A stretch of 64,000 nt of DNA from Polynucleobacter sp. AM-25C3 (lineage in GTDB: Bacteria > Pseudomonadota > Gammaproteobacteria > Burkholderiales > Burkholderiaceae). The notes under the pieces were generated by a model. The model ran no database searches, was not told the DNA's origin, and worked only from the letters and a program-made list of their open reading frames with translations. The stretch covers positions 124,001 to 188,000 of the forward strand of contig NZ_JACVOS010000001.1 in NCBI RefSeq assembly GCF_018882335.1, written 5' to 3'. Below, piece by piece: positions 1-64,000 of this stretch. Numbering within the stretch: position 1 is the stretch's first letter; each line of letters opens with the position of its first letter. Position numbers and translations under genes: made by a program.

Positions 1-620
1 TGGTATGCATGGTAGTACTCATACATCTGAAAACCCAAAAAGACAATACCAAGACCAACAGTAGCAGCCAAACCATTGATGGCTTTCTTCATGTGATTTT
101 CACGAAGCGCATGGTGAGCATAAGTAACTGTCACACCGGAGCTCAAGAGCAATAAGGTATTAATCGTAGGAATTGGCCATGGACCCATGGTGGTAAATTT
201 CTCAACCAAACCTGCAGGGCCGTCATTTGGCCAAACTGCTGTGAAATTAGGCCAAAGCAATTTACTCTCCACGTCACCCATCCAAGGCATCGCAATATTG
301 CGCGCATAGAACAATGCTGCAAAGAACGCGCCAAAGAACATAATCTCAGAGAAGATGAACCAAGCCATCGACCAACGATAAGAAATGTCCACATTAATGC
401 CGTTCTTACCTGCATTGGACTCAGCAATCGTGTCTCCAAACCAGTTGTAGAGCACAAATAAAACCCAGAGTACGCCAACTGCAGTTACTGGGCCGCCCCA
501 AGCTGCATGGTTTACCCAGCCAGACATACCAGCGCCAAACGCAAGCAAACCTAGAGCTGCAGCAGCTGGATGACTAGATAGTCCGGGAACAAAATAGTAA
601 GGGGTTGAATTGGATGACAT
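1..620 (-). CDS. ctaE: Cytochrome c oxidase subunit III (3' end outside window)
   Basis: Subunit III of the aa3-type cytochrome c oxidase, an inner-membrane protein that stabilises the catalytic subunits. It reads from an ATG at 620 (MSSNSTPYYFVPGLSSHP) to the left edge with no stop, so about 206 codons are present and the C-terminus is missing. Several hydrophobic helices are visible, along with family motifs such as YRWSMAWFIFSEIMFFGAFF and, near the edge, YAHHALRENHMKKA. A purine-rich AGAGAATAAG precedes the start. It is the last visible gene of the ctaC-ctaD-small ORF-ctaG-DUF2970-ctaE operon. Confidence 0.95.
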   Translation of the reverse strand, partial: MSSNSTPYYFVPGLSSHPAAAALGLLAFGAGMSGWVNHAAWGGPVTAVGVLWVLFVLYNWFGDTIAESNAGKNGINVDISYRWSMAWFIFSEIMFFGAFFAALFYARNIAMPWMGDVESKLLWPNFTAVWPNDGPAGLVEKFTTMGPWPIPTINTLLLLSSGVTVTYAHHALRENHMKKAINGLAATVGLGIVFLGFQMYEYYHAY

Positions 621-649
621 CTTATTCTCTCTATTCAATCAAAAAATAA

Positions 650-847
650 TCAATGGGACACAACTACTTTAACTATCAAGAGGAGTACGCCCATAAAAAT
701 TAAGGCACCTACAACTCCCGCAATAATAATGTGGATAAAACTGAGTGAAGCTACATCGTCTTGTAAACCAGATTTTTTACGCACACCTAAAAAAGCCCAC
801 AACACAGCGATCATAGATTGCATAAAAGTACTTTTTTTCTTACTCAT
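650..847 (-). CDS. DUF2970 small membrane protein
   Basis: A 65-residue protein with one C-terminal membrane helix (about residues 38-62, IIIAGVVGALIFMGVLLLIV) and a basic N-terminus. The motif AVLWAFLGVRKKSG is typical of DUF2970 proteins, which in betaproteobacteria commonly sit between the oxidase assembly gene ctaG and ctaE. The start overlaps the ctaG stop by 4 bases, which indicates translational coupling. Its molecular function is not established; a role in oxidase biogenesis is inferred only from position. Confidence 0.88.
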   Translation of the reverse strand: MSKKKSTFMQSMIAVLWAFLGVRKKSGLQDDVASLSFIHIIIAGVVGALIFMGVLLLIVKVVVSH

Positions 848-1437
848 GACACCGACTTCGATTTAGGGGTGGTTGAGCCTGCTGGCTGCTGACCAACGCC
901 TAACTCAAAGAAGGTGTACGACAAGGTAATCGTTTTGACATCAGCAGGCAGTCCCGCATCAATCACAAATATCACCGGCATCTTTTTGACTTCATGCGCC
1001 GCCAGGGTTTGCTGCTGAAAACAGAAGCACTCTAATTTTGTGAAAAACTCCATAGCGCTTTTTGGTGCATAACTCGGAATAGCTTGAGCTTCAACCGGAC
1101 GACCGAGGTTATTCGTTACCTCGTACACAATCTCTGTCATCTCGCCTGGATGAACCTCTAAATAGTTCTTGAGGGGACGGAAGGAGAATGGGCCACGACT
1201 ATTAGAATCAAACTCAATCGTTACCACCCGTGAGTAATCAACCTGTGTATTACCTACTTTATTAGGGCTATAGGCTCGCGTGCCATAGTCATTCTTATTG
1301 GTCACGACATTAATACCAGTGACCTCACAAAGCGCTTTGTACATCGGCACTAAGGCATAGCCAAATCCAAACATCATGACTGAAGCGATCAACAGCTTCA
1401 GTAGGATTTGACGATTAATGGAGGCGATAGCGGACAT
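844..1437 (-). CDS. ctaG: Cytochrome c oxidase assembly protein CtaG/Cox11
   Basis: Copper chaperone of the Cox11/CtaG family (197 residues), which delivers copper to the CuB centre of subunit I on the periplasmic face. It has one N-terminal membrane anchor (about residues 10-32) followed by a periplasmic beta domain. The copper-binding CFCFQQQ motif (about residues 137-143) and the preceding FFTKLE are visible. The N-terminal FGYALVPMYKALCEVTGI is also diagnostic. It lies downstream of ctaD and overlaps the DUF2970 gene by 4 bases. Confidence 0.96.
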   Translation of the reverse strand: MSAIASINRQILLKLLIASVMMFGFGYALVPMYKALCEVTGINVVTNKNDYGTRAYSPNKVGNTQVDYSRVVTIEFDSNSRGPFSFRPLKNYLEVHPGEMTEIVYEVTNNLGRPVEAQAIPSYAPKSAMEFFTKLECFCFQQQTLAAHEVKKMPVIFVIDAGLPADVKTITLSYTFFELGVGQQPAGSTTPKSKSVS

Positions 1438-1453
1438 AAGTGGTGCTTGAGTG

Positions 1454-1585
1454 TTAACTCAGCACGCTCCGTTTAATAACAATGCCGATAAAGAACACAA
1501 CAGCAACGCTTAAAAGGATAAAACCCAATCTGCGGTTACTGGCAGATTGGGATTTTTGTACGAGTACTTTAGATTCCTGCAGCAT
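1454..1585 (-). CDS. Small membrane protein, probable cytochrome oxidase small assembly protein
   Basis: A 43-codon ORF starting at an ATG inside the last codons of ctaD (17-base overlap, +1 frame) and ending at TAA 1456-1454. The product starts MLQESKVLVQ, has a basic SNRR segment, and ends with a single hydrophobic helix (LGFILLSVAVVFFIGIVI) and KRSVLS. An in-frame stop lies immediately before the ATG, so this start is forced. Position between ctaD and ctaG, size and the N-in single-helix form match the very small oxidase assembly proteins annotated there in Burkholderiales. I infer the role from that context; expression is unproven. Confidence 0.72.
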   Translation of the reverse strand: MLQESKVLVQKSQSASNRRLGFILLSVAVVFFIGIVIKRSVLS

Positions 1586-3188
1586 TTAACTCTTCTGCAT
1601 TTGGAGGTGTTTCAAAGGTATGGTGAGGTGCTGGTGAAGGTATCGTCCACTCCAAACCTTTGGCGCCATCCCATGGCTTCATTGGGGCTTTTTCGCCTTT
1701 GCCGTTGTAGGCTGGCAAGACAACAAAGAGCAGGAAATAAACTTGGGACAAACCAAAACCAAGGGCGCCAATAGAGGCGACCATATTGAAATCGGCAAAC
1801 TGGGTTGGGTAATCGGCATAACGACGTGGCATACCAGCTAAGCCCAAGAAGTGCATTGGGAAGAAGGTGATGTTAAAGAAAATCATGGAAGTCCAGAAAT
1901 GGATCTTGCCGCGAGTTTCATTGGCCATATAGCCAGTCCACTTTGGACACCAGTAATAGAAACCAGCAAACATGGCGAACAATGAGCCAGCTACCAATAC
2001 ATAGTGGAAGTGAGCAACAACGTAATAGGTATCTTGCACGCCAATATCAATTGGAGCCATTGCCAAGATCAGGCCCGTAAAACCACCCATCGTGAATACG
2101 AAAATAAAACCAACAGACCACAACATTGGAGTTTCGAATGTCATCGAACCCTTCCACATGGTTGCAACCCAGTTAAAGATCTTCACACCAGTTGGCACAG
2201 CGATCAGCATCGTGGCGTACATAAAGAACAACTGACCAGTAACAGGCATGCCTGTTGCAAACATGTGGTGTGCCCAAACGATAAATGACAAGATCGCAAT
2301 AGATGCGGTTGCATAAACCATGGAGCTATAGCCAAACAATGTTTTTCTAGAGAAGGCAGGAACGATTTCACTAATAATTCCGAATGCTGGAAGAATCATG
2401 ATGTAAACCTCTGGATGACCAAAGAACCAGAAAATGTGCTGGAACATGATTGGGTCACCACCGCCAACTGCGGAGAAGAAAGAAGTACCGAAATGGCGAT
2501 CTGTGAGAACCATGGTGATTGCACCGGCTAACACAGGCATTACAGCGATCAATAAATAAGCAGTAATCAACCAAGTCCAGCAGAACATTGGCATCTTCAT
2601 CAATGTCAAACCAGGAGCGCGCATATTCAAGATGGTCACGATGATATTAATCGAGCCCATGATGGAGGAAGCACCCAATAAGTGGAGTGCAAAAATACCC
2701 ATGTCTAAACCTGGGCCCATCTGTGAAGTCAAAGGCGCATACAAAGTCCAGCCACCGGCAGGTGCACCGCCAGGAGCTAAGAATGAACCAAACAACAAGC
2801 ACGCTGCTACTGGAAGAATCCAGAAGCTAAAGTTATTCATACGGGCAAAAGCCATATCGGATGCGCCGATTTGCAAAGGAATCATCCAGTTCGCAAATCC
2901 AACGAATGCCGGCATGATTGCGCCGAACACCATGACCAAACCGTGCATGGTCGTTAATTGATTGAAAAACTCAGGGCGCAAGAATTGCAAGCCTGGCTGG
3001 AACAATTCCAATCGAATACCCAAAGCCATCACACCACCAGCCATCAAGCTGATGAAAGAAAAAATCAGGTACATCGTGCCGATATCTTTATGGTTGGTTG
3101 CGAACAACCAACGACGCCAGCCATGTGGCGTGTGATCATCATGCGCATGGTCGTGTGCATGATCGTGGGTGGTAGAGACTGTGCTCAT
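1569..3188 (-). CDS. ctaD: Cytochrome c oxidase subunit I (aa3 type)
   Basis: Catalytic heme-copper subunit of 539 residues with about 12 membrane helices; it reduces O2 to water and pumps protons. Ligands are visible: His82 for low-spin heme a (TTMHGLVMV), His258 and cross-linked Tyr262 (GHPEVYI), the CuB pair His307/His308 (VWAHHMF), and His393/His395 (VAHFHYVL) for heme a3 and heme a. The N-terminus is His/Asp-rich (residues 8-22), as is common in Burkholderiales homologues. It follows ctaC after a 40-base gap, and its 3' end overlaps the small assembly ORF. Confidence 0.98.
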   Translation of the reverse strand: MSTVSTTHDHAHDHAHDDHTPHGWRRWLFATNHKDIGTMYLIFSFISLMAGGVMALGIRLELFQPGLQFLRPEFFNQLTTMHGLVMVFGAIMPAFVGFANWMIPLQIGASDMAFARMNNFSFWILPVAACLLFGSFLAPGGAPAGGWTLYAPLTSQMGPGLDMGIFALHLLGASSIMGSINIIVTILNMRAPGLTLMKMPMFCWTWLITAYLLIAVMPVLAGAITMVLTDRHFGTSFFSAVGGGDPIMFQHIFWFFGHPEVYIMILPAFGIISEIVPAFSRKTLFGYSSMVYATASIAILSFIVWAHHMFATGMPVTGQLFFMYATMLIAVPTGVKIFNWVATMWKGSMTFETPMLWSVGFIFVFTMGGFTGLILAMAPIDIGVQDTYYVVAHFHYVLVAGSLFAMFAGFYYWCPKWTGYMANETRGKIHFWTSMIFFNITFFPMHFLGLAGMPRRYADYPTQFADFNMVASIGALGFGLSQVYFLLFVVLPAYNGKGEKAPMKPWDGAKGLEWTIPSPAPHHTFETPPNAEELNAAGI

Positions 3189-3228
3189 GGATTACTCCGG
3201 TTTAGTTTGATCTGTATTAATGAATGAA

Positions 3229-4386
3229 TTACTTGCCAGCGCGCGCAGAAACAATATCCTGGGTCTGAATAATCTCACCCGTTTTATTGCCCCAAGCATT
3301 GCGGGTGTATGTCATCACGGCAGCAATATCGCCATCAGAAATCACACCAGCCCACTTCGGCATCGCACCCTTACCATTGATAAGAATGTTGTACTGAGCT
3401 GCTTTCGGTCCAAGCACCACTTTGCTACCTTCAAGCGCTGGGAACGTGCCCGCACCTTTGCCGTTTGGCTGATGGCATGCTGCGCAATTTGCTGCGTAGA
3501 CTTTAGCGCCACGCTCTTTTTGCTCATCCAAGGTGTAAACCTTAGTAGGATCATCAGAGGCCGCACCCATTTCTTTTTTCTTCTCTGCTACCCACTTGGT
3601 GTAGTCATCTTGTGAAACCACGTTGACTACGATAGGCATAAAGGCGTGCTCGGCACCGCACAACTCAGAACATTGACCGCGGAATTTACCGATAGTGTCA
3701 GCACGGAACCAGGTATCGCGCACGAAACCTGGGATCGCATCTTGCTTCACACCAAATGCTGGAATAGTCCATGAGTGAATTACGTCATTCGCAGTGGTAA
3801 TCATGCGAATCTTTTTGCCAACAGGCACCACCATCTCGTTGTCCACTTCCATCAAATACGTATTTGATTTAGGTGCCAAGTTATTAATGGCTTCACGTGT
3901 AGTAGACATGGTGGACAAGAAGCTAATGCCTTCGCCTTCACCTTTAATGTAGTCGTAACCCCATTTCCACTGGTAGCCAGTAGTCTTAATAGTGATGTCA
4001 GAGTTAGTGGTGTCTTTCATGGCCACAACAGTTTTAGTTGCAGGCAAAGCCATCCCGATCACGATGAGTAATGGAATTACTGTCCAAATGATCTCCACTG
4101 TGGTGCTTTCGTGGAAAGAGGCAGATTTAGCACCTAAAGATTTGCGGTGCTTGAGGATGGAATAGAACATCACTCCAAAAACACCGATAAAAATCAGTGC
4201 GCAAATGATCAACATCATCCAATGCAACCAATGAATCTCTTGCATGATTTTTGTCGCAGGAGGGGCAAAATTCAGTTGCAACACCGATGGGCCGCCTGGC
4301 ATATTTTCAACTGCATGCGCTACTGCAGTGCCGAAGGCTGCTACTAAATAGAGCGAAGCCCTAGTGACTTTTCCAAATAAATTCAT
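3229..4386 (-). CDS. ctaC: Cytochrome c oxidase subunit II with C-terminal cytochrome c domain
   Basis: Subunit II (385 residues) carries the CuA electron-entry site. It has an N-terminal signal or anchor, two membrane helices (about 54-78 and 97-118), and a cupredoxin domain with His204, Cys239, Cys243, His247 and Met250 (FRGQCSELCGAEHAFM). A fused cytochrome c domain has the heme motif CAACH at residues 301-305, giving the caa3-like form common in betaproteobacteria. It is the first gene of the operon, behind a good promoter at 4476-4504. A reading frame on the opposite strand at 3220-3615 is a shadow. Confidence 0.98.
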   Translation of the reverse strand: MNLFGKVTRASLYLVAAFGTAVAHAVENMPGGPSVLQLNFAPPATKIMQEIHWLHWMMLIICALIFIGVFGVMFYSILKHRKSLGAKSASFHESTTVEIIWTVIPLLIVIGMALPATKTVVAMKDTTNSDITIKTTGYQWKWGYDYIKGEGEGISFLSTMSTTREAINNLAPKSNTYLMEVDNEMVVPVGKKIRMITTANDVIHSWTIPAFGVKQDAIPGFVRDTWFRADTIGKFRGQCSELCGAEHAFMPIVVNVVSQDDYTKWVAEKKKEMGAASDDPTKVYTLDEQKERGAKVYAANCAACHQPNGKGAGTFPALEGSKVVLGPKAAQYNILINGKGAMPKWAGVISDGDIAAVMTYTRNAWGNKTGEIIQTQDIVSARAGK

Positions 4387-4475
4387 CTTATTCTCTGTTT
4401 ATTGTCGTGAACTTCTGCGGCAATACAGCCCCAGATAGTCCAAAAATGCGGTATCAAGCAATACTTCTAGCGCTG

Positions 4476-4504
4476 ATTATAGGGTTAATTAAGTTCAACA
4501 ACAA
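4476..4504 (-). promoter_or_regulatory. Sigma70-type promoter of the cytochrome oxidase operon
   Basis: On the minus strand TTGTTG (4504-4499), a 17-base spacer and a perfect TATAAT (4481-4476) lie about 90 bases upstream of the ctaC start. The surrounding 180-base gap has no other gene. It leaves a leader of roughly 80 bases. The -35 matches 4 of 6 consensus positions. Confidence 0.6.
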
Positions 4505-4566
4505 ACCGGGTTAACCAGGCTTGCCTCAATCTTGATAAAGGTTTAAAAGATAGTGAGTGCTTACAC

Positions 4567-5370
4567 TTAAGCAGAATCACTCCTAGTCTTGCGTCCGATT
4601 TGATTTAGATCAATATAGGCGACATGATCCTGTGCTTTAGCTAGGTGCTTGCCCAAGGCCCAAGCATGCCCATAAACAAGTTCTAAAGTGAGTTTTTTAG
4701 GTAATTGAATGGATAAAGCGCTATTTTGACCATCAGCATCAAGCAAATTTAAAGCCTTGGCATCGGTCACCAGTACTGCGTCAGATACATAGTCCAAGTT
4801 CAGGAACTCCATATCCATTACCGGATCTGAAAAACGCTCGCCCAGCAGGGCATCTCCCATATCGTGCATATCCCAAGGACTGGCCAATTTCTTCAAAGAC
4901 AACTGCTGGGGCAAGCCTTCGGCGCGAAGCTCTTTGGCAGTATCGGGGCCCAAATAACTAAAAGTCAGTAATCCACCCTCCTTGAGTACTCGCCAACACT
5001 CTTGCAAAAAATGCTTTGGGTCGGGTAAATCTTGCATAAATAAGACACTAAAGATCAATTCGACAGAATTATCGGGAAGGTCAATTCGGCCTGATTTCTT
5101 GTAGTTATCTAGTGAAATCAAGGGGGCAGATTGAAGCCCTGAATTCCATAGACGGGCAATCCTGAATTTCAATAAGTCAAACCCAGTTAGCTCAGCCTCT
5201 GGTGCACTATGAAAACGAATTCCTGGAAAACGTTTTGTCAGAAAGCGCGCATGCGCCCCAGGGAAATCTGGAATGATCAGCGCATCCTTTACTTCCAGTT
5301 TGACGATATCTAACTTTTGCAACATTCGGTCTGCAATTTCGTCCTGAAGCCATCTGATTGATTGGGTCAT
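4567..5370 (-). CDS. BioC-like methyltransferase-fold protein with degenerate SAM motif I
   Basis: The C-terminal half closely resembles BioC-type malonyl-ACP methyltransferases: DLPDNSVELIFSVLFMQDLP, WRVLKEGGLLTFSYLGPDT and MHDMGDALLGERFSDPVMDM. The expected glycine-rich motif I (LDLGCGTG) is replaced by ALIIPDFPGAH, so SAM binding is doubtful. I use ATG 5370 (MTQSIRWLQDEIADRM, 267 residues). The frame stays open to an ATG at 5451, but that would overlap the divergent comF coding region. No biotin genes are nearby, so a biotin role is not supported by context. It could be a pseudo-enzyme or a diverged methyltransferase. Confidence 0.8.
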   Translation of the reverse strand: MTQSIRWLQDEIADRMLQKLDIVKLEVKDALIIPDFPGAHARFLTKRFPGIRFHSAPEAELTGFDLLKFRIARLWNSGLQSAPLISLDNYKKSGRIDLPDNSVELIFSVLFMQDLPDPKHFLQECWRVLKEGGLLTFSYLGPDTAKELRAEGLPQQLSLKKLASPWDMHDMGDALLGERFSDPVMDMEFLNLDYVSDAVLVTDAKALNLLDADGQNSALSIQLPKKLTLELVYGHAWALGKHLAKAQDHVAYIDLNQIGRKTRSDSA

Positions 5371-5393
5371 TGGCTCAGTATACTCAGCGCCCA

Positions 5394-6155
5394 ATGCGAC
5401 TCTTTGAGAATTTTTTCCAAACCATTTGTTCGCATGTATTGCCAAGTGCATGCATCATTTGCGGGGCATTTCAGCAACGTACTCTGTGCGTTGCTTGTTC
5501 TGCTTTATTAGATTCAGACCAACTCTCAAATTATGAGTGTTGTAAACAATGTGGCCTCACTCTGGTAGGCAATGAAATTGCCGATCAACGCTGCCAGGAG
5601 TGCCTAAACAATCCGCCCTACTTTGATGAGACCTACTGCCTAGACCGATACGACGGAAGGCTACAGACAGCACTACACCAATTAAAATATCAACGCCGTC
5701 TTGCCTGTGCTCATGGTCTTGCATCAGCATGGAATCAATTGATCTCTGAAGATATAAAACAGATGCAGGCAGACTATTTACTACCGGTACCGCTGAGCCA
5801 AGAAAAACTGTGCGCTCGGGGCTTTAATCAAAGCTGGGAGGTGGCTAGACGTATTCGCTGTACAAACACGGTCAATAAAAATCCCCATGTTTTACTGCGC
5901 CACCATCACACCCAACATCAGGCTCATGAAAACCGAGCGAATCGCTATAAAGCCATTCAACACATGTTCTACATCAACCCGAAATACAGTGAGTGCCTAG
6001 AGTCTGCAACGATCATCGTATTTGATGACGTAATGACCAGTGGCGCAACCTTAAATGAGATCGCGCGGATTCTGAAGGACAATGGCGTATCTCGTGTTAT
6101 TAATTGGGTTCTTCTGAGAACACTTCGTCCATCGCAAAGATCAGAGCATGTTTAA
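5394..6155 (+). CDS. ComF family amidophosphoribosyltransferase-like protein
   Basis: ComF/GntX-type protein linked in other bacteria to DNA uptake and nucleotide use. The N-terminus has paired cysteines of a zinc ribbon (CIICG, CVAC, CCKQCG, CQEC). The C-terminus carries the PRPP-binding signature TIIVFDDVMTSGATLNEI. I chose ATG 5394 (MRLFENFFQTICSHVLPSACIICG); an ATG at 5358 would add 12 residues and overlap the divergent neighbour. The 3' end overlaps trmL by 8 bases, so the two are probably co-transcribed. Confidence 0.9.
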   Translation: MRLFENFFQTICSHVLPSACIICGAFQQRTLCVACSALLDSDQLSNYECCKQCGLTLVGNEIADQRCQECLNNPPYFDETYCLDRYDGRLQTALHQLKYQRRLACAHGLASAWNQLISEDIKQMQADYLLPVPLSQEKLCARGFNQSWEVARRIRCTNTVNKNPHVLLRHHHTQHQAHENRANRYKAIQHMFYINPKYSECLESATIIVFDDVMTSGATLNEIARILKDNGVSRVINWVLLRTLRPSQRSEHV

Positions 6156-6618
6156 CATTGTTTTATTCGAACCAGAAATTCCACCAAACACAGGCAACAT
6201 TATTCGCCTGTGTGCCAACACGGGTGCAAAACTTCATCTCATAGAACCGCTTGGCTTCCCCATGGAAGATGCGAAGCTTCGGAGAGCGGGTCTGGACTAT
6301 CACGAATTCGCTAGAGTAAAAGTACACGAAAACTGGGCGCAATTTCTTGCAAATGAACAACCTAAGGCAGAACGTATTTTTGCCCTGACCACCAAAGGAT
6401 CTGGAAGGTTTCATGATGGCAAATACTTGCCTGATGATTATTTTGTTTTTGGCTCGGAAACCAAAGGTATTACAGAAGAAGTTAGAGGCTCGATACCACT
6501 TCCAAATCAAATGCGTCTAGCCATGCAAGATAACAGTCGCAGTTTGAATCTATCTAACACTGTCGCGATTGTGGTGTATGAAGCTTGGCGCCAAAACGGA
6601 CTGCTTGGTGGGAACTAG
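6148..6618 (+). CDS. trmL: tRNA (cytidine(34)-2'-O)-methyltransferase
   Basis: SPOUT-class RNA 2'-O-methyltransferase of 156 residues, the usual TrmL length. It methylates the wobble nucleotide of tRNA-Leu isoacceptors. The N-terminal FEPEIPPNTGNIIRLCANTG and the C-terminal knot motifs FGSETKGI and RSLNLSNTVAIVVYEAWRQ form the SAM-binding trefoil. It overlaps comF by 8 bases and ends 7 bases before the convergent gpsA stop. Confidence 0.95.
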   Translation: MFNIVLFEPEIPPNTGNIIRLCANTGAKLHLIEPLGFPMEDAKLRRAGLDYHEFARVKVHENWAQFLANEQPKAERIFALTTKGSGRFHDGKYLPDDYFVFGSETKGITEEVRGSIPLPNQMRLAMQDNSRSLNLSNTVAIVVYEAWRQNGLLGGN

Positions 6619-6625
6619 TCGTAAT

Positions 6626-7648
6626 TTAGACTTCGACCTTAGGATCGCGGCCCATGAGTTTTTTAACAGCTTGTGCTGGTGGAAGTTTTCCAGATAAGAC
6701 TTCACCCATCATGGCAGTAATTGGCATCTCGACACCCAAGCGAGTCGCAAGATCACCAACAGCGGAAGCACACAAGACACCCTCAGCAACATGTCCTAAG
6801 TTGCCTAAAATTTCAGGTAAAGGTTTCCCTGCAGCAAGTGCCAGCCCAACTCGACGATTGCGAGAGAGATCGCCAGTAGCAGTCAGAATTAAATCGCCCA
6901 CACCCGTCAACCCCATACAGGTTTCAGGCCTACCGCCAGCCGCTTTTACCAAGCGCATCATTTCGGCAAGCCCACGCGTCAATACGGCAGCTCGTGCATT
7001 TAGACCAAGATCCAAACCATCGCCAATACCAGCCGCAATTGCTAAGACGTTTTTAATAGCGCCGCCCAATTCAACGCCAACCAAATCATCGCTGGCATAG
7101 ATGCGCATATTGCCATGATGAAATGCACCTTGAACAATGTCGCACAAGGCATTTGATTTGCTAGCAATCGTTAATGCGCAAGGCATGCCGTTGCCAACCT
7201 CTTGCGCAAAACTAGGGCCGGATAATGCACCATAGGAGTGGCGCAAGCCATGACTATGAAGTTTGTCTTCACGATCCACTACTTGATGTGGCAATAAGGT
7301 AGTGCTGGGCTCTAAACCCTTGCACAGCCAAACAATATTGAGTGGGTATTTTGCGAGGCGTAATACTTGCGCCACCGTTTCCGAAAGACCCGACATCGGG
7401 GTAGCAATCACCAAAAGATCGTTTTCAGAAAGGCGCTCAATGGCGCGCTCAAAACTACTTTCTAATTGCAGGCCTGGGGGCAAGATGACGCCACGCAAAT
7501 ACGCTGCGTTTTCACCAGTCTTTCGAATGGCCTCTAACTGCTCAGCACTGCGCGACCATAGGCAGACATCGCCCGACTGAAGATGGCGCGCAGCTTGTGC
7601 GGCCATAGCAGTACCCCAAGATCCAGCTCCAAGCAGCGTCACTTTCAT
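6626..7648 (-). CDS. gpsA: Glycerol-3-phosphate dehydrogenase [NAD(P)+]
   Basis: Makes sn-glycerol 3-phosphate from dihydroxyacetone phosphate for phospholipid synthesis in the cytoplasm. It is 340 residues long. The N-terminal Rossmann motif is GAGSWGTAMA, followed by the conserved GPSFAQEV, the catalytic-lysine region VELGGAIKNVLAIAAGI and the C-terminal NRRVGLALAAGK. It is the last gene of the rhodanese-grxC-secB-gpsA run, 26 bases after secB. Confidence 0.97.
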   Translation of the reverse strand: MKVTLLGAGSWGTAMAAQAARHLQSGDVCLWSRSAEQLEAIRKTGENAAYLRGVILPPGLQLESSFERAIERLSENDLLVIATPMSGLSETVAQVLRLAKYPLNIVWLCKGLEPSTTLLPHQVVDREDKLHSHGLRHSYGALSGPSFAQEVGNGMPCALTIASKSNALCDIVQGAFHHGNMRIYASDDLVGVELGGAIKNVLAIAAGIGDGLDLGLNARAAVLTRGLAEMMRLVKAAGGRPETCMGLTGVGDLILTATGDLSRNRRVGLALAAGKPLPEILGNLGHVAEGVLCASAVGDLATRLGVEMPITAMMGEVLSGKLPPAQAVKKLMGRDPKVEV

Positions 7649-7674
7649 GATCTGTGGGCTTTAACTAATCAGAC

Positions 7675-8196
7675 TTAGTGAGGAAGAATGATTTTGCTTT
7701 CATCGGCAGAGCTACTCTCAGTTGCAGCAGCTTGCGCGGCCTGCATGATGCGGTGCTCGTACATCCCGTGGAAATTAATTTCATTCAGATGAATTGGCTG
7801 GAAACCAGCACGGCTAATAGTGTCAGCAACATTAGAGCGCAGGTAAGGATACAAAATCGTTGGGCAAGCAATACCTAACATTGGATCAATTTGCTCTGGG
7901 GGGATATTGCTGAATTCAAAAATACCTGCCTGCTTTGCTTCAACCAAAAAGAGTACTTTACTCTCAACTTTAGCGGTTACTGTCGCAATTAAAGCTACTT
8001 CAAAAATCTCATCGCTCAAGCGGGTCACTGCAACATCTACCTCAACTTCTACTTGTGGCTCAGCGGCAACCAACAAAATTTGCGGGGCATTTGGCTGCTC
8101 TAAAGATAGATCCTTAAGATAGATCCGTTGAATACGGAAACCAGGTTCTTTTGAGTTATCAGCTCCATCTGGAGCGGAAGTAGTTTGTTCAGTCAT
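7675..8196 (-). CDS. secB: Protein-export chaperone SecB
   Basis: Tetrameric cytoplasmic chaperone that keeps preproteins unfolded and hands them to SecA. It has 173 residues. Diagnostic segments are [31 protein letters not shown] and the SecA-contact region with [24 protein letters not shown] (quoted here only in part as family signature). It lies between grxC and gpsA with gaps of 22 and 26 bases, the usual betaproteobacterial and enteric arrangement. Confidence 0.97.
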
Positions 8197-8218
8197 AAGA
8201 AACTTTCTGAGTAAATTT

Positions 8219-8473
8219 TTAAGCTAATAGCGGATCAAGTTGGCCAGCACGGTCCAGAGCAACTAGATCGTCGTAACCGCCAACATGGGTTTCCCCAATA
8301 TAAATTTGCGGGACCGTACGGCGCCCCGTACGAGTCATCATGATCTCGCGCTGCGCAGGATCCCGATCAATCAAAATCTTCTCTAGATTGGCAACACCCT
8401 TTCTCTGCAACAGCTTTTCTGCCATAACGCAGTAAGGGCAGACTTGGGTGCTGTACATCGTGACTGACGGCAT
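8219..8473 (-). CDS. grxC: Glutaredoxin 3
   Basis: An 84-residue dithiol glutaredoxin that reduces disulfides with glutathione. The active site CPYC is at residues 12-15 ([15 protein letters not shown]). The cis-proline segment TVPQIYIG and the glutathione-binding HVGGYDDL follow. It is one gene upstream of secB. Glutathione for it is made by gshA/gshB in the same window. Confidence 0.96.
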
Positions 8474-8488
8474 ATCTGGCTCGCTAAA

Positions 8489-8905
8489 TTATTTAACTAA
8501 TGGCAGCGCTGCGGCCTGCCAAGCCTGAACACCGCCATCTAAAGTACCCACTTCAGCAAAGCCCAGTTTTTGTACTTCAGCCATTGCCTTGCGCGAGCTC
8601 ACACCAGTTTCACAAACCAAAATGAGTGGGTTTTTTCGGTCTAGCTTGAGTTTTTCAATCCTAGCGACAATCTCATTGGATGGCACATGCTTTGCACCTG
8701 GTAAATGACCTGCTTTAAATGCTTCCTCTGAGCGAAGGTCTAAAACTCCCGCCTTGCGACGATTCATCCAAATGGTCGCTTCGGTAGGCGATAAGCCTTT
8801 TCCGCTAATAAGCGTAGATAATGTGGGTAGGAAAAGCGCTGCGCCCGAAACTAACAGGAGGGCGATAAGCGCTAAATTATCAATTTGCGTGAGAAAGTTC
8901 ATCAC
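8489..8905 (-). CDS. Membrane-anchored rhodanese-like protein
   Basis: A 138-residue protein with an N-terminal membrane helix (about residues 12-30) and a single rhodanese domain. The presumed catalytic cysteine lies in LILVCETGVSSRKA, and the domain starts at VLDLRSEEAFKAGHLPGA. It is likely a sulfurtransferase or sulfur carrier facing the cytoplasm. It heads the grxC-secB-gpsA run and is divergent from gpmA, with only 19 bases between the starts. Confidence 0.92.
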   Translation of the reverse strand: MMNFLTQIDNLALIALLLVSGAALFLPTLSTLISGKGLSPTEATIWMNRRKAGVLDLRSEEAFKAGHLPGAKHVPSNEIVARIEKLKLDRKNPLILVCETGVSSRKAMAEVQKLGFAEVGTLDGGVQAWQAAALPLVK

Positions 8906-8924
8906 CGGATTATAGAATGGCTCT

Positions 8925-9614
8925 ATGAAACAACTTGTCCTTATTCGTCATGGCGAATCCGCCTGGAACCTTGAAAACCGCTTTACTGGCTGGGCGGACG
9001 TCGACTTAACCCCAAAAGGCACTGAACAGGCTCTTGCCGCAGGCGAAAACCTCCGCAAAGCTGGCTATGAGTTTGACGTGGCTTACACCTCCGTCTTGAG
9101 AAGGGCTATCCGAACCCTTTGGCATGTTCAAGACACTATGGACCTCATGTGGCTGCCCGTAGTCCACAGTTGGAGACTGAACGAACGTCACTATGGCGCC
9201 CTCACCGGCCTCAATAAAGCTGAAACTGCTGCCCAATACGGAGATGCGCAAGTTCATATTTGGCGTCGCTCCTACGATATTCGCCCCCCACTTTTAGAGG
9301 CGGGAGATGAGCGCAATCCACAAAATGATCGTCGCTATGAAAAACTCAGCGCATCCGATATTCCTTTAGGAGAGTGCCTAAAGGACAACGTTGAGCGAGT
9401 CTTGCCCCTATGGAATGAATCCATTGCCCCAGCCCTCAAAGCGGGTAAGCGTGTATTGCTAGTAGCGCATGGGAACAGCATTCGCTCTTTAATTAAGTAC
9501 CTAGATCAGGTTTCCGACGAAGACATTATGGAAATTAACGTTCCTAATGGCATCCCGCTCGTTTATGAGCTCGATGACAACCTCAAGCCCATTCAGCATT
9601 TTTATTTGGATTAA
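8925..9614 (+). CDS. gpmA: 2,3-bisphosphoglycerate-dependent phosphoglycerate mutase
   Basis: Glycolytic and gluconeogenic interconversion of 3- and 2-phosphoglycerate. The 229 residues start [15 protein letters not shown] with the phosphorylated His9. [37 protein letters not shown] and the second histidine in [11 protein letters not shown] are all present. Length and motifs fit the cofactor-dependent enzyme. Confidence 0.97.
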
Positions 9615-9628
9615 GGTAAAACAGAAGC

Positions 9629-11062
9629 ATGCGCGTATTTTTCAAGAACTTTGCCCTTATAGCTGTTGGCCTAATCGCCGGGGTTGCAGCCACCATCCAA
9701 TTATCAGCAACTGCCCAACAAGGCGCAACGCTGCCTTTGGATGAGCTGCGCACACTATCCAATGTCTTTGCTCAAATTAAACGTGAATACGTTGAGCCGA
9801 TTGAAGATAAACAGTTATTAACTGATGCGGTCAAAGGCATGGTCAGCAGTCTTGATCCTCACTCGACCTATCTTGATAAAAAAGATTTCTCAGAAATGCA
9901 GGAACAAACCAGTGGTAAGTTTGCTGGTCTTGGCATTGAGATCACCTCAGAAGATGGTGTTGTTAAAGTGCTCAACCCGATCGAAGATAGTCCTGCGGCG
10001 CGCGCTGGCTTACAAGCTGGCGACCTCATTACTCGCTTAGATGACAAACCTGTTCGCGGTATGTCACTCGATAAAGCGGTGCGCACCATGCGCGGTACAC
10101 CAGGTACCAAAATTACCTTGACCGTCTTCCGTAAAAGTGAAGAGCGTAGCTTTCCGGTAACCATTACTCGTGCTGAAATTAAAGTGCAATCCGTTAAAGC
10201 CAAAATTTTGGATAACGATATCGCATGGGTCAGAGTAACCAGCTTTCAGGAGCGCACTATTCCTGACTTAGCTAAAAAATTAACTGAACTTGCCAATCAA
10301 GATCCTAAGATGAAGGGCATCATTCTGGATCTCCGTAATAATGGCGGCGGCTTGCTGCAAGGCGCAGTAGGTGTTGCTGCTGCTTTCTTACCAGCTGATG
10401 CTGTGATCGTTTCAACTAAGGGCCAGACGCCTGATTCCAAGCAAGTATTCAATGCGACGCCAGCGATGTATCGTCTGAGCGAACCCGGCGATCCTTTAGC
10501 TGGTGTGCCGGCATTGTATAAAAAACTACCGATGGTGGTTTTAGTAAACGCATATTCGGCTTCTGCATCGGAGATTGTTGCGGGTGCATTGCAGGACTAC
10601 AAACGTGCGACCATTATTGGCAAGACAACTTTTGGTAAAGGCTCAGTGCAAACCGTTCGTCCACTCAGCAATGATTCAGCACTAAAGATCACTACTGCTT
10701 ACTACTACACCCCAAGTGGTAAATCTATTCAGGCTTATGGCATCAAACCAGATATCGCAGTTGATCAAAATAAAGATGGCGACCCTGACGATGTCTTGAT
10801 TACACGGGAGATTGATAGCGAGAAGCATTTGCGCAACAAGCAAGCGTCAGAAGAAAAGTTAGTTGCCGATCGTGAAAAACGTCGCCTAGAAGAGCTTCAA
10901 CGTATTGAAGAAAAAAATGCCAAGAAAACTCCTGAAGAGAAAGAAAAAGAGAAGTCTAAGAAGCCTGTTGAGCTCGGCAGTACAGATGACTTCATGCTTT
11001 CTCAGGCTGTAGCATTCATTAATGGCGAGCCAGTAAAACGCTCAGCTTCTAAGCTCGAGTAA
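9629..11062 (+). CDS. Carboxy-terminal processing protease, S41 family
   Basis: A 477-residue periplasmic Ctp-type serine protease. An N-terminal signal or anchor (residues 7-24) precedes the PDZ domain (about 95-170, with GLGIEI and LQAGDLITRLD). The S41 protease core carries the nucleophile serine in AYSASASEIVAG (about residues 308-319) and the general-base lysine in TFGKGSVQ (Lys337). The C-terminus is a charged Lys/Glu-rich segment (about 400-450). It follows gpmA by 14 bases. It resembles CtpA, but the substrates cannot be told from sequence. Confidence 0.94.
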   Translation: MRVFFKNFALIAVGLIAGVAATIQLSATAQQGATLPLDELRTLSNVFAQIKREYVEPIEDKQLLTDAVKGMVSSLDPHSTYLDKKDFSEMQEQTSGKFAGLGIEITSEDGVVKVLNPIEDSPAARAGLQAGDLITRLDDKPVRGMSLDKAVRTMRGTPGTKITLTVFRKSEERSFPVTITRAEIKVQSVKAKILDNDIAWVRVTSFQERTIPDLAKKLTELANQDPKMKGIILDLRNNGGGLLQGAVGVAAAFLPADAVIVSTKGQTPDSKQVFNATPAMYRLSEPGDPLAGVPALYKKLPMVVLVNAYSASASEIVAGALQDYKRATIIGKTTFGKGSVQTVRPLSNDSALKITTAYYYTPSGKSIQAYGIKPDIAVDQNKDGDPDDVLITREIDSEKHLRNKQASEEKLVADREKRRLEELQRIEEKNAKKTPEEKEKEKSKKPVELGSTDDFMLSQAVAFINGEPVKRSASKLE

Positions 11063-11079
11063 GCTCTAGCAATTGGGGC

Positions 11080-11838
11080 ATGCATATGAATGATGAGCAG
11101 CTACTTCGCTACTCGCGGCATTTACTGCTAGAAGAAATTGATGTTGCTGGGCAAGAAAAACTGCTTGGCTCACACATCCTCATCATTGGTGCCGGTGGCT
11201 TAGGTAGCGCTGCCGCACCCTACTTAGCAGCTGCAGGCGTAGGCACAATAACGCTAGTCGATCACGACAAAGTTGAGCCAACCAATTTGCAACGACAAAT
11301 CATGCACACCCAAAACTCTATTGGGAAAAGCAAGGTCGAGTCTGGAAAACAATTCCTACAAAGCATCAACCCAAGCCTCATCATTAATACGGTCCAAGAG
11401 AAAGCATCAGAAACTTTACTAGATGGCCTTTTGCCAAGCGTTGATATCGCTCTAGATTGCACGGACAACTTTGCTACTCGCCACTTAATTAATGCCGCTT
11501 GCTTCCAACATCAAGTGCCGCTAGTCTCAGGCTCAGCGCTCAAGTTTGATGGTCAACTCAGTGTGTTTGATTTTCGCGAGGAAACATCGCCCTGTTATGC
11601 CTGTCTGTTCTCTCCAGATGAACAATTCGAGGAAGTCAGTTGCGCCAGTATGGGAATATTTTCGCCCTTAGTCGGCATTATTGGCACCATGCAAGCAGCG
11701 CAAGCCCTGCAAGTCTTAATTGGATTTGGTCAGCCTTTAGTGGGAAGAATGTTGCTTTGGAACGCTCTTAACACACAGATTGATGAGATCCGAATTAGTC
11801 GTAATGCTGAGTGCCTAGTATGCGGCTCTCAGCATTAG
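11080..11838 (+). CDS. HesA/MoeB/ThiF family E1-like adenylyltransferase
   Basis: Activates the C-terminus of a ubiquitin-like sulfur carrier (MoaD or ThiS type) by adenylation. The 252-residue protein has the N-terminal RYSRHLLLEEIDVAGQEKL, the nucleotide-binding GAGGLGSAAAPYLAAAGVG and the VEPTNLQRQ region. Zinc cysteines appear as CYAC and CLVC. There is no C-terminal rhodanese domain. The start may be the second ATG at 11086 (MNDEQLLRY). MoeB and ThiF cannot be separated with confidence because no moa or thi genes are adjacent. Confidence 0.92.
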   Translation: MHMNDEQLLRYSRHLLLEEIDVAGQEKLLGSHILIIGAGGLGSAAAPYLAAAGVGTITLVDHDKVEPTNLQRQIMHTQNSIGKSKVESGKQFLQSINPSLIINTVQEKASETLLDGLLPSVDIALDCTDNFATRHLINAACFQHQVPLVSGSALKFDGQLSVFDFREETSPCYACLFSPDEQFEEVSCASMGIFSPLVGIIGTMQAAQALQVLIGFGQPLVGRMLLWNALNTQIDEIRISRNAECLVCGSQH

Positions 11839-11842
11839 GAAA

Positions 11843-13594
11843 TTAAGAGAGCAATCGCTCCAAAGCTTTAGCCTGCTCTTCGGACTCGTAAGCACGCAGG
11901 ACTCTAGGAACTCGGGCTTTTAATAAACCCACGTTTGCCTTTAAGATCTCGCGCTTCACTAATAACAACTGACTAAAGTGCATTGAGAAGTCTGTCAGCC
12001 CAAGCGCAAGTAATAGCTTTGTCAATGCAGGATCACCGGCCATCTCACCGCAAACAGCAACAGGCACATCCGCGCGCTTAGCTTGGTCAATGATGCTTGA
12101 TAACAAATTCAATATGGCTGGATGCAAGGGGTCGTACAAATGCGCCACCGAATGATCCGCCCGATCAATCGCTAAGGTGTACTGAATCAGGTCGTTAGTA
12201 CCAATAGAAAGGAAATCAAATCGATCAATAAACAACGGTAGCATCAAAGCAGCTGCCGGGATTTCAATCATCGCACCCACTTGAATATCGGGGTTAAACG
12301 CTTTGCCACGCTGATGCAATTGCTGCTTTGCCTTTTCAATCAATCTAAATGTTTCATCGATTTCTTTGGCATGGGCCAACATCGGAATCATGATGCGCGC
12401 CTGCCCATGGGCTGATGCGCGCAAGATCGCTCTGAGTTGCGTTAAAAAGATTTCAGGCTCCGTCAAAGACCAGCGAATTGCACGCAATCCAAGTGGTGAT
12501 GTACCAGTTTGAGAAACATCGCCACCCCCACCCAATGCTTTATCGGCACCAACGTCAATAGTTCTAATATTAATAGGTAGGCCATGCATTAAATCGACTA
12601 CGCGCCGATATTCTTGATACTGCTGCTCTTCATCGGGCAAGGCCAGCTTGCGATCCATAAATAAAAATTCAGAGCGGAATAAACCAACGCCCACAGCACC
12701 CAACTTCACTGCCTGTATCGCATCCTCGGGTAGCTCAATATTGGCAAACAACTCAATCTCAACGCGGTCCACTGTTTCAGTCTTTGCATGCTTTAGCTGC
12801 TTTAGCTTGCGAGCTTCTTTTAAGGCCTGAGTTTGTAGTTTTCGATATTCAGCAAGAAGTTGCTCATCGGGAGCAACCACCACAACCCCGTGCTCACCAT
12901 CCAATACCAGCCAATCCCCATGACGAATCATTTCGCTGGCATGTCTTACGCCCACTACCGCAGGAATCTCCATGCTGCGAGCAACGATAGCGGTATGAGA
13001 GGTCTTCCCTCCAAGATCCGTTACAAAGCCTGTAAAGGCATGCTCTTTGAAGCGCAACATGTCATGAGGAGCAATATCATGAGCAACAATGATGGATTCA
13101 ACGCCAATATCACTGGCAGGTAAGAAATCGGCATCATTTAAGGGGTCTTTTTTCTGAGCATTTAAAGCCTTAACCACTCGCTCAGCCACCTGCCGGATAT
13201 CGTTGGCGCGCTCTTTTAAATAAGTATCCTCAATATCCGCAAATTGCTCTAAAAGAGCATTAAGCTCAGTTGTTAAGGCCCAAGCCGCATTTAATCTCTG
13301 AGTGCGAATCAATTTAATAGGCTTCTCAGCCAAAGCAGGATCAGCCAGAATCATGCCATGCACATCTAAGAATGCAGCCATCTCTTGTGGCGCATCTTTA
13401 GGCAAGCCTTGGCGCAGTTGTGCCAATTCAAGGCGGACTTGCTCAAAAGCATCTAATAATTTTTGGGCTTCAGCTTCTTCTCTGCCAGCCTCAACTAAGT
13501 AATGACTAACCTCTAATGCTGCACGCGAAATCAGTACGGCTTTGCCAATGGCAATGCCTTTTGATACTGCAATTCCATGCAAAGCAAAAGTCAT
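11843..13594 (-). CDS. ptsI: Phosphoenolpyruvate-protein phosphotransferase (PTS enzyme I)
   Basis: Enzyme I transfers phosphate from PEP to HPr. The 583 residues contain the phosphorylated His200 (GGKTSHTAIVARSMEIP), the PEP-binding GLFRSEFLF, and the catalytic Cys515 (VAVCGEMAGDP). It is last in an EIIA-HPr-EI run, 2 bases after ptsH. No EIIB or EIIC gene is visible, so the system is probably regulatory rather than a sugar transporter. Confidence 0.96.
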   Translation of the reverse strand: MTFALHGIAVSKGIAIGKAVLISRAALEVSHYLVEAGREEAEAQKLLDAFEQVRLELAQLRQGLPKDAPQEMAAFLDVHGMILADPALAEKPIKLIRTQRLNAAWALTTELNALLEQFADIEDTYLKERANDIRQVAERVVKALNAQKKDPLNDADFLPASDIGVESIIVAHDIAPHDMLRFKEHAFTGFVTDLGGKTSHTAIVARSMEIPAVVGVRHASEMIRHGDWLVLDGEHGVVVVAPDEQLLAEYRKLQTQALKEARKLKQLKHAKTETVDRVEIELFANIELPEDAIQAVKLGAVGVGLFRSEFLFMDRKLALPDEEQQYQEYRRVVDLMHGLPINIRTIDVGADKALGGGGDVSQTGTSPLGLRAIRWSLTEPEIFLTQLRAILRASAHGQARIMIPMLAHAKEIDETFRLIEKAKQQLHQRGKAFNPDIQVGAMIEIPAAALMLPLFIDRFDFLSIGTNDLIQYTLAIDRADHSVAHLYDPLHPAILNLLSSIIDQAKRADVPVAVCGEMAGDPALTKLLLALGLTDFSMHFSQLLLVKREILKANVGLLKARVPRVLRAYESEEQAKALERLLS

Positions 13595-13596
13595 TG

Positions 13597-13866
13597 TTAC
13601 TCGCCTTCTCCAAATCGATCATTGATCAAGGCGGTTAAAGCGAGCATTGCCTCATCCGCCTTATCGCCAACTGTTTCTAGAGTCACAGTGCTCCCAATGC
13701 CAGCAGCCAGCATCATGACACCCATAATGCTCTTAGCATTGATTTGACGACCATTACGTGACAAGAGTATTTCACAGGGAAATTCGGCTGCAAGTTGCGA
13801 CAACTTTGCAGAGGCACGCGCATGCAAACCCAGCTTGTTAACAATTTCAATATCGGCAACTGGCAT
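13597..13866 (-). CDS. ptsH: PTS phosphocarrier protein HPr
   Basis: An 89-residue HPr. The PEP-dependent phosphorylation site His15 is in NKLGLHARASAKL. The regulatory Ser46 is in INAKSIMGVMMLA and is conserved, so control by an HPr kinase/phosphorylase is possible, as in other betaproteobacteria. It lies between the mannose-type EIIA (8-base gap) and ptsI (2-base gap). Confidence 0.96.
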   Translation of the reverse strand: MPVADIEIVNKLGLHARASAKLSQLAAEFPCEILLSRNGRQINAKSIMGVMMLAAGIGSTVTLETVGDKADEAMLALTALINDRFGEGE

Positions 13867-13874
13867 AGCGAGTC

Positions 13875-14309
13875 TTATTTCTCCGTAGTTTCTTGCGGGG
13901 TTTTAGAACCTAAACGCAGGATGCCATTTTGGCCGCCTTGAAGTGCCTTCTGGGCAAGCTCTTCCAATCCCTCATCACGGTGGGAGATGCAACGCATCAG
14001 CATGGGTAAATTTAACCCCGCCAAAACGATGATTGGCGAATTCAAACCAGATAATGGTCCAAGTGCTTCTAGCTTAGATGCCACATTGGCTGGCGTTGCC
14101 CCCATGACATCGGTGAGTATTAAGACGCCATTTCCAGTATCTACACCATAAGCCGCCCTGAGAACGCGATCAAAGCTCACCTTAGTATCTTCATAAGGCG
14201 GAATATCTACCGCTCTGACGCCCTCAGGTAGTACTCCAAAAGTATGCTCAGCAAAACCAAGCATCGCGCTTGCCACTGGGGTGTGGGCAACTATTACGAT
14301 TCCAACCAT
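13875..14309 (-). CDS. PTS EIIA component, mannose/fructose type
   Basis: A EIIA-Man-type domain protein that accepts phosphate from HPr at His9 (VGIVIVAHTPVASAML). I place the start at ATG 14309, giving 144 residues; the frame is open to 14345 but that would run into gshB. The stretch VLILTDVMGATPANVA and the C-terminal GLNLPMLMR are typical. With no EIIB/EIIC partner nearby it likely serves as a phosphorylation-dependent regulator. Confidence 0.92.
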   Translation of the reverse strand: MVGIVIVAHTPVASAMLGFAEHTFGVLPEGVRAVDIPPYEDTKVSFDRVLRAAYGVDTGNGVLILTDVMGATPANVASKLEALGPLSGLNSPIIVLAGLNLPMLMRCISHRDEGLEELAQKALQGGQNGILRLGSKTPQETTEK

Positions 14310-14311
14310 TT

Positions 14312-15256
14312 TTAAGCCAATACCTTTTCGAGTGATTTCAACCAAAATTGTGGAACATCAAATCCACTCTGCTCAGTAATTTCTACAAAACACGTTGGAC
14401 TAGTCACATTAATTTCAGTGACATAGCCTCCAATTAAGTCTAATCCTACCAAGAACAAACCACGGGCATTCAAAATAGGAGCTAGCCGCTCTGCCACTTT
14501 ACGCTCTGCATCGGTCAAGGGCATTGCAACCCCTTTGCCGCCAGCGGCTAGATTGCCTCGGATTTCATTACCCTGTGGAATGCGGGCCAAAGCAAACGGT
14601 ACTACCTCACCGCCAATTAAAAGAACGCGTTTATCGCCTTGTGCAATCTCCGGCAAGAAGCGCTGCACCATCAAAGTACGCGCACCATTCTCGCCTAGAG
14701 TCTCAACAATGCTGGCGAGATTTAAACCGCCTGGACCGACACGAAATATACCCATGCCCCCCATGCCATCTAAGGGCTTAATCACAATATCTTGATGCTC
14801 GCGATGAAATACCTCAATCGCACTGAGTTCACGTGTCACTAAAGTTGGCGGAATGAGTTCAGGAAATTCTGTAATCGAGATCTTCTCAGAATGATCGCGA
14901 ATAGCCATCGGGGTATTCAATACTTTCGCACCTTGGCGAACGGCAGCGGACAACAACCAAGTGGTATTGAGATATTCAATATCAAAGGGTGGGTCAGTGC
15001 GCATCAACACGCCATGAAATGTATTTAATGGACGAGCCTCAATAGCACCCAATTCAAACCACGCAGTACTGCTTGGCTTAATAACCAGAGACTGGCAATC
15101 AGCCACTACAAAATCATCTCTCCAGAGCACATTGCGACTTTGGCAAAACCAAAGTTGATGACCATCAGCTTGCGCAACACGCATCATTGCCAAAGTGGAA
15201 TCTTTATTAATCTTGAAAGATTCCAGGGGATCGGCAACAAAAAGAAGGTCCATCAA
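14312..15256 (-). CDS. gshB: Glutathione synthetase
   Basis: ATP-grasp enzyme joining gamma-glutamylcysteine and glycine; 314 residues, the usual length. Visible motifs are LLFVADPLESFKINKDSTLA at the N-terminus, MRTDPPFDIEY, the ATP-binding KPLDGMGGMGIFRV, and the C-terminal EINVTSPTCFVEI. It lies 24 bases after gshA and 2 bases before the EIIA start, so glutathione synthesis is transcriptionally linked to the PTS genes. Confidence 0.97.
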   Translation of the reverse strand: MMDLLFVADPLESFKINKDSTLAMMRVAQADGHQLWFCQSRNVLWRDDFVVADCQSLVIKPSSTAWFELGAIEARPLNTFHGVLMRTDPPFDIEYLNTTWLLSAAVRQGAKVLNTPMAIRDHSEKISITEFPELIPPTLVTRELSAIEVFHREHQDIVIKPLDGMGGMGIFRVGPGGLNLASIVETLGENGARTLMVQRFLPEIAQGDKRVLLIGGEVVPFALARIPQGNEIRGNLAAGGKGVAMPLTDAERKVAERLAPILNARGLFLVGLDLIGGYVTEINVTSPTCFVEITEQSGFDVPQFWLKSLEKVLA

Positions 15257-15280
15257 GATATCCGAATCTATGAAAGTAAA

Positions 15281-16579
15281 TTAAGCCGCTTCGGCGTTGG
15301 GATCAGAGCGCTCTAACTCTAAAGAGGCTGCGAGTAAGGCCAAGCGTGCCACAACCCCATAGAGGTAAAAGCGATTCGGCGGAGCACTACCAGGCTTGGC
15401 ACCCAAGTCTGGCATGGAGTTTTGCTCAAATGCCAGGGGTACAAAATGCATGCCTGGCGCATTGAGATTCTCATCAGGACCGCGGTCTGTATGCACGCGA
15501 TAGAAGCCACCAATCACATAGCGGTCAATCATATACACCACTGGCTCAGCAACAGCCTCATTGACCTTCTCGAAGGTATACACACCTTCTTGGATCAATA
15601 CATCACTCACCTCAAGACCTTCTTTGACCACACTCATCTTATTGCGGTCTTTGCGATTTAAACCCTTGAGCTGCGCAGGATCATTCACCACCATCACGCC
15701 CATGCCATATGTACCAGCATCTGCCTTTACAACGACGTAAGGTTTTTCTTTGATGCCGTATTCACGATATTTCTTGGCGGTCTTCTTTAAAACTTTCTCT
15801 ACGGCTGCTTGTAATTCTTCTTCACCCTTACGCTCATGGAAGTTCACATTGGAGCAACTAGCAAAGTAAGGATTAATCATCCAAGGATCAATATCAACTA
15901 CCTTCGCAAATTTCTTTGCAACCTCATCATAGGCGGCGAAGTGATTCGACTTGCGACGGACATGCCAGCCAGCGTGTAGGCCAGGCAAGAGATATTGCTC
16001 GTGCAGGTTTTCCAAAATTGGAGGAATGCCTGCGGATAAGTCATTGTTCAGCAAGATCGAGCATGGATCAAAATCTTTTAATCCTAAGCGCTGCTTCTTC
16101 AAGCCAAGGCGTGACAAGGGCTCCATTAAGAGACGATTGCCATCTGGCAAATCAATCCAGGTCGGCTTTTTAATTTCATCCGACAAAGTACCTAAACGCA
16201 CATTGAGCCCTGCTTGACGCAAGATTGAGGATAAGCGCGCAATATTCTGCAAATAAAACGTATTACGGGTATGTCTCTCGGGTATTAAGAGTAGATTTTT
16301 AGCTTCAGGACAAATCTTCTCAATAGCTGCCATTGCTGCCTGAACTGCTAAAGGGAGCATCTGGGGCGAAAGATTATTAAAGCCACCCGGAAAGAGATTG
16401 GTATCCACCGGTGCCAGCTTAAAGCCTGCATTTCGGAGATCCACTGAACAGTAGAACGGCGGAGTGTGCTCCTGCCATTCAAGCCTAAACCAGCGCTCAA
16501 TTGTTGGGGTTGCTTCTAATACCTTCGACTCGAGATCGAGAAGGGGGCCGCTAAGGGCGGTGATGAGATGTGGGACCAT
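15281..16579 (-). CDS. gshA: Glutamate-cysteine ligase (proteobacterial ATP-grasp-like type)
   Basis: First and rate-limiting step of glutathione synthesis. The 432-residue protein belongs to the GshA family named after the Acidithiobacillus ferrooxidans enzyme, not the E. coli type. Family segments include ERWFRLEWQEHTPPFY, LFPGGFNNL, VVKADAGTYGMGVMVV and the C-terminal PPNRFYLYGVVARLALLAAS. It is first in the gshA-gshB-EIIA-HPr-EI run. Tandem hairpins at 16597-16663 separate it from amtB upstream. Confidence 0.95.
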   Translation of the reverse strand: MVPHLITALSGPLLDLESKVLEATPTIERWFRLEWQEHTPPFYCSVDLRNAGFKLAPVDTNLFPGGFNNLSPQMLPLAVQAAMAAIEKICPEAKNLLLIPERHTRNTFYLQNIARLSSILRQAGLNVRLGTLSDEIKKPTWIDLPDGNRLLMEPLSRLGLKKQRLGLKDFDPCSILLNNDLSAGIPPILENLHEQYLLPGLHAGWHVRRKSNHFAAYDEVAKKFAKVVDIDPWMINPYFASCSNVNFHERKGEEELQAAVEKVLKKTAKKYREYGIKEKPYVVVKADAGTYGMGVMVVNDPAQLKGLNRKDRNKMSVVKEGLEVSDVLIQEGVYTFEKVNEAVAEPVVYMIDRYVIGGFYRVHTDRGPDENLNAPGMHFVPLAFEQNSMPDLGAKPGSAPPNRFYLYGVVARLALLAASLELERSDPNAEAA

Positions 16580-16596
16580 TTCACCATTGTAAGATT

Positions 16597-16630
16597 TTTA
16601 AAAGAAAGACGCGGAATCCAAGGATCCCGC
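16597..16630 (-). terminator. Intrinsic terminator downstream of amtB
   Basis: Reading the minus strand, GCGGGATCC-TT-GGATTCCGC (16630-16611) forms a 9-base-pair stem with one G-T pair. It is followed by a T-rich tract (TCTTTCTTTT). It lies about 55 bases after the amtB stop and before gshA, so it separates the two transcription units. Confidence 0.6.
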
Positions 16631-16634
16631 GCTT

Positions 16635-16663
16635 AAAAACCGGGCAGCTAGCTAAAGCCGCCC
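16635..16663 (-). terminator. First hairpin of a tandem terminator after amtB
   Basis: On the minus strand GGGCGGC (16663-16657) pairs with GCTGCCC (16648-16642) with one mismatch around an 8-base loop. GG and TTTTT follow. It lies 22 bases after the amtB stop, directly upstream of the second hairpin. Confidence 0.55.
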
Positions 16664-16684
16664 AGTGAGGGGTAAAAACGCTAA

Positions 16685-18148
16685 TTAAGACTCGTAAGCA
16701 GACTCACCGTGTGAAGTGATGTCCAAACCTTCGCGCTCTGCATCTTCTTTAACGCGTAGGCCAATCACCATATCAACCAATTTGTAGGCGATATAAGAAA
16801 CCACGCCAGACCAAATTAAGGTAACGATGACACCTTGGCTCTGAATCCACAATTGGCTAGCGATAGAGTAATCAGGCGCTGCAGCATTAGCCACATAATC
16901 CCAAATACCTGTTCCGCCTAAAGCTGGGTCTGCGAATACACCAGTTAACAAAGCGCCTAAGATACCGCCAACGCCATGCACACCGAATACATCCAAGCTG
17001 TCGTCTGAACCCAAAATCTTCTTGAGACCAGAAACACCCCATAAGCAAACTACACCAGCAGCAGCACCGATGATCAGCGCGCCCATTGGACCAACAAAAC
17101 CAGCAGCTGGAGTAATTGCAACCAAACCTGCTACACAACCAGATGCGCCACCCAACATGGAAGGCTTACCTTTGTGAACCCACTCAGCAACTGACCAGCT
17201 CAATACTGCAGCAGCGGTTGCCAACAATGTGTTTACGAATGCCAAGGCTGCACTGCCGTTTGCTTCGAGAGCAGAACCAGCATTGAAACCAAACCAACCG
17301 AACCACAAGAGTGATGCACCAATCATGACGAATACTAAGTTATGTGGCTTCATTGCTTCTTTGCCGTAACCCAAACGTTTGCCGATCACGAATGAACCTA
17401 CCAAGCCTGCAATCGCAGCATTGATATGTACAACGGTACCGCCAGCAAAGTCAAGAACACCCTTCTGCCACAACCAACCAGCACGCGCTGTGATTGCTTC
17501 AAGTGATGCAGCATCTTTGATGTCATCAGGACCAGGCCAGAACCAAACCATGTGAGCGATTGGCAAGTAGCTGAAAGTGAACCAAAGGATCACAAACACA
17601 ACGATTGCAGAAAACTTCGCACGCTCAGCAAATGAACCAATGATCAAGCAGCAAGTGATTGTTGCGAATGCAGCTTGGAAGGCCATAAATACATACTCAG
17701 GAATCACGATGCCTTTACTAAAAGTAGCGGCAACTGAATCTGGAGTAATGCCTTGCAAGAACAGACGATCCAAACCACCAATGAATGCGCCGCCTTCAGT
17801 AAATGCAAAGCTGTATCCATAGAGTGACCACAATACTGTGATTAAGGCGAAAACAAACATGCACTGTACAAGTACAGAAAGAATGTTCTTACTACGTGTT
17901 AAACCACCGTAGAACAATGCCAAACCAGGCAATGTCATCAAGATTACTAATGCAGTACACACCAATAACCAAGCTGTATCACCCTTGTTTGGAACTAATG
18001 CAGGTGCAGCAGCAACCGCAGCGGCAGCCGCAGCAGCAACTGGCTTAGCCTCTTCAGCAAAAGCTGATGAAGTCGCCATAACGCCAGTAGCACCAATAGC
18101 CAAAGCTACCGCACCGCTAGCAAGGAGTTTTTTCATCCAAGTTAACAT
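16685..18148 (-). CDS. amtB: Ammonium transporter Amt
   Basis: Ammonium channel of the inner membrane. I start at ATG 18148 (MLTWMKKLLASGAVALAIG), giving 487 residues; AGAGAGG sits just upstream, and longer starts would overlap glnK. A signal peptide is followed by an Ala-rich linker (residues about 38-51) and 11 membrane helices. Conserved segments include LPGLALFYGGL, GTVVHINAAIAGLVG, FGWFGFNAGSA and DDSLDVFGVHGVGGILG with its pore histidine. It follows glnK by 13 bases, the usual pairing through which GlnK blocks the channel. Confidence 0.96.
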   Translation of the reverse strand: MLTWMKKLLASGAVALAIGATGVMATSSAFAEEAKPVAAAAAAAVAAAPALVPNKGDTAWLLVCTALVILMTLPGLALFYGGLTRSKNILSVLVQCMFVFALITVLWSLYGYSFAFTEGGAFIGGLDRLFLQGITPDSVAATFSKGIVIPEYVFMAFQAAFATITCCLIIGSFAERAKFSAIVVFVILWFTFSYLPIAHMVWFWPGPDDIKDAASLEAITARAGWLWQKGVLDFAGGTVVHINAAIAGLVGSFVIGKRLGYGKEAMKPHNLVFVMIGASLLWFGWFGFNAGSALEANGSAALAFVNTLLATAAAVLSWSVAEWVHKGKPSMLGGASGCVAGLVAITPAAGFVGPMGALIIGAAAGVVCLWGVSGLKKILGSDDSLDVFGVHGVGGILGALLTGVFADPALGGTGIWDYVANAAAPDYSIASQLWIQSQGVIVTLIWSGVVSYIAYKLVDMVIGLRVKEDAEREGLDITSHGESAYES

Positions 18149-18161
18149 TTTGAACCTCTCT

Positions 18162-18512
<351 letters not shown>

Positions 18513-18525
18513 TCAGAGGAAAGAA

Positions 18526-19365
18526 TTAGAAAGTTTTTGTCAAAGAAACTACTGCACCAGGTCGGCCAGCTGAAGTCCCGCCCTTGGTATAAGTGTTCCA
18601 CCAAACCGGGTTAGCATTAGTACTAACGTATGCTGCTGATAGCGAAAGGCCACCACCAAAATCTTTAGTCGCACCTAGCTTCCAATCTGTATAGCTAATA
18701 TTGTTTGGAGTTGCAGACCATCCAGTAGGGGTATTTGGCTGACCAGCAATATATTGATAACCAACGTGCCCATTCAAGCTGACACCCCAGATTCCAGTAT
18801 CGTAGTTAGCAGTAAGGTCAGGATAAAAAGATCCGCTACTATTAGGCGCTCCGAAAATATTAGTTAAAGCGTAGTTGACCTTAACAAAACCAGTTACCGG
18901 GCCAAATGTAAAGTTCTGCGCGGCATAGATTTCAGTTGTATTTGGATTTACAAGTGCATTGTTGTAATTTCCGCCCGTAGTGTTGTAGTAGTACTGTAAT
19001 ACTCCAAAGTCAGAAGCAAAACCTTCAGCAATCAACTCTTTCTTAAAACCACCGTAGAAGTCCATCTCGATTGGCGCTTGCACACCATTGCTAGTCGCAT
19101 TAGCAACCCAGTTAATCGTGCTGTTCCAGTTACCAATGTAGAGACCGCTTTCATGAGCGTAGTCGAAGCCACCTTGAATGGCTGGTTGGTAATTAGTCTG
19201 GGTAATACCACGGTAACGGTAATCATTGGTTACTGTTACGTTAGCTGTAATAGGGCTTACTTCTGGAGCCTCTGGTGCAGCCGCAGGAGCTGTTTGGGCA
19301 AATGCTGCTGTTGCGAATAAGCCAGAAGCTGCAAGAGCGATGGCTGTCTTTTGAATCGTTTTCAT
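18526..19365 (-). CDS. TorF-family putative outer-membrane porin
   Basis: A 279-residue protein with a clear Sec signal peptide (MKTIQKTAIALAASGLFATAAFAQ). The beta-rich body has alternating aromatic strands and ends in phenylalanine (VVSLTKTF), as outer-membrane barrels do. The segment VTNDYRYRGITQTNYQPAIQ is characteristic of the TorF-family putative porins. It is first in the porin-glnK-amtB run, so an outer-membrane path for a nitrogen compound is a reasonable inference; the substrate is unknown. Confidence 0.88.
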   Translation of the reverse strand: MKTIQKTAIALAASGLFATAAFAQTAPAAAPEAPEVSPITANVTVTNDYRYRGITQTNYQPAIQGGFDYAHESGLYIGNWNSTINWVANATSNGVQAPIEMDFYGGFKKELIAEGFASDFGVLQYYYNTTGGNYNNALVNPNTTEIYAAQNFTFGPVTGFVKVNYALTNIFGAPNSSGSFYPDLTANYDTGIWGVSLNGHVGYQYIAGQPNTPTGWSATPNNISYTDWKLGATKDFGGGLSLSAAYVSTNANPVWWNTYTKGGTSAGRPGAVVSLTKTF

Positions 19366-19484
19366 ATATAGCTCCTAAGTGGTCATGAAAAAGGGATAAA
19401 TGCTTTATTGCATGGAGTGATCATGAATCTCAGAGCATTCACGTCTTTGTCACAATTCCCCTAAATAAGGCTTATTCCCTTTAT

Positions 19485-19524
19485 TGGTGCATGTTTATGC
19501 ACCAGTTCAGTTCTTTTTGGTGCA
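19485..19524. promoter_or_regulatory. Three TGGTGCA half-sites upstream of porin-glnK-amtB (NtrC-like)
   Basis: TGGTGCA occurs at 19485-19491 and 19518-19524, and its complement TGCACCA at 19498-19504. Read toward the porin gene, the first two form TGCACCA-N13-TGGTGCA. Classical NtrC sites have the same arms with N3, so the arms here are one helical turn further apart. They lie about 120-160 bases upstream of the porin start, a normal enhancer distance. I found no convincing sigma54 -24/-12 element in between. Confidence 0.45.
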
Positions 19525-19546
19525 ATTTCCGTGTTTAAAGCCTTTT

Positions 19547-19576
19547 TTGCCTGTTTTTGGCGCTACAACTTAAAAT
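19547..19576 (+). promoter_or_regulatory. Possible sigma70 promoter of ubiK
   Basis: TTGCCT (19547-19552), an 18-base spacer and TAAAAT (19571-19576) lie about 50 bases upstream of the ubiK start. The rest of the 19366-19624 gap holds the TGGTGCA repeats and no recognisable gene. Confidence 0.35.
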
Positions 19577-19624
19577 AGCTTCTGTGTCTTTTATGCAACT
19601 CTTTATAGAACGGTGGGCAGCATT

Positions 19625-19879
19625 ATGCAAAAACCAGGCGAAATCCTCGAACAAATTCAGCGCATTGCTAGCGATATGCAAAACAAGGTTGGAGACGCTA
19701 TCCGAAATTCACCAGCGCAAGAAATTGAAAAAAATGTACGCGCCATGATGAATCAAGGTTTTCAGAAGATGGATCTCGTGACCCGCGAAGAGTTTGATTT
19801 GCAATCCAAGGTCTTGGCTAAGACGAGAGAGAAGCTTGAAGCGCTTGAGGCTAAAGTAGCTGCCCTAGAAAAATCTTAA
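19625..19879 (+). CDS. ubiK: Ubiquinone biosynthesis accessory factor UbiK
   Basis: An 84-residue protein of the BMFP/YqiC family. It starts at ATG 19625 (MQKPGEILEQIQRIASDMQNK). The C-terminal third is a coiled coil (TREEFDLQSKVLAKTREKLE and EALEAKVAALEKS). In enterics UbiK helps the UbiJ-UbiK complex in aerobic ubiquinone synthesis. It stands alone, divergent from the porin gene and convergent with a lipoprotein gene. Confidence 0.9.
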   Translation: MQKPGEILEQIQRIASDMQNKVGDAIRNSPAQEIEKNVRAMMNQGFQKMDLVTREEFDLQSKVLAKTREKLEALEAKVAALEKS

Positions 19880-19904
19880 TCAGAATTTCGGTTTCGTCTA
19901 GAGA

Positions 19905-20504
19905 TTATTCTGGGCGAAACTCATCGAAGAAGTTTGAATACGATTCTTCAGAAAAAAACTTTTTTGCATCCACTCGCGCTGGTGCGGTATGCAAAACTGA
20001 AAGTTGATAAATCCAAGCGCCGTTGCCTGGAGTGACTCTTGTGATCCAACGCACACGCATTGACTGCTCTACCGCACCGGCAGACTTGAATTCTAAAAAA
20101 TAATCTTTGGTGGCAATACGCTGCCGATTTGCCGTTTGATACAGAGCATCGGCACTAACAGCGCTTTCTAAATTCACACTCGCTCTATTTAATAGGTTGC
20201 CTTGTAATTGCTCCAATAATTTTGGTGCAAGAGCGCTTTGCTCTTTGTTGAGATAAATAGTGCTGACTGAATAAATATCATCCTCAATTTTTACCGCTTC
20301 TAAGATTTGTGGAATTGCTTGATTTTGATATGGCAGACGTCGCTCAATCTTCTCCGGCTTACCAGGGAATAATGCGCTATAGCCTTCTTGTGGAGATTGC
20401 ACAGAGCGCCAGTCCAGCTTGGGACTACAAGCTGTCAGCAGAAATGCAAATACTAGAAATACCCCGAGCTTTTGGAATGCGGGTTTAGACAACACCGGCA
20501 CCAT
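19905..20504 (-). CDS. Putative lipoprotein of unknown function
   Basis: Starting at ATG 20504 the product (199 residues) has a hydrophobic segment and a lipobox ending [11 protein letters not shown], so it is probably lipid-anchored. The rest is soluble with the motif [23 protein letters not shown], seen in proteins of unknown function where a short repeat after FPG begins a beta-rich domain. The frame is open further upstream, but this start overlaps the end of lipA by only 20 bases. I cannot assign a function; association with lipA may be only positional. Confidence 0.78.
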
Positions 20505-21504
20505 GCGCCTGTTGATCAGCGTGATAGCTTGAGCGTACCATAGCACCTACGGCTGCATGGGAGAAGCCCATGGCATAAGCCTCTTCTTCAAAGCGCTTAA
20601 ACACATCAGGATGCACGTAGCGTTGTACTGGAAGATGGTGGCCTGAGGGAGCTAGGTACTGGCCGATCGTCAGCATATCGATCTTGTGTTCACGCATATC
20701 GCGCATGACTTCTAAAATCTCTTCATCCGTCTCGCCCAAACCGACCATTAAGCCACTCTTGGTGGGAATATGTGGAAAGTGCTCTTTAAAGTCTTTCAAT
20801 AGCTTAAGAGAGTGGGCATAGTCCGCACCAGGTCGTGCTTGTTTATATAAACGTGGAACAGTTTCTAAATTGTGATTCATCACATCAGGCAAACCTTGGG
20901 GCGCATGCTCAGAAAAAATATCCAGAGCCTTATCTAAGCGTCCACGAAAATCTGGGACTAATACTTCAATGCGCGTACTAGGGGATAGGTCTCTAGACTG
21001 AGAAATGCAGTCCACATAATGCATGGCGCCACCATCACGCAAATCATCGCGATCTACACTGGTAATCACAACATAATTTAATTTTAGGGCGGCAATCGTG
21101 CGGGCTAAATTGGCAGGCTCTTTTGCATCCAGTGGATCGGGTCTGCCGTGGCCCACATCACAAAATGGGCAACGACGCGTGCATTTATCCCCCATGATCA
21201 TGAAAGTGGCTGTACCTTTGCCAAAACATTCACCAATATTGGGGCAACTTGCTTCTTCGCAAACTGTGACGAGTTCGTTTTCACGGAGAATCTTTTTGAT
21301 TTCCGAAAAGCGTGAATTTCCAGAGGCCGCTCTCACACGAATCCAATCCGGCTTCTTGAGCACTTGCTCTAAGGGCACGATCTTGATTGGAATACGCGCA
21401 GTCTTCTCACTCGACTTCTGCTTGCGCGAAGCATCGTAGTTGAGATCCTGCCGACCATTACTACTGTTGGCAGTGGAATCGAGATCTGGCTTATTCGTGG
21501 TCAT
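20485..21504 (-). CDS. lipA: Lipoyl synthase
   Basis: Radical-SAM enzyme inserting two sulfurs into protein-bound octanoate; 339 residues. The auxiliary cluster cysteines are in [13 protein letters not shown] and the radical-SAM cluster in CTRRCPFC. Downstream are [15 protein letters not shown] and the C-terminal [13 protein letters not shown]. The N-terminal 60 residues are a charged extension common in betaproteobacterial LipA. It overlaps lipB by 4 bases (ATGA), in the conserved DUF493-lipB-lipA order. Confidence 0.97.
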
Positions 21505-22145
21505 GATGAAATCAGTTGCTTTTGCAAATGCCCTAAGAGGGTTTGACTAATAATCTCTATATTGTCCTTGATCCCGAGGGTTTGCATATCGACCGTCTTT
21601 AAGCCCTCATAGCCGCAGGGGTGGATGCGGGAAAAAGCATCCAAATCGGTCGATACATTTAAGGCCAGACCATGGTAAGAGCAGCCTTTGGAGACCTTAA
21701 GGCCTAAAGCGGCAATCTTGGCACCCTGATACTCTGCGGGAGTATGGTCGCCCTGGGTCAAATAGATGCCAGGGGCGCCAGGATGTCTTTCTGCTTGAAT
21801 CCCGAAATCTGCGAGGGTATCAATCAAGGCCTGTTCAATACGAGAAACCAGCTCTTTTACAAAAATTCCCAGGCGCCTTAAATCTAGCAGGAGATAGACC
21901 ACGATTTGTCCGGGGCCGTGATAAGTGATCTCACCCCCGCGATCCACCTGCACTAATGGAATTTGACTGCTAGGGGAATGTAAATTCCTCGCATCTCCTG
22001 CAAGACCTAAAGTAAATACTGGAGGATGCTCTAGGATCCAAATTTCATCTGGGGTACTACTATCCCGCTGTTGCGTGAAATCCCGCATCGCTTGATAAGT
22101 CGATTCGTAATCGGCAACTCCCAGATGTTTCACTAAAAAAGACAT
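21501..22145 (-). CDS. lipB: Octanoyltransferase LipB
   Basis: Transfers octanoyl from acyl carrier protein to lipoyl domains. The 214 residues include [37 protein letters not shown], the lysine segment [21 protein letters not shown] (described here, its catalytic lysine is in AKIAALG) and the catalytic cysteine in [12 protein letters not shown]. It lies 8 bases after the DUF493 gene and couples to lipA. Confidence 0.97.
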
Positions 22146-22153
22146 GAATTTGT

Positions 22154-22423
22154 TTAGAGAACAACACTAACCAAGGGATGCGTAGACAGGGTACGATACA
22201 ACTCATCTAACTGCTCACGGCTGGTTGCAGTGATCGGCAAAGTAATGCCTAAATAATTTCCATCTTTAGAGGGGCGTTGCTCAACCTTGCTCTCATCCAA
22301 TGTCGGATCGAATTGGCGGGCAATATGCAAAATTGCAGGCAGATATTCTGGATTGGCTTTACCCATCACCTTAATTGGGAATTCTGATGGGTACTCAATG
22401 AGTGATTTTCTATCTTCCGTCAT
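22154..22423 (-). CDS. DUF493 (YbeD-like) protein
   Basis: An 89-residue protein with a ferredoxin-like ACT-type fold expected from the family. [18 protein letters not shown] and the C-terminal [15 protein letters not shown] match YbeD proteins, whose genes precede lipB in many proteobacteria. The biochemical function is unknown; an allosteric role has been suggested from the fold. Confidence 0.93.
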
Positions 22424-22456
22424 ATGTTTTTATCTTTCTCAATTTTCTTTTTTACT

Positions 22457-23173
22457 TTATTGATTGCGGTGGTCTGGCATACCTAACCAAGCGCTGGTAA
22501 TGATGTTCCGAATGCAATGTAAACGCCGATGGAAAAAATGATCTGCGCCCGGCACTACTTGAACGGTTAACTCTTGTGGTCGCGCCCAATCCAATACATC
22601 AATCAAGGGAATGGTTTCATCTACTTCACCGTGAATCAAGATCGTATCGGCAGGCACTGGTGATAACTCCCACTTGCCTGCAGCGCTTCCCACCATGACA
22701 AAACGCTCTGCTGGGCGGCCCAGCTCTGCCAAGCGTTGCACTAAATGGGTGCCCACAAAACTTCCGAATGAAAAACCAGAAACTACTAAGGGCAAGGTAT
22801 TTGCTGCTCGAACCCAGGCTTGCTGTGCAGTTGCTTCAAATTGATTCCAGCTTGAAGGTGTTCGCATCCAGTCAGTAACATGCAGCAAGTCCTCCATCTC
22901 ACCAACACCATCATCATGGACGCCCGCAGTAGCACCCACACCCCGAAAGTTTGGCCGCACACTGACGTAACCCAATTGATTAAAGGCGCGCGCCATCGTT
23001 TGCGCAACTTTGTTATCCATCGTTCCGCCCATGAGAGGATGAGGATGCGCTATCAAAGCCAAACCTCTCACTGAGAAGTCTGGATTATTTTTTAATTCAT
23101 CCGGCAGATCAATCGCCATTTCAATCTGACCTACAACACCATCAATATGAATTACTTTTGTACGGCTATTCAT
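22457..23173 (-). CDS. Alpha/beta hydrolase
   Basis: A 238-residue cytoplasmic hydrolase resembling the COG2945-type short hydrolases. The oxyanion region is ALIAHPHPLMGGTMDNKV, the nucleophile elbow is SGFSFGSF (Gly-X-Ser-X-Gly), an acid lies in LIHGEVDETIPL, and the histidine in PGADHFFHRRL. The substrate is unknown. It follows the ferredoxin-like gene by 24 bases and precedes the DUF493 gene. Confidence 0.9.
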   Translation of the reverse strand: MNSRTKVIHIDGVVGQIEMAIDLPDELKNNPDFSVRGLALIAHPHPLMGGTMDNKVAQTMARAFNQLGYVSVRPNFRGVGATAGVHDDGVGEMEDLLHVTDWMRTPSSWNQFEATAQQAWVRAANTLPLVVSGFSFGSFVGTHLVQRLAELGRPAERFVMVGSAAGKWELSPVPADTILIHGEVDETIPLIDVLDWARPQELTVQVVPGADHFFHRRLHCIRNIITSAWLGMPDHRNQ

Positions 23174-23197
23174 GAAGTGAACTTTCTGGAATCTTTT

Positions 23198-23506
23198 TTA
23201 ATCTAACTGCAGGCGCTCTACTGGGCGTCCTTGTATTAAATGCGACTGAATAACTTCTTCAACATCTTCAACATCAACAAAGGTGTACCAAACACCCTCT
23301 GGGTAAATTACCGCAACCGGGCCATCAGCACAGCGGTCTAGGCAACCAGCCTTATTAACGCGGATCTTTCCGGGGCCAGATAAACCCAACTCTTTCACAC
23401 GATTTTTTGCGTACTCAAACAATGCAAATGCATTATGGCGATCACAACAGTCTTCGCCGTTGCTGCGCTGGTTAAGGCAAAAAAATATATGTTGCTTAAA
23501 ACTCAT
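23198..23506 (-). CDS. (2Fe-2S) ferredoxin domain protein
   Basis: A thioredoxin-like 2Fe-2S ferredoxin of 102 residues, starting at ATG 23506 (MSFKQHIFFCLNQRSNGEDC). Four cluster cysteines are visible: Cys10, one of the CC pair near residue 19-20, and two in GCLDRCADGPVAVIYPEG. Such proteins resemble the small subunit-E module of NADH dehydrogenase and stand alone in many betaproteobacteria. Its electron partner is not identifiable. It lies 12 bases after the VanZ gene. Confidence 0.9.
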   Translation of the reverse strand: MSFKQHIFFCLNQRSNGEDCCDRHNAFALFEYAKNRVKELGLSGPGKIRVNKAGCLDRCADGPVAVIYPEGVWYTFVDVEDVEEVIQSHLIQGRPVERLQLD

Positions 23507-23518
23507 ACACAATCTCAA

Positions 23519-24613
23519 TCAATGTTTTAAATTAAAGGTTGGCTTATTTCGAATCACCCAAAATAAAGCTAATGGCAACCATACCACTGAAACCCACTGC
23601 ATTAATTCATTAAAGTGTAATAGGCGCCCTTGGTGCCAGTGCCGCAAGGTGAGAATGAAGTAAGGATTGTCGGGCAACAGATTGATGGCAATAGTGGCAC
23701 TGACCAAACAAACGAGTGCAAGCCAGGCTTTGCTGGTACCAGGAAAATGGAGTGCCCACCTCAGCAGCACACTTCCCAATACCATTCCCCAGATAGCCCC
23801 CGCCGTAAGCCAGAGCAAACTAAATTCAGCTCCGAATTGCAATGCCGTAAAGGCGATCTTCACTAAAACAGTAAAGCAAAGCAGGCCATTCAAGATTTTC
23901 CACTGAGGGGCTTTAGCTCGCATCCCCAGAGACAACAAGAGTCCCGTGCCAAGCCAACAGATCGCAGTAATGATGGACTCCTGGACCACATGGTTCACCA
24001 CCATCGTCCCCCAGTCGACCGAGGCAAAAATAGCATGCCCCCATACCCCCGTCCCCAACCAAGAGCTTTGAGGGTAAATCTGAGCCCAAGGGAACAGCAA
24101 AAACAATGCGCATGCGGCCCAATTCAAACCAAACCACTGATCAAACCGACGACGTATCGCACTGCCAGAGAGCCACTGAGGACCCAAAGGGATCGCCAAT
24201 AAGCCGCCCATCAAACCGCCCAATACATTGGCCCACCAATCCATTTGACTCGGTATTCGAGTAGGCAACCAGGTTTGTAGGGACTCCACACTGAAGGCCA
24301 ATACAGCACTGAAGCCCAAAGCGATGCCCAGGGCAACAAAATTACGCCAGCGGGGGTAGCAGGCAAAGACCAGCAAAAATCCCAAAGGGATATAAGCCAA
24401 GATATTGACCGAGACATCAAAAAGCGTAATAAAGCGTGGCAAAGGGGCATCTAACCACGCCCAAGCAGTAATGCCATTCTGAAAGTTGAAATCAAAGGGA
24501 TTTAAGCTCACATAGATGATTAAAAGCGCATAACTCAAGCTAATGGCTCTAGCCAAAGGCATTGCCTGGAGAGGCCAAACGAACTTACGAGGGCGCTGAT
24601 CTTCGTGATGCAT
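23519..24613 (-). CDS. VanZ family membrane protein
   Basis: A 364-residue polytopic protein. The VanZ domain occupies the N-terminal half: SLNPFDF, the segment DVSVNILAYIPLGFLLVF and FSVESLQTWLPTRIPSQMDWWANVLGGLMG, of which the SQMDW-N motif is family-specific. At least four further helices follow, making it about twice the length of simple VanZ proteins. Function is unknown; it does not imply teicoplanin resistance here. Confidence 0.88.
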   Translation of the reverse strand: MHHEDQRPRKFVWPLQAMPLARAISLSYALLIIYVSLNPFDFNFQNGITAWAWLDAPLPRFITLFDVSVNILAYIPLGFLLVFACYPRWRNFVALGIALGFSAVLAFSVESLQTWLPTRIPSQMDWWANVLGGLMGGLLAIPLGPQWLSGSAIRRRFDQWFGLNWAACALFLLFPWAQIYPQSSWLGTGVWGHAIFASVDWGTMVVNHVVQESIITAICWLGTGLLLSLGMRAKAPQWKILNGLLCFTVLVKIAFTALQFGAEFSLLWLTAGAIWGMVLGSVLLRWALHFPGTSKAWLALVCLVSATIAINLLPDNPYFILTLRHWHQGRLLHFNELMQWVSVVWLPLALFWVIRNKPTFNLKH

Positions 24614-24659
24614 TCCACCATTCTAGGTCAGCCAGGTCAGATCTTTCTACAATAGGAAA

Positions 24660-25460
24660 ATGAGCCCGAATTGCATCCTAGAACGCGTCGCTACCACCAA
24701 ATCCACTAACGACGATTTACTGGTCCGTTGGCGCGCCGGGGAATTGATTGACCCCGTGGCTCGAATTGCTCATGAGCAGACTGCCGGTAAAGGTAGGGCT
24801 GGGAGAGTCTGGCTATCCAACCCTGAAGATACCCTCTGCTTCTCCCTAGCTCAACCCTTTCACAAGCGTCCGAACGAACTGAGTGGTCTCAGTCTCGTGA
24901 TTGGCTTAGCGGTGATTGCCGGAATTGCTGCGGCATTGGGAATCAGTGAGGCCGCACTCCACCAACAAGGTTTACGACTGAAGTGGCCCAACGATTTACT
25001 AATAAATAATGCCAAGCTTGGTGGCATCCTCATTGAAGGTGGACAAACAAGTCCCGGTTCCCCGACCTGGATGATTATTGGCCTTGGCCTGAATTTGCAT
25101 CACGCAGAGTCTATTGAGCAGAGTTTGGGGGAGCATTCACCCTTCGGTGTTGCCGCCTTGGATCAACTGATGCCCCATCAAACACCAGTTCCCGATACTG
25201 AGTTTATTTGGCTCAAACTGATTGAGTCATTCGAAAGACATTTAGCGGAGTTTGATCGACACGGCTTTAGCTACTTTAAAAATAGTTGGGCACAGTGGGA
25301 TGCCTACATTGGGCAGTCCGTTTGCATTTCTGGAGCCGGAAAACAATCTGTATTCGGCACCGCCGACGGGGTTGATGAGACTGGCGCACTTCTCCTCACT
25401 CAACATGACAAAACAACTGCCATTCATGCAGGCGATGTTTCTTTGCGAGTTCAATCATGA
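24660..25460 (+). CDS. birA: Biotin-[acetyl-CoA carboxylase] ligase (no DNA-binding domain)
   Basis: Attaches biotin to the carrier subunit of acetyl-CoA carboxylase. The 266 residues begin directly with the catalytic domain (VATTKSTNDDL). The biotinyl-AMP loop KGRAGRVWLSNPEDTLCFSL, KWPNDLLINNAKLGGILIE and a short C-terminal SH3-like domain follow. The N-terminal helix-turn-helix of E. coli BirA is absent, so it cannot be a biotin-operon repressor. It overlaps coaX by 4 bases. Confidence 0.95.
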   Translation: MSPNCILERVATTKSTNDDLLVRWRAGELIDPVARIAHEQTAGKGRAGRVWLSNPEDTLCFSLAQPFHKRPNELSGLSLVIGLAVIAGIAAALGISEAALHQQGLRLKWPNDLLINNAKLGGILIEGGQTSPGSPTWMIIGLGLNLHHAESIEQSLGEHSPFGVAALDQLMPHQTPVPDTEFIWLKLIESFERHLAEFDRHGFSYFKNSWAQWDAYIGQSVCISGAGKQSVFGTADGVDETGALLLTQHDKTTAIHAGDVSLRVQS

Positions 25461-26278
25461 GTCTTTATCTAGTATTTGATCTTGGCAATACCCGCCTCAA
25501 ATGGGCTGCCGTTGAGTCAACGCAAAACACTGCAGATCGCAATAAAAAACTTTGGGCTTACTCTGGATCTATTAGCAATACATCTTTTCAATCAGCTGAG
25601 CTACGTGCAGAACTATCAGATTACATCTCTAAAACCATGCCCAAGCCCGATGCTATTGGCTTTTGCTGTGTAGCGGGGGATGCCGCCATTGAAAATCTCC
25701 AGTCACTTTTTCCACAATGGAAAGATCTGGATTGGAAGCAACTAAAAGGTAATAGCTCCTATGATGGGATGCGAACACTCTACCAAGACCCAAGCAAGCT
25801 CGGCGCTGACCGTTGGGCAGCCCTGATTGGAGCAAGAGCACTCTCGAACACCAACACCCTGGTGATTAATGCAGGAACTGCCACGACCATTGATTTGCTT
25901 GGTGGCAATGGGGTACATTACGGCGGCTGGATCCTGCCAGGACTTAGCCTGATGCAAGAAAGTCTTCAAAGCAATACAGCCCAACTACCATTAGCAGTTC
26001 GTACCAGCACACCTGTATCACAAGCAAGCTTTGGCATAACAACTGATGAAGCTATTACGGGCGGTTGTGATGCAGCGCAAATGGGGGCAATATTGCGCGC
26101 AGCGTATTTAGCTAAAGAAATCCATCATCCCGTTGAACGTATATGGCTTGATGGTGGCAACACCAAAATTCTGGCAAATGAAATCAAACAATTTCCAGAA
26201 TTAGCAGCATTTCCCATAGAGCCTATTGAAGGGCTTGTGCTGCGCGGTCTCTGGGCTTGGCTACTACAAAATCTCTGA
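25457..26278 (+). CDS. coaX: Type III pantothenate kinase
   Basis: First step of coenzyme A synthesis. The 273 residues open with the phosphate-binding VFDLGNTRLKWAAV. The central DRWAALIGAR and the motifs TLVINAGTATTIDLL and GGWILPGLSLMQESL are characteristic of CoaX, which is unrelated to CoaA. It overlaps birA by 4 bases, as in many betaproteobacteria, and is convergent with the heptose adenylyltransferase gene. Confidence 0.96.
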   Translation: MSLYLVFDLGNTRLKWAAVESTQNTADRNKKLWAYSGSISNTSFQSAELRAELSDYISKTMPKPDAIGFCCVAGDAAIENLQSLFPQWKDLDWKQLKGNSSYDGMRTLYQDPSKLGADRWAALIGARALSNTNTLVINAGTATTIDLLGGNGVHYGGWILPGLSLMQESLQSNTAQLPLAVRTSTPVSQASFGITTDEAITGGCDAAQMGAILRAAYLAKEIHHPVERIWLDGGNTKILANEIKQFPELAAFPIEPIEGLVLRGLWAWLLQNL

Positions 26279-26310
26279 AGACCTAAGCTCGCCTTGATTT
26301 GCAGCACCAA

Positions 26311-26802
26311 CTAGTTAGTGCGAATCTTGCCCAAAAGGGTTGTTGTAGAACGCTCATATAAAAATGGGATGGCGATTGCTTTACCACCCCAAGTCTTCAC
26401 CAAGCGAGTCTCTTCCAAGGTATCGATTTCATAGTCTCCGCCCTTGACGTAGATATCCGGACGAATTTTAGCTATGAGATTTACTGGGGTTTGCTCAGTA
26501 AATAACACGGCCATATCTACGCTTGCAAGAGCTGCCAATAAAGCTTGGCGGTCAGCCTCGGTATTAATGGGCCTGTCATCACCCTTACCCAACATCTTCA
26601 CGGAGGCATCTGAGTTGACCCCCACCACAAGACTAGCCCCTAACTCGCGAGCTTGAGCTAAATAACTGGCATGTCCGCGATGCAGAATATCAAAGACGCC
26701 ATTAGTAAAGACCAGCGGCCTTGGAAGCGCAGCAATGCGGGCCTCCAAATCTGCTGGCGCACAGACTTTGGACTCAAAAGAAGGTAAAGGTAAGGAGCTC
26801 AT
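26311..26802 (-). CDS. rfaE2: D-glycero-beta-D-manno-heptose 1-phosphate adenylyltransferase
   Basis: Stand-alone nucleotidyltransferase domain equivalent to the C-terminal part of E. coli HldE. It activates heptose phosphate for the lipopolysaccharide core. The 163 residues contain the nucleotide-binding FTNGVFDILHRGHASYL with its HxGH motif, VVGVNSDASVK, and ERSTTTLLGKI. The kinase half is not nearby, as expected for separate HldA and HldC enzymes in this class. Confidence 0.93.
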   Translation of the reverse strand: MSSLPLPSFESKVCAPADLEARIAALPRPLVFTNGVFDILHRGHASYLAQARELGASLVVGVNSDASVKMLGKGDDRPINTEADRQALLAALASVDMAVLFTEQTPVNLIAKIRPDIYVKGGDYEIDTLEETRLVKTWGGKAIAIPFLYERSTTTLLGKIRTN

Positions 26803-26892
26803 AACGCCATATTAATGGCATTGAGACAGGTCCAACGATATTTGCCAGAATGTCTTAGACTTGGACATCCCCGCTCAAGCAAAAGGCTTTAG

Positions 26893-27471
26893 ATGATTCG
26901 CAATATGACAAAGCACTTATTAGCACTGCTTTTGCTAGTTCCAGCAATGCAATTCGTTGCTGCAGCTCAGCCAGTGTCGCCTAGTTGTAGCCCTCTCCTA
27001 TCCCACACCTTCCCAAGATTGCAGGATGAGGCGCCTCAAAATCTATGCCAATATCAAGGGAAAGTTGTTTTGGCAGTTAATACAGCCAGTTTTTGTGGCT
27101 TTACTAGTCAATATGAAGGCCTTGAGAAACTGTATGCCAAATATAAAGATCGTGGCTTAGTTGTACTGGGATTTCCATCAAATGATTTTGGACAGCAAGA
27201 ACCTGGGAGCAACAAAGAGATTGCTGACTTTTGTAAAAATACCTATGACGTGAAGTTTCCCATGTTTGCCAAGAGCTCAGTCAGCGGAAGTAATCCCAAC
27301 CCCTTATTTAAGATGTTGATTGCCAAAACTGGCACGACACCTAAATGGAATTTTTATAAATACCTCATTGATCGCAACGGTAATGTCATCGATGCCTTTG
27401 GCAGTATGACTAAACCAACCAGCAGCAGCCTAACCGGCGAGATAGAAAAACTTCTTGGAGAAAAAATTTAG
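26893..27471 (+). CDS. Glutathione peroxidase-like protein, exported
   Basis: A 192-residue thiol peroxidase of the glutathione peroxidase family. An N-terminal signal peptide (about residues 1-25) suggests a periplasmic location, so the physiological electron donor could differ from glutathione. The catalytic triad-like residues are Cys68 (VNTASFCGFTSQY), Gln101 or 102 (SNDFGQQEPG) and Trp152 (PKWNFYKYLID). AAAAGG-type ribosome binding sequence precedes the ATG. Its stop overlaps the next start by one base (TAGTG), so it leads the fatty-acid modification operon. Confidence 0.93.
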   Translation: MIRNMTKHLLALLLLVPAMQFVAAAQPVSPSCSPLLSHTFPRLQDEAPQNLCQYQGKVVLAVNTASFCGFTSQYEGLEKLYAKYKDRGLVVLGFPSNDFGQQEPGSNKEIADFCKNTYDVKFPMFAKSSVSGSNPNPLFKMLIAKTGTTPKWNFYKYLIDRNGNVIDAFGSMTKPTSSSLTGEIEKLLGEKI

Positions 27472-28859
27472 TGGGTAAGAGAAAAGTTGCCATCGTTGGC
27501 GCCGGCATTTCTGGATTAGGGTGTGCCTATGCATTAAGACAGCACCCCGATTTAGATATCACGATATTCGAAGGTGGGAATCATATTGGCGGTCATAGTA
27601 ATACTGTGGACCTTTCATTAGAAACGCCTCAAGGCAAGATTACTCATGGAGTGGATACTGGATTTTTAGTATTTAATCGTAAGACTTATCCTCGTTTGCT
27701 TCGTCTATTTGAGGAGATCAAGGTTCCGATTGCGCCATCCGAGATGTCATTTTCGGTATCGATTGATGCCAGCGGAAAAACTGGACGAACAAAAAAAATA
27801 GAATGGGCTGGTAACGATCTCAATTCTTTTTTTGGACAAAGATCTAATCTGCTCTCGCTATCATTTTGGAGAATGGCTTATGACATCTTGCGCTTTAATC
27901 GCCTAGCTACTCAATTGGCCGAAGAACAAATCACTGCCAAACTTGAATACTCTGAGCCAGATGAACGCATTAAAGACTTTCTAGATCGCAATCGATTCAG
28001 CACGAGTTTTAGAGAAAACTATTTCTTGCCGATGATTGGGGCAATCTGGTCATGCTCCGTCGAGCAGATGCTGGAATTTCCCATTCAGACTATGGTGCGC
28101 TTCTGTCACAACCACGGCCTTTTGCAAATTCAGAATCGCCCCCAATGGCTCACTGTAAAAGGCGGATCACGAGAGTATATAAAGCTGCTGGTGGCGGCCC
28201 TAGAAAAACATGGGGTTCAAGTTTTGCGTGAATCTGTTTCCCGCATCAATGCGAGTCAAACCAAAAACTCTCCAGTTGAAGTCATTACATCCTCTGGGTC
28301 GCACTGGTTTGATGAAGTCGTGATGGCTTGCCATAGCGATCAGACTTTAGAGTTGGTTCACGGTATCACACAAGACACTCGGAATATTTTGGCATCGATT
28401 CCATACCAGAAGAACCGAGCTATCCTGCATACCGATACGAACTTCTTGCCTGAAAATGAACGTTGCTGGGCGGCCTGGAACTACACAGCGAAGTCTGGAA
28501 CATCACCAAGCGCACAACAGCATGTGAGCGTGAATTATTTAATCAATCGCCTCCAGCCCTTGCCTCAAGCGCTTGAGAGCACTCAGATCATTGTGAGCTT
28601 AAATCCGCTTACTGATCCGAATCCTCAGCTAGTGCACGAAGAAATTCATTACTCTCACCCCGTATTTGATATGCGTGCTATTCAGGCACAAAAAGAGATG
28701 CCTTTGATTCAGGGCAACTCCTCTATTTGGTATTGCGGTGCATGGACCGGGTTTGGCTTTCATGAGGATGGCCTACGCTCAGGTGAGTTGGTAGCAAAAG
28801 ATCTTATGGAAAGCATTCCTCATCGCAGTTCATCAAACTCGACCCAAGACGTTCAATAA
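27471..28859 (+). CDS. FAD-dependent amine-oxidase-like oxidoreductase
   Basis: A 462-residue flavoprotein with an N-terminal Rossmann dinucleotide motif (VAIVGAGISGLGCAYAL, then FEGGNHIGGHSNTV). The middle has FLVFNRKTYPRLLRLFEE, and the C-terminus closes the FAD site with WYCGAWTGFGFHEDGLRSG. The start is GTG at 27471, sharing a base with the previous stop. Proteins of this type occur beside DUF1365 and CFA-synthase-like genes, where some are reported as fatty-acyl desaturases in furan fatty-acid synthesis. That role is inferred here from context. Confidence 0.9.
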   Translation: MGKRKVAIVGAGISGLGCAYALRQHPDLDITIFEGGNHIGGHSNTVDLSLETPQGKITHGVDTGFLVFNRKTYPRLLRLFEEIKVPIAPSEMSFSVSIDASGKTGRTKKIEWAGNDLNSFFGQRSNLLSLSFWRMAYDILRFNRLATQLAEEQITAKLEYSEPDERIKDFLDRNRFSTSFRENYFLPMIGAIWSCSVEQMLEFPIQTMVRFCHNHGLLQIQNRPQWLTVKGGSREYIKLLVAALEKHGVQVLRESVSRINASQTKNSPVEVITSSGSHWFDEVVMACHSDQTLELVHGITQDTRNILASIPYQKNRAILHTDTNFLPENERCWAAWNYTAKSGTSPSAQQHVSVNYLINRLQPLPQALESTQIIVSLNPLTDPNPQLVHEEIHYSHPVFDMRAIQAQKEMPLIQGNSSIWYCGAWTGFGFHEDGLRSGELVAKDLMESIPHRSSSNSTQDVQ

Positions 28860-29645
28860 ATGAACTTAGCAACGATTAATTTTGGGGCGGTAAAGCATCG
28901 ACGTTTTCGTCCCGCGAAAAATGCGTTTGGTTATGGTGTATTTACTTTATCCATTCCAATGCGTGCACGCAAGGCAGATAAAGCCTTGTTGAGCAAGCAT
29001 GGCCTAAGAGATAGTCAGTTCGGACTTTTTTCATTCTTTGATCAAGATCATGGAATGGGCAATGGGGATAGTCTCTCTTGGATAGAAAAGATTCTTGAAG
29101 AAAACCACATTAACCTGGTTGATGGTGAAATTTGGCTACAAACATTTCCACGGGTGCTCGGCTATGTCTTTAATCCCGTCAGCTTCTGGATCTGCACCCG
29201 ACTTGATGGGCAAGTTCAAGCAGTATTAGCCGAAGTGAATAACACCTTTGGTGAACGGCACTGCTATCTACTGCATCATGATTCCGGTGAACCACTAAAA
29301 TCTGGTGTGACCCTCGTTAGCAAGAAAGTCTTTCATGTGTCGCCTTTCTGTGATGTACGCGGGGAATATCACTTCCGCTTTTTGTTTCCCCAAGACAGCA
29401 ACTCAAAAAGAAATATTGTCTGCCGTATTGAGCTCCACGAAGATGGCGCCCCACTGATTAACACCAGCATTAGTGGCTTAGCTGAACCTTTAAGCAAAAG
29501 CGCTCTCTACCTTGCTTTTCTACGCTATCCTTTGATGAGCCTGGGCGTCATTGGCCGCATTCATTGGCAAGCATTGAAATTATGGCTAAAAGGTGTACCC
29601 TTTTATTCGAAACCTAAACCACCAGAACTTGAAATTACTCGATGA
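28860..29645 (+). CDS. DUF1365 protein
   Basis: A 261-residue protein of the DUF1365 family. Diagnostic segments are the N-terminal NFGAVKHRRFRPAKNAFGYGVF (described by position), FPRVLGYVFNPVSFWIC and EVNNTFGERHCYLL. It has no clear signal peptide. It starts immediately after the oxidoreductase stop and overlaps the methyltransferase gene by 4 bases. The biochemical role is unknown; its fixed association with CFA-synthase-like enzymes points to lipid modification. Confidence 0.92.
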   Translation: MNLATINFGAVKHRRFRPAKNAFGYGVFTLSIPMRARKADKALLSKHGLRDSQFGLFSFFDQDHGMGNGDSLSWIEKILEENHINLVDGEIWLQTFPRVLGYVFNPVSFWICTRLDGQVQAVLAEVNNTFGERHCYLLHHDSGEPLKSGVTLVSKKVFHVSPFCDVRGEYHFRFLFPQDSNSKRNIVCRIELHEDGAPLINTSISGLAEPLSKSALYLAFLRYPLMSLGVIGRIHWQALKLWLKGVPFYSKPKPPELEITR

Positions 29646-30937
29646 ATCGCCCCGGTCAATCATTGCTATCGCGCCTAATATTTTCTCTTCCAAAGAAGCG
29701 AGAATCTAAACGACAGCAACATCGTGCAAGCACAGAAGCATTATTAGGTCTTCTAGCTCAATTGCGCAGTGGGTATCTTGTGCTCACCTTGCCCAATCAG
29801 GAAATTAAAGAGTTTGGCAATCGCACCGATCCACTCCATGCAGAAATCCAAGTCTTAAACTGGTCAGTCTTTAGGCAGGTCCTTTCGCATGGTGATATTG
29901 GCTTTGCTGAGAGTTATATTCGTGGTGAATGGAATACACCTGATCTCAAAGCCGTTCTCGAGCTTGCAATTCGAAATCGCACCATCCTAGACAGAGCAAT
30001 CTATGGGAGTTGGCTAGGTTCTTTGGCCTACCGCCTAAGGCACTGGTTTAGAGATAACTCAAAATCTGGTAGCCGCAAAAATATTCATGCGCATTACGAC
30101 TTAGGCAATTCCTTTTACAGACTTTGGCTTGATCCCACCATGAGTTATTCCAGCGCATGGTTCTCTGAGGGTGATAAGCAATCACTTGCCGATGCGCAAC
30201 GCGCCAAAATCCAGCGCATTCTTCAATCTATGAATGCCAAGGCCAGTGATGAAATCCTAGAGATAGGCTGCGGCTGGGGTGGCTTTATGGAAGAAGCCCT
30301 GAGAAATGGCAATCAAATCACTGGCCTCACTTTATCGACAGAACAAAAAGGGTTTGCAGAGTCCAGACTCCAAATGGTCTCTGCGGAAGTTGGCAATAGA
30401 AATAAATTTGAAGTTCGTCTTCAAGACTATCGGGACTGTGCGGAACAGTTTGATGGCATCGCTTCGATTGAAATGTTTGAGGCCGTTGGTGAAAACCATT
30501 GGGGTGAATATTTTCAAACGATTGCCAAACGACTCAAAGCGGGCGGCAGGGCTTGCATTCAAACTATTGTCATCGCAGAGGATCTATTTGATCGCTATCG
30601 CCATAGCACTGACTTTATTCAGCAGTATGTTTTTCCGGGGGGCATGCTTCCCTCGCCCTCTAAATTTAAGGCTGCTGCGGCAAGCGCAGGGTTGGAGGTG
30701 GAGTCAGAGTTTGCCTTTGGTGCCGACTATGCAAAAACCTTATGCCTCTGGCGTGATAGCTTTAATCACAAAATTGAAGAAATTTATCACCTTGGCTTCG
30801 ATGAGGCCTTTGTTCGTCTCTGGAATTTCTATTTGATGTATTGCGCTGCTGGATTCTCAGAAAAGAATATTGATGTCGTTCAGTACACCTTAAGACATCA
30901 AAGCACCCATTCTTCTGGAGATGCGCTGACACCATGA
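29642..30937 (+). CDS. CFA-synthase-like S-adenosylmethionine fatty-acyl methyltransferase
   Basis: A 431-residue member of the cyclopropane-fatty-acid synthase superfamily acting on double bonds of membrane phospholipids. Motifs: AHYDLGNSFYRLWLD (150-164), SAM motif EIGCGWGG (207-214), IEMFEAVGENHWGEYF, FGADYAKTLCLW. Against the bicarbonate-site residues of E. coli Cfa as I recall them, Glu280, Ile309 and Tyr363 are kept. The Cys (in YSCA) is Ser171 and the His is Gln307. The product may therefore be a methylated or methylene fatty acid rather than a cyclopropane. Confidence 0.9.
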   Translation: MNRPGQSLLSRLIFSLPKKRESKRQQHRASTEALLGLLAQLRSGYLVLTLPNQEIKEFGNRTDPLHAEIQVLNWSVFRQVLSHGDIGFAESYIRGEWNTPDLKAVLELAIRNRTILDRAIYGSWLGSLAYRLRHWFRDNSKSGSRKNIHAHYDLGNSFYRLWLDPTMSYSSAWFSEGDKQSLADAQRAKIQRILQSMNAKASDEILEIGCGWGGFMEEALRNGNQITGLTLSTEQKGFAESRLQMVSAEVGNRNKFEVRLQDYRDCAEQFDGIASIEMFEAVGENHWGEYFQTIAKRLKAGGRACIQTIVIAEDLFDRYRHSTDFIQQYVFPGGMLPSPSKFKAAAASAGLEVESEFAFGADYAKTLCLWRDSFNHKIEEIYHLGFDEAFVRLWNFYLMYCAAGFSEKNIDVVQYTLRHQSTHSSGDALTP

Positions 30938-31710
30938 AACAAAAAGGGGTTGAAGATTTTGCTAGTAAGCGCGTTTGGGTTATTGGGGCTTCCAGCGGGA
31001 TCGGTGAAGCCTGCACCATTGCTTTAATAAAAGCGGGCGCAAAAGTAGCCCTCTCCAGTCGTCGTGCTGAGCGGCTAAATGCGCTTGCGCAAGCTGGAGA
31101 TCAAGAGCAAACCTTAGTTCTTCCTTTAGATGTTACCCATCAAGAGCAACTGGCAGATGCTCACCAAAGCATCCTGGCAACCTGGGGTGGTCTGGATTTA
31201 CTGCTCTTTGTCTCAGGCATCTATACCCCTTTGAGAGCGGACAACTTTGACTTTGATGTTGCGCAGAAAACGATTGATGCTAATTTACTTGGGCCTATGC
31301 GGGCGGTTGCAGTTGTCTTACCTGAAATGCTCAAGAGTCACGCCGGCCATATTGCGATTGTGGGTAGCGTAGCTGGATATAGCGGACTCCCAAAAGCCCT
31401 AGCCTACGGACCTAGCAAAGCAGGGATTATTAATTTCTGCGAGATCCTCTATTACGACTTACTGCCGCAGGGCGTGAGCGTCCACATGATCTCTCCAGGA
31501 TTTGTGGCTACTGAAGCTACCGCACAAAATGATTTTGAGATGCCAGCCCTTATCACTCCCGATGAAGCTGCAAGAGAAATTCTGAAAGGTATTCAGGCTG
31601 GGGTGTTTGATATTCACTTCCCTAAGCGGTTTTCAGGATTCTTAAAGTTTCTCAGAATCCTGCCCTACCCACTGTACTTTTGGATCCTACGACGCTTCGT
31701 AAAAATCTAA
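30934..31710 (+). CDS. Short-chain dehydrogenase/reductase
   Basis: A 258-residue SDR with the cofactor loop VIGASSGIGEACTIAL (16-31), the SSRRAERL segment suggesting NADP, and the catalytic Ser145, Tyr158 and Lys162 (YGPSKAG). A hydrophobic C-terminus (FLRILPYPLYFWILRRFVK) may associate with the membrane. It overlaps the methyltransferase gene by 4 bases and ends the operon, 10 bases from the convergent dsbA. The substrate is unknown but is likely linked to the same lipid pathway. Confidence 0.9.
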   Translation: MKQKGVEDFASKRVWVIGASSGIGEACTIALIKAGAKVALSSRRAERLNALAQAGDQEQTLVLPLDVTHQEQLADAHQSILATWGGLDLLLFVSGIYTPLRADNFDFDVAQKTIDANLLGPMRAVAVVLPEMLKSHAGHIAIVGSVAGYSGLPKALAYGPSKAGIINFCEILYYDLLPQGVSVHMISPGFVATEATAQNDFEMPALITPDEAAREILKGIQAGVFDIHFPKRFSGFLKFLRILPYPLYFWILRRFVKI

Positions 31711-31720
31711 AGCCAGTAAA

Positions 31721-32377
31721 TTATTTAAATTTATCCTTACGGATTTTTTGCTCTAAATAATCCATCACTGCAATTGCCTTGGCTTTTGTGCCAGCAATGG
31801 ATGGTGAAGTGACATAGCGTCCTTGCATCACAATGGTTGGTACACCATCAATACGATAGGTCTCAGCCATCTGCCTTGCAGCACGCGCCTTTGAAATCAC
31901 CGCAAAAGAACGATAGGTCGCCAAGAAAGTATTGCGATCGATTCCCTGCGATGCAACCCAGTCAGCAATTTCATTCTCAGTCATGAGACGCTTATTCTCT
32001 TTGTGCATGGCGTACATGACTTTTTCATTCATCGCGTCGCCCTTACCCATTGCTTCCAAGGCATAGAACAGCTGACTATGTGGCATAAAGTCATCGCGGA
32101 AAGCTACCGGCACTCTGCGAAACACGACATCTTTAGGCTGGCGCTTTACCCATGCGCTTAACTCTGGCTCAAAGTCATAGCAATGCGGGCAGCCATACCA
32201 AAAGAACTCGATGACCTCAACCTTTCCTTTAGCCTCAACAGGCTGAACCACGGGAAGAATACGGTAGTCAAATCCTTCTTCAATTTTTGGACTTTGAGCA
32301 CTTGCAATGCCTGAAATAGAAATAGCGGCACATAAGGCTGCTACAGAAAATAAAGTTCGTTTAGATAATGAAATCAT
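31721..32377 (-). CDS. dsbA: Thiol:disulfide interchange protein DsbA/DsbL type
   Basis: Periplasmic disulfide oxidase. It has a signal peptide (residues 1-27, ending ASAQ), and the thioredoxin-type active site CPHC at residues 63-66 (FFWYGCPHCYDFEPEL). The helical insert and cis-proline loop (RIDGVPTIVMQG) are present. Length 218 is normal. It overlaps the SPOR-domain gene by 4 bases. No dsbB is visible nearby. Confidence 0.94.
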   Translation of the reverse strand: MISLSKRTLFSVAALCAAISISGIASAQSPKIEEGFDYRILPVVQPVEAKGKVEVIEFFWYGCPHCYDFEPELSAWVKRQPKDVVFRRVPVAFRDDFMPHSQLFYALEAMGKGDAMNEKVMYAMHKENKRLMTENEIADWVASQGIDRNTFLATYRSFAVISKARAARQMAETYRIDGVPTIVMQGRYVTSPSIAGTKAKAIAVMDYLEQKIRKDKFK

Positions 32378-32988
32378 GGTTTGCTAGATTTAATAACGCT
32401 CGGTTTAATTCCCATGCCATTGAGCTTATCTCGCACGGGGTTACTTTCTTCAACGCTATTGTAGGGGCCAACACGAACGCGCCATAGTGTGTTGCCTTCA
32501 CTGCTAATCTCACTTAATTGTGACTGAATTCCTTGAATCGCCAAATTGGCCTTTTGCGCATCCGCATCAGCACGTTTATTAAAGGCGCCTACTTGCAAGA
32601 AATAAATTGCATCTGATTTAGCGGCGGGGACTGCGGTCACATCTACAGGCTTCTTGCCGTTAGCCAGATCGCCAATGGGATCAGCACCGGCTGCAGGTGC
32701 AGAAGATTTCCCTTGCAATGGCTTATTGAGATCAAGTGGCTCTGCAGGAGCGGCTGCCTCACCATCCGCTGGGGCAGGTGCAGATTTAATCGTCAAAGGC
32801 AAATTAGGGGCTCTTACTCCAGGACGCTCTTGAGGCGTGTTCTTGGAGAGATAAAAGGCAATCACAAAAGCAACGCCCAAGCCAACTCCGAGCCCCAAGA
32901 TGAAGCCAAGAATAGTGCCGCCATATTCTGGACTTGAGGCCTTTGTTTGTTTGGTGAAGCTGGTGTGTTGATTCGTTTTTTTCATCAT
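32374..32988 (-). CDS. SPOR-domain membrane protein
   Basis: Starting at ATG 32988 (MMKKTNQHTSFTKQ, preceded by GGGGA), the product is about 204 residues. One membrane helix (about 25-48, ILGFILGLGVGLGVAF) precedes a Pro/Ala-rich periplasmic linker. The C-terminal SPOR domain (AIYFLQVGAFNKRADADAQK to PSVIKS) binds denuded septal peptidoglycan. It resembles FtsN-like division proteins. It lies 49 bases after argS and couples to dsbA. Confidence 0.88.
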   Translation of the reverse strand: MMKKTNQHTSFTKQTKASSPEYGGTILGFILGLGVGLGVAFVIAFYLSKNTPQERPGVRAPNLPLTIKSAPAPADGEAAAPAEPLDLNKPLQGKSSAPAAGADPIGDLANGKKPVDVTAVPAAKSDAIYFLQVGAFNKRADADAQKANLAIQGIQSQLSEISSEGNTLWRVRVGPYNSVEESNPVRDKLNGMGIKPSVIKSSKP

Positions 32989-33037
32989 GTCCCCATTCTT
33001 CTTTTGTACCTCTTCAGCGCTAGCAAGCACCTACAGC

Positions 33038-34783
33038 TTACATCTTAGCGGGTGCAGAAACACCCAATACTTTTAAACCATTTTCAAGCACTTGGCGAGT
33101 TGCCGAGAGCAATGCAAGACGAGCTAACTTCAGCGCAGCATCATCCACTAAAACGCGATCCGCGTTATAGAAGGTGTGGAAATCACCCGCCAAATCGCGC
33201 AGGTAAAAAGCTAAGGCGTGTGGCGCTAAGTCTGCAGCCGCATCAGTCAGCATTTCTGGATATTCAGCTAAACGACGCAGCAAATGATCTGAGGCTTTAC
33301 TTTGCAATAAAGAAAGGTCAGCGTCCTTGAGGTCGGCTACCTGGCCACCCCATTGAGTCAAGATGGAACAGATGCGTGCATGGGCATATTGCACATAGAA
33401 CACGGGGTTCTCATCATTTTGTTGCAAGGCCAAATCAATATCAAAGACAAATTCAGTATCGGCTTTGCGTGAGATTAAGAAGAAACGCACAGCATCACGT
33501 CCACGCTGTAATGCAAACTCACGCTCATCGGCAGTCATCTCTGGAGTAACCCCACCAGACCACTCAACTAAGTCACGTACCGTCACGTAAGAGCCTGCAC
33601 GCTTGGAGATTTTGACTTCCACACCATGGCGCATCACTGTCACCATCTTATGCAGCACATAGTCAGGATAGGTTTTAGGAATATCCCAGCCACGCTTCTG
33701 CGCTACGCCCTGCAAGCCAGAACGAACACGGGCAATCGTGCCATGGTGGTCACTGCCTTGCACGTTGATCACTTTTTCAAAGCCACGATTCCACTTGCTG
33801 GTGTGATACGCCACATCGGGCACAAAGTAGGTAAAGCTGCCGTCGGACTTACGCATGACACGATCTTTATCATCGCCATCATCAGTCGTCTTAAGCCAAA
33901 GCGCGCCCTCAGATTCATAGGTCTTACCGATGCTTTGCAGCTCTTCAACAATTTTTGCAACACTGCCATCGGTATACAAGGAAGATTCTAGGTAATAGCA
34001 ATCAAACTTCACGCCAAAGGCTTTTAAATCAATGTCTTGCTCATTACGCAAATACGCTACGGCGAATTGACGAATAGCCTCAATCTTTTCTGCATCAGAT
34101 AAGTCATCTCGATAGCCGGGCGCCACCTTATAAGCACTTGCAATCTCAGCAATGTATTCACCGTTATAGGCACTCTCTGGCCAAGCGGCATCGCCTGGCT
34201 TGAGGCCATTTAAGCGAGCCTGAACGGAAAGCGCCAAATTGGCAATCTGTACACCGGCATCGTTGTAATAAAACTCGCGGTGGACTTTGATGCCTTGGGT
34301 TGCCAATAGGTTCGCCAAAGCATCCCCTAGCGCAGCTTGGCGACCATGGCCCACATGCAAAGGGCCAGTGGGGTTAGCCGAGACAAACTCAATCATGGCG
34401 CTTGATACTGGCGCAGCTTCTGGAGCCAATTGACCAAACTGAGATCCTGCTGTCAGCACCTCTTGAACCACAGCAGTTTTAGCGGCATTACTCAGACGGA
34501 AGTTAATAAATCCGGGACCAGCGATTTCGCAAGAGGCGATCAAACCGCTATAGCCTGGCTGTTTCTCTAAACGCTCAACGAGAGCTTGCGCCAATTCTCT
34601 TGGATTGAGTTTCCAAGCTTTGGAAAGCTGGAGAGCAATATTACAGGCGACATCCCCATGATCCACGGCCTTAGGACGCTCCAAACGGGGTTGATGAGCC
34701 TCACCCAAACCACGCTCCTGAGCCAAACCCTGCAGGGCCGAGCTGAGCATTTCAATTAAACGATTTTTATTAGTTAACAACAT
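33038..34783 (-). CDS. argS: Arginyl-tRNA synthetase
   Basis: Class I aminoacyl-tRNA synthetase of 581 residues. The HIGH-like motif is [18 protein letters not shown] in [13 protein letters not shown]. The KMSKS-like site has the variant [13 protein letters not shown]. The N-terminal Add1 domain and the C-terminal anticodon-binding domain ([12 protein letters not shown]) are complete. It leads the argS-SPOR-dsbA run and is divergent from the DUF1840 gene. Confidence 0.97.
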
Positions 34784-34818
34784 AGATAAGTGAGTTTATC
34801 AGGTGGTAAGCTATCGAA

Positions 34819-35136
34819 ATGATCTATCAATTTCGCTCCAAAGCGGGTCCAGACGTGATTATGTTGGCCGATCTCACCCAACGGATCTTTGATATTTTGG
34901 GTCGTCCATTGGAAGCCCGAGGGATTTTGACAGTTGAGCAATTGCCCCCCCTCATTACCGCCCTAGAAACCGCCATCCTGAGGGATCTTGAAGAGCGAGC
35001 CAAAAGCAATACAGCCGAACAAGAAAATACGGAAAAACCGAAGCTTGCCGACAGGCTGGGGCAGCGCGCTTACCCCTTCCTAGAACTCATGAAGCAGGCT
35101 AAAGCCAAAGATGAACCGGTGATGTGGGGCGTTTAA
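34819..35136 (+). CDS. DUF1840 protein
   Basis: A 105-residue soluble protein matching DUF1840 (MIYQFRSKAGPDVIMLADLTQR; C-terminal RAYPFLELMKQAKAKDEPVMWGV, of which the PVMWGV end is typical). The family is almost confined to betaproteobacteria. The function is unknown. It is divergent from argS with 35 bases between starts and convergent with metH. Confidence 0.9.
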   Translation: MIYQFRSKAGPDVIMLADLTQRIFDILGRPLEARGILTVEQLPPLITALETAILRDLEERAKSNTAEQENTEKPKLADRLGQRAYPFLELMKQAKAKDEPVMWGV

Positions 35137-35165
35137 ATGCTGCCCCAACCCACCCAAAATCAAAT

Positions 35166-37913
35166 TTAGTCTATTGAGCTTGCCAGCTGGCGACGAATGT
35201 CTTCAGAGGACTCATTACGGCGCTTAGCAAGATCTTCAATCTGGTCTGCTGACAACTTACCCACATTGAAATAACGTGCATCCGGATGTGCCAGATAAAA
35301 ACCGCTGACACTGGAAGCTGGATTCATCGCCATCGATTCAGTCAAGGTCATACCAATATCTTCCGAACCAATGACGCGCAATAAATCTTTTTTCACTTCA
35401 TGTGCAGGGCAAGCTGGATAACCTGGCGCCGGACGGATGCCGCGATATTCCTCGTTGATCATTTGATCATTCGTCAAAATCTCATCGGTCGCATAACCCC
35501 ACAGATCAGTTCGAACGCGGTGGTGCATGAGCTCTGCAAAGGCTTCCGCCAAACGATCAGCTAAAGATTGCAACATGATTGCGCTGTAATCATCATGCTT
35601 CGCATGAAACTCAGCAACTTTTTTCTCAACACCATGGCCAGTCGTCACGGCAAAGCAACCTAGGTAATCAGCCACATGCAAATCTTTTGGCGCTACATAA
35701 TCTGCTAAGCAACGATTAGGACGACGCACGCCATCAACTACTGGGCGCTCAGACTGCTGACGTAAGTTATGCCAAACAAATAATGGATGCTCACGTGATT
35801 CATCGCTATACAAGACGATGTCATCACCTATTGTGTTTGCGGGATAGAAAGCTACTACAGCATCGGCTTGTAACCACTGGCCCTTAATCAACTTATCCAA
35901 TAGTGCCTGGCCATCTTCAAAAACTTTGCGAGCCTCTACGCCAACGATTTCATCATCCAAGATTGCTGGGAACTTACCAGCCAAATCCCAAGTCTGGAAG
36001 AATGGCGTCCAGTCTATGTATTTAGCAATGTCACTTAAAGCGAAGTTCTTGAAAATACGACGTCCAATAAATTTGGGCTTCTCAGGCACATAGTTGGCCC
36101 AATCAATCAACTCGCGATTCTTACGTGCAGCTTCTAATGAAATTGTTGGGGATGCTTTTTTATTGGCATGTTGCTCACGAATACGCACATAGTCATCACG
36201 CAAATCTTGAATAAATTTCTTGGCACTCTCATCAGATAGCAAGCTGGATGCTACAGACACAGAGCGGGAAGCATCTGGAACGTAAACCACTGGACCGTCG
36301 TAGTGTGGAGCGATCTTCACAGCGGTGTGCACACGAGAAGTCGTAGCGCCACCAATCATCAGTGGAATTTGACGCTCACGGAAATAGTCATCACGTTGCA
36401 TCTCTTGCGCAACATAAGTCATCTCCTCTAAGGATGGCGTAATCAAACCGGAGAGGCCGACGATGTCTGCTTTTTCTTCCTTGGCGCGCTTCAAAATTTC
36501 TGCGCAGGGTACCATCACACCCATATTGGCAACTTCGAAGTTATTACATTGCAAGACCACAGTCACAATATTTTTACCAATATCGTGAACGTCACCCTTC
36601 ACCGTAGCCATGACGATCTTGCCCTTAGCTTTGGCTTCGCCACCAGAAGCAATGTGCAAACGCTTCTCTTCTTCAATGTAGGGAATTAAAATAGCAACGG
36701 CTTGCTTCATCACACGCGCGCTCTTGACTACTTGAGGCAAGAACATCTTGCCAGCGCCAAACAAGTCGCCAACGACATTCATACCGTCCATGAGTGGGCC
36801 TTCAATCACCTCAATTGGCCTACCGCCTGCGCCCATAATTTGAGCGCGCAACTCTTCAGTATCTTCTTCAATAAAAGTAGTGATGCCATGTACCAAAGCA
36901 TAGGTTAAACGCTCACGCACGGGGGCTTCACGCCATACCAAATTCTCGACTTGCTTTGCGCCACCACCTTTAAATTGATCGGCAATATCGAGCAAGCGCT
37001 CGGTTGGAGTCTTGCCATCTTTTTCTTTAAAGCGATTGAGGACGACATCTTCAACGCGCTCACGCAATTCAGGATCTAGATCTGCATAAACGCCAAGCTG
37101 TCCTGCATTGACAATACCCATGTCCATGCCTGCCTGAATAGCGTGATACAGGAACACAGTATGAATAGCTTCACGTACGCGATCGTTACCGCGGAAAGAG
37201 AAACTTACATTCGATACGCCACCACTCACTTTTGCACCGGGTAGGTTTTCTTTAATCCAGCGAGTAGCATTAATGAAATCAACTGCATAGTTGTCATGCT
37301 CTTCAATACCAGTAGCGATAGCAAAGATATTGGGGTCAAAAATAATGTCTTCAGCAGGGAAGCCGATCTCATTAACCAGAAGCTCATAACAACGCTGACA
37401 AATTTCTGTCTTGCGTTTAAAGGTATCCGCCTGGCCAGCCTCATCAAATGCCATTACGACAGTAGCGGCACCATAACGACGAATTAAACGCGCTTGTTTT
37501 CTGAAAGGCTCTTCACCTTCTTTTAAGGAAATCGAATTCACGATCGGCTTGCCTTGAATACATTTCAGACCAGCCTCGATCACGCTCCACTTAGAGGAGT
37601 CCACCATGATGGGTACGCGTGCGATATCCGGTTCAGAAGCAATCAGATTTAAGAAGCGTGTCATTGCTGCTTCAGAATCCAACATCGCTTCATCCATATT
37701 AATATCGATGACTTGAGCGCCATTCTCAACTTGCTGTCTTGCAACCACCAAGGCTTCATCAAATTGATTATTCAAAATCATGCGCGCAAATGCTTTGGAG
37801 CCCGTCACATTCGTGCGCTCCCCAATGTTCACAAAACCGACTTCGGGTGTGACATTGAAAGGCTCCAAGCCTGAAAGCTTCATCGGCGGCATTGTCTTTT
37901 TAGTCTTACTCAT
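35166..37913 (-). CDS. metH: Methionine synthase MetH, pterin/cobalamin/activation part
   Basis: The C-terminal three-quarters of cobalamin-dependent methionine synthase (915 residues). The methyl-tetrahydrofolate domain starts at [16 protein letters not shown]. The cobalamin domain has the axial His443 in DVHDIGKN (441-448). The AdoMet activation domain ends with [15 protein letters not shown]. The homocysteine-binding domain is a separate upstream gene, overlapping by 4 bases (ATGA). Together they equal one MetH of normal length, so this is gene fission rather than truncation. Confidence 0.95.
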
Positions 37914-38974
37914 GCTGACGCCTCCGCGCTCTCACGATAAAAGGCTCGTGGCTTACGCTTAGCAACTGCGTTGGCAATTGCGCGAATGTGATCTGGCGTC
38001 GTTCCACAGCAACCACCTACCAAGTTCACTAAACCATCTTTTGCACAGCCATCTACTAGGCTAGAAGTAATTTGTGGAGTCTCATCAAATCCAGTGTCAC
38101 TCATTGGATTGGGTAAACCAGCATTGGGATAGCAAGATACTGCTGCATCACAAATGCGAGCTAGTTCGGCGATGTAAGGACGCATCAGCGCAGCACCTAA
38201 GGCACAGTTCAATCCAAAAGTCAGCGGCTTAATATGACGCAAGCTATTCCAAAATGCTTCAACTGTTTGACCAGACAAAATACGACCAGAAGCATCAGTC
38301 ACTGTTCCTGAAATCATCACCGGCAAACGTTCGCCCGTTTCTTCAAAGAATTCATCTAGAGCAAATAGTGCAGCTTTGGCATTGAGCGTATCAAAAATAG
38401 TTTCCACTAAAAATAAATCAACGCCACCGGCAAAGAGTCCCTCAATTTGCTCACGATACGAAGCGCGTAAAGCCTCAAAAGTTACATTGCGTGCGCCAGG
38501 ATCATTTACATCCGGAGAGATGCTCGCCGTCTTCGGTGTTGGTCCAATCGCGCCCGCGGCAAAACGGGGCTTATCTGGCGTGCTGTATTTTTCACAAGCA
38601 GCGCGAGCCAACTGGGCAGAGACTAAGTTCATCTCGCGCGCTAAGCCGGCCATTTTGTAATCTTCTTGGGCTACCGAGGTGGCACCAAAAGTATTAGTCT
38701 CAATAATGTCAGCGCCAGCATCAAGGTACTGTTCATGAATCTTGCTAATGATCTCGGGCTGAGTCAAAACCAGTAATTCGTTGTTCCCCTTGATATCACT
38801 CGGGTGGTCTGCAAAACGCGTGTTACTAGGCAAGCCACGATAATCGGCTTCATTCAGCTTATATTGCTGAATCATGGTGCCCATGGCGCCATCCAAAATC
38901 AGAATGCGCTGCTTTAGTAGCTCGGGAAGTGCCTGACCGCGGGTGTAAGGCTGGGATAAACCATTAAATTGCAT
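37910..38974 (-). CDS. Homocysteine S-methyltransferase domain of split MetH
   Basis: A 354-residue protein equivalent to the N-terminal domain of MetH. It binds homocysteine on zinc. The ligands are Cys257 (FGLNCALGA) and Cys322/Cys323 ([11 protein letters not shown]). The start of the barrel is [13 protein letters not shown]. It overlaps the downstream metH gene by 4 bases, ensuring matched synthesis. The 76-base gap upstream is too short for a cobalamin riboswitch and none is visible. Confidence 0.94.
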
Positions 38975-39050
38975 TGCTTAACCGGGAATATTCTCTAGAA
39001 TCTCTTATTGTATTGGTATTAAGCCACTTTTATCTGACCCGGAGCCCCCT

Positions 39051-39500
39051 ATGTTTGGAACTATCCCAGAATTTAATCAAAGCCTTGAAATGATGAAAAC
39101 CATGTGGGGTCAAGGAGCGGCTGGGCAGATGCCAGGCCAATTTCCCTTCACCACAGACACCTCAAAGGCTGCCGGAGGATTTGGCTCTACATTTCCTGGG
39201 CTCGATACGGATGAGCTGGAGAAGCGCATTAAGGACCTCAAAAGCGTTGAAAATTGGCTTAACCTTAATCTCAATATCCTCAAATCCACCATTCAGGGCT
39301 TAGAAGTGCAACATGCCACCATGATGGCGCTCAAATCCTTTGGGGATGCGGTTTCAGCAACCGCTGCTGCGGCCACCGGCGGATCCTCTGAAGACTCTGG
39401 CACTCAGGCTTCTAAACCTCGCAAAACCGCAACACGCCGTCGTCGCAAAGCTGGCGACTCAACCTACCTCGACGAAGTAGGTAATTCAGATGAGCAATAG
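39051..39500 (+). CDS. phaM: PhaM-type polyhydroxyalkanoate granule protein
   Basis: A 149-residue protein resembling PhaM of Cupriavidus, which activates PHA synthase and ties granules to the nucleoid. The N-terminal PHB-associated segment (FNQSLEMMKTMWGQ) and the central coiled coil (LDTDELEKRIKDLKSVENWL) are visible. The C-terminus has a basic, DNA-binding-like tail (KPRKTATRRRRKAG). Start: ATG 39051 after GGAG. Its last 89 bases overlap the convergent hydrolase gene. No phaC is in the window. Confidence 0.88.
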   Translation: MFGTIPEFNQSLEMMKTMWGQGAAGQMPGQFPFTTDTSKAAGGFGSTFPGLDTDELEKRIKDLKSVENWLNLNLNILKSTIQGLEVQHATMMALKSFGDAVSATAAAATGGSSEDSGTQASKPRKTATRRRRKAGDSTYLDEVGNSDEQ

Positions 39501-40497
39501 CCTCACCCATGGCAAATGTCATTTGGTGGACATCTAATTCACGTTTAAATAAAACCGGCACTATCTCACGAGCAGTTGCCGGTTTTTTACATGCTCCAAG
39601 CGTTTCAGCTAAGCGCTCATCATGATGCGCCTTCAATTGCTCAATCCTCGGCTTCATACCGGTAAATGGTTTGCCGTGAGATGGCAGTACCAGGGTGCCA
39701 TCTGGCAATGGCAAATAGCGATCTAAAGAACTGAGATACAAACCTAAAGGATCCGCATCCGGATCCGCATCGTAGACACTGACATTCGTAGAGATGCGTG
39801 GCAACAACATGTCCCCAGAAATTAAAACGCCGAGATCCTTGCAATACAGTGAAGCATGTTCAGGCGCATGACCGAAGCCCATGATGACTTGCCACTCATG
39901 CTCACCAATCACAATCATTTCGCCATCCATAATGCGACGGTATTGTCGTGGTACGCCCGGAACCATATTGCTGTAGTAATTAGAGCGCGCCCGAATTTTT
40001 TCTAAATCTTCTGGTGCACACAATCCATGCTTCTGAAAATGATCTGCTGAACCGCCACCGCCCGCACGAGCACCAACCGCCGCACCGCCCTCTTTATGAC
40101 TGAGCCACTGCGCCGTCAAATAATCTGTCATGGAAATCCACAGGGGTACATTCCATTTTTCACAGAGCCACTGAGAGAGTCCTACATGGTCTGGATGCAT
40201 GTGGGTCACGATGACCCTCAATACGGGCAAGCCCTCTAACTGTGTGGCAAAGATCTGTTCCCAAGCAGCTTTCGTCTCATCATTTGCAATCCCGCAATCT
40301 ACAATCGTCCAGCCCTGAACGCCTTCATAGTCATCGCGTAATAGCCATAGGTTGATATGATCTAAAGCAAAGGGCAGACGCATGCGTAACCAGCGCACCC
40401 CTGGGGCAATCTCCATCGAGCTACCCACCTCCGGCAAAGCATCCGCTAGGGGATAATGAATGGCACTAAGATCGCTGGATTGGTTTTTGGTATTCAT
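39412..40497 (-). CDS. MBL-fold metallo-hydrolase
   Basis: A 361-residue metallo-beta-lactamase-fold protein. The metal site THMHPDHVGLSQWL has the HxHxDH signature. More ligands are in GFGHAPEHASLY and LPSHGKPF. A C-terminal winged-helix-like segment (AMGEAIAHLNYLLRRGRLSR) is typical of lactonase/glyoxalase-like members. The substrate is not determinable. The end overlaps phaM by 89 bases in the opposite direction. Confidence 0.9.
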   Translation of the reverse strand: MNTKNQSSDLSAIHYPLADALPEVGSSMEIAPGVRWLRMRLPFALDHINLWLLRDDYEGVQGWTIVDCGIANDETKAAWEQIFATQLEGLPVLRVIVTHMHPDHVGLSQWLCEKWNVPLWISMTDYLTAQWLSHKEGGAAVGARAGGGGSADHFQKHGLCAPEDLEKIRARSNYYSNMVPGVPRQYRRIMDGEMIVIGEHEWQVIMGFGHAPEHASLYCKDLGVLISGDMLLPRISTNVSVYDADPDADPLGLYLSSLDRYLPLPDGTLVLPSHGKPFTGMKPRIEQLKAHHDERLAETLGACKKPATAREIVPVLFKRELDVHQMTFAMGEAIAHLNYLLRRGRLSRQLCDDGVLRFCEV

Positions 40498-40519
40498 CTA
40501 TTTCTATTTTAGGTTTGCT

Positions 40520-40696
40520 TTGACAACAGTTCCATCGCCTTGCATTAATTGGTGCGACATCAACCCTGAAAATGGTTTTTGTCGTGGCTGCTATCGTACG
40601 CTCACTGAAATTGCCGATTGGTCTGAACTCTCTAATCCTGAAAAGCTTGAGGTCTGGTCAAAACTGGAAACGCGCAAACCTCAAGTACCTCAGTAA
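40520..40696 (+). CDS. DUF1289 small cysteine-rich protein
   Basis: A 58-residue product with the DUF1289 motif: PSPCINWCDINPENGFCRGC, with four cysteines that may bind metal, then RTLTEIADWSEL. I choose TTG 40520 as start because AGG lies six bases before it and the domain begins a few codons later. An in-frame ATG at 40460 would add 20 hydrophobic residues and overlap the divergent hydrolase start at 40497. Function is unknown. Confidence 0.8.
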   Translation: MTTVPSPCINWCDINPENGFCRGCYRTLTEIADWSELSNPEKLEVWSKLETRKPQVPQ

Positions 40697-40717
40697 GTAT
40701 TGCAAATTACTAATTAC

Positions 40718-41701
40718 TTATTTATTTACATCCACAATTAAACGGCCGCGAACATTTCCAGCCATCAGCTCAGTGGCGTACCTCAAAGAATCCTCTAAAC
40801 TAATTTCGTGAGAAATTTCTTCTAAGGTTTTTAGATTAACCAATTTACTAAGTTGATCATAAGCCGCAATCCGTTTTGCTTTTGGCACCGTCACACTGTT
40901 AATGCCATAGAGAGTAACGCCGCGCAAAATAAATGGCGCTACGCTAGATGGAAAATCCATTCCTTGAGCAAGACCACAGGCAGCAACCGCACCATCACTT
41001 TTCGTTTGTGCGCAGGCATTTGCTAAGGTATGACTACCAACACTATCGACTACTGCGGCCCAACGCTCTTTAGCCAAAGGCTTTCCAGGCGCTGACAAAG
41101 TAGCGCGATCGATCACTTCAGTGGCGCCCAACTTCTTCAGGTAATCCGCCTCAGCCATACGGCCAGTGCTTGCTACTACCGTGAAGCCCAATTTGCTCAA
41201 GAGGGTAATAGCGAAGCTACCAACACCGCCCGCAGCACCTGTTACCAACACTTCACCATCGCTAGGCTTCAGTCCATGCTTTTGCAAGGCCATGACACAG
41301 AGCATGGCTGTATAGCCTGCAGTCCCGATTGCCAAAGCCTGTTTAGCAGTAAAACCTTTCGGCAGTGGAATCAACCACTCCGATTTCACACGAGCCTGCT
41401 GGGCTAAACCACCCCAGTGACCTTCACCTACGCCCCAGCCATTGAGAAGCACCATATCACCAGCTTTAAATTCTGAGCTAGCGCTCTCTAAGACCTCGCC
41501 CGCAAAGTCAATCCCAGGAACCATTGGAAAGCTACGCACTACAGGGCCTTTACCCGTTATCGCCAAACCATCTTTGTAGTTCAGCGTGGAATAGAGCACC
41601 CTCACCGTCACGTCACCCTCTGGGAGGCTTGCCTCGTCGACCTGAGAAAGCTCAGCCCGATAACCTTGATCATCTTTATTTACCAAAATAGCTTTAAACA
41701 T
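40718..41701 (-). CDS. acuI: AcuI/YhdH-type quinone oxidoreductase (MDR family)
   Basis: NADPH-dependent medium-chain reductase resembling acrylyl-CoA reductases. I start at ATG 41701 (MFKAILVNKDDQGYRAEL), giving 327 residues; an ATG at 41734 would add 11 residues. STLNYKDGLAITGKGPV and the cofactor site VLVTGAAGGVGSFAITLL are visible, and YGINSVTVPKAKR near the C-terminus is typical of the subfamily. It may detoxify acrylyl-CoA, as known for the family. Confidence 0.9.
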   Translation of the reverse strand: MFKAILVNKDDQGYRAELSQVDEASLPEGDVTVRVLYSTLNYKDGLAITGKGPVVRSFPMVPGIDFAGEVLESASSEFKAGDMVLLNGWGVGEGHWGGLAQQARVKSEWLIPLPKGFTAKQALAIGTAGYTAMLCVMALQKHGLKPSDGEVLVTGAAGGVGSFAITLLSKLGFTVVASTGRMAEADYLKKLGATEVIDRATLSAPGKPLAKERWAAVVDSVGSHTLANACAQTKSDGAVAACGLAQGMDFPSSVAPFILRGVTLYGINSVTVPKAKRIAAYDQLSKLVNLKTLEEISHEISLEDSLRYATELMAGNVRGRLIVDVNK

Positions 41702-41788
41702 GTCTCTTCCTTTTAAAAACACTGCATTCTCCACAGCAAATACGTAATAGGTTTATCCTAACGAGCATTGCTGATTATGGAGGTTTCC

Positions 41789-42091
41789 ATGAAAAAAATT
41801 CTACTCTTAACTACGATTTCTGGCTTGGCGCTAGTTGGCTGCTCTTCTAGCCAAATTAATATGTCTATGGGCAATATGCGCTTAATTACCTCCAGCGCGG
41901 CACCCCAAGACGTAATGGATTTTGCCAATACCACCTGTAAGAATGATTTCTATCAAGGCGCGAGTTTTCTATCAAAGGCTGGCAAGGAATATCGCTTTAA
42001 ATGCGTGAAAGCCGAAGAGAATGAAACTTTGACGCCTATCCCTGGCACAACCATTCCCGCTGATGCGCCCGCACCAGCTGCAGCAAAGTAA
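41789..42091 (+). CDS. Small putative lipoprotein
   Basis: A 100-residue product starting at ATG 41789 after GGAGG. The signal peptide MKKILLLTTISGLALVGCSSS ends in a lipobox with Cys18. The mature part includes SMGNMRLITSSAAPQDVMDF and a Pro/Ala tail (IPADAPAPAAAK). I recognise no characterised family. It is 18 bases before the flavin reductase gene and may share its transcript. Confidence 0.8.
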   Translation: MKKILLLTTISGLALVGCSSSQINMSMGNMRLITSSAAPQDVMDFANTTCKNDFYQGASFLSKAGKEYRFKCVKAEENETLTPIPGTTIPADAPAPAAAK

Positions 42092-42109
42092 ATTGATAAG
42101 CAAAGCAAG

Positions 42110-42598
42110 ATGACCCCATTTACTTCACAAGAGCTACGCAAAGGGTTTTCTTCTTTTGCAACTGGGGTCACAGTAATCACCTGCCTAGATTCCGATCAGA
42201 ATGCTCATGGCATCACCATTAGCTCTTTCAATACCGTATCTTTAGAACCGCCACTGATTCTCTGGAGCTTGAAGAAGCACTCACGCTTGATGCCGCATTT
42301 TGAAGTCGGTCATAAGCAACTCATTCACGTGCTCGAGCGCTCACAAGAAGCCATGGCGATGCATTTTGCTACCGTGAAAGAAAATCAGTTCATTAGCATT
42401 CCTCACAAAATTGCAGCAAGTGGTCTCACTCAAATTGATGGATGTGCCGCCTACTTTGAGTGTGAAACTGTTTCCGTCCATACAGGCGGTGACCATAACA
42501 TCATCGTCGCCAAAGTTCTCAATCTAAAACACAGCCCTGACAGTCAACCACTCATCTTTGCACATAGTAAATTTCTTGGCTTAGATTCATCCCTTTAA
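42110..42598 (+). CDS. Flavin reductase family protein
   Basis: A 162-residue FMN-binding split-barrel protein. SFATGVTVITCLDSDQNAHGITISSFNTVSLEPPLILWSL (quoted in parts: FATGVTVITC, GITISSFNTVSLEPPL) is the flavin-binding core. It probably reduces FMN or FAD with NAD(P)H for a partner monooxygenase, but no such partner is adjacent. It is followed by a GST gene 24 bases later. Confidence 0.92.
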   Translation: MTPFTSQELRKGFSSFATGVTVITCLDSDQNAHGITISSFNTVSLEPPLILWSLKKHSRLMPHFEVGHKQLIHVLERSQEAMAMHFATVKENQFISIPHKIAASGLTQIDGCAAYFECETVSVHTGGDHNIIVAKVLNLKHSPDSQPLIFAHSKFLGLDSSL

Positions 42599-42622
42599 AA
42601 ATACCAAAGAATAGGAATTCTC

Positions 42623-43285
42623 ATGATGCGCTTATGGGGAAGAAAAAGTTCTATCAATGTGCAGAAGGTTTTATGGTGCCTTGCAGAGCTAGGGTTAGAA
42701 GAGGGTAAAGATTTTGAGCGAATTGATGCGGGACTTCATTTTGGCAAGAATCGCACACCTGAATTTCTAGCGCTCAATCCGAATGGCTTAGTGCCAACCT
42801 TAGAAGATGGTGATCTTGTACTTTGGGAATCGAACACTATCCTGCGCTATCTCGCTCACCAGCACGATCAATCGAAACGCTTCCCCACCGACATAGCAAG
42901 CCAGTATCGATCTGAGAAGTGGATGGATTGGCAAGTTGGAACAATGTGGCCGACCTTGCGAGTCGCCTTTTTAGGCCTCACGCGTACCCCTGAGAATGAG
43001 CGTAACTACCCCAGCATTCTAAAAGCGTATGAGGAGGCCAGCCAATTAATAGCACTGCTAGATCAACAACTAATAGATCAGAAATATTGTTCAGGAAATG
43101 CTTTTCATATTGGCGATATTCCACTGGCGCTCTGTGTCAGCCGCTGGATGCTATTAAATCAGACCTTTCCGGATAAAACTGGGCCACGCCCACAATTGCG
43201 TAACATCGATGTATGGATGAGGCGACTAGAAGATAGCACCCACTTCAATCTGGTAGCCGAAAAAGAACTCAATATTGTGAAGTAG
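42623..43285 (+). CDS. Glutathione S-transferase
   Basis: A 220-residue GST. The N-terminal thioredoxin-like domain has the G-site segment GRKSSINVQKVLWCLAELGL, TPEFLALNPNGLVPTLEDG and the cis-proline/Glu-Ser pair (LWESNTILRYLAH). A helical C-terminal domain follows with the N-capping DIPLALCVSRW. The substrate is unknown. The transcript probably ends at the 43322-43346 hairpin. Confidence 0.93.
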   Translation: MMRLWGRKSSINVQKVLWCLAELGLEEGKDFERIDAGLHFGKNRTPEFLALNPNGLVPTLEDGDLVLWESNTILRYLAHQHDQSKRFPTDIASQYRSEKWMDWQVGTMWPTLRVAFLGLTRTPENERNYPSILKAYEEASQLIALLDQQLIDQKYCSGNAFHIGDIPLALCVSRWMLLNQTFPDKTGPRPQLRNIDVWMRRLEDSTHFNLVAEKELNIVK

Positions 43286-43321
43286 TTATTAATATGCATC
43301 TCACGCAGTTCTGAAATACAA

Positions 43322-43346
43322 AAAGGGTGAATTAGATTCACCCTTT
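43322..43346. terminator. Bidirectional intrinsic terminator
   Basis: AAAGGGTGAAT and ATTCACCCTTT form a perfect 11-base-pair stem with the 3-base loop TAG, 37 bases after the GST stop and 23 bases after the end of the convergent RND permease. The A/T ends of the stem supply U-rich 3' sides in both directions. It can end both transcripts. Confidence 0.75.
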
Positions 43347-43368
43347 GTCTTTAGAGGCTTATAAGTAT

Positions 43369-46300
43369 TTACTGTTGTTTAAATTTCTTCTGATGGTGGT
43401 CAGCGCCGATAAATAAGTACATCGCCGGCACCACGAAGAGCGTAAACAGAGTACCAATCGATAAACCAGTAAAGATCACAATACCCATGGACTGACGACC
43501 CGCAGCGCCAGCGCCAGAGGCAATCACTAGGGGCACCACACCTAATACCATTGCTGCAGTAGTCATCAAAATCGGGCGCAATCGTACACTACTGGCTTCT
43601 ACGATGGCATCTAACTTGCTGCGGCCAGCTTCTTGCAATTCATTAGCAAATTCCACAATCAAAATACCGTGCTTACTGATCAAGCCCATTAGCGTGACCA
43701 GACCAACCTGGGTATACACATTCAAGGTCGTGAATCCAAGATTGATAAAGATGAGTGCGCCAAACAAAGCCAGCGGTACTGAAACCAAAATCACAATCGG
43801 GTCGCGGAAGCTTTCAAACTGCGCAGCCAATACCAAGAACACAATCAAGATAGCGAAGAACATGGTGACTAAGAAACCACCAGACTCCGCCATGAACTGA
43901 CGTGATGGGCCCGCATAATCCATGGTGTAACCACTTGGCGCAACTTCTTTCAAAGTCTGCCGCATGAACTCCAATAGATCTGCCTGAGAAATAAATGGCG
44001 TACTTACACCTGAGATCGTTGCTGAGTTCAACTGCTGAAAGTGGTTAATTGATTGCGGAACTACTTTTTGCTTAATCGTTGCAATCGTGCGCGCCTGAAT
44101 CATCTGTCCGCTAGGAGTACGAATGTAGTAATCCAAGATCTGATCTGGGTTCAAGCGATCTACCTGCTTGACCTGTGGGATCACGCGATAGGAGCGGCCA
44201 GCCACAGAGAAGTAGTTCACATAACCTCCACCCAAAGCCGCTGATAAGGCACTACCCACTTGCTGCTGGGTCATACCCAGTGCCGCTACTTTTTCACGAT
44301 CAATTTCTAATACATCTTGCGGCTTATCAATCTTCAAATCCGAGTCCACAAAGAAGAAGTTACCACTCCGGCGTGCTTTATCCAATACCGCTTGAGATAC
44401 CTCATTGAGCTGCTCATAAGACTCGGTAGTATTAATCACCACCTGAACAGGTAAGCCCTGTGCGCCTGGTAAAGCTGGGAACTGGAATGCCGCTACGTGA
44501 GCACCGGCAATCGCATTCCACTTACCCTGCATATCCTCTTGAAACTTGGTGGCATTGCGACTACGTTGATCCCAGTCCTTGAGCAATACACCGCCAAAGC
44601 TACTGGTGGGGCTGGTGATCTGGAACATCTGCTCATACTCAGGCTCTGCTGCTGATATTTGATAAATCTGATCAGCGTAAGTCTGCATCTGATTGACCGT
44701 GCTGTTTGGTGGCCCTGAAGCCTGCATCAAGACAATGCCCTGATCTTCTGTTGGAGCTAATTCTGCACGAGCCGTTGCGTAGAGGTAAGCAACACCACCC
44801 AGCAAAATCACACCCATCACAATGATGACCTGCCAAGTGCTCAAGAGTTCGCGCAAAGTCGTTTGATAGCTGTGATGAACCTTCTCAAAAATACGATCGA
44901 TCTTTTGTACAAAAGATGAAGCCTCTTGTTCTTCCGTAAAGATCCGCGAGCACATCATGGGAGACAGCGTTAACGCAATCAATCCAGATACCGCTACCGC
45001 ACTTGCCAAGGTAAATGCAAACTCAGTAAAGAGCGCGCCCGTTAATCCCCCTTGAAAACCAATAGGGATATAGACCGCAATCAACACAATCGTCATCGCC
45101 AAAATAGGACCACCCAGTTCGCGCGCAGCAATTAAAGAGGCCTCTAATGGAGACTTACCTTCTTTCATATGACGGTCAACGTTCTCAACCACGATGATGG
45201 CGTCATCCACTACCAAGCCAATCGCTAAAACAAGAGCAAGCAGGGTTAGTAAATTAATGGAGTAACCCAAGACCTGCATCAGGAAGAAGGTGCCAATCAA
45301 GGAAAGTGGCATCGCAATGACAGGAACTGCCACTGCACGCGCACTACCCAAGAAGAGGTAGATCACGATCGTCACAATCAACAATGCCTCTAGTAGCGTC
45401 ATTACGACTTCATCAATCGAAGTCGTAATGAACTTAGTGGAGTCATAAACTACCTTGCCAGACATACCCGTTGGTAACTGTTGCTGAATATCCGGAACTG
45501 CAGCGCGCACTCGCGCTGCAACATCCAATAAGTTGGCTTGTGGCGCCACCTTAATCGCAATAAATACCGACTTCTTGCCACTAAACGCGACATTGGTGTT
45601 GTAGTCTTCCGAGCCCATGGTCACGCTGGCCACTTGATCCAAATACACAATATTGATGCCATCTTTTTTGATGACCAATTTGCGGAACTCATCGAGTGTA
45701 TGCAAGTCAGTACCGGCTACTAAGTCAACGGCAACCATGTCACCTTTGGTGCTACCAACCGCAGATAAGTAATTATTGGCAGCCATGGCACTGTAGACAT
45801 CATCAGCGCCCACTCCAAGGCCAGCCATTTTTTCACGATCAAGCCAGGCGCGTAAGGCAAATTTTCTTCCACCAGTAATTTCTGCATTCTGGACCCCGTC
45901 TACAGAGTCCAACTTCGGCTTCACTACCCGCAATAAATAATCCGTAATCGCATTATTCGGAATGTCGTCACTGTAAAAACCCATATACATTGCCGCAGTC
46001 GACTGACCAATTTGGACGGTCAACACAGGTTGCTGGGCTTGTGGCGGCAATTGATTCTTGACTGAACTAATCTGCGTCTGAATCTGTGTCAATGCTGCAT
46101 TAGAGTCGTAATTGAGCTTGAGAGTCGCAGTAATTGTTGAGAGGCCGCTCACACTCATAGACGATAAGTAGTCGATACCTTGGGACTGGGCAATAGCAGT
46201 CTCTAATGGCTGCGTAATAAAGCCTGCAATCGTCTCAGGATCAGCACCATAGTAAGCCGTCGTAATCGTAACGATCGCATTTTGAGTTTGTGGATATTGA

Positions 46301-46404
46301 TTGACCGGCAAAGAGCCAACAGCCTTCAAGCCAAATACCAAGACGAGTGCACTCACCACCAGTGAGAGCACCGGTCTACGAATAAATATGTCAGTCCAAT
46401 TCAT
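43369..46404 (-). CDS. RND multidrug efflux permease (HAE-1 type)
   Basis: Inner-membrane proton-driven drug pump of 1011 residues with 12 membrane helices and two large periplasmic loops. The start MNWTDIFIRRPVLSLVVSAL is typical. The proton-relay pair Asp400/Asp401 lies in LAIGLVVDDAIIVVENVDR. The conserved GSARAVAVPVIAMPLSLIG and PILMTTAAMVLGVVPLV are present. It follows the adaptor gene by 7 bases. The substrates cannot be deduced. Confidence 0.96.
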   Translation of the reverse strand: MNWTDIFIRRPVLSLVVSALVLVFGLKAVGSLPVNQYPQTQNAIVTITTAYYGADPETIAGFITQPLETAIAQSQGIDYLSSMSVSGLSTITATLKLNYDSNAALTQIQTQISSVKNQLPPQAQQPVLTVQIGQSTAAMYMGFYSDDIPNNAITDYLLRVVKPKLDSVDGVQNAEITGGRKFALRAWLDREKMAGLGVGADDVYSAMAANNYLSAVGSTKGDMVAVDLVAGTDLHTLDEFRKLVIKKDGINIVYLDQVASVTMGSEDYNTNVAFSGKKSVFIAIKVAPQANLLDVAARVRAAVPDIQQQLPTGMSGKVVYDSTKFITTSIDEVVMTLLEALLIVTIVIYLFLGSARAVAVPVIAMPLSLIGTFFLMQVLGYSINLLTLLALVLAIGLVVDDAIIVVENVDRHMKEGKSPLEASLIAARELGGPILAMTIVLIAVYIPIGFQGGLTGALFTEFAFTLASAVAVSGLIALTLSPMMCSRIFTEEQEASSFVQKIDRIFEKVHHSYQTTLRELLSTWQVIIVMGVILLGGVAYLYATARAELAPTEDQGIVLMQASGPPNSTVNQMQTYADQIYQISAAEPEYEQMFQITSPTSSFGGVLLKDWDQRSRNATKFQEDMQGKWNAIAGAHVAAFQFPALPGAQGLPVQVVINTTESYEQLNEVSQAVLDKARRSGNFFFVDSDLKIDKPQDVLEIDREKVAALGMTQQQVGSALSAALGGGYVNYFSVAGRSYRVIPQVKQVDRLNPDQILDYYIRTPSGQMIQARTIATIKQKVVPQSINHFQQLNSATISGVSTPFISQADLLEFMRQTLKEVAPSGYTMDYAGPSRQFMAESGGFLVTMFFAILIVFLVLAAQFESFRDPIVILVSVPLALFGALIFINLGFTTLNVYTQVGLVTLMGLISKHGILIVEFANELQEAGRSKLDAIVEASSVRLRPILMTTAAMVLGVVPLVIASGAGAAGRQSMGIVIFTGLSIGTLFTLFVVPAMYLFIGADHHQKKFKQQ

Positions 46405-46411
46405 CTAGGAC

Positions 46412-47743
46412 TTATTCCTGTGGCTGCGGGTTTGGTGAATTCGAAGGCTGCACTTTGTTATTCACAATCAGCGGTGTACCGTTCTTCAGCTTGAGCTGGC
46501 CACTAGTGACTACCGTAGCACCCTCTTCAACTCCTTTGAGAATAGCTACTTGGTCACCACGTGTTGGCCCTGTAGTCACAAATACCTGTTGCGCTTCCAG
46601 CGCAGGGTTGCCTTGCTTATCTTTCTTGCCCGTTGGCTTAGCAATAAACACAATGGAGCCATAGGGGTTATAGGTAACCGCGGTCTGAGGCAATGTCAGC
46701 AACTTGACTTCATCGCCCAGCTTGATATTGACGTTGGCAAACATGCCCGGCAATATCTTTTTATCTGGATTGGCCAGCTGCGCTTCAATCTGAATATTCC
46801 GCGTATTGGTATCGACCTTCGGACTCACCGCAGTAACTTTGCCAATAAAGCTCGCATCCTTAAAGGCGTCCGTCGTAACAACAATCTCTTGTCCCACCTG
46901 AATCTGTGCAGCATTGCTCTGCGGTAAATTGAAGTCTACAAAGATAGGATCTAAGGTTTGCAGGGTCAGCAACTTATCGCCAGGATTGACATACTGACCT
47001 GGGTTAATCATCACGATGCCCACCCGACCACTAAAGGGTGCCTTCAAATTCTTCTTGGCGACCAATGCGGTTTGTTGCTCAACCTGAGCTTGCTTGGAAG
47101 CAGCATCAGCCTTGCTGGTATCAAACACGTTTTTGCTAATCGCCTGAATAGCTAACTGCTGCCTATCCCGCTCATTAATTACCTTGGCTAAATCTGCTAA
47201 TGCCTTGAGGGAATTTAATTGAGCAACATCAGAGGCGTCATTTAGTTTAATAAGCAACTCGCCCTCTTTCACATCCATGCCCGATTTAATGGGAACGGTC
47301 TGTACAAGACCGCCAATCTCAGTGCTCAGCTCAACCCCTCTGTAGGCGCGCACATTACCAACGCTAGAGAGTTTAGGTTGCCACTCAGTAGAAGACACTA
47401 CTAGTGTGGACACAGTTGCAGGCGGTAATCCCATGCCTGCGATGAAATGCTTAATCATGAAAGTCTTGAGTTGATTGAAGCCAAAGATCAAGCCGAGCAA
47501 TAAAAATACACCGCACAGCATGATGATCATGCGGCGGCGTAATGGCGTCATGGCTTGTAACTTGGCATACGCCTTCGTCTGCATGAAGCGCTCGCGTAAG
47601 CGCGCCCATAAGCCCTTGGCTTTTTCCCAAAGAGCAATCAGCTTCTCACGAAGCTTCCACTCTTCTGCTTTAGCAAGCGCCCAAGCCCATAAGGCAACTG
47701 CTGCTGCAGTGACTTTAGCTTTAATTTTTTCCAGAAGTTTCAT
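46412..47743 (-). CDS. RND efflux periplasmic adaptor with long cytoplasmic N-terminus
   Basis: Membrane fusion protein of 443 residues linking pump and outer-membrane channel. The hairpin and lipoyl parts (VQTVPIKSGMDVKEGELLIKLND, quoted in part) and beta-barrel IMINPGQYVNPGDKLLTL-like segment VGIVMINPGQYVNPGDKLLT are standard. About 70 residues rich in Trp, Ala, Lys and Arg precede the membrane anchor (about 71-90, MIIMLCGVFLLLGLIFGF), which is unusual. An internal ATG at 47584 could be the real start. It overlaps the outer-membrane gene by 23 bases. Confidence 0.93.
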   Translation of the reverse strand: MKLLEKIKAKVTAAAVALWAWALAKAEEWKLREKLIALWEKAKGLWARLRERFMQTKAYAKLQAMTPLRRRMIIMLCGVFLLLGLIFGFNQLKTFMIKHFIAGMGLPPATVSTLVVSSTEWQPKLSSVGNVRAYRGVELSTEIGGLVQTVPIKSGMDVKEGELLIKLNDASDVAQLNSLKALADLAKVINERDRQQLAIQAISKNVFDTSKADAASKQAQVEQQTALVAKKNLKAPFSGRVGIVMINPGQYVNPGDKLLTLQTLDPIFVDFNLPQSNAAQIQVGQEIVVTTDAFKDASFIGKVTAVSPKVDTNTRNIQIEAQLANPDKKILPGMFANVNIKLGDEVKLLTLPQTAVTYNPYGSIVFIAKPTGKKDKQGNPALEAQQVFVTTGPTRGDQVAILKGVEEGATVVTSGQLKLKNGTPLIVNNKVQPSNSPNPQPQE

Positions 47744-49259
47744 TTTGATCTTTGTTCGCTATGGCTTTTGGTTGAAAGGCTGGGCCGGTCCGATTCCACC
47801 AACCACCACCTAGTGCTGCAAATAATGCCGCTGTATCGGAGAACCGAGTTGCTTGCGCAGAAACGGATTTGACCTTGGCAATTTGATATTGGTTTTGATA
47901 GTAGAGAACAGCCAAGTAACTTGCAGTGCCCAGCTTGTATTGCTGCTGGACTAAATCCAAAGTTTCATAGGCGTAGCGTTCAGCATCTGATGCTGACTTC
48001 AGCGCTTGAGCGCCAGTCTCTAGAGCGCGTAAGGAATCCGCAACCTCTTGAAATGCCTTAAGAACAGTTGCCTGGTATTGATAGACCGCTTGCTCGTAAT
48101 TGGCCATTGCACCACGACGTTGTGCCAATAACTGTCCACCCTGAAAGAGGGGCTGAAAGATACCGCCAGCAACCGACCACAATGCTGCATTGGGCCCAAA
48201 TAAAGCATTGCTCGTTAAAGCAGCAGAGCCAATCGCGCCCGTGATATTAAATTGCGGCAATAAGTTTGCGGTGGCTACGCCGACTAATGCATTGGTTGCT
48301 TTTAGTTGGGCTTCGGCTGCACGCACATCTGGGCGTTGACGCACCAAGCTCGATGGCACCGACAGTGGTAGCTTCTCCGGCAAATGCAAAGACTTCAAAT
48401 CGAACTTGGTAACGTTGGCGTTACTCGGCAACTCTCCAACTAAGACTGCCAACTGATTACGAGCAAAGGAAAGATTACGCTCGTAGGTAAATAGATCTAC
48501 CTGAGAGTTAGATACCAGAGTTCTTTGCGATGTCACATCCACTTTAGAAACCGTGCCGATCACTAATTGCTTTTCGGTTACTTCAGCCAAATTAGTTTGC
48601 GCCTTCAGAATTTCTTCGGTAGCTTGCATCTGCGCTCGAAGCGCCGCTTCTCGCACCGCGCCAGTCACAATATTGGCGGTCAAAGAAAGATATGCGCCTT
48701 CCAATTGAAACTGGGCAATCTCTGCTTGCGCTCTTGCGCCTTCAACTGCGCGACGTGCGCCGCCAAAAACATCCAGCTTGTAAGTGACATTTACAGAGGC
48801 GTTGTAAAGGCTGTAGGTATCTGAACCACCAGATGGAATTCCATAGACCGCAGCAGGCTGAAGTTCGCGCGTAACCCCGCTATTTAGACCAATTGCAGGG
48901 AAATACTGCCCACCAATTTGCGCATTCACATTTTCTTGGCTAGCACGTAAGGCAGCATCGGCGGCGCCTAAATTTGGATTTTGTTGCAAGGCTTTTTTGA
49001 TCAGGACATCAAGCTCTGGTGACTTAAACAACTCCCACCATTGAGCCTCAATATCGGCACCTTCAATAAACTCTTGATCTGTACCGCCCGGAACTCCAGG
49101 CGCAGTAGCTAATTTCTTGGAAAGAGTAGTCTCGGTATAAGTAGAAGTATTGGGTGCATCGGGTTGCTTAAAGTCTGGGCCTACTGCACACGCAGAGAGA
49201 AGCCCCGCGGAAAGTAGCGGAAGCCAACGCAAAATAAAGAAATCTTTTGAACCAAACAT
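47721..49259 (-). CDS. RND efflux outer-membrane lipoprotein (OprM/NodT type)
   Basis: Outer-membrane channel of about 512 residues. I start at ATG 49259 (MFGSKDFFILRWLPLLSAG); its lipobox LLSACAVGPDF places Cys24 as the lipidated residue. Longer frames run into a promoter-like region. The body has two helical repeats with ANLLPQFNITGAIGSAALTS and YQYQATVLKAFQEVADSLRA. It is the first gene of the outer membrane-adaptor-permease operon. Confidence 0.94.
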   Translation of the reverse strand: MFGSKDFFILRWLPLLSAGLLSACAVGPDFKQPDAPNTSTYTETTLSKKLATAPGVPGGTDQEFIEGADIEAQWWELFKSPELDVLIKKALQQNPNLGAADAALRASQENVNAQIGGQYFPAIGLNSGVTRELQPAAVYGIPSGGSDTYSLYNASVNVTYKLDVFGGARRAVEGARAQAEIAQFQLEGAYLSLTANIVTGAVREAALRAQMQATEEILKAQTNLAEVTEKQLVIGTVSKVDVTSQRTLVSNSQVDLFTYERNLSFARNQLAVLVGELPSNANVTKFDLKSLHLPEKLPLSVPSSLVRQRPDVRAAEAQLKATNALVGVATANLLPQFNITGAIGSAALTSNALFGPNAALWSVAGGIFQPLFQGGQLLAQRRGAMANYEQAVYQYQATVLKAFQEVADSLRALETGAQALKSASDAERYAYETLDLVQQQYKLGTASYLAVLYYQNQYQIAKVKSVSAQATRFSDTAALFAALGGGWWNRTGPAFQPKAIANKDQNETSGKN

Positions 49260-49348
49260 GTACTGTGACAAGTATCCTTTTCTACAGAAGATATTTGAAC
49301 ACACTTTTTTAATCCAGTCTGTGTAACACCTTGATTTGAATAATGAAT

Positions 49349-49376
49349 TTTGTACACAGCTAGACGTAGAAGTCAA
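49349..49376 (-). promoter_or_regulatory. Possible promoter of the RND efflux operon
   Basis: On the minus strand TTGACT (49376-49371), a 16-base spacer and TACAAA (49354-49349) lie about 90 bases upstream of the ATG at 49259. The -35 is good and the -10 is weak. No regulator gene is adjacent. Confidence 0.35.
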
Positions 49377-49385
49377 ACGGATTTT

Positions 49386-50267
49386 TTACTCTTCGACCCT
49401 ATTCTTAGTGGTAATTTTTCCAAAGCTTCCACTGTTGAAATCCTGCATTGCTTGAGCAATCTCTTCTTTGGTATTCATGACAAAGGGGCCGTAGCCAACG
49501 ATCGGCTCGTCAATAGGTTCACCGCTCAGCAATAAGGCAATCGAGTCTTCCAGCACGTTGACCTCAATATCTTGGCCTTGCTGGCTAAACATCAACATCT
49601 GAGCATCTTTCGCAACTGCACCATCACCACCCAAAACGGCACCCTCGAGAACTACCAAGGATGAATTCCAGCCCTCAGGCACCGAAATCGTTGTAATGCC
49701 CTTTTTCAATTTAAGGTCAATCACATTCAGCGGAGTAAGAGTGTTGGCAGGTCCTTTATGGCCATCAAACTCCCCGGCAATGATGCGAGCTTGCCCAGCA
49801 CCATTCTTTAATTCAAGCGCTGGAATCTGCTTATTCAGAATGGCCTGATAGCCAGGCTTAGTCATTTTGAGATTTGCTGGCAAGTTGACCCAGAGCTGCA
49901 CCATATTTAGAGTTCCGCCATTTTTGGCAAAGCATTCTGAATGAAACTCTTCATGCAAGATGCCAGAGCCCGCAGTCATCCACTGCACATCGCCCGGGCC
50001 AATCACCCCGCCCTGGCCTGTGGAGTCCTTATGGGCAACTTCACCCTCATAAACAATAGTCACAGTTTCAAAACCGCGATGGGGATGTGAGCCGACACCC
50101 TTACGCTCAGTCGTTGGGGGAAACTCTGCTGGGCCTGCGTAATCGAGCATCAAGAATGGGCTCATTTGTTTTCCTAAATCTTGATAGAAAAACAGGGTGC
50201 GCACTGGAAAGCCATCGCCAACCCAATGGCCTTGATCATTACCCTGTATGCCGATTACTTTTTTCAT
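49386..50267 (-). CDS. Pirin family protein
   Basis: A bicupin of 293 residues. The metal site is in GSHPHRGFETVTIVYEGEV plus the Glu/His pair in GSGILHEEFHSE, as in pirins with quercetinase activity. MLDYAGPAEFPPTTERKG is characteristic. It is the last gene of the MarR-DoxX-flavodoxin-pirin run, 30 bases after the flavodoxin gene. It may handle quinones or flavonoid-like aromatics, which is inferred from family and context. Confidence 0.93.
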   Translation of the reverse strand: MKKVIGIQGNDQGHWVGDGFPVRTLFFYQDLGKQMSPFLMLDYAGPAEFPPTTERKGVGSHPHRGFETVTIVYEGEVAHKDSTGQGGVIGPGDVQWMTAGSGILHEEFHSECFAKNGGTLNMVQLWVNLPANLKMTKPGYQAILNKQIPALELKNGAGQARIIAGEFDGHKGPANTLTPLNVIDLKLKKGITTISVPEGWNSSLVVLEGAVLGGDGAVAKDAQMLMFSQQGQDIEVNVLEDSIALLLSGEPIDEPIVGYGPFVMNTKEEIAQAMQDFNSGSFGKITTKNRVEE

Positions 50268-50297
50268 AGCTCCCCAATATGTTTAAAGCCAACTCGA

Positions 50298-50855
50298 TTA
50301 CTTAGCCTTAAATTCACTAGCAATCTTGGCAATACGCTCGCCATAGAGACGCGCCGTTTCTAAATCACCTGCATTCACTTCATCAGCACTTGCATCTGAA
50401 GGTGTCTGCATCATTGCACCAGCTGATGAGCCTACATAGTTCACATCGTCGCGTTTTGCAGCTTTGGAATTGGAAGGCATCAAACCAGTCCCCACCCAAA
50501 TGCCTGAATGCTGCATGGCTAAAGTAAAGAAGTAATGCAAGGTAGAGTGCTTGTCGCCATTCATGGTGGCAGAGTTCGTGAAGCCGCCGAATACTTTATC
50601 TTTCCACTGCTGGGAAAACCATTGTTTAGAACTTGCGTCAGCGAACTTCTTAAACTGCCAGCTTACTGTGCCCATATAGGTTGGCGAGCCAAATATGATC
50701 GCATCAGCAGCGTTTAGAGTTTCCCACTGAGCATCAGTAATATTACCTTCGGCATCGATAGTCACTAATGCACCATTGGAGCCTTTTGCTACCGCTTCAG
50801 CTTGCTTAACAGTGTGGCCATATCCACTATGAAATACAACAGCTACTTTAGTCAT
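50298..50855 (-). CDS. Flavodoxin-fold NAD(P)H:quinone oxidoreductase-like protein
   Basis: A 185-residue flavodoxin-like protein. The FMN phosphate loop is VVFHSGYGHTVKQAEAV, and the isoalloxazine loop is IIFGSPTYMGTVSWQFKKF with GGFTNSATMNGDKHSTLH, as in WrbA-type quinone reductases. Two-electron quinone reduction is the likely role. It lies between the DoxX and pirin genes. Confidence 0.92.
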   Translation of the reverse strand: MTKVAVVFHSGYGHTVKQAEAVAKGSNGALVTIDAEGNITDAQWETLNAADAIIFGSPTYMGTVSWQFKKFADASSKQWFSQQWKDKVFGGFTNSATMNGDKHSTLHYFFTLAMQHSGIWVGTGLMPSNSKAAKRDDVNYVGSSAGAMMQTPSDASADEVNAGDLETARLYGERIAKIASEFKAK

Positions 50856-50879
50856 GATCTTTTCCTTAATTAAATGAAA

Positions 50880-51290
50880 TTACTTCACTTCTCTACGAGC
50901 ATCGATACTGAAACCGCCAGCACCAGCAGAAGCTAGAACCAGCAAGCCGCCCATGACGGCGATATTTTTGAAGAACAATAATTGTGCGATGAAGGCGGCA
51001 TCAGCTGGAGCTGCCCAATACGCATGGCCAGAAACAGCCGCCAGTAAGGTGAAGATGGCCATGATGATTGCTACTAATCTTGTTTGAAAACCTACGAGCA
51101 AAGCAATACTTCCAACAATCTCAATCACAATGGTTACTACCAAAGCAAATACTGGGGCTGGAATACCCAATGATGCGAAATAGCCTAATGTACCTTCAAA
51201 GCCAGCCATCTTGGCCAAACCCGCTGGTAGAAAGAGGGCAATGATCAGCAATCGGCCAATCAGATTTAATGCGCTTTGGTACGTGTTCAT
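50880..51290 (-). CDS. DoxX family membrane protein
   Basis: A 136-residue protein with four predicted helices. RLLIIALFLPAGLAKMAGFEGT and VVTIVIEIVGSIALLVGFQTRLVAI (quoted in part) match DoxX proteins. Members are often in redox-stress clusters but their biochemistry is poorly defined. It follows the MarR gene by 33 bases and precedes the flavodoxin gene by 24. Confidence 0.9.
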   Translation of the reverse strand: MNTYQSALNLIGRLLIIALFLPAGLAKMAGFEGTLGYFASLGIPAPVFALVVTIVIEIVGSIALLVGFQTRLVAIIMAIFTLLAAVSGHAYWAAPADAAFIAQLLFFKNIAVMGGLLVLASAGAGGFSIDARREVK

Positions 51291-51323
51291 GTGATATTCC
51301 TTTTTGATATAAGCTTGTATTGG

Positions 51324-51740
51324 CTAATTAAAAATTGCTTTTACGTTTTGCAAAACGGTCACTGCTTGTTCTAATTCTTTTTTACTTAGCTTCCCGAAAG
51401 CTTTACCGAGATACTCGACATGCTCCGGAAATACTTTCTTAAATAGCTTGTCGCCACTTTTGGATAAACCAATCTTGTAACTGCGACCATCCTCAACATT
51501 CATGAACTTATCAATGAGGCCTTTGGCCTCCAATCTCTCCAAGACCCCCGTCATCGTCCCTTTAGAAACAAGCGTCTTTTCACCCAACTCCTTACAGGTC
51601 ATCGGCGGTTGATTGCCCAAGGTCGCGACAATATCAAACTGGGTTGTGGTTAAACCCATTTCTTTAATATGAGCCCCAGAGTGAGCCTCAAACGCCTGAT
51701 AAGCCTGAACCAATTCCTTAACGAGCGATAGGTGATTCAT
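51324..51740 (-). CDS. MarR family transcriptional regulator
   Basis: A winged-helix repressor of 138 residues starting at ATG 51740 (MNHLSLVKELVQAYQAFEA). The DNA-binding part reads TTTQFDIVATLGNQPPMTCK and LVSKGTMTGVLERLEAKGLI, the wing NVEDGRSYKIGLSKSG. An ATG at 51800 is rejected because it would place the promoter inside the coding region. It heads the DoxX-flavodoxin-pirin operon, and palindromes on its promoter suggest autorepression. The inducer is unknown; an oxidant or quinone is plausible. Confidence 0.93.
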   Translation of the reverse strand: MNHLSLVKELVQAYQAFEAHSGAHIKEMGLTTTQFDIVATLGNQPPMTCKELGEKTLVSKGTMTGVLERLEAKGLIDKFMNVEDGRSYKIGLSKSGDKLFKKVFPEHVEYLGKAFGKLSKKELEQAVTVLQNVKAIFN

Positions 51741-51766
51741 TTGATACCTCAATTTAGTCTGTATAC

Positions 51767-51793
51767 GTACTAGTATAGTACTAGATCGTACTA
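51767..51793. promoter_or_regulatory. Nested palindromic operator upstream of the MarR operon
   Basis: GTACTA-GTA-TAGTAC (51767-51781) is a perfect inverted repeat. Its right arm TAGTAC also pairs with GTACTA at 51788-51793 across a 6-base spacer (TAGATC). The pair of overlapping palindromes covers the -10 and spacer of the promoter at 51772-51800, which fits repression by a MarR dimer. Confidence 0.6.
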
Positions 51794-51800
51794 ATTGCAA
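51772..51800 (-). promoter_or_regulatory. Sigma70 promoter of the MarR-DoxX-flavodoxin-pirin operon
   Basis: On the minus strand TTGCAA (51800-51795), a 17-base spacer and TATACT (51777-51772), 5 of 6 of the consensus, lie about 31 bases before ATG 51740. It is embedded in the nested palindromes. Confidence 0.6.
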
Positions 51801-51875
51801 GGCCCTACAAAATTAAGGGAATAAACCCAGTGGATTGGCTTCTTCCACCCGAGTTAATAGATCTACCAAGAATTT

Positions 51876-51893
51876 TGGGGTGAATCCACCCCA
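51876..51893 (-). terminator. Hairpin just after glmS
   Basis: TGGGGTG-GATT-CACCCCA on the minus strand forms a perfect 7-base-pair stem with a 4-base loop, starting 6 bases after the glmS stop. The following AAAATTCTT is not a strong T-tract, so it could be a weak terminator or an mRNA 3'-end stabiliser. Confidence 0.4.
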
Positions 51894-51899
51894 GAGGAA

Positions 51900-53732
51900 T
51901 TACTCGACCGTAACGCTCTTTGCGAGGTTACGTGGCTTATCGACATCGGTGCCTAATGCACAAGCGGTGTGATATGCCAGGAGCTGCAATGGAACTACGT
52001 GCAGGATTGGGGAGAGATTACCGTAATGCTCAGGAAGGCGAATGACGTTAATACCTTCGCTACTCGTAATATCCGTATCTTGATCTGCGAAGACATATAA
52101 CTTGCCGCCACGGGCTTTGACTTCTTGCATATTGGATTTGAGTTTTTCCAACAAGTCATCTTTTGGTGCGACGGTGACTACTGGCATCTTCTCAGTAACA
52201 AGGGCAAGCGGTCCATGCTTTAACTCACCAGCCGGATAGGCCTCTGCATGGATATAAGAAATTTCTTTGAGTTTGAGTGCGCCTTCTAAGGCAATTGGGT
52301 AATGCATGCCACGACCCAGGAACAAAGCGTTTTCACATTTAGCAAAAGCAGTACTCCAAGCAATAATCTGAGGCTCAAGCGCTAAAACTGCATGCAAGGC
52401 TTTTGGCAAATGGCGCAAGTCACCCAAGAGTTCTTTTTCTCGCTCGGGACTTACCTTGCCCGCTCGCTTGGCCAATGAAACAGCCAACAAATAGAGTGCA
52501 ACCAATTGAGTAGTAAAGGCTTTAGTAGAAGCCACGCCAATCTCAGTACCAGCCTTAGTTAAGAAGTTCCAATGGGTTTCACGAACCATGGCGCTACTAG
52601 CCACATTGCAAATAGCTAAGGTGTATTGATGACCCAAGGCTTGCGCATGACGCAAAGCGGCTAAAGTATCGGCAGTCTCGCCTGATTGGGAGACCACCAC
52701 AATTAATGTTTTGGGATTTGGAACAGAAGTGCGATAGCGATACTCACTAGCAATCTCCACCTGCGTCGGAATGCCCGCCAAATCCTCTAGCCAATATTTA
52801 GCAACACATGCAGAGTAGTAACTAGTGCCACAGGCTAGGATCAAGATTTGATCAAACTTTTTCCATTGCTCTGGGTCTGCGCCAAATAACTCTGGGCCAA
52901 AGCTTGCAATATTGGCAAGCGTGTCGCCAATTGCTCGTGGTTGCTCAAAGATCTCTTTTTGCATGTAATGCTGATAAGGGCCCAAATCTACAGAGTCAGC
53001 TTGCGCAGGCATGGCCTTATGCTCTCTTTGCACTGCTTTGCCAGCTTGATCAATGATCTCAACAGCATCAGCTTTCAGAATGGCGACATCGCCTTCTTCT
53101 AGGTACATCATCGAATGGGCACGACCAGCAAGCGCTAGTGCATCAGAGGCTAAGAAATTTTCATGCTCCCCGAGCGCAACAACCAATGGAGAACCAACAC
53201 GCGCGCCCACCAAAACATCTGGGCGATCCTGCGCAATCACACCAATCGCATAAGCACCATGTAAACGCGGCAATACAGATCGGACCGAAGCCACTAAATC
53301 AACTTGCTTGCTAGATACATAGGCTTGATGAATTAAATGCGCAATAACCTCGGTATCTGTTTCAGAGGTAAATAGATAGCCCGCAGCCTTCAGCTCAGTA
53401 CGAAGCGATTCGTAGTTTTCAATAATGCCGTTATGAACGACAGCGATCAATCCGCCGGAGATATGGGGATGGGCATTTTGTGTATCTGGTTTACCGTGCG
53501 TTGCCCAGCGAGTATGTGCAATACCCAGGGTCCCGTGGAAATCCTTGCCCTGCTCTGCCAACTCGGATACACGAGCGGTAGTACGAGCACGCTCAATCGG
53601 ATGCTTGGCATCGTCGCCATTAATTACTGCAAAACCACAAGAATCATAGCCACGGTATTCAAGGCGACGCAGGCCTTCAATTAAGACTTCGACAATATTC
53701 TTACGCGATGCCGCGCCCACAATTCCGCACAT
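51900..53732 (-). CDS. glmS: Glutamine-fructose-6-phosphate aminotransferase (isomerizing)
   Basis: Makes glucosamine 6-phosphate for peptidoglycan and LPS. The 610 residues open with MCGIVGAA, the N-terminal cysteine being the glutaminase nucleophile. [17 protein letters not shown] is present, then two SIS sugar-isomerase domains ([22 protein letters not shown], and the C-terminal [12 protein letters not shown]). It follows glmU with a 1-base overlap, so the two are co-expressed. No glmZ-type element is visible. Confidence 0.97.
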
Positions 53733-55207
53733 TATTTTTTAGCCTTAACGGATTTTTTAGCGGGTACTTTTTTAGCCGCGACTTTATTTGCCACTATATT
53801 CTTTTCCTTCTTTACGGGGCGCTGCCACTGTAAAGAAATTTGTTTCGCCCGTGACACTGTCAACTGATTCGGTGGCGCATCTTTAGTCAAAGTAGTTCCT
53901 GCTCCTAGAGTGGCGCCACGACCCACGCGCACAGGAGCAACCAACTGAGTATCGGAACCAATGAAAACATCATCTTCAATAATCGTTTGGTGTTTGTTCA
54001 CACCATCGTAATTGCAGGTAATCGTACCTGCGCCGATATTGACCCTAGAACCGACAATTGAATCACCCACATAGGCCAAATGATTTGCTTTGCTATTTGC
54101 GGAGATCTTGCTGTTCTTCACTTCAACAAAGTTGCCAATATGCACATCGTTAGCTAAGTCTGCGCCTGGACGCAAGCGAGCATAAGGACCAATCAATGAA
54201 CTTGCACCAACCTTGGCGCCATCAATATGGCTATACGGATGAATGGTGACATTCTTACCAATCACGCTATTGCGGATAATGCAATAAGGGCCAACTTTGG
54301 TGCCAGCAGCTAAAGTCACGCAACCTTCGAATACGCAACCCACATCAATAAAGACATCGGTGCCGCACTCTAGCGTTCCGCGAATATCGATGCGTGCTGG
54401 ATCAACCAAAGAAACGCCGGCATCCATCAATACATTCGCTTGATTGAGTTGATGAACTCGCTCGAGTGCTGCCAACTGATCACGACTATTGACGCCAACA
54501 GTCTCGTATTCAGCATCCGCTTGCGTTGTGCGAATGGGCACACCATCTTTTACTGCCATGGCAATCACATCGGTTAAATAGTATTCGCCTTGGGCATTGC
54601 TGGCTCGCAAAGCCTTCAACCATTTCTTTAATGAATTGGTTGGCAGCACCATGATGCCGGTATTAATTTCTTGAATGCGCTTTTGCTCGGGCGTTGCATC
54701 TTTTTCTTCAACAATCGCTTTTACAGAACCATCAATATCGCGCACGATGCGGCCATAGCCCTTTGGATTTTTGAGGTTTTGAGTCAGGAGGGCCAAAGCA
54801 GAATCTTGACCACGGACACCATCAGCCAATTTGGCTAATTTAGAAAGTGTCTTTTTGCTCGTGAGGGGCACATCGCCGTAAAGCACCAAAGTAGGCTCAT
54901 TCACATCCAGTTTAGGCAAGGCTTGCAATAAAGCGTGGCCCGTCCCTTTTTGCTCAGCCTGTAATGCGGTATTCACTTTGCCAAAGCGAGCATCCTGCTC
55001 GCTGGTGATTTGCAGGAATTGCTTTACATCAGCAGCCCCATGACCCACAACAACAATGGGGCCAGTTTTAGCGCTTTTGCCTTGTAGGTCCAGAGCGGTA
55101 TTCAAAACATGCTGGAGAAGCGGCTTCCCGGCCAAGGTTTGGAGAACCTTGGGTAATGCGGACTTCATCCGCTTTCCCTGCCCAGCAGCCAATATGACAA
55201 TATTCAT
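53732..55207 (-). CDS. glmU: Bifunctional GlmU (acetyltransferase and uridylyltransferase)
   Basis: Makes UDP-N-acetylglucosamine. The N-terminal pyrophosphorylase has [21 protein letters not shown] and LYGDVPLT, and the C-terminal left-handed beta-helix has hexapeptide repeats such as [20 protein letters not shown] and the trimer contact region [20 protein letters not shown]. At 491 residues it is longer than the usual length of about 455. The extra tail (466-491) is Lys/Ala/Val-rich. It overlaps glmS by 1 base. Confidence 0.97.
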
Positions 55208-55246
55208 AAGGATGAATTATAAATTGTCTCTTTATATTCTCTATAA

Positions 55247-56161
55247 CTATTGCCCATTAAAGGGGGAGATCGTGGGCTGAACTACAGTTCCACAGGCTAA
55301 TTCATCGATTTCCGTCTCATCAATTGCCTTATCACCGGCTGATCTGGCGGCAATACCGGTTAGCTCTGTGGAGATCTCCAGTTTTTTGAAATCAAATGCT
55401 TCCCCATCCATTAAATGGGAGGGGACGATATGGTGCATGGAGCGGAATAGATTCTCCACACGGCCAGGATGCTTCTTTTCCCATTCGCGCAACATCTCTT
55501 TCATAGCACCACGCTGCAAATTGGGCTGACTGCCACAGAGATTACACGGAATAATCGGGAAGTTCATATCCACCGCATAACGCTCAAGCAATTTTTCCGG
55601 AACATAAGCCAGAGGACGAATCACAAGGTGCTTGCCGTCATCTGAGCGCAACTTCGGTGGCATGGCTTTGAGCTTGCCTGCAAAAAACATATTCAATAAC
55701 AATGTTTCCAAGATGTCATCGCGGTGATGTCCTAAAGCAATCTTGGTCGCACCCAGCTCGTCTGCCACACGATACAAAATGCCACGACGCAAACGAGAAC
55801 ACAATCCACAAGTCGTCTTGCCTTCCGGAATAACGCGCTTCACAATGCTGTAGGTGTCTTGGTTTTCAATATGGTACTGAACACCTAAAGCCTTCAAATA
55901 GTTTGGCAAAATCTCTGCCGGAAATTCGGGCTGTTTTTGATCCAAATTGACAGCAACAATTTCAAAATCAATTGGGGCGCGCTCACGCAACTTTAAAAGG
56001 ATGTCGAGCATCGCATAACTATCTTTACCACCTGACAAACACACCATCACTTTATCGCCATCTTCGATCATGCCAAAGTCGCCAATCGCTTGACCAACTA
56101 AACGGCATAGCTTTTTCTCAAGCTTATTTTCTTCGAAGACGACTTTGCGGATATCACTCAT
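55247..56161 (-). CDS. ttcA: tRNA 2-thiocytidine(32) synthetase
   Basis: ATP-dependent tRNA thiolase of 304 residues using a 4Fe-4S cluster. The PP-loop SGGKDS is at 43-48. Cluster cysteines are Cys118 and Cys121 ([12 protein letters not shown]) plus one in [33 protein letters not shown] is also typical. It lies 28 bases after folB. Confidence 0.96.
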
Positions 56162-56189
56162 AGCTACTGAATTATTTTATTAACTCTAT

Positions 56190-56585
56190 TTAGACTTGCT
56201 TCATTCGAAACACTTCAACGCCAACCGAGTGGCAATCGGGATAGACATCAGGTTTGGCTGTACTGACACGAGCGGCAATGACTTTAGGATGCAGCAACAT
56301 CGCAGTCACAATGTCATCGCAGAAGGTTTCTTGTAAATGGATATGGCCCTGCGAAGACCGCGCCTTAATGGTTTCACGCATGAAGTCATAGTCCACCACC
56401 TCCTCTAGCAAGTCTTTAGAGGGGGTATTCATATTCAAAGGGATATAGAGATCCACATTGAGGATGACGCGCTGCTCAGCTTTCTTCTCAAAATCATGTA
56501 CGCCGATATTGATATAGATCTCATAGTCTCGCAAAAATAAGCGACGGCAATCAACTAAAGCTGGATGGGAAAGAATAGCGTGCAT
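56190..56585 (-). CDS. folB: Dihydroneopterin aldolase
   Basis: Folate-pathway enzyme converting dihydroneopterin to 6-hydroxymethyl-dihydropterin. The 131 residues include LRDYEIYINIGVHDFEKKAEQ, VVDYDFMRETIKARSS and a conserved glutamate in LQETFCDDI. It sits between the FolM-like reductase (25 bases upstream) and ttcA, so it probably pairs with the reductase in pterin metabolism. Confidence 0.93.
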   Translation of the reverse strand: MHAILSHPALVDCRRLFLRDYEIYINIGVHDFEKKAEQRVILNVDLYIPLNMNTPSKDLLEEVVDYDFMRETIKARSSQGHIHLQETFCDDIVTAMLLHPKVIAARVSTAKPDVYPDCHSVGVEVFRMKQV

Positions 56586-56610
56586 AAATTTTTATTCTGT
56601 ATTGAAATTC

Positions 56611-57432
56611 TTAATTTTTTTTAAACATCACATCACGTGAAGATGGCAGCAGATGTTGTCCGCCATCGACGTATAAGGTAGTGCCAGTGATCGCATTGGA
56701 GCCTGCTAAAAATACCGCCGCCTTAGCAATATCATCTGGAGTTGAGGACTTACCCAATGGCGTCATCTGATGTGCTTTAGTAAAGCCTGCTTTAGTTTGA
56801 TCGCCAGAAGTCAGCGTAATGCCAGGAGCTAAACCCACTACTCTGAGATGAGGGCCAAAATCAACCGCCAACACTTCAACCGAAGTGAAAAGTGCAGCTT
56901 TTGATAATGTGTAAGACAAATAATCTGGATTGAGATTAATCAATTTTTGATCGAGCAATTGAATCACCGAAGGAATGGAGACATCCCCTTCGCTTGCTTT
57001 CTTCATCTGATTCTTTTGATGTTTGAACATCAACTGAGACAACAGGATTGGTGCAGCTAAATTGACCTGCATGTGATCTTGCAAGCTTTTGCTGCTCAAT
57101 GGGGTATCGGAATTGGCGCGATCGTATTCAAAGATTGAGGCGCTATTGACTAGGCACTGTAGATTCTCAAATTCGGTAGAAACGACAGAAAACAGGTCCT
57201 TAACTTCCACTTCCTTAGCAAGGTCCGCTCTGAATGCCGTGGCCTTACGTCCCAGACTCTGGATTTCTGCCACAGTAGCCCTGGCATCGGGTTCAGACTG
57301 GCCATAATGAACCGCGACATCCCAGCCTTGGCGAGCAAACTCCAAGGCAATTTCCCGACCTAGACGCTTGGCAGCGCCGGTCACTAAAACTGCTTTATTT
57401 TGCCGAGGTTGTGGATTTGAACTCAAGTTCAC
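56611..57432 (-). CDS. FolM-like pteridine/dihydrofolate reductase (SDR)
   Basis: A 273-residue SDR. The cofactor motif TGAAKRLGREIAL (18-30) has the Arg of the TGxxxRxG type found in pteridine reductases and FolM. The catalytic Tyr174 and Lys178 are in YTLSK, with D161 as in pteridine reductases. Next to folB, a role in tetrahydromonapterin or folate reduction is likely. An alternative is a generic SDR. Confidence 0.88.
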   Translation of the reverse strand: MNLSSNPQPRQNKAVLVTGAAKRLGREIALEFARQGWDVAVHYGQSEPDARATVAEIQSLGRKATAFRADLAKEVEVKDLFSVVSTEFENLQCLVNSASIFEYDRANSDTPLSSKSLQDHMQVNLAAPILLSQLMFKHQKNQMKKASEGDVSIPSVIQLLDQKLINLNPDYLSYTLSKAALFTSVEVLAVDFGPHLRVVGLAPGITLTSGDQTKAGFTKAHQMTPLGKSSTPDDIAKAAVFLAGSNAITGTTLYVDGGQHLLPSSRDVMFKKN

Positions 57433-57457
57433 TTAAATTCTCTTAGACTAGCGAGCT

Positions 57458-58645
57458 ATGGATATTACCTTGACCAGCCTTGAAACGGCTCATACCGAAC
57501 TTCTTAGTCAAAAAATAATGACTGAAATCGCCTCTCAAGGCGGTTGGATGCCCTTTTCAAGATATATGGAAATGGCTTTATACGAGCCAGGAATGGGCTA
57601 TTACAGTGCTGGAGCCCATAAATTGGGGGCTGGCGGGGATTTCACGACCGCGCCTGAGCTCTCCCCCTTATTTGGTGCCGCCATTGTTTCCACCCTGCTA
57701 CCCATTCTTGAAGGTCTCAAAGCTCAAGGGCTCCCTACCCAGATTCTGGAGTTTGGCGCTGGCACTGGAAAGCTCGCTGAATCCATTTTGACCCGTCTAC
57801 ATGATCTGGGTTTTGAATTAGATTGTTACGACATCATCGAGATCTCGCCTGATCTAGCCCAAAGACAAGAGGATCACCTCAAGACTCTCGCGGCGAAGCT
57901 CAGCCTATCTACTCAATACAATTGGCTGAGTGCTTTACCCAGCAATTTCAAGGGCATCATTTTGGCTAACGAGGTAATTGATGCCATACCTTTTGATGCC
58001 ATCATTTATCAAAATGGCTTTTGGTATTGGCAAGGGGTTTCAGTCATTGATGGCAAGTTTGCATGGGCAACGGGAAAACCCGTCGAGCACTCCCTGCTAC
58101 CAGAAGCCCTACTCGCAGGTCATTTTTCAGAAGGCTACGTCACTGAATTACACGCTCCAGCAAATGCATGGATGCGCCAAGTAGCCAAACATCTCGATAC
58201 CGGCCTCTTCCTCACTTTTGATTACGGCTTCCCGGTAGCAGAGTACTACCATCCCCAAAGACTAGAGGGCACGCTCATGGCTCACCATCGCCATCATGCC
58301 ATTCAAGATCCATTTCATCTTCCGGGGCTTTGTGACCTAACAACCCATGTGGAATGGTCGCAGATTGCACGTAGCGCACTCGAAGATCCAGTCGATGATG
58401 TTTATCTCAGCAACCAAGCAAGCTATCTGCTTGATGCAGGCATAGGCGATATCGCCCTAGAAGTTGGCGACCCCAGCAATCCAGAAACTTTCTTGCCGAT
58501 TTCTAATGCATTGCAAAAGTTATTGTCTGAAGCAGAGATGGGGGAGTTGTTTAAGGTCTTTGCTTTTTCAAAGCAATTAAATGATGTCCTTCCGGGTCAC
58601 TCGTTAGAAGACTTGCCCGGGCTGCGAGGTAGAAACCGACTCTAG
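57458..58645 (+). CDS. MidA/NDUFAF7-family SAM-dependent methyltransferase
   Basis: A 395-residue COG1565 protein. GGWMPFSRYMEMALYEPGMG is the family start, GGDFTTAPELSPLFGAAI follows, and the SAM motif ILEFGAGTGKLAESIL is intact. The mitochondrial relative NDUFAF7 methylates an arginine of a complex I subunit; the bacterial substrate is not established. It is divergent from the FolM-like gene by 25 bases. Confidence 0.93.
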   Translation: MDITLTSLETAHTELLSQKIMTEIASQGGWMPFSRYMEMALYEPGMGYYSAGAHKLGAGGDFTTAPELSPLFGAAIVSTLLPILEGLKAQGLPTQILEFGAGTGKLAESILTRLHDLGFELDCYDIIEISPDLAQRQEDHLKTLAAKLSLSTQYNWLSALPSNFKGIILANEVIDAIPFDAIIYQNGFWYWQGVSVIDGKFAWATGKPVEHSLLPEALLAGHFSEGYVTELHAPANAWMRQVAKHLDTGLFLTFDYGFPVAEYYHPQRLEGTLMAHHRHHAIQDPFHLPGLCDLTTHVEWSQIARSALEDPVDDVYLSNQASYLLDAGIGDIALEVGDPSNPETFLPISNALQKLLSEAEMGELFKVFAFSKQLNDVLPGHSLEDLPGLRGRNRL

Positions 58646-58649
58646 AGAT

Positions 58650-59789
58650 CTAGCTGCCGAGCTCAGCAGTAATGGCTGACAGCCTTGCAACATCGACTGC
58701 ACTACGAATTCTTTCGCCATTAGATCGATCTTCGGCTGGAACACTCGCAATAATCTCTGCGGTATTAAGAGATTGTGCTTTTTGCATTGCCTGAATTAAG
58801 GGGTCCACATTCAAGCCAATGCGTTTAGCCAAGTCAAGCAAAGCTTGCGCGCGCTCTGGTTTGCGCCAGACATCGGCTCGATTGAACCAAGTTAATACAC
58901 CTATAGCTTGATAGCTTCGACCTGCTAGGCTTGCAGTCTTTTCAATTAGTAAATTGAGTTCGCTAAATATTTCACTGAAATCGCGCACTTCATTTGGCAT
59001 CTTTACACACTCTGCCCACGACCGAATTTCCATCGGAGACAAATGCATCAGGACAATTGCACAGCGCTCATCCAAACAACTATCTACTGAATGCAAGTGG
59101 GTGATCAATTCCTCACGATATTCTTCTTTGGCCAAATTGCTTGTGAGGGCTGATGGCAGTAATGTTTTAGCCGCGCCTGTATCTAGAAGCACTTGAAACA
59201 TCCGCATTGGCTTGTGGGCTGTCAATCCTCTAGCCAACTCCTGCCAAATTCTTTCGGCAGAGAGCGCTAACAATTCATTGGATTGAACAATCTCTCGCAA
59301 GGCATCCATTGTTTCTGGCGCTACTATGAATTCCGGAAAGCGCGCTGCAAAACGGGCGATGCGCAATAGACGCAATGGGTCTTCCGCAAATGCATCTGAA
59401 ACATGCCTGAATATTTTAGCTGCTAAATCTTGTTGGCCGTTGTATGGATCCAAGATAGGCCCAATCCGTTTTCCGTCAGCGCCCACCTCTTGTGCTATCG
59501 CATTGATCGTAAGATCGCGGCGCTCTAAATCTTGCTCCAGCGTGACAGTAGGATCTGCGTAAAACATAAACCCTTTATAGCCCTTGCCGGTTTTACGTTC
59601 AGTACGAGCTAGGGCATATTCCGCTTGGGTTTCTGGATGCAAGAAGACTGGGAAATCTTTTCCTACCGGACGATAACCCTGGGCAATCATCTCCTCAACA
59701 CTGGAGCCAACAACTACGTAATCGATGTCGTGCATCGGCAAACCCATGAGGGTATCCCGAATAGCACCACCAACTGCATAGATCTTCAT
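58650..59789 (-). CDS. cca: CCA-adding tRNA nucleotidyltransferase, HD motif lost
   Basis: Adds or repairs the 3' CCA of tRNA. The polymerase head has GGAIRDTLMG and the metal-binding DID (Asp21, Asp23) in MHDIDYVVVG. RRDLTINAIAQE and DPLRLLRIARFAARFPEF are conserved, then WRKPERAQALL at the C-terminus. At 379 residues it is about 30 shorter than E. coli Cca. The loss lies where the HD phosphohydrolase motif (HDLGK) should be: VLMHLSPMEIRSW is found instead. Nucleotidyl transfer should persist while phosphatase activity is probably lost. Confidence 0.94.
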   Translation of the reverse strand: MKIYAVGGAIRDTLMGLPMHDIDYVVVGSSVEEMIAQGYRPVGKDFPVFLHPETQAEYALARTERKTGKGYKGFMFYADPTVTLEQDLERRDLTINAIAQEVGADGKRIGPILDPYNGQQDLAAKIFRHVSDAFAEDPLRLLRIARFAARFPEFIVAPETMDALREIVQSNELLALSAERIWQELARGLTAHKPMRMFQVLLDTGAAKTLLPSALTSNLAKEEYREELITHLHSVDSCLDERCAIVLMHLSPMEIRSWAECVKMPNEVRDFSEIFSELNLLIEKTASLAGRSYQAIGVLTWFNRADVWRKPERAQALLDLAKRIGLNVDPLIQAMQKAQSLNTAEIIASVPAEDRSNGERIRSAVDVARLSAITAELGS

Positions 59790-59793
59790 GTGA

Positions 59794-60702
59794 TTACTGC
59801 ATACCTTCTAACGTGCGACGACTAATACCGAATACTTTAGTCAACGCATCAACACTATTGAGCGGCAGAATATTGGGCAACTGCATTGAGGCAATATTGT
59901 CGCGCGACATTAAAGTCGGAACCGGCAAGAATTCAAATGCGAGTGCTTGTAGATATCCCACAAAGGCAGGAACAGGAATGATGGCGCATTTTGTGTTGAC
60001 CTTACGCGCAGCAAACTCCACAATTTCTTTCATGGTGTAAACGGTGGGTCCCACCAAATCATAAGATTGATGAATAGTCGATGGCATCTTCAGAGCCATC
60101 GTAAAGGCGGTGGCTACATCATCCACGCTCACTGGCTGAAACTGCGCTCCAGAGTTTGCCAAAGGCATCGCTGGAAAAAGCTTGGTGAGTTTTTCGAACA
60201 AGTTAATGAATTGATCTTGTCCGCCAAAAATGACTGAGGGTCTAAAGATGGTCCAATCTAAATTGCTGGCTTTTACTGCAGCCTCGCCATCACCCTTGCT
60301 ACGCTGATACATCGATGGGCCATTAGAATCCGCTCCTAATGCACTCATATGCAAGTAGCGCTTGAGGCCATTCATTTGCATGGCTGTAATGATATTTTTT
60401 GGCGGCTCGACATGAGCTGCCTGAAAAACTTTTCCATAAGGCACTGCAGGCTTATCATGCAATACGCCCACTAAGTTAATGACTGCACCGCTCGGCTTGA
60501 TTCGTGAGCAAAGCTCTTGAAGGGAGTCAAACTCATGCACATCGGCATCCTCTAAATGCACCTTAGGCAGCATTCGTAATTCACGCGCAGCAGCTAGATG
60601 ACGGGTAGGCAATAAAACAGAATAGCCTCCTGCTTGTAACTGAGCAGCCAAAACTCGACCCACAAAACCGTTACCGCCGATTAGCAGAATGTCATATTTC
60701 AT
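59794..60702 (-). CDS. NDUFA9-like NAD(P)-binding protein (extended SDR)
   Basis: A 302-residue atypical SDR. The N-terminal dinucleotide loop is LIGGNGFVGRVLAAQL. VINLVGVLHD, the active-site-like region HMSALGADSNGPSMYQRSKGDGE and FRPSVIFGGQDQFINLF match the complex I NDUFA9 subfamily. Function in bacteria is not established; a link to ubiquinone or complex I has been proposed. It ends 4 bases before the cca start. Confidence 0.92.
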   Translation of the reverse strand: MKYDILLIGGNGFVGRVLAAQLQAGGYSVLLPTRHLAAARELRMLPKVHLEDADVHEFDSLQELCSRIKPSGAVINLVGVLHDKPAVPYGKVFQAAHVEPPKNIITAMQMNGLKRYLHMSALGADSNGPSMYQRSKGDGEAAVKASNLDWTIFRPSVIFGGQDQFINLFEKLTKLFPAMPLANSGAQFQPVSVDDVATAFTMALKMPSTIHQSYDLVGPTVYTMKEIVEFAARKVNTKCAIIPVPAFVGYLQALAFEFLPVPTLMSRDNIASMQLPNILPLNSVDALTKVFGISRRTLEGMQ

Positions 60703-60725
60703 AAAACTCCAGTGTGGTTGAAATG

Positions 60726-62684
60726 CTAAGGTAGCTCAGATGCGTTTGCTGCTTTAGGAGTGATTACTCCTAAGCGCTGCTTTAAAGACTGCGTCTGTCC
60801 ATGCATCACTGATGAATAATACGTTGCATTGGCCAAAACATTTTTTACATAGGTTCGCGTCTCATTAAACGGAATGGTTTCTGCGAAGATCGCGCCCTCT
60901 GTTGGGCTTGTCAATTTTTCACGCCAAGTTTTTGAGCGGGAAGGTCCGGCGTTATAAGCTGCAGAAGCCAATACCCAAGAACCATCTAAATCCACCAAGA
61001 CCATATTCAAATAATTACTACCTAAAGTTAAATTAGTATTGGTATCGGCAAGCTTGTCATTGGTATAGGAGGTCATCCCAATTTTCTTGGCCACATATTT
61101 AGCAGTATTTGGCATCACCTGCATCAAACCAGACGCGCCCACCGAAGAAGAGGCATTCATGATGAAGCGCGATTCTTGACGAATCAGCCCATAAGCCCAA
61201 GCCAAGTTCAAATCAATTTGCTTAGCAATTGGCGATAGCTCATCACGATACGGAGTTGGGTAGCGCAAGCTAAAGTCATGCTCTAGCTTGGTGCGATCCG
61301 CAGTATTCACAACCCGGTCATACAGACCAATACGCTTAGCGTACTCGGCAGAGGCTAGCAACTGTTTATCAGTCATGTTGCGCAATTCCCAATTCCAGTC
61401 TCGATTACCCTCAAAGCGCAAATTCATGGCATAAAAGCGTTCGCCCCTAATAAAGCCTTTACGCTGAGACATAGCTTCGATTTCTGCATCGCTGACTTTA
61501 GTGCGTGCAGGCGCATGATTCGATTTACCCAGATCTTCCCGCGCAAGTTGGCCATAAAAGTTGTACTGGTCAGCAACGAGCTCAAGATTCTCGCGTGCTT
61601 TTTCATTTTGGCCCTCGACCTTCAATGCGCGTGCATACCAATAAGTCCAAGCAGGGTCTTTGCTGCGTACTGTTGGATTCATACCCTCAATTGCATTCTT
61701 TACCAGCATCCAATCCTTGGCACGCAAGCCCGCTCGCACCTTCCACTCTTGACCTTCAGTAGAGAGAAGTTCGTTGTAACCCAGTTCTTGTTGAAAGCGA
61801 TAGGCATCATCTGCGTTGGGATCTAGTTTTTTAGCGAGGAATTGCCCAATCACACCCCAAGCTACTGCCTGATTCTCTTTGCTATAACGAGACGCATTTT
61901 GTGAAAAATCTTTAAACGCTTTTGCAGGATCTGCTTTTGCTGCTTTCACAATGTCAGCAATGGGGTCTTCACCGCCTAAGCGGCGTGACATAGTGTCAAA
62001 ACCCATCTCACTGGCAGCGCGGCCGATTGCCTTTGCTTCACTCAGCGTCATTCCTCCAGCACCAACTAGAGCAGGTACCAATTCTTGGCAAGCCTGACCG
62101 AAATAACGTGGGTCCAATAATATTGCGCGTGCATCAATTGCAACTTTGGTTGGATTCTCACCTTGAGCCAATTTAGACTGCAAGGAATAACATTTCACCT
62201 GAGTATCGTCATCCAAAACAAACTTGGGATATTCGACATCAAAGCGCGACCAATCTTTTCGCTTACCCAAAACGAGCAACCAATCATTGCGCATCCGATC
62301 AGCTAAAGCAGTGCCTTGGTACTGATTTAGAAAAGCTTGTACCTGAGAGTCTGCATTGCTCTCGGCCCGTGCACCACCAGCACTATCAAATAGCTGGGGC
62401 TTGATGCGGAAATAGGCTACGTAGTCTTCGTATGGGTAATTAGAGAGGCTAGCAGCTAAGGTTTGAGCGCGAGCTACGTCATTTCTTTTGGCAGCCTCAC
62501 GCAATTCAATAAAAGTACGATCACCCTCAGTAATTTCAAAGGCTGAGATTCTGCTTTCTTTAGCGACAACAGCTTTCTTGGTCTTCTCTGCAGAAATGCT
62601 AGGCGCAGAAACTGCCAGGGCCAGAAATAGAATTCCGCCCACCGTTTTTTGCCAATCAATAAAAACATCAAACCTCTTTTTCAC
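60726..62684 (-). CDS. Soluble lytic murein transglycosylase (Slt70-like)
   Basis: Periplasmic peptidoglycan lyase of 652 residues. It starts at GTG 62684 (MKKRFDVFIDWQKTVGG); the N-terminal hydrophobic segment (about 13-31) is a signal peptide. A long alpha-helical superhelical part precedes the C-terminal GEWL-type catalytic domain: catalytic Glu in LIRQESRFIMNASSSVGA, then GLMQVMPNTAKYVAK and AYNAGPSRSKTW. The 46 bases to the divergent fau gene hold both promoters. Confidence 0.95.
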   Translation of the reverse strand: MKKRFDVFIDWQKTVGGILFLALAVSAPSISAEKTKKAVVAKESRISAFEITEGDRTFIELREAAKRNDVARAQTLAASLSNYPYEDYVAYFRIKPQLFDSAGGARAESNADSQVQAFLNQYQGTALADRMRNDWLLVLGKRKDWSRFDVEYPKFVLDDDTQVKCYSLQSKLAQGENPTKVAIDARAILLDPRYFGQACQELVPALVGAGGMTLSEAKAIGRAASEMGFDTMSRRLGGEDPIADIVKAAKADPAKAFKDFSQNASRYSKENQAVAWGVIGQFLAKKLDPNADDAYRFQQELGYNELLSTEGQEWKVRAGLRAKDWMLVKNAIEGMNPTVRSKDPAWTYWYARALKVEGQNEKARENLELVADQYNFYGQLAREDLGKSNHAPARTKVSDAEIEAMSQRKGFIRGERFYAMNLRFEGNRDWNWELRNMTDKQLLASAEYAKRIGLYDRVVNTADRTKLEHDFSLRYPTPYRDELSPIAKQIDLNLAWAYGLIRQESRFIMNASSSVGASGLMQVMPNTAKYVAKKIGMTSYTNDKLADTNTNLTLGSNYLNMVLVDLDGSWVLASAAYNAGPSRSKTWREKLTSPTEGAIFAETIPFNETRTYVKNVLANATYYSSVMHGQTQSLKQRLGVITPKAANASELP

Positions 62685-62730
62685 CGTCTTACCTTATCGA
62701 TTTACTATATCTGTTAATTTTCGCCTGATA

Positions 62731-63363
62731 ATGCTCTGTATGCACGGCAATTCTCCAAAAACGCTTCGGCAGGACTTGCTAGCCCAAAGAAAACAGTTTG
62801 TGGCCAGCGCAAGCTTTGCCCTGAAGAAAGCGGCAGTTTTGACTAATCTCGTCCGATTTATAGCGGATTGGGATGCCCACATTCAGTCGATTGCCTTGTA
62901 TTGCCCCATACAAGATGAATTGGACGTAAGGCCCACTCTACTGGCCTGGGCTGACAGCAAGGCAGGCAAAACACTCGCCCTACCATTTGCACGCCAAGAT
63001 AAACATTTGGATTTTTATGCCTGGCAAGAGGGTGACCTGCTGATTCCGAGTCGCCATGGCGTGCTGGAGCCTGACCCCAACAATCCTCGCAGACCTCAAG
63101 TCATGCCGGACTGCATCCTGATTCCCTGCGTAGGTTGGTCAGAATCTAGGGTGGGTGATAAAACGCATTATTGGCGACTGGGATATGGGGGCGGCTACTT
63201 TGACCGCACCTTAGCCCAGTTACGCAAAACCAAGCCAAACCTACTATGCGTAGGAATTGGCTTTAATTGGCAAAAATTAAATGCCCCTCAATGGCAGGCT
63301 CAAACACATGATGAGCCTTTAGATGCCATGCTGACTGAGTCAGGCTTACTTATTAAGACTTAG
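62731..63363 (+). CDS. fau: 5-formyltetrahydrofolate cyclo-ligase
   Basis: Recycles 5-formyl-THF to 5,10-methenyl-THF with ATP. About 210 residues from ATG 62731 (MLCMHGNSPKTLRQDLLAQR); ATG 62740 is an alternative. The N-terminal helix and phosphate-binding ALPFARQDKHLDFY are followed by the signature RLGYGGGYFDRTLAQL. The frame is open further upstream (to 62488) but that would cover the divergent slt start. Its last 18 bases overlap the convergent metF end. Confidence 0.94.
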   Translation: MLCMHGNSPKTLRQDLLAQRKQFVASASFALKKAAVLTNLVRFIADWDAHIQSIALYCPIQDELDVRPTLLAWADSKAGKTLALPFARQDKHLDFYAWQEGDLLIPSRHGVLEPDPNNPRRPQVMPDCILIPCVGWSESRVGDKTHYWRLGYGGGYFDRTLAQLRKTKPNLLCVGIGFNWQKLNAPQWQAQTHDEPLDAMLTESGLLIKT

Positions 63364-64000
63364 ATTGTCTGCAATCGCTAAAACGGCATCTGCCTGATTC
63401 AGTGAATAGAAATGCAATCCTGGGGCGCCAGCAGTTAAGAGTTGATCGCAAAGATCACTAACCACCTCTTCACCAAAAGCACGAATTGAGACAGTGTCAT
63501 CGCCATAAGACTGCAAACGCAATCGAATCCAACGCGGGATCTCCGCACCACAAGCGTCCGAAAAACGCAGCAACTGAGTGCTATTGGTAATCGGCATGAT
63601 TCCAGCGATAACCGGCTGAGTAACACCCAAGTCATACGCCTCATCCACAAAGCGAAAGTAAGCATCGCTGTTATAAAAATATTGGGTTACTGCAGAATTA
63701 GCGCCAGCCTTCATCTTTTGCACAAAGAAATCCACATCCGTAGCAGGTGATTTAGCCTGTGGATGTGTTTCTGGATAAGCTGCCACATCAATATGAAACC
63801 AATCGCCGGTTTCAGCGCGAATAAATTCGACCAATTCATTGGCGTGATGGAACTCACCATACTGACCCATGCCAGATGGTAAGTCGCCACGTAAAGCCAC
63901 AATCCGTTTAACACCTAATGCTTGGTATTGCTTCAACATCTCGCGCACGCTTTCACGTGAACTACCAACACAAGATAAGTGTGGCGCAACCGCAGCACCT
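63346..64000 (-). CDS. metF: Methylenetetrahydrofolate reductase (5' end outside window)
   Basis: The C-terminal part (about 217 codons) of the FAD-dependent enzyme that makes 5-methyl-THF, the methyl donor for MetH. It reads through the right edge without a start. Visible segments are GVKRIVALRGDLPSG, HIDVAAYPETHPQA, KAGANSAVTQYFYNSDAYFRF and IAGIMPITNSTQLLRF. The last 18 bases overlap fau. With split MetH and fau it completes the methyl-THF branch in this window. Confidence 0.96.
   Translation of the reverse strand, partial: GAAVAPHLSCVGSSRESVREMLKQYQALGVKRIVALRGDLPSGMGQYGEFHHANELVEFIRAETGDWFHIDVAAYPETHPQAKSPATDVDFFVQKMKAGANSAVTQYFYNSDAYFRFVDEAYDLGVTQPVIAGIMPITNSTQLLRFSDACGAEIPRWIRLRLQSYGDDTVSIRAFGEEVVSDLCDQLLTAGAPGLHFYSLNQADAVLAIADNLSLNK

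Follow-up and report, generated by a model that had tools for sequence, protein, structure and literature searches.

The data suggest that the five genes at positions 26893-31710 of the window, i.e. the whole stretch of 64,000 nucleotides of Polynucleobacter sp. AM-25C3 DNA that was analysed, form an operon of the ufaDOM furan fatty acid type, headed by a GPX4/GPX7-related exported-type peroxidase, and that this operon belongs to the photo-oxidative stress defences of Polynucleobacter; we assign this reading a probability of about 0.78. The operon is a variant of the known ufa furan fatty acid system and most likely makes singlet-oxygen-absorbing membrane lipids and detoxifies the peroxides that result.

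Organization and conservation of the operon

All five genes are on the forward strand. The first open reading frame encodes a glutathione peroxidase of the exported type (GPx; 26893-27471, 192 aa; Pfam GSHPx, 121 bits) and is followed by ufaD (27471-28859, 462 aa, GTG start), encoding an FAD/amine-oxidase-like homologue of the FAD-dependent fatty acyl desaturase (Amino_oxidase, 56 bits, and NAD_binding_8; family and position match RPA2571/RSP1091), and by ufaO (28860-29645, 261 aa), encoding a DUF1365 protein homologous to the furan-forming oxygenase (DUF1365, 250 bits; family and position of RPA2570/RSP1090). The last two genes are ufaM (29642-30937, 431 aa), for a CFA-like SAM methyltransferase homologous to the cis-vaccenate 11-methyltransferase (CMAS, 265 bits), and a gene for a short-chain dehydrogenase (SDR; 30934-31710, 258 aa; adh_short, 142 bits). 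The five Pfam matches (GSHPx, Amino_oxidase, DUF1365, CMAS and adh_short) all exceed their cut-offs. The unit described in the earlier note, with overlaps of 1, 0, 4 and 4 bases, is real and its coordinates are correct, the first two junctions having been read in the sequence.

The gene order, for which a check across the genus had been proposed, recurs in 51 of the 55 loci of the genus, always with the genes on a single strand and the SDR gene in the same place, and identical overlaps are found in many of them; since all five genes keep this order, the operon is not a chance arrangement. Four of the 51 copies (L047, L064, L087 and L097) are broken by internal stops or split frames. The layout would be consistent with translational coupling and a single mRNA. 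Between 26300 and 32400, terminator-like and promoter-like matches were both fewer than in shuffled sequences (2 versus a mean of 6.2, and 2 versus a mean of 9.4, respectively). As a guess, the SDR may reduce carbonyl products, or it may not matter, because RSP1087-1089 are dispensable for furan fatty acid synthesis in R. sphaeroides.

The glutathione peroxidase

The catalytic tetrad of glutathione peroxidases consists of Cys, Gln, Trp and Asn. In the operon GPx, Cys68, Asp98, Cys114, Trp152 and Asn153 are present in all 84 distinct sequences, so that the catalytic Cys, Trp and Asn are retained and the usual Gln of GPx is replaced by Asp98. Among the relatives of solved structure are HYR1, GPX7 and GPX4, and we infer that the protein is of the monomeric two-cysteine type. 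That an exported-type peroxidase heads the operon, as had been noted earlier, is borne out, with export itself predicted from its N-terminus, judged hydrophobic on visual inspection. The further proposal that GPx here stands in place of the sigma factor/ChrR/photolyase part is wrong: the arrangement is not unique, since GPx precedes ufaD in 22 of 47 other testable loci, 11 of them beside a LitR-type regulator.

GPx could be a mere passenger that happens to share a promoter with the ufa genes and works independently in the periplasm as an H2O2 or lipid peroxidase. Genome G009 retains GPx, folE2, LitR and the photolyase-related gene DPRP without ufaD-O-M-SDR, two genus loci (L074 and L079) have the ufa genes without an adjoining GPx, 25 of the 47 other loci are without GPx upstream of ufaD and, according to the available part of the Shewanella study (PMC4336711), the periplasmic GPx of that organism (PgpD) belongs to the same regulon but is encoded in a different operon. 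However, GPx precedes ufaD in 51 of the 55 genus loci and in those 22 elsewhere, and the operon GPx is a uniform subclass that carries Asp98 without exception (84/84). We consider a passenger role rather unlikely. The coupling to peroxide removal that had been proposed, and that forms part of our preferred reading of a functionally joined operon, is plausible, although a few genomes have the GPx and ufa blocks apart from each other. The available portion of a lake study that also tested singlet oxygen reports that P. necessarius fell under H2O2, which argues against GPx as a strong general protection from H2O2.

A complete ufaD-ufaO-ufaM gene set for a probable furan fatty acid pathway

By family and order the middle three genes are ufaD-ufaO-ufaM, as in R. 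palustris (RPA2571-2569). The same three enzyme families make up the pathway of R. palustris and of R. sphaeroides (RSP1091, RSP1090 and RSP2144), the D-O-M gene order is that of R. palustris, and an 11-methyl-18:1 has been reported in Polynucleobacter; in contrast to these systems, GPx here leads the operon, SDR ends it and the genome has no RpoE/ChrR (PMC7380195). A Halomonas cluster likewise has ufaD-O-M as three consecutive genes, and its ufaM product was demonstrated in E. coli; unlike the GPx-led operon here, it is presented in the available part of that paper without GPx or a regulator (PMC12089945).

By analogy with Rhodobacter and Rhodopseudomonas, in which the three Ufa steps are demonstrated, we suggest for Polynucleobacter that (i) UfaM would methylate C11 of phospholipid cis-vaccenoyl chains to give 11Me-12t-18:1, (ii) UfaD would desaturate this product to 11Me-10t,12t-18:2, and (iii) UfaO would insert an oxygen from O2 to yield 9M5-FuFA. 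Once in the membrane, these furan chains would act as singlet-oxygen quenchers, and GPx may reduce the lipid peroxides or hydrogen peroxide that result. For the first step a matching product, 11-methyl C18:1, is on record within the genus; the 11-methyl C18:1w7c peak of the type-strain table is presumably 11Me-12t-18:1, the UfaM product. Its share in the four type strains of Polynucleobacter in that published table, which do not include the organism of the window, is 3.1, 8.1, 1.1 and 4.2%; the table names no furan fatty acid, which its method may not name. The structure model of UfaO has a pLDDT of 92.7. The earlier reading of probable furan or methylated fatty acid synthesis held, whereas its description as a reduced pathway did not: ufaD, ufaO and ufaM are all present in the R. 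palustris order, and 11-methyl C18:1 is reported for four type strains.

Alternatively, the pathway may halt early, with mainly 11-methyl-18:1 (perhaps the diene) as membrane lipid and UfaO doing little or catalyzing another oxidation. This would fit the reports from the genus, which are of the first product alone, and R. sphaeroides lacking chrR accumulates both the furan and 11Me-12t-18:1. Yet 147 of the 151 genus genomes have a DUF1365 relative, 44 positions are invariant across 51 diverse sequences of this family, and R. palustris likewise had no reported FuFA until it was searched for, and we regard an early halt as improbable.

UfaM is the sole strong CMAS match in the genome. In E. coli Cfa, Cys139 and His266 form what we take to be the bicarbonate site. 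Despite the CMAS domain of UfaM (265 bits) and its 31% identity to Cfa, it is very improbable that UfaM is a conventional cyclopropane fatty acid synthase and that the operon supplies cyclopropane lipids as protection from acid or osmotic stress, given that UfaM scores far under the NCBIfam CFA equivalog cut-offs (251.6 versus 400 and 236.9 versus 600 bits), that all 117 distinct operon proteins have Gln in place of His266 and Ser (115) or Ala (2) in place of Cys139 whereas the three solved CFA synthases compared retain both residues, that the type-strain fatty-acid text has 11-methyl C18:1 and the string 'cyclo' 0 times, and that ufaM adjoins ufaD and ufaO here and, barring contig ends and broken copies, in related loci, which were found via ufaD or ufaO.

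Regulation of the operon

The absence of a sigma factor, ChrR and a photolyase noted earlier is true of the locus; for the photolyase it does not extend to the genome, which has a photolyase (G000:C52) and the DPRP operon (G000:C15) elsewhere. A genome-wide search for an ECF sigma/anti-sigma pair found no ECF11/ChrR pair. The genome has three sigma region 2 matches, namely RpoH, an RpoD-sized frame of 845 aa, and an ECF factor (PRK09047) beside DUF3619. A ChrR-like protein was rejected as ChrR, being a double cupin that scores 54.3 on TIGR02451 against a cut-off of 124.5 and has no neighbouring sigma gene. In Shewanella, according to the accessible part of the study, the RpoE2/ChrR regulon joins the exported GPx PgpD with a cfa/photolyase operon, pgpD and cfa being in separate operons with TGATCC...CGTA promoters (PMC4336711); by comparison, one operon holds the genes here, ECF11/ChrR is absent, and the gap between hldE and GPx contains no TGATC.

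The Pseudomonas LitR/PplR light regulon, as described in the available portion of its report, has phrB, SDR, FAD oxidoreductase and ufaM genes in one light-induced cluster beside LitR, and several relatives of the Polynucleobacter operon similarly carry LitR and DPRP adjoining GPx-ufaDOM; here, by contrast, the genome is without a LitR homologue and TGTACA is absent from the 90-base gap upstream of GPx (PMC9758184). LitR matches (E up to 1e-10) occur in 15 of 151 genus genomes, and the three MerR matches in this genome are frames of 117-137 aa. Upstream of the operon, TGTCTTAGACT resembles TGTCTTAGACA and TGTCCTAGACA, which are putative operators beside LitR genes. Expression in this genome is not under ECF11/ChrR or LitR. 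Nothing in the accessible part of a UV/cold study pointed to a transcript or protein change for the operon.

A candidate promoter-proximal element, TGTCTTAGACTTG (26851..26863, forward strand), includes TAGACT (26856-26861), which lies 31 nt ahead of the start codon of GPx. It is one mismatch from AGTCTTARACTTG and is common to the DPRP operon. With up to two mismatches, AGTCTTARACTTG is found in 23 of 43 GPx upstream regions, 18 of 19 DPRP-operon upstream regions and none of the 457 regions upstream of nine further genes of the locus; genome-wide it is not enriched (211 matches with up to one mismatch in 41 genomes, versus 289 for the reversed control). TAGAC[TA], a short pattern counted without a control, occurs in 51 of 52 genus GPx upstream regions, in nine solely as TAGACA. 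The shared element suggests common control of the two operons and narrows down the regulation that the earlier note had called unknown. The ufa operon is damaged or deleted in 5 of 19 single-contig genus genomes in which the locus was read (G017, G022, G102, G105 and G116), some of the genomes compared having been chosen for their odd appearance. These are five of the six genomes whose DPRP gene is absent or disrupted; the sixth, G062, has an intact operon. General genome reduction could also give this joint decay.

Tentatively, and at less than even odds, we propose that free-living Polynucleobacter (perhaps also Limnohabitans) rewired the proteobacterial photo-oxidative regulon. LitR would have been lost, with ECF11/ChrR absent as well, and an undescribed regulator may now run two to three scattered operons (GPx-ufaDOM-SDR, TIGR03643-DPRP, and DCC1-chalcone isomerase-like-DUF3833) from one conserved element, AGTCTTARACTTG; furan lipids and the Asp-type exported GPx would then underlie the known singlet-oxygen resistance of the group.

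Implications for Polynucleobacter

P. asymbioticus-type bacteria are reported to make up as much as 70% of freshwater bacterioplankton. In the available parts of the lake studies, P. necessarius increased or stayed unaffected under singlet oxygen, the group was resistant to singlet oxygen, and the known RpoE/ChrR system was noted to be missing from abundant freshwater clades. The portion at hand of a published genome analysis found no unusual oxidative-stress adaptation and listed GPx without its operon context. The operon is a testable candidate cause of this unexplained resistance to sunlight-generated singlet oxygen and, with a near-universal ufa operon and published 11-methyl C18:1 values, the singlet-oxygen resistance of Polynucleobacter becomes directly and cheaply testable.

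A complete ufaDOM operon led by a peroxidase

As the earlier note had described, five ORFs lie on the plus strand at 26893..31710, and consecutive frames overlap by 1, 0, 4 and 4 bases. Each product exceeds the cut-off of its Pfam family: GSHPx for the glutathione peroxidase (GPx), Amino_oxidase/NAD_binding_8 for the FAD desaturase UfaD, DUF1365 for UfaO, CMAS for the CFA-like methyltransferase UfaM and adh_short for the SDR. An hldE-type cytidylyltransferase gene on the opposite strand lies upstream and a convergent dsbA-type gene downstream (both names assigned by us). Lemke et al. 2020 (PMC7380195) demonstrated the conversion of cis-vaccenoyl chains by UfaM, UfaD and UfaO to 11Me-12t-18:1, 11Me-10t,12t-18:2 and the furan 9M5-FuFA, with UfaO carrying DUF1365 and RPA2571-2570-2569 of R. 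palustris being sufficient. The window genes, likened to these by family and order only, include all three ufa families in the order of RPA2571-2570-2569, and the reduced pathway previously envisaged is not borne out. The operon is a complete, GPx-led ufaDOM, of which anatomy, conservation and active-site signature are established and the furan product is inferred.

The window (G000:C27:124001-188000) lies in a genome of 2.1 Mb assembled into 56 contigs. Because named Polynucleobacter relatives have UfaD proteins 88-90% identical to that of the window, and the DUF1365 relative from P. aenigmaticus is 91% identical to the window protein, it follows, as judged by protein similarity, that the window DNA belongs to Polynucleobacter.

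Active-site signatures

The window UfaM scores below the NCBIfam CFA cut-offs. Aligned to E. coli Cfa, it retains Glu239 and Tyr317 and carries Ser and Gln, respectively, in place of Cys139 and His266, two Cfa residues that we take to hold a bicarbonate base. In the alignment of operon UfaM (125 frames found, four dropped for length and the window added, giving 122 rows, 117 distinct), position 139 is Ser in 115 and Ala in two distinct sequences, and Gln266, Glu239 and Tyr317 (Cfa numbering) are present in all 117; the three CFA synthases with solved structures that were compared have Cys and His at positions 139 and 266. The predicted UfaO model (28860-29645; pLDDT 92.7) has many beta-strands and invariant histidines and is weakly like nitrobindin and lipocalin-type barrels.

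Relatives of the GPx with solved structures include yeast HYR1 (best), human GPX7 and GPX4. Cys68, Cys114, Trp152 and Asn153 are found in 84/84 distinct operon GPx sequences, as is an Asp at the position occupied by Gln in the usual GPx catalytic tetrad. By eye, the N-termini of the window GPx and several relatives resemble export signals. We infer roles for the GPx and the SDR in the operon, and suggest that lipid hydroperoxides left by singlet oxygen would be a fitting substrate for an extracytoplasmic, monomeric, two-cysteine GPx. Shewanella PgpD, a GPx described as periplasmic, is a precedent: it belongs to the RpoE2/ChrR regulon, which there also holds a cfa/photolyase operon (PMC4336711).

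Conservation within and beyond the genus

DUF1365 is present in 147/151 genus genomes and in 116 of the 117 good ones. Flanks were compared for 55 primary genus loci, picked to span the identity range, odd ones included. Conservation of the five-gene order, proposed earlier as a check, holds on one strand in 51 of the 55; two exceptions are without GPx (L074, L079) and two are truncated by contig ends (L084, L088). L089 (G006:C8:1-6345) was excluded from this set: it is an additional, distant ufaD-ufaO-ufaM-like group of genes (26-37% identity) on a separate contig of one genus member. Nine genus loci have LitR and the photolyase-related gene DPRP upstream, and in eight of them the GTP cyclohydrolase gene folE2 lies between GPx and ufaD (L065, at 9871-10674, and seven further LitR-clade loci).

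At family level, UfaD was matched in 116/249 genomes and 13/25 genera (E up to 1e-60). A wider survey covered the best 80 of 581 UfaD loci, those with titles. In this set GPx lies immediately 5' of ufaD in 26 of the 27 loci whose names or similarity place them in the Polynucleobacter group. Among the other 53, the 47 with at least 1.3 kb upstream divide into 22 with GPx ahead of ufaD (11 with LitR, 11 without) and 25 lacking it there (14 with LitR, 11 without); in the remaining six the upstream is too short, GPx still being visible in two. The usual layout outside Polynucleobacter, incomplete in many loci, is DPRP and LitR divergent from (GPx), ufaD, ufaO, ufaM, chalcone isomerase-like, DUF3833, SDR and NTF2-like genes.

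Regulation and the DPRP operon

A cluster of this type in Pseudomonas is reported to be light-inducible via LitR-type regulators and a LOV protein, with 25- to 33-fold induction of ufaM (PMC9758184), and in Stenotrophomonas an ECF/ChrR pair is reported to control an operon of nine genes, among them one for an FAD oxidoreductase and two of CFA type (PMC11832516). Both known regulators are absent from the window genome: the genome-wide search for a sigma/anti-sigma pair that the earlier note had called for revealed no ECF11/ChrR pair. LitR, matched in 15/151 genus genomes, has no match here at E up to 1e-10; the three MerR matches are short, and the sigma factors are an RpoD-size frame, RpoH and one PRK09047-type ECF adjoining DUF3619. 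A double cupin (G000:C15:19463-20083, tandem ChrR-cupin) was rejected as not a ChrR; no sigma gene is adjacent.

A second photo-oxidative operon (G000:C15:1717-6238) encodes TIGR03643/DUF2805, DCC1-like, chalcone isomerase-like, DUF3833 and DPRP proteins, divergent from an SDR-DUF2237 pair; DPRP, intact or fragmentary, is found in 140/151 genus genomes. The GPx-ufa and DPRP operons have a candidate element in common, which may serve as a -10 box, an operator or both. TAGAC[TA] occurs within 230 nt upstream of GPx in 51/52 genus loci (only as TAGACA in nine), the sole exception being L097, which is also operon-damaged. The longer AGTCTTARACTTG, at up to 2 mismatches, is found in 23/43 GPx upstreams outside the LitR clade and in 18/19 DPRP-operon upstreams (21 loci less two without a visible TIGR03643 gene), the exception, L131, being a stretch that ends within the motif. 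At the same tolerance it occurs in 0/457 upstreams of argS, UfaD, UfaM, UfaO, coaX, birA, SDR, dsbA and lipB and in 3/215 shuffles, in a test that is not blind, AGTCTTARACTTG having been built from the GPx and DPRP sequences, and that uses loci kin by descent; the pattern has no genome-wide enrichment. The element also precedes a third operon (DCC1-chalcone isomerase-like-DUF3833) in the three loci read (L176-L178), two with one mismatch. We suggest that the GPx-ufa and DPRP operons may share a regulator.

DPRP and GPx-ufaDOM occur with no adjacent LitR in 6/8 Limnohabitans-named loci (L212, L215, L219, L223, L224, L231); of the other two, L221 is truncated and L248 is without DPRP and LitR. 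A AGTTTAAACTGANNNGTCRCAAAAT block lies ahead of GPx in these six and in L229; in such Limnohabitans-type clusters without LitR, its DPRP-facing strand is somewhat like the Polynucleobacter element.

Joint decay of the ufa operon and DPRP

Stops or split frames affect four of the 51 ordered copies: damage is heavy in G017 (L064) and G102 (L087), G022 (L047) has a single stop, in ufaM, and G116 (L097) has one ufaD stop and a split SDR. L075 has a stop within the GPx match. In the one-contig genome G105 (L269) the ufaD-to-SDR block is deleted and the remaining GPx copy has one internal stop, and its lipB, birA, coaX, hldE, dsbA and argS matches are free of stops; G009 (L270) has lost ufaD-O-M-SDR and retains GPx, folE2, LitR and DPRP. 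By hand count 49/151 genus genomes are single-contig, and six of these have no intact DPRP (G017, G022, G062, G102, G105, G116), the gene being either missing or broken. The operon was read in 19 of the 49: it is damaged in five (G017, G022, G102, G105, G116), all among the six DPRP-defective genomes, and intact in the sixth, G062; the remaining 13 have both operon and DPRP. The probability that all five damaged operons would by chance fall among those six of the 19 genomes is ~5e-4 by hand calculation (a three-genome version was computed), with G017, G102 and G105 sampled for oddness. Shrinking genomes lose many genes, a caveat on this joint loss; in the five damaged loci the flanking genes are intact wherever inspected.

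Lipids and ecology

Table 4 in the paper that reclassified Polynucleobacter (PMC5018217) lists 11-methyl C18:1w7c at 3.1% in QLW-P1DMWA-1, 8.1% in MWH-JaK3, 1.1% in MWH-HuW1 and 4.2% in MWH-MoK4, and the paper's text, as available, has no word beginning 'cyclo'. E. coli expressing Halomonas ufaM is reported to make the 11-methyl acid, cyclic acids being detected too (PMC12089945). We read the Polynucleobacter peak as 11Me-12t-18:1; because of this table and the Halomonas UfaM product, the first product of the ufa pathway is probably already on record for the genus. Among the papers searched, none mentions both furan fatty acids and Polynucleobacter.

Under singlet oxygen, P. necessarius and types related to Limnohabitans are reported to have increased or held in humic lake water, and under H2O2 to have decreased there; the authors describe abundant freshwater clades without RpoE/ChrR homologues, of which the defences may differ (PMC3965437). 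The P. asymbioticus genome paper describes oxidative-stress adaptation as not unusual and lists a GPx, Pnuc_1970 (PMC3308952), likely the operon GPx. In the published accounts drawn on here, others have already reported for the genus both an 11-methyl C18:1 acid and resistance to singlet oxygen.
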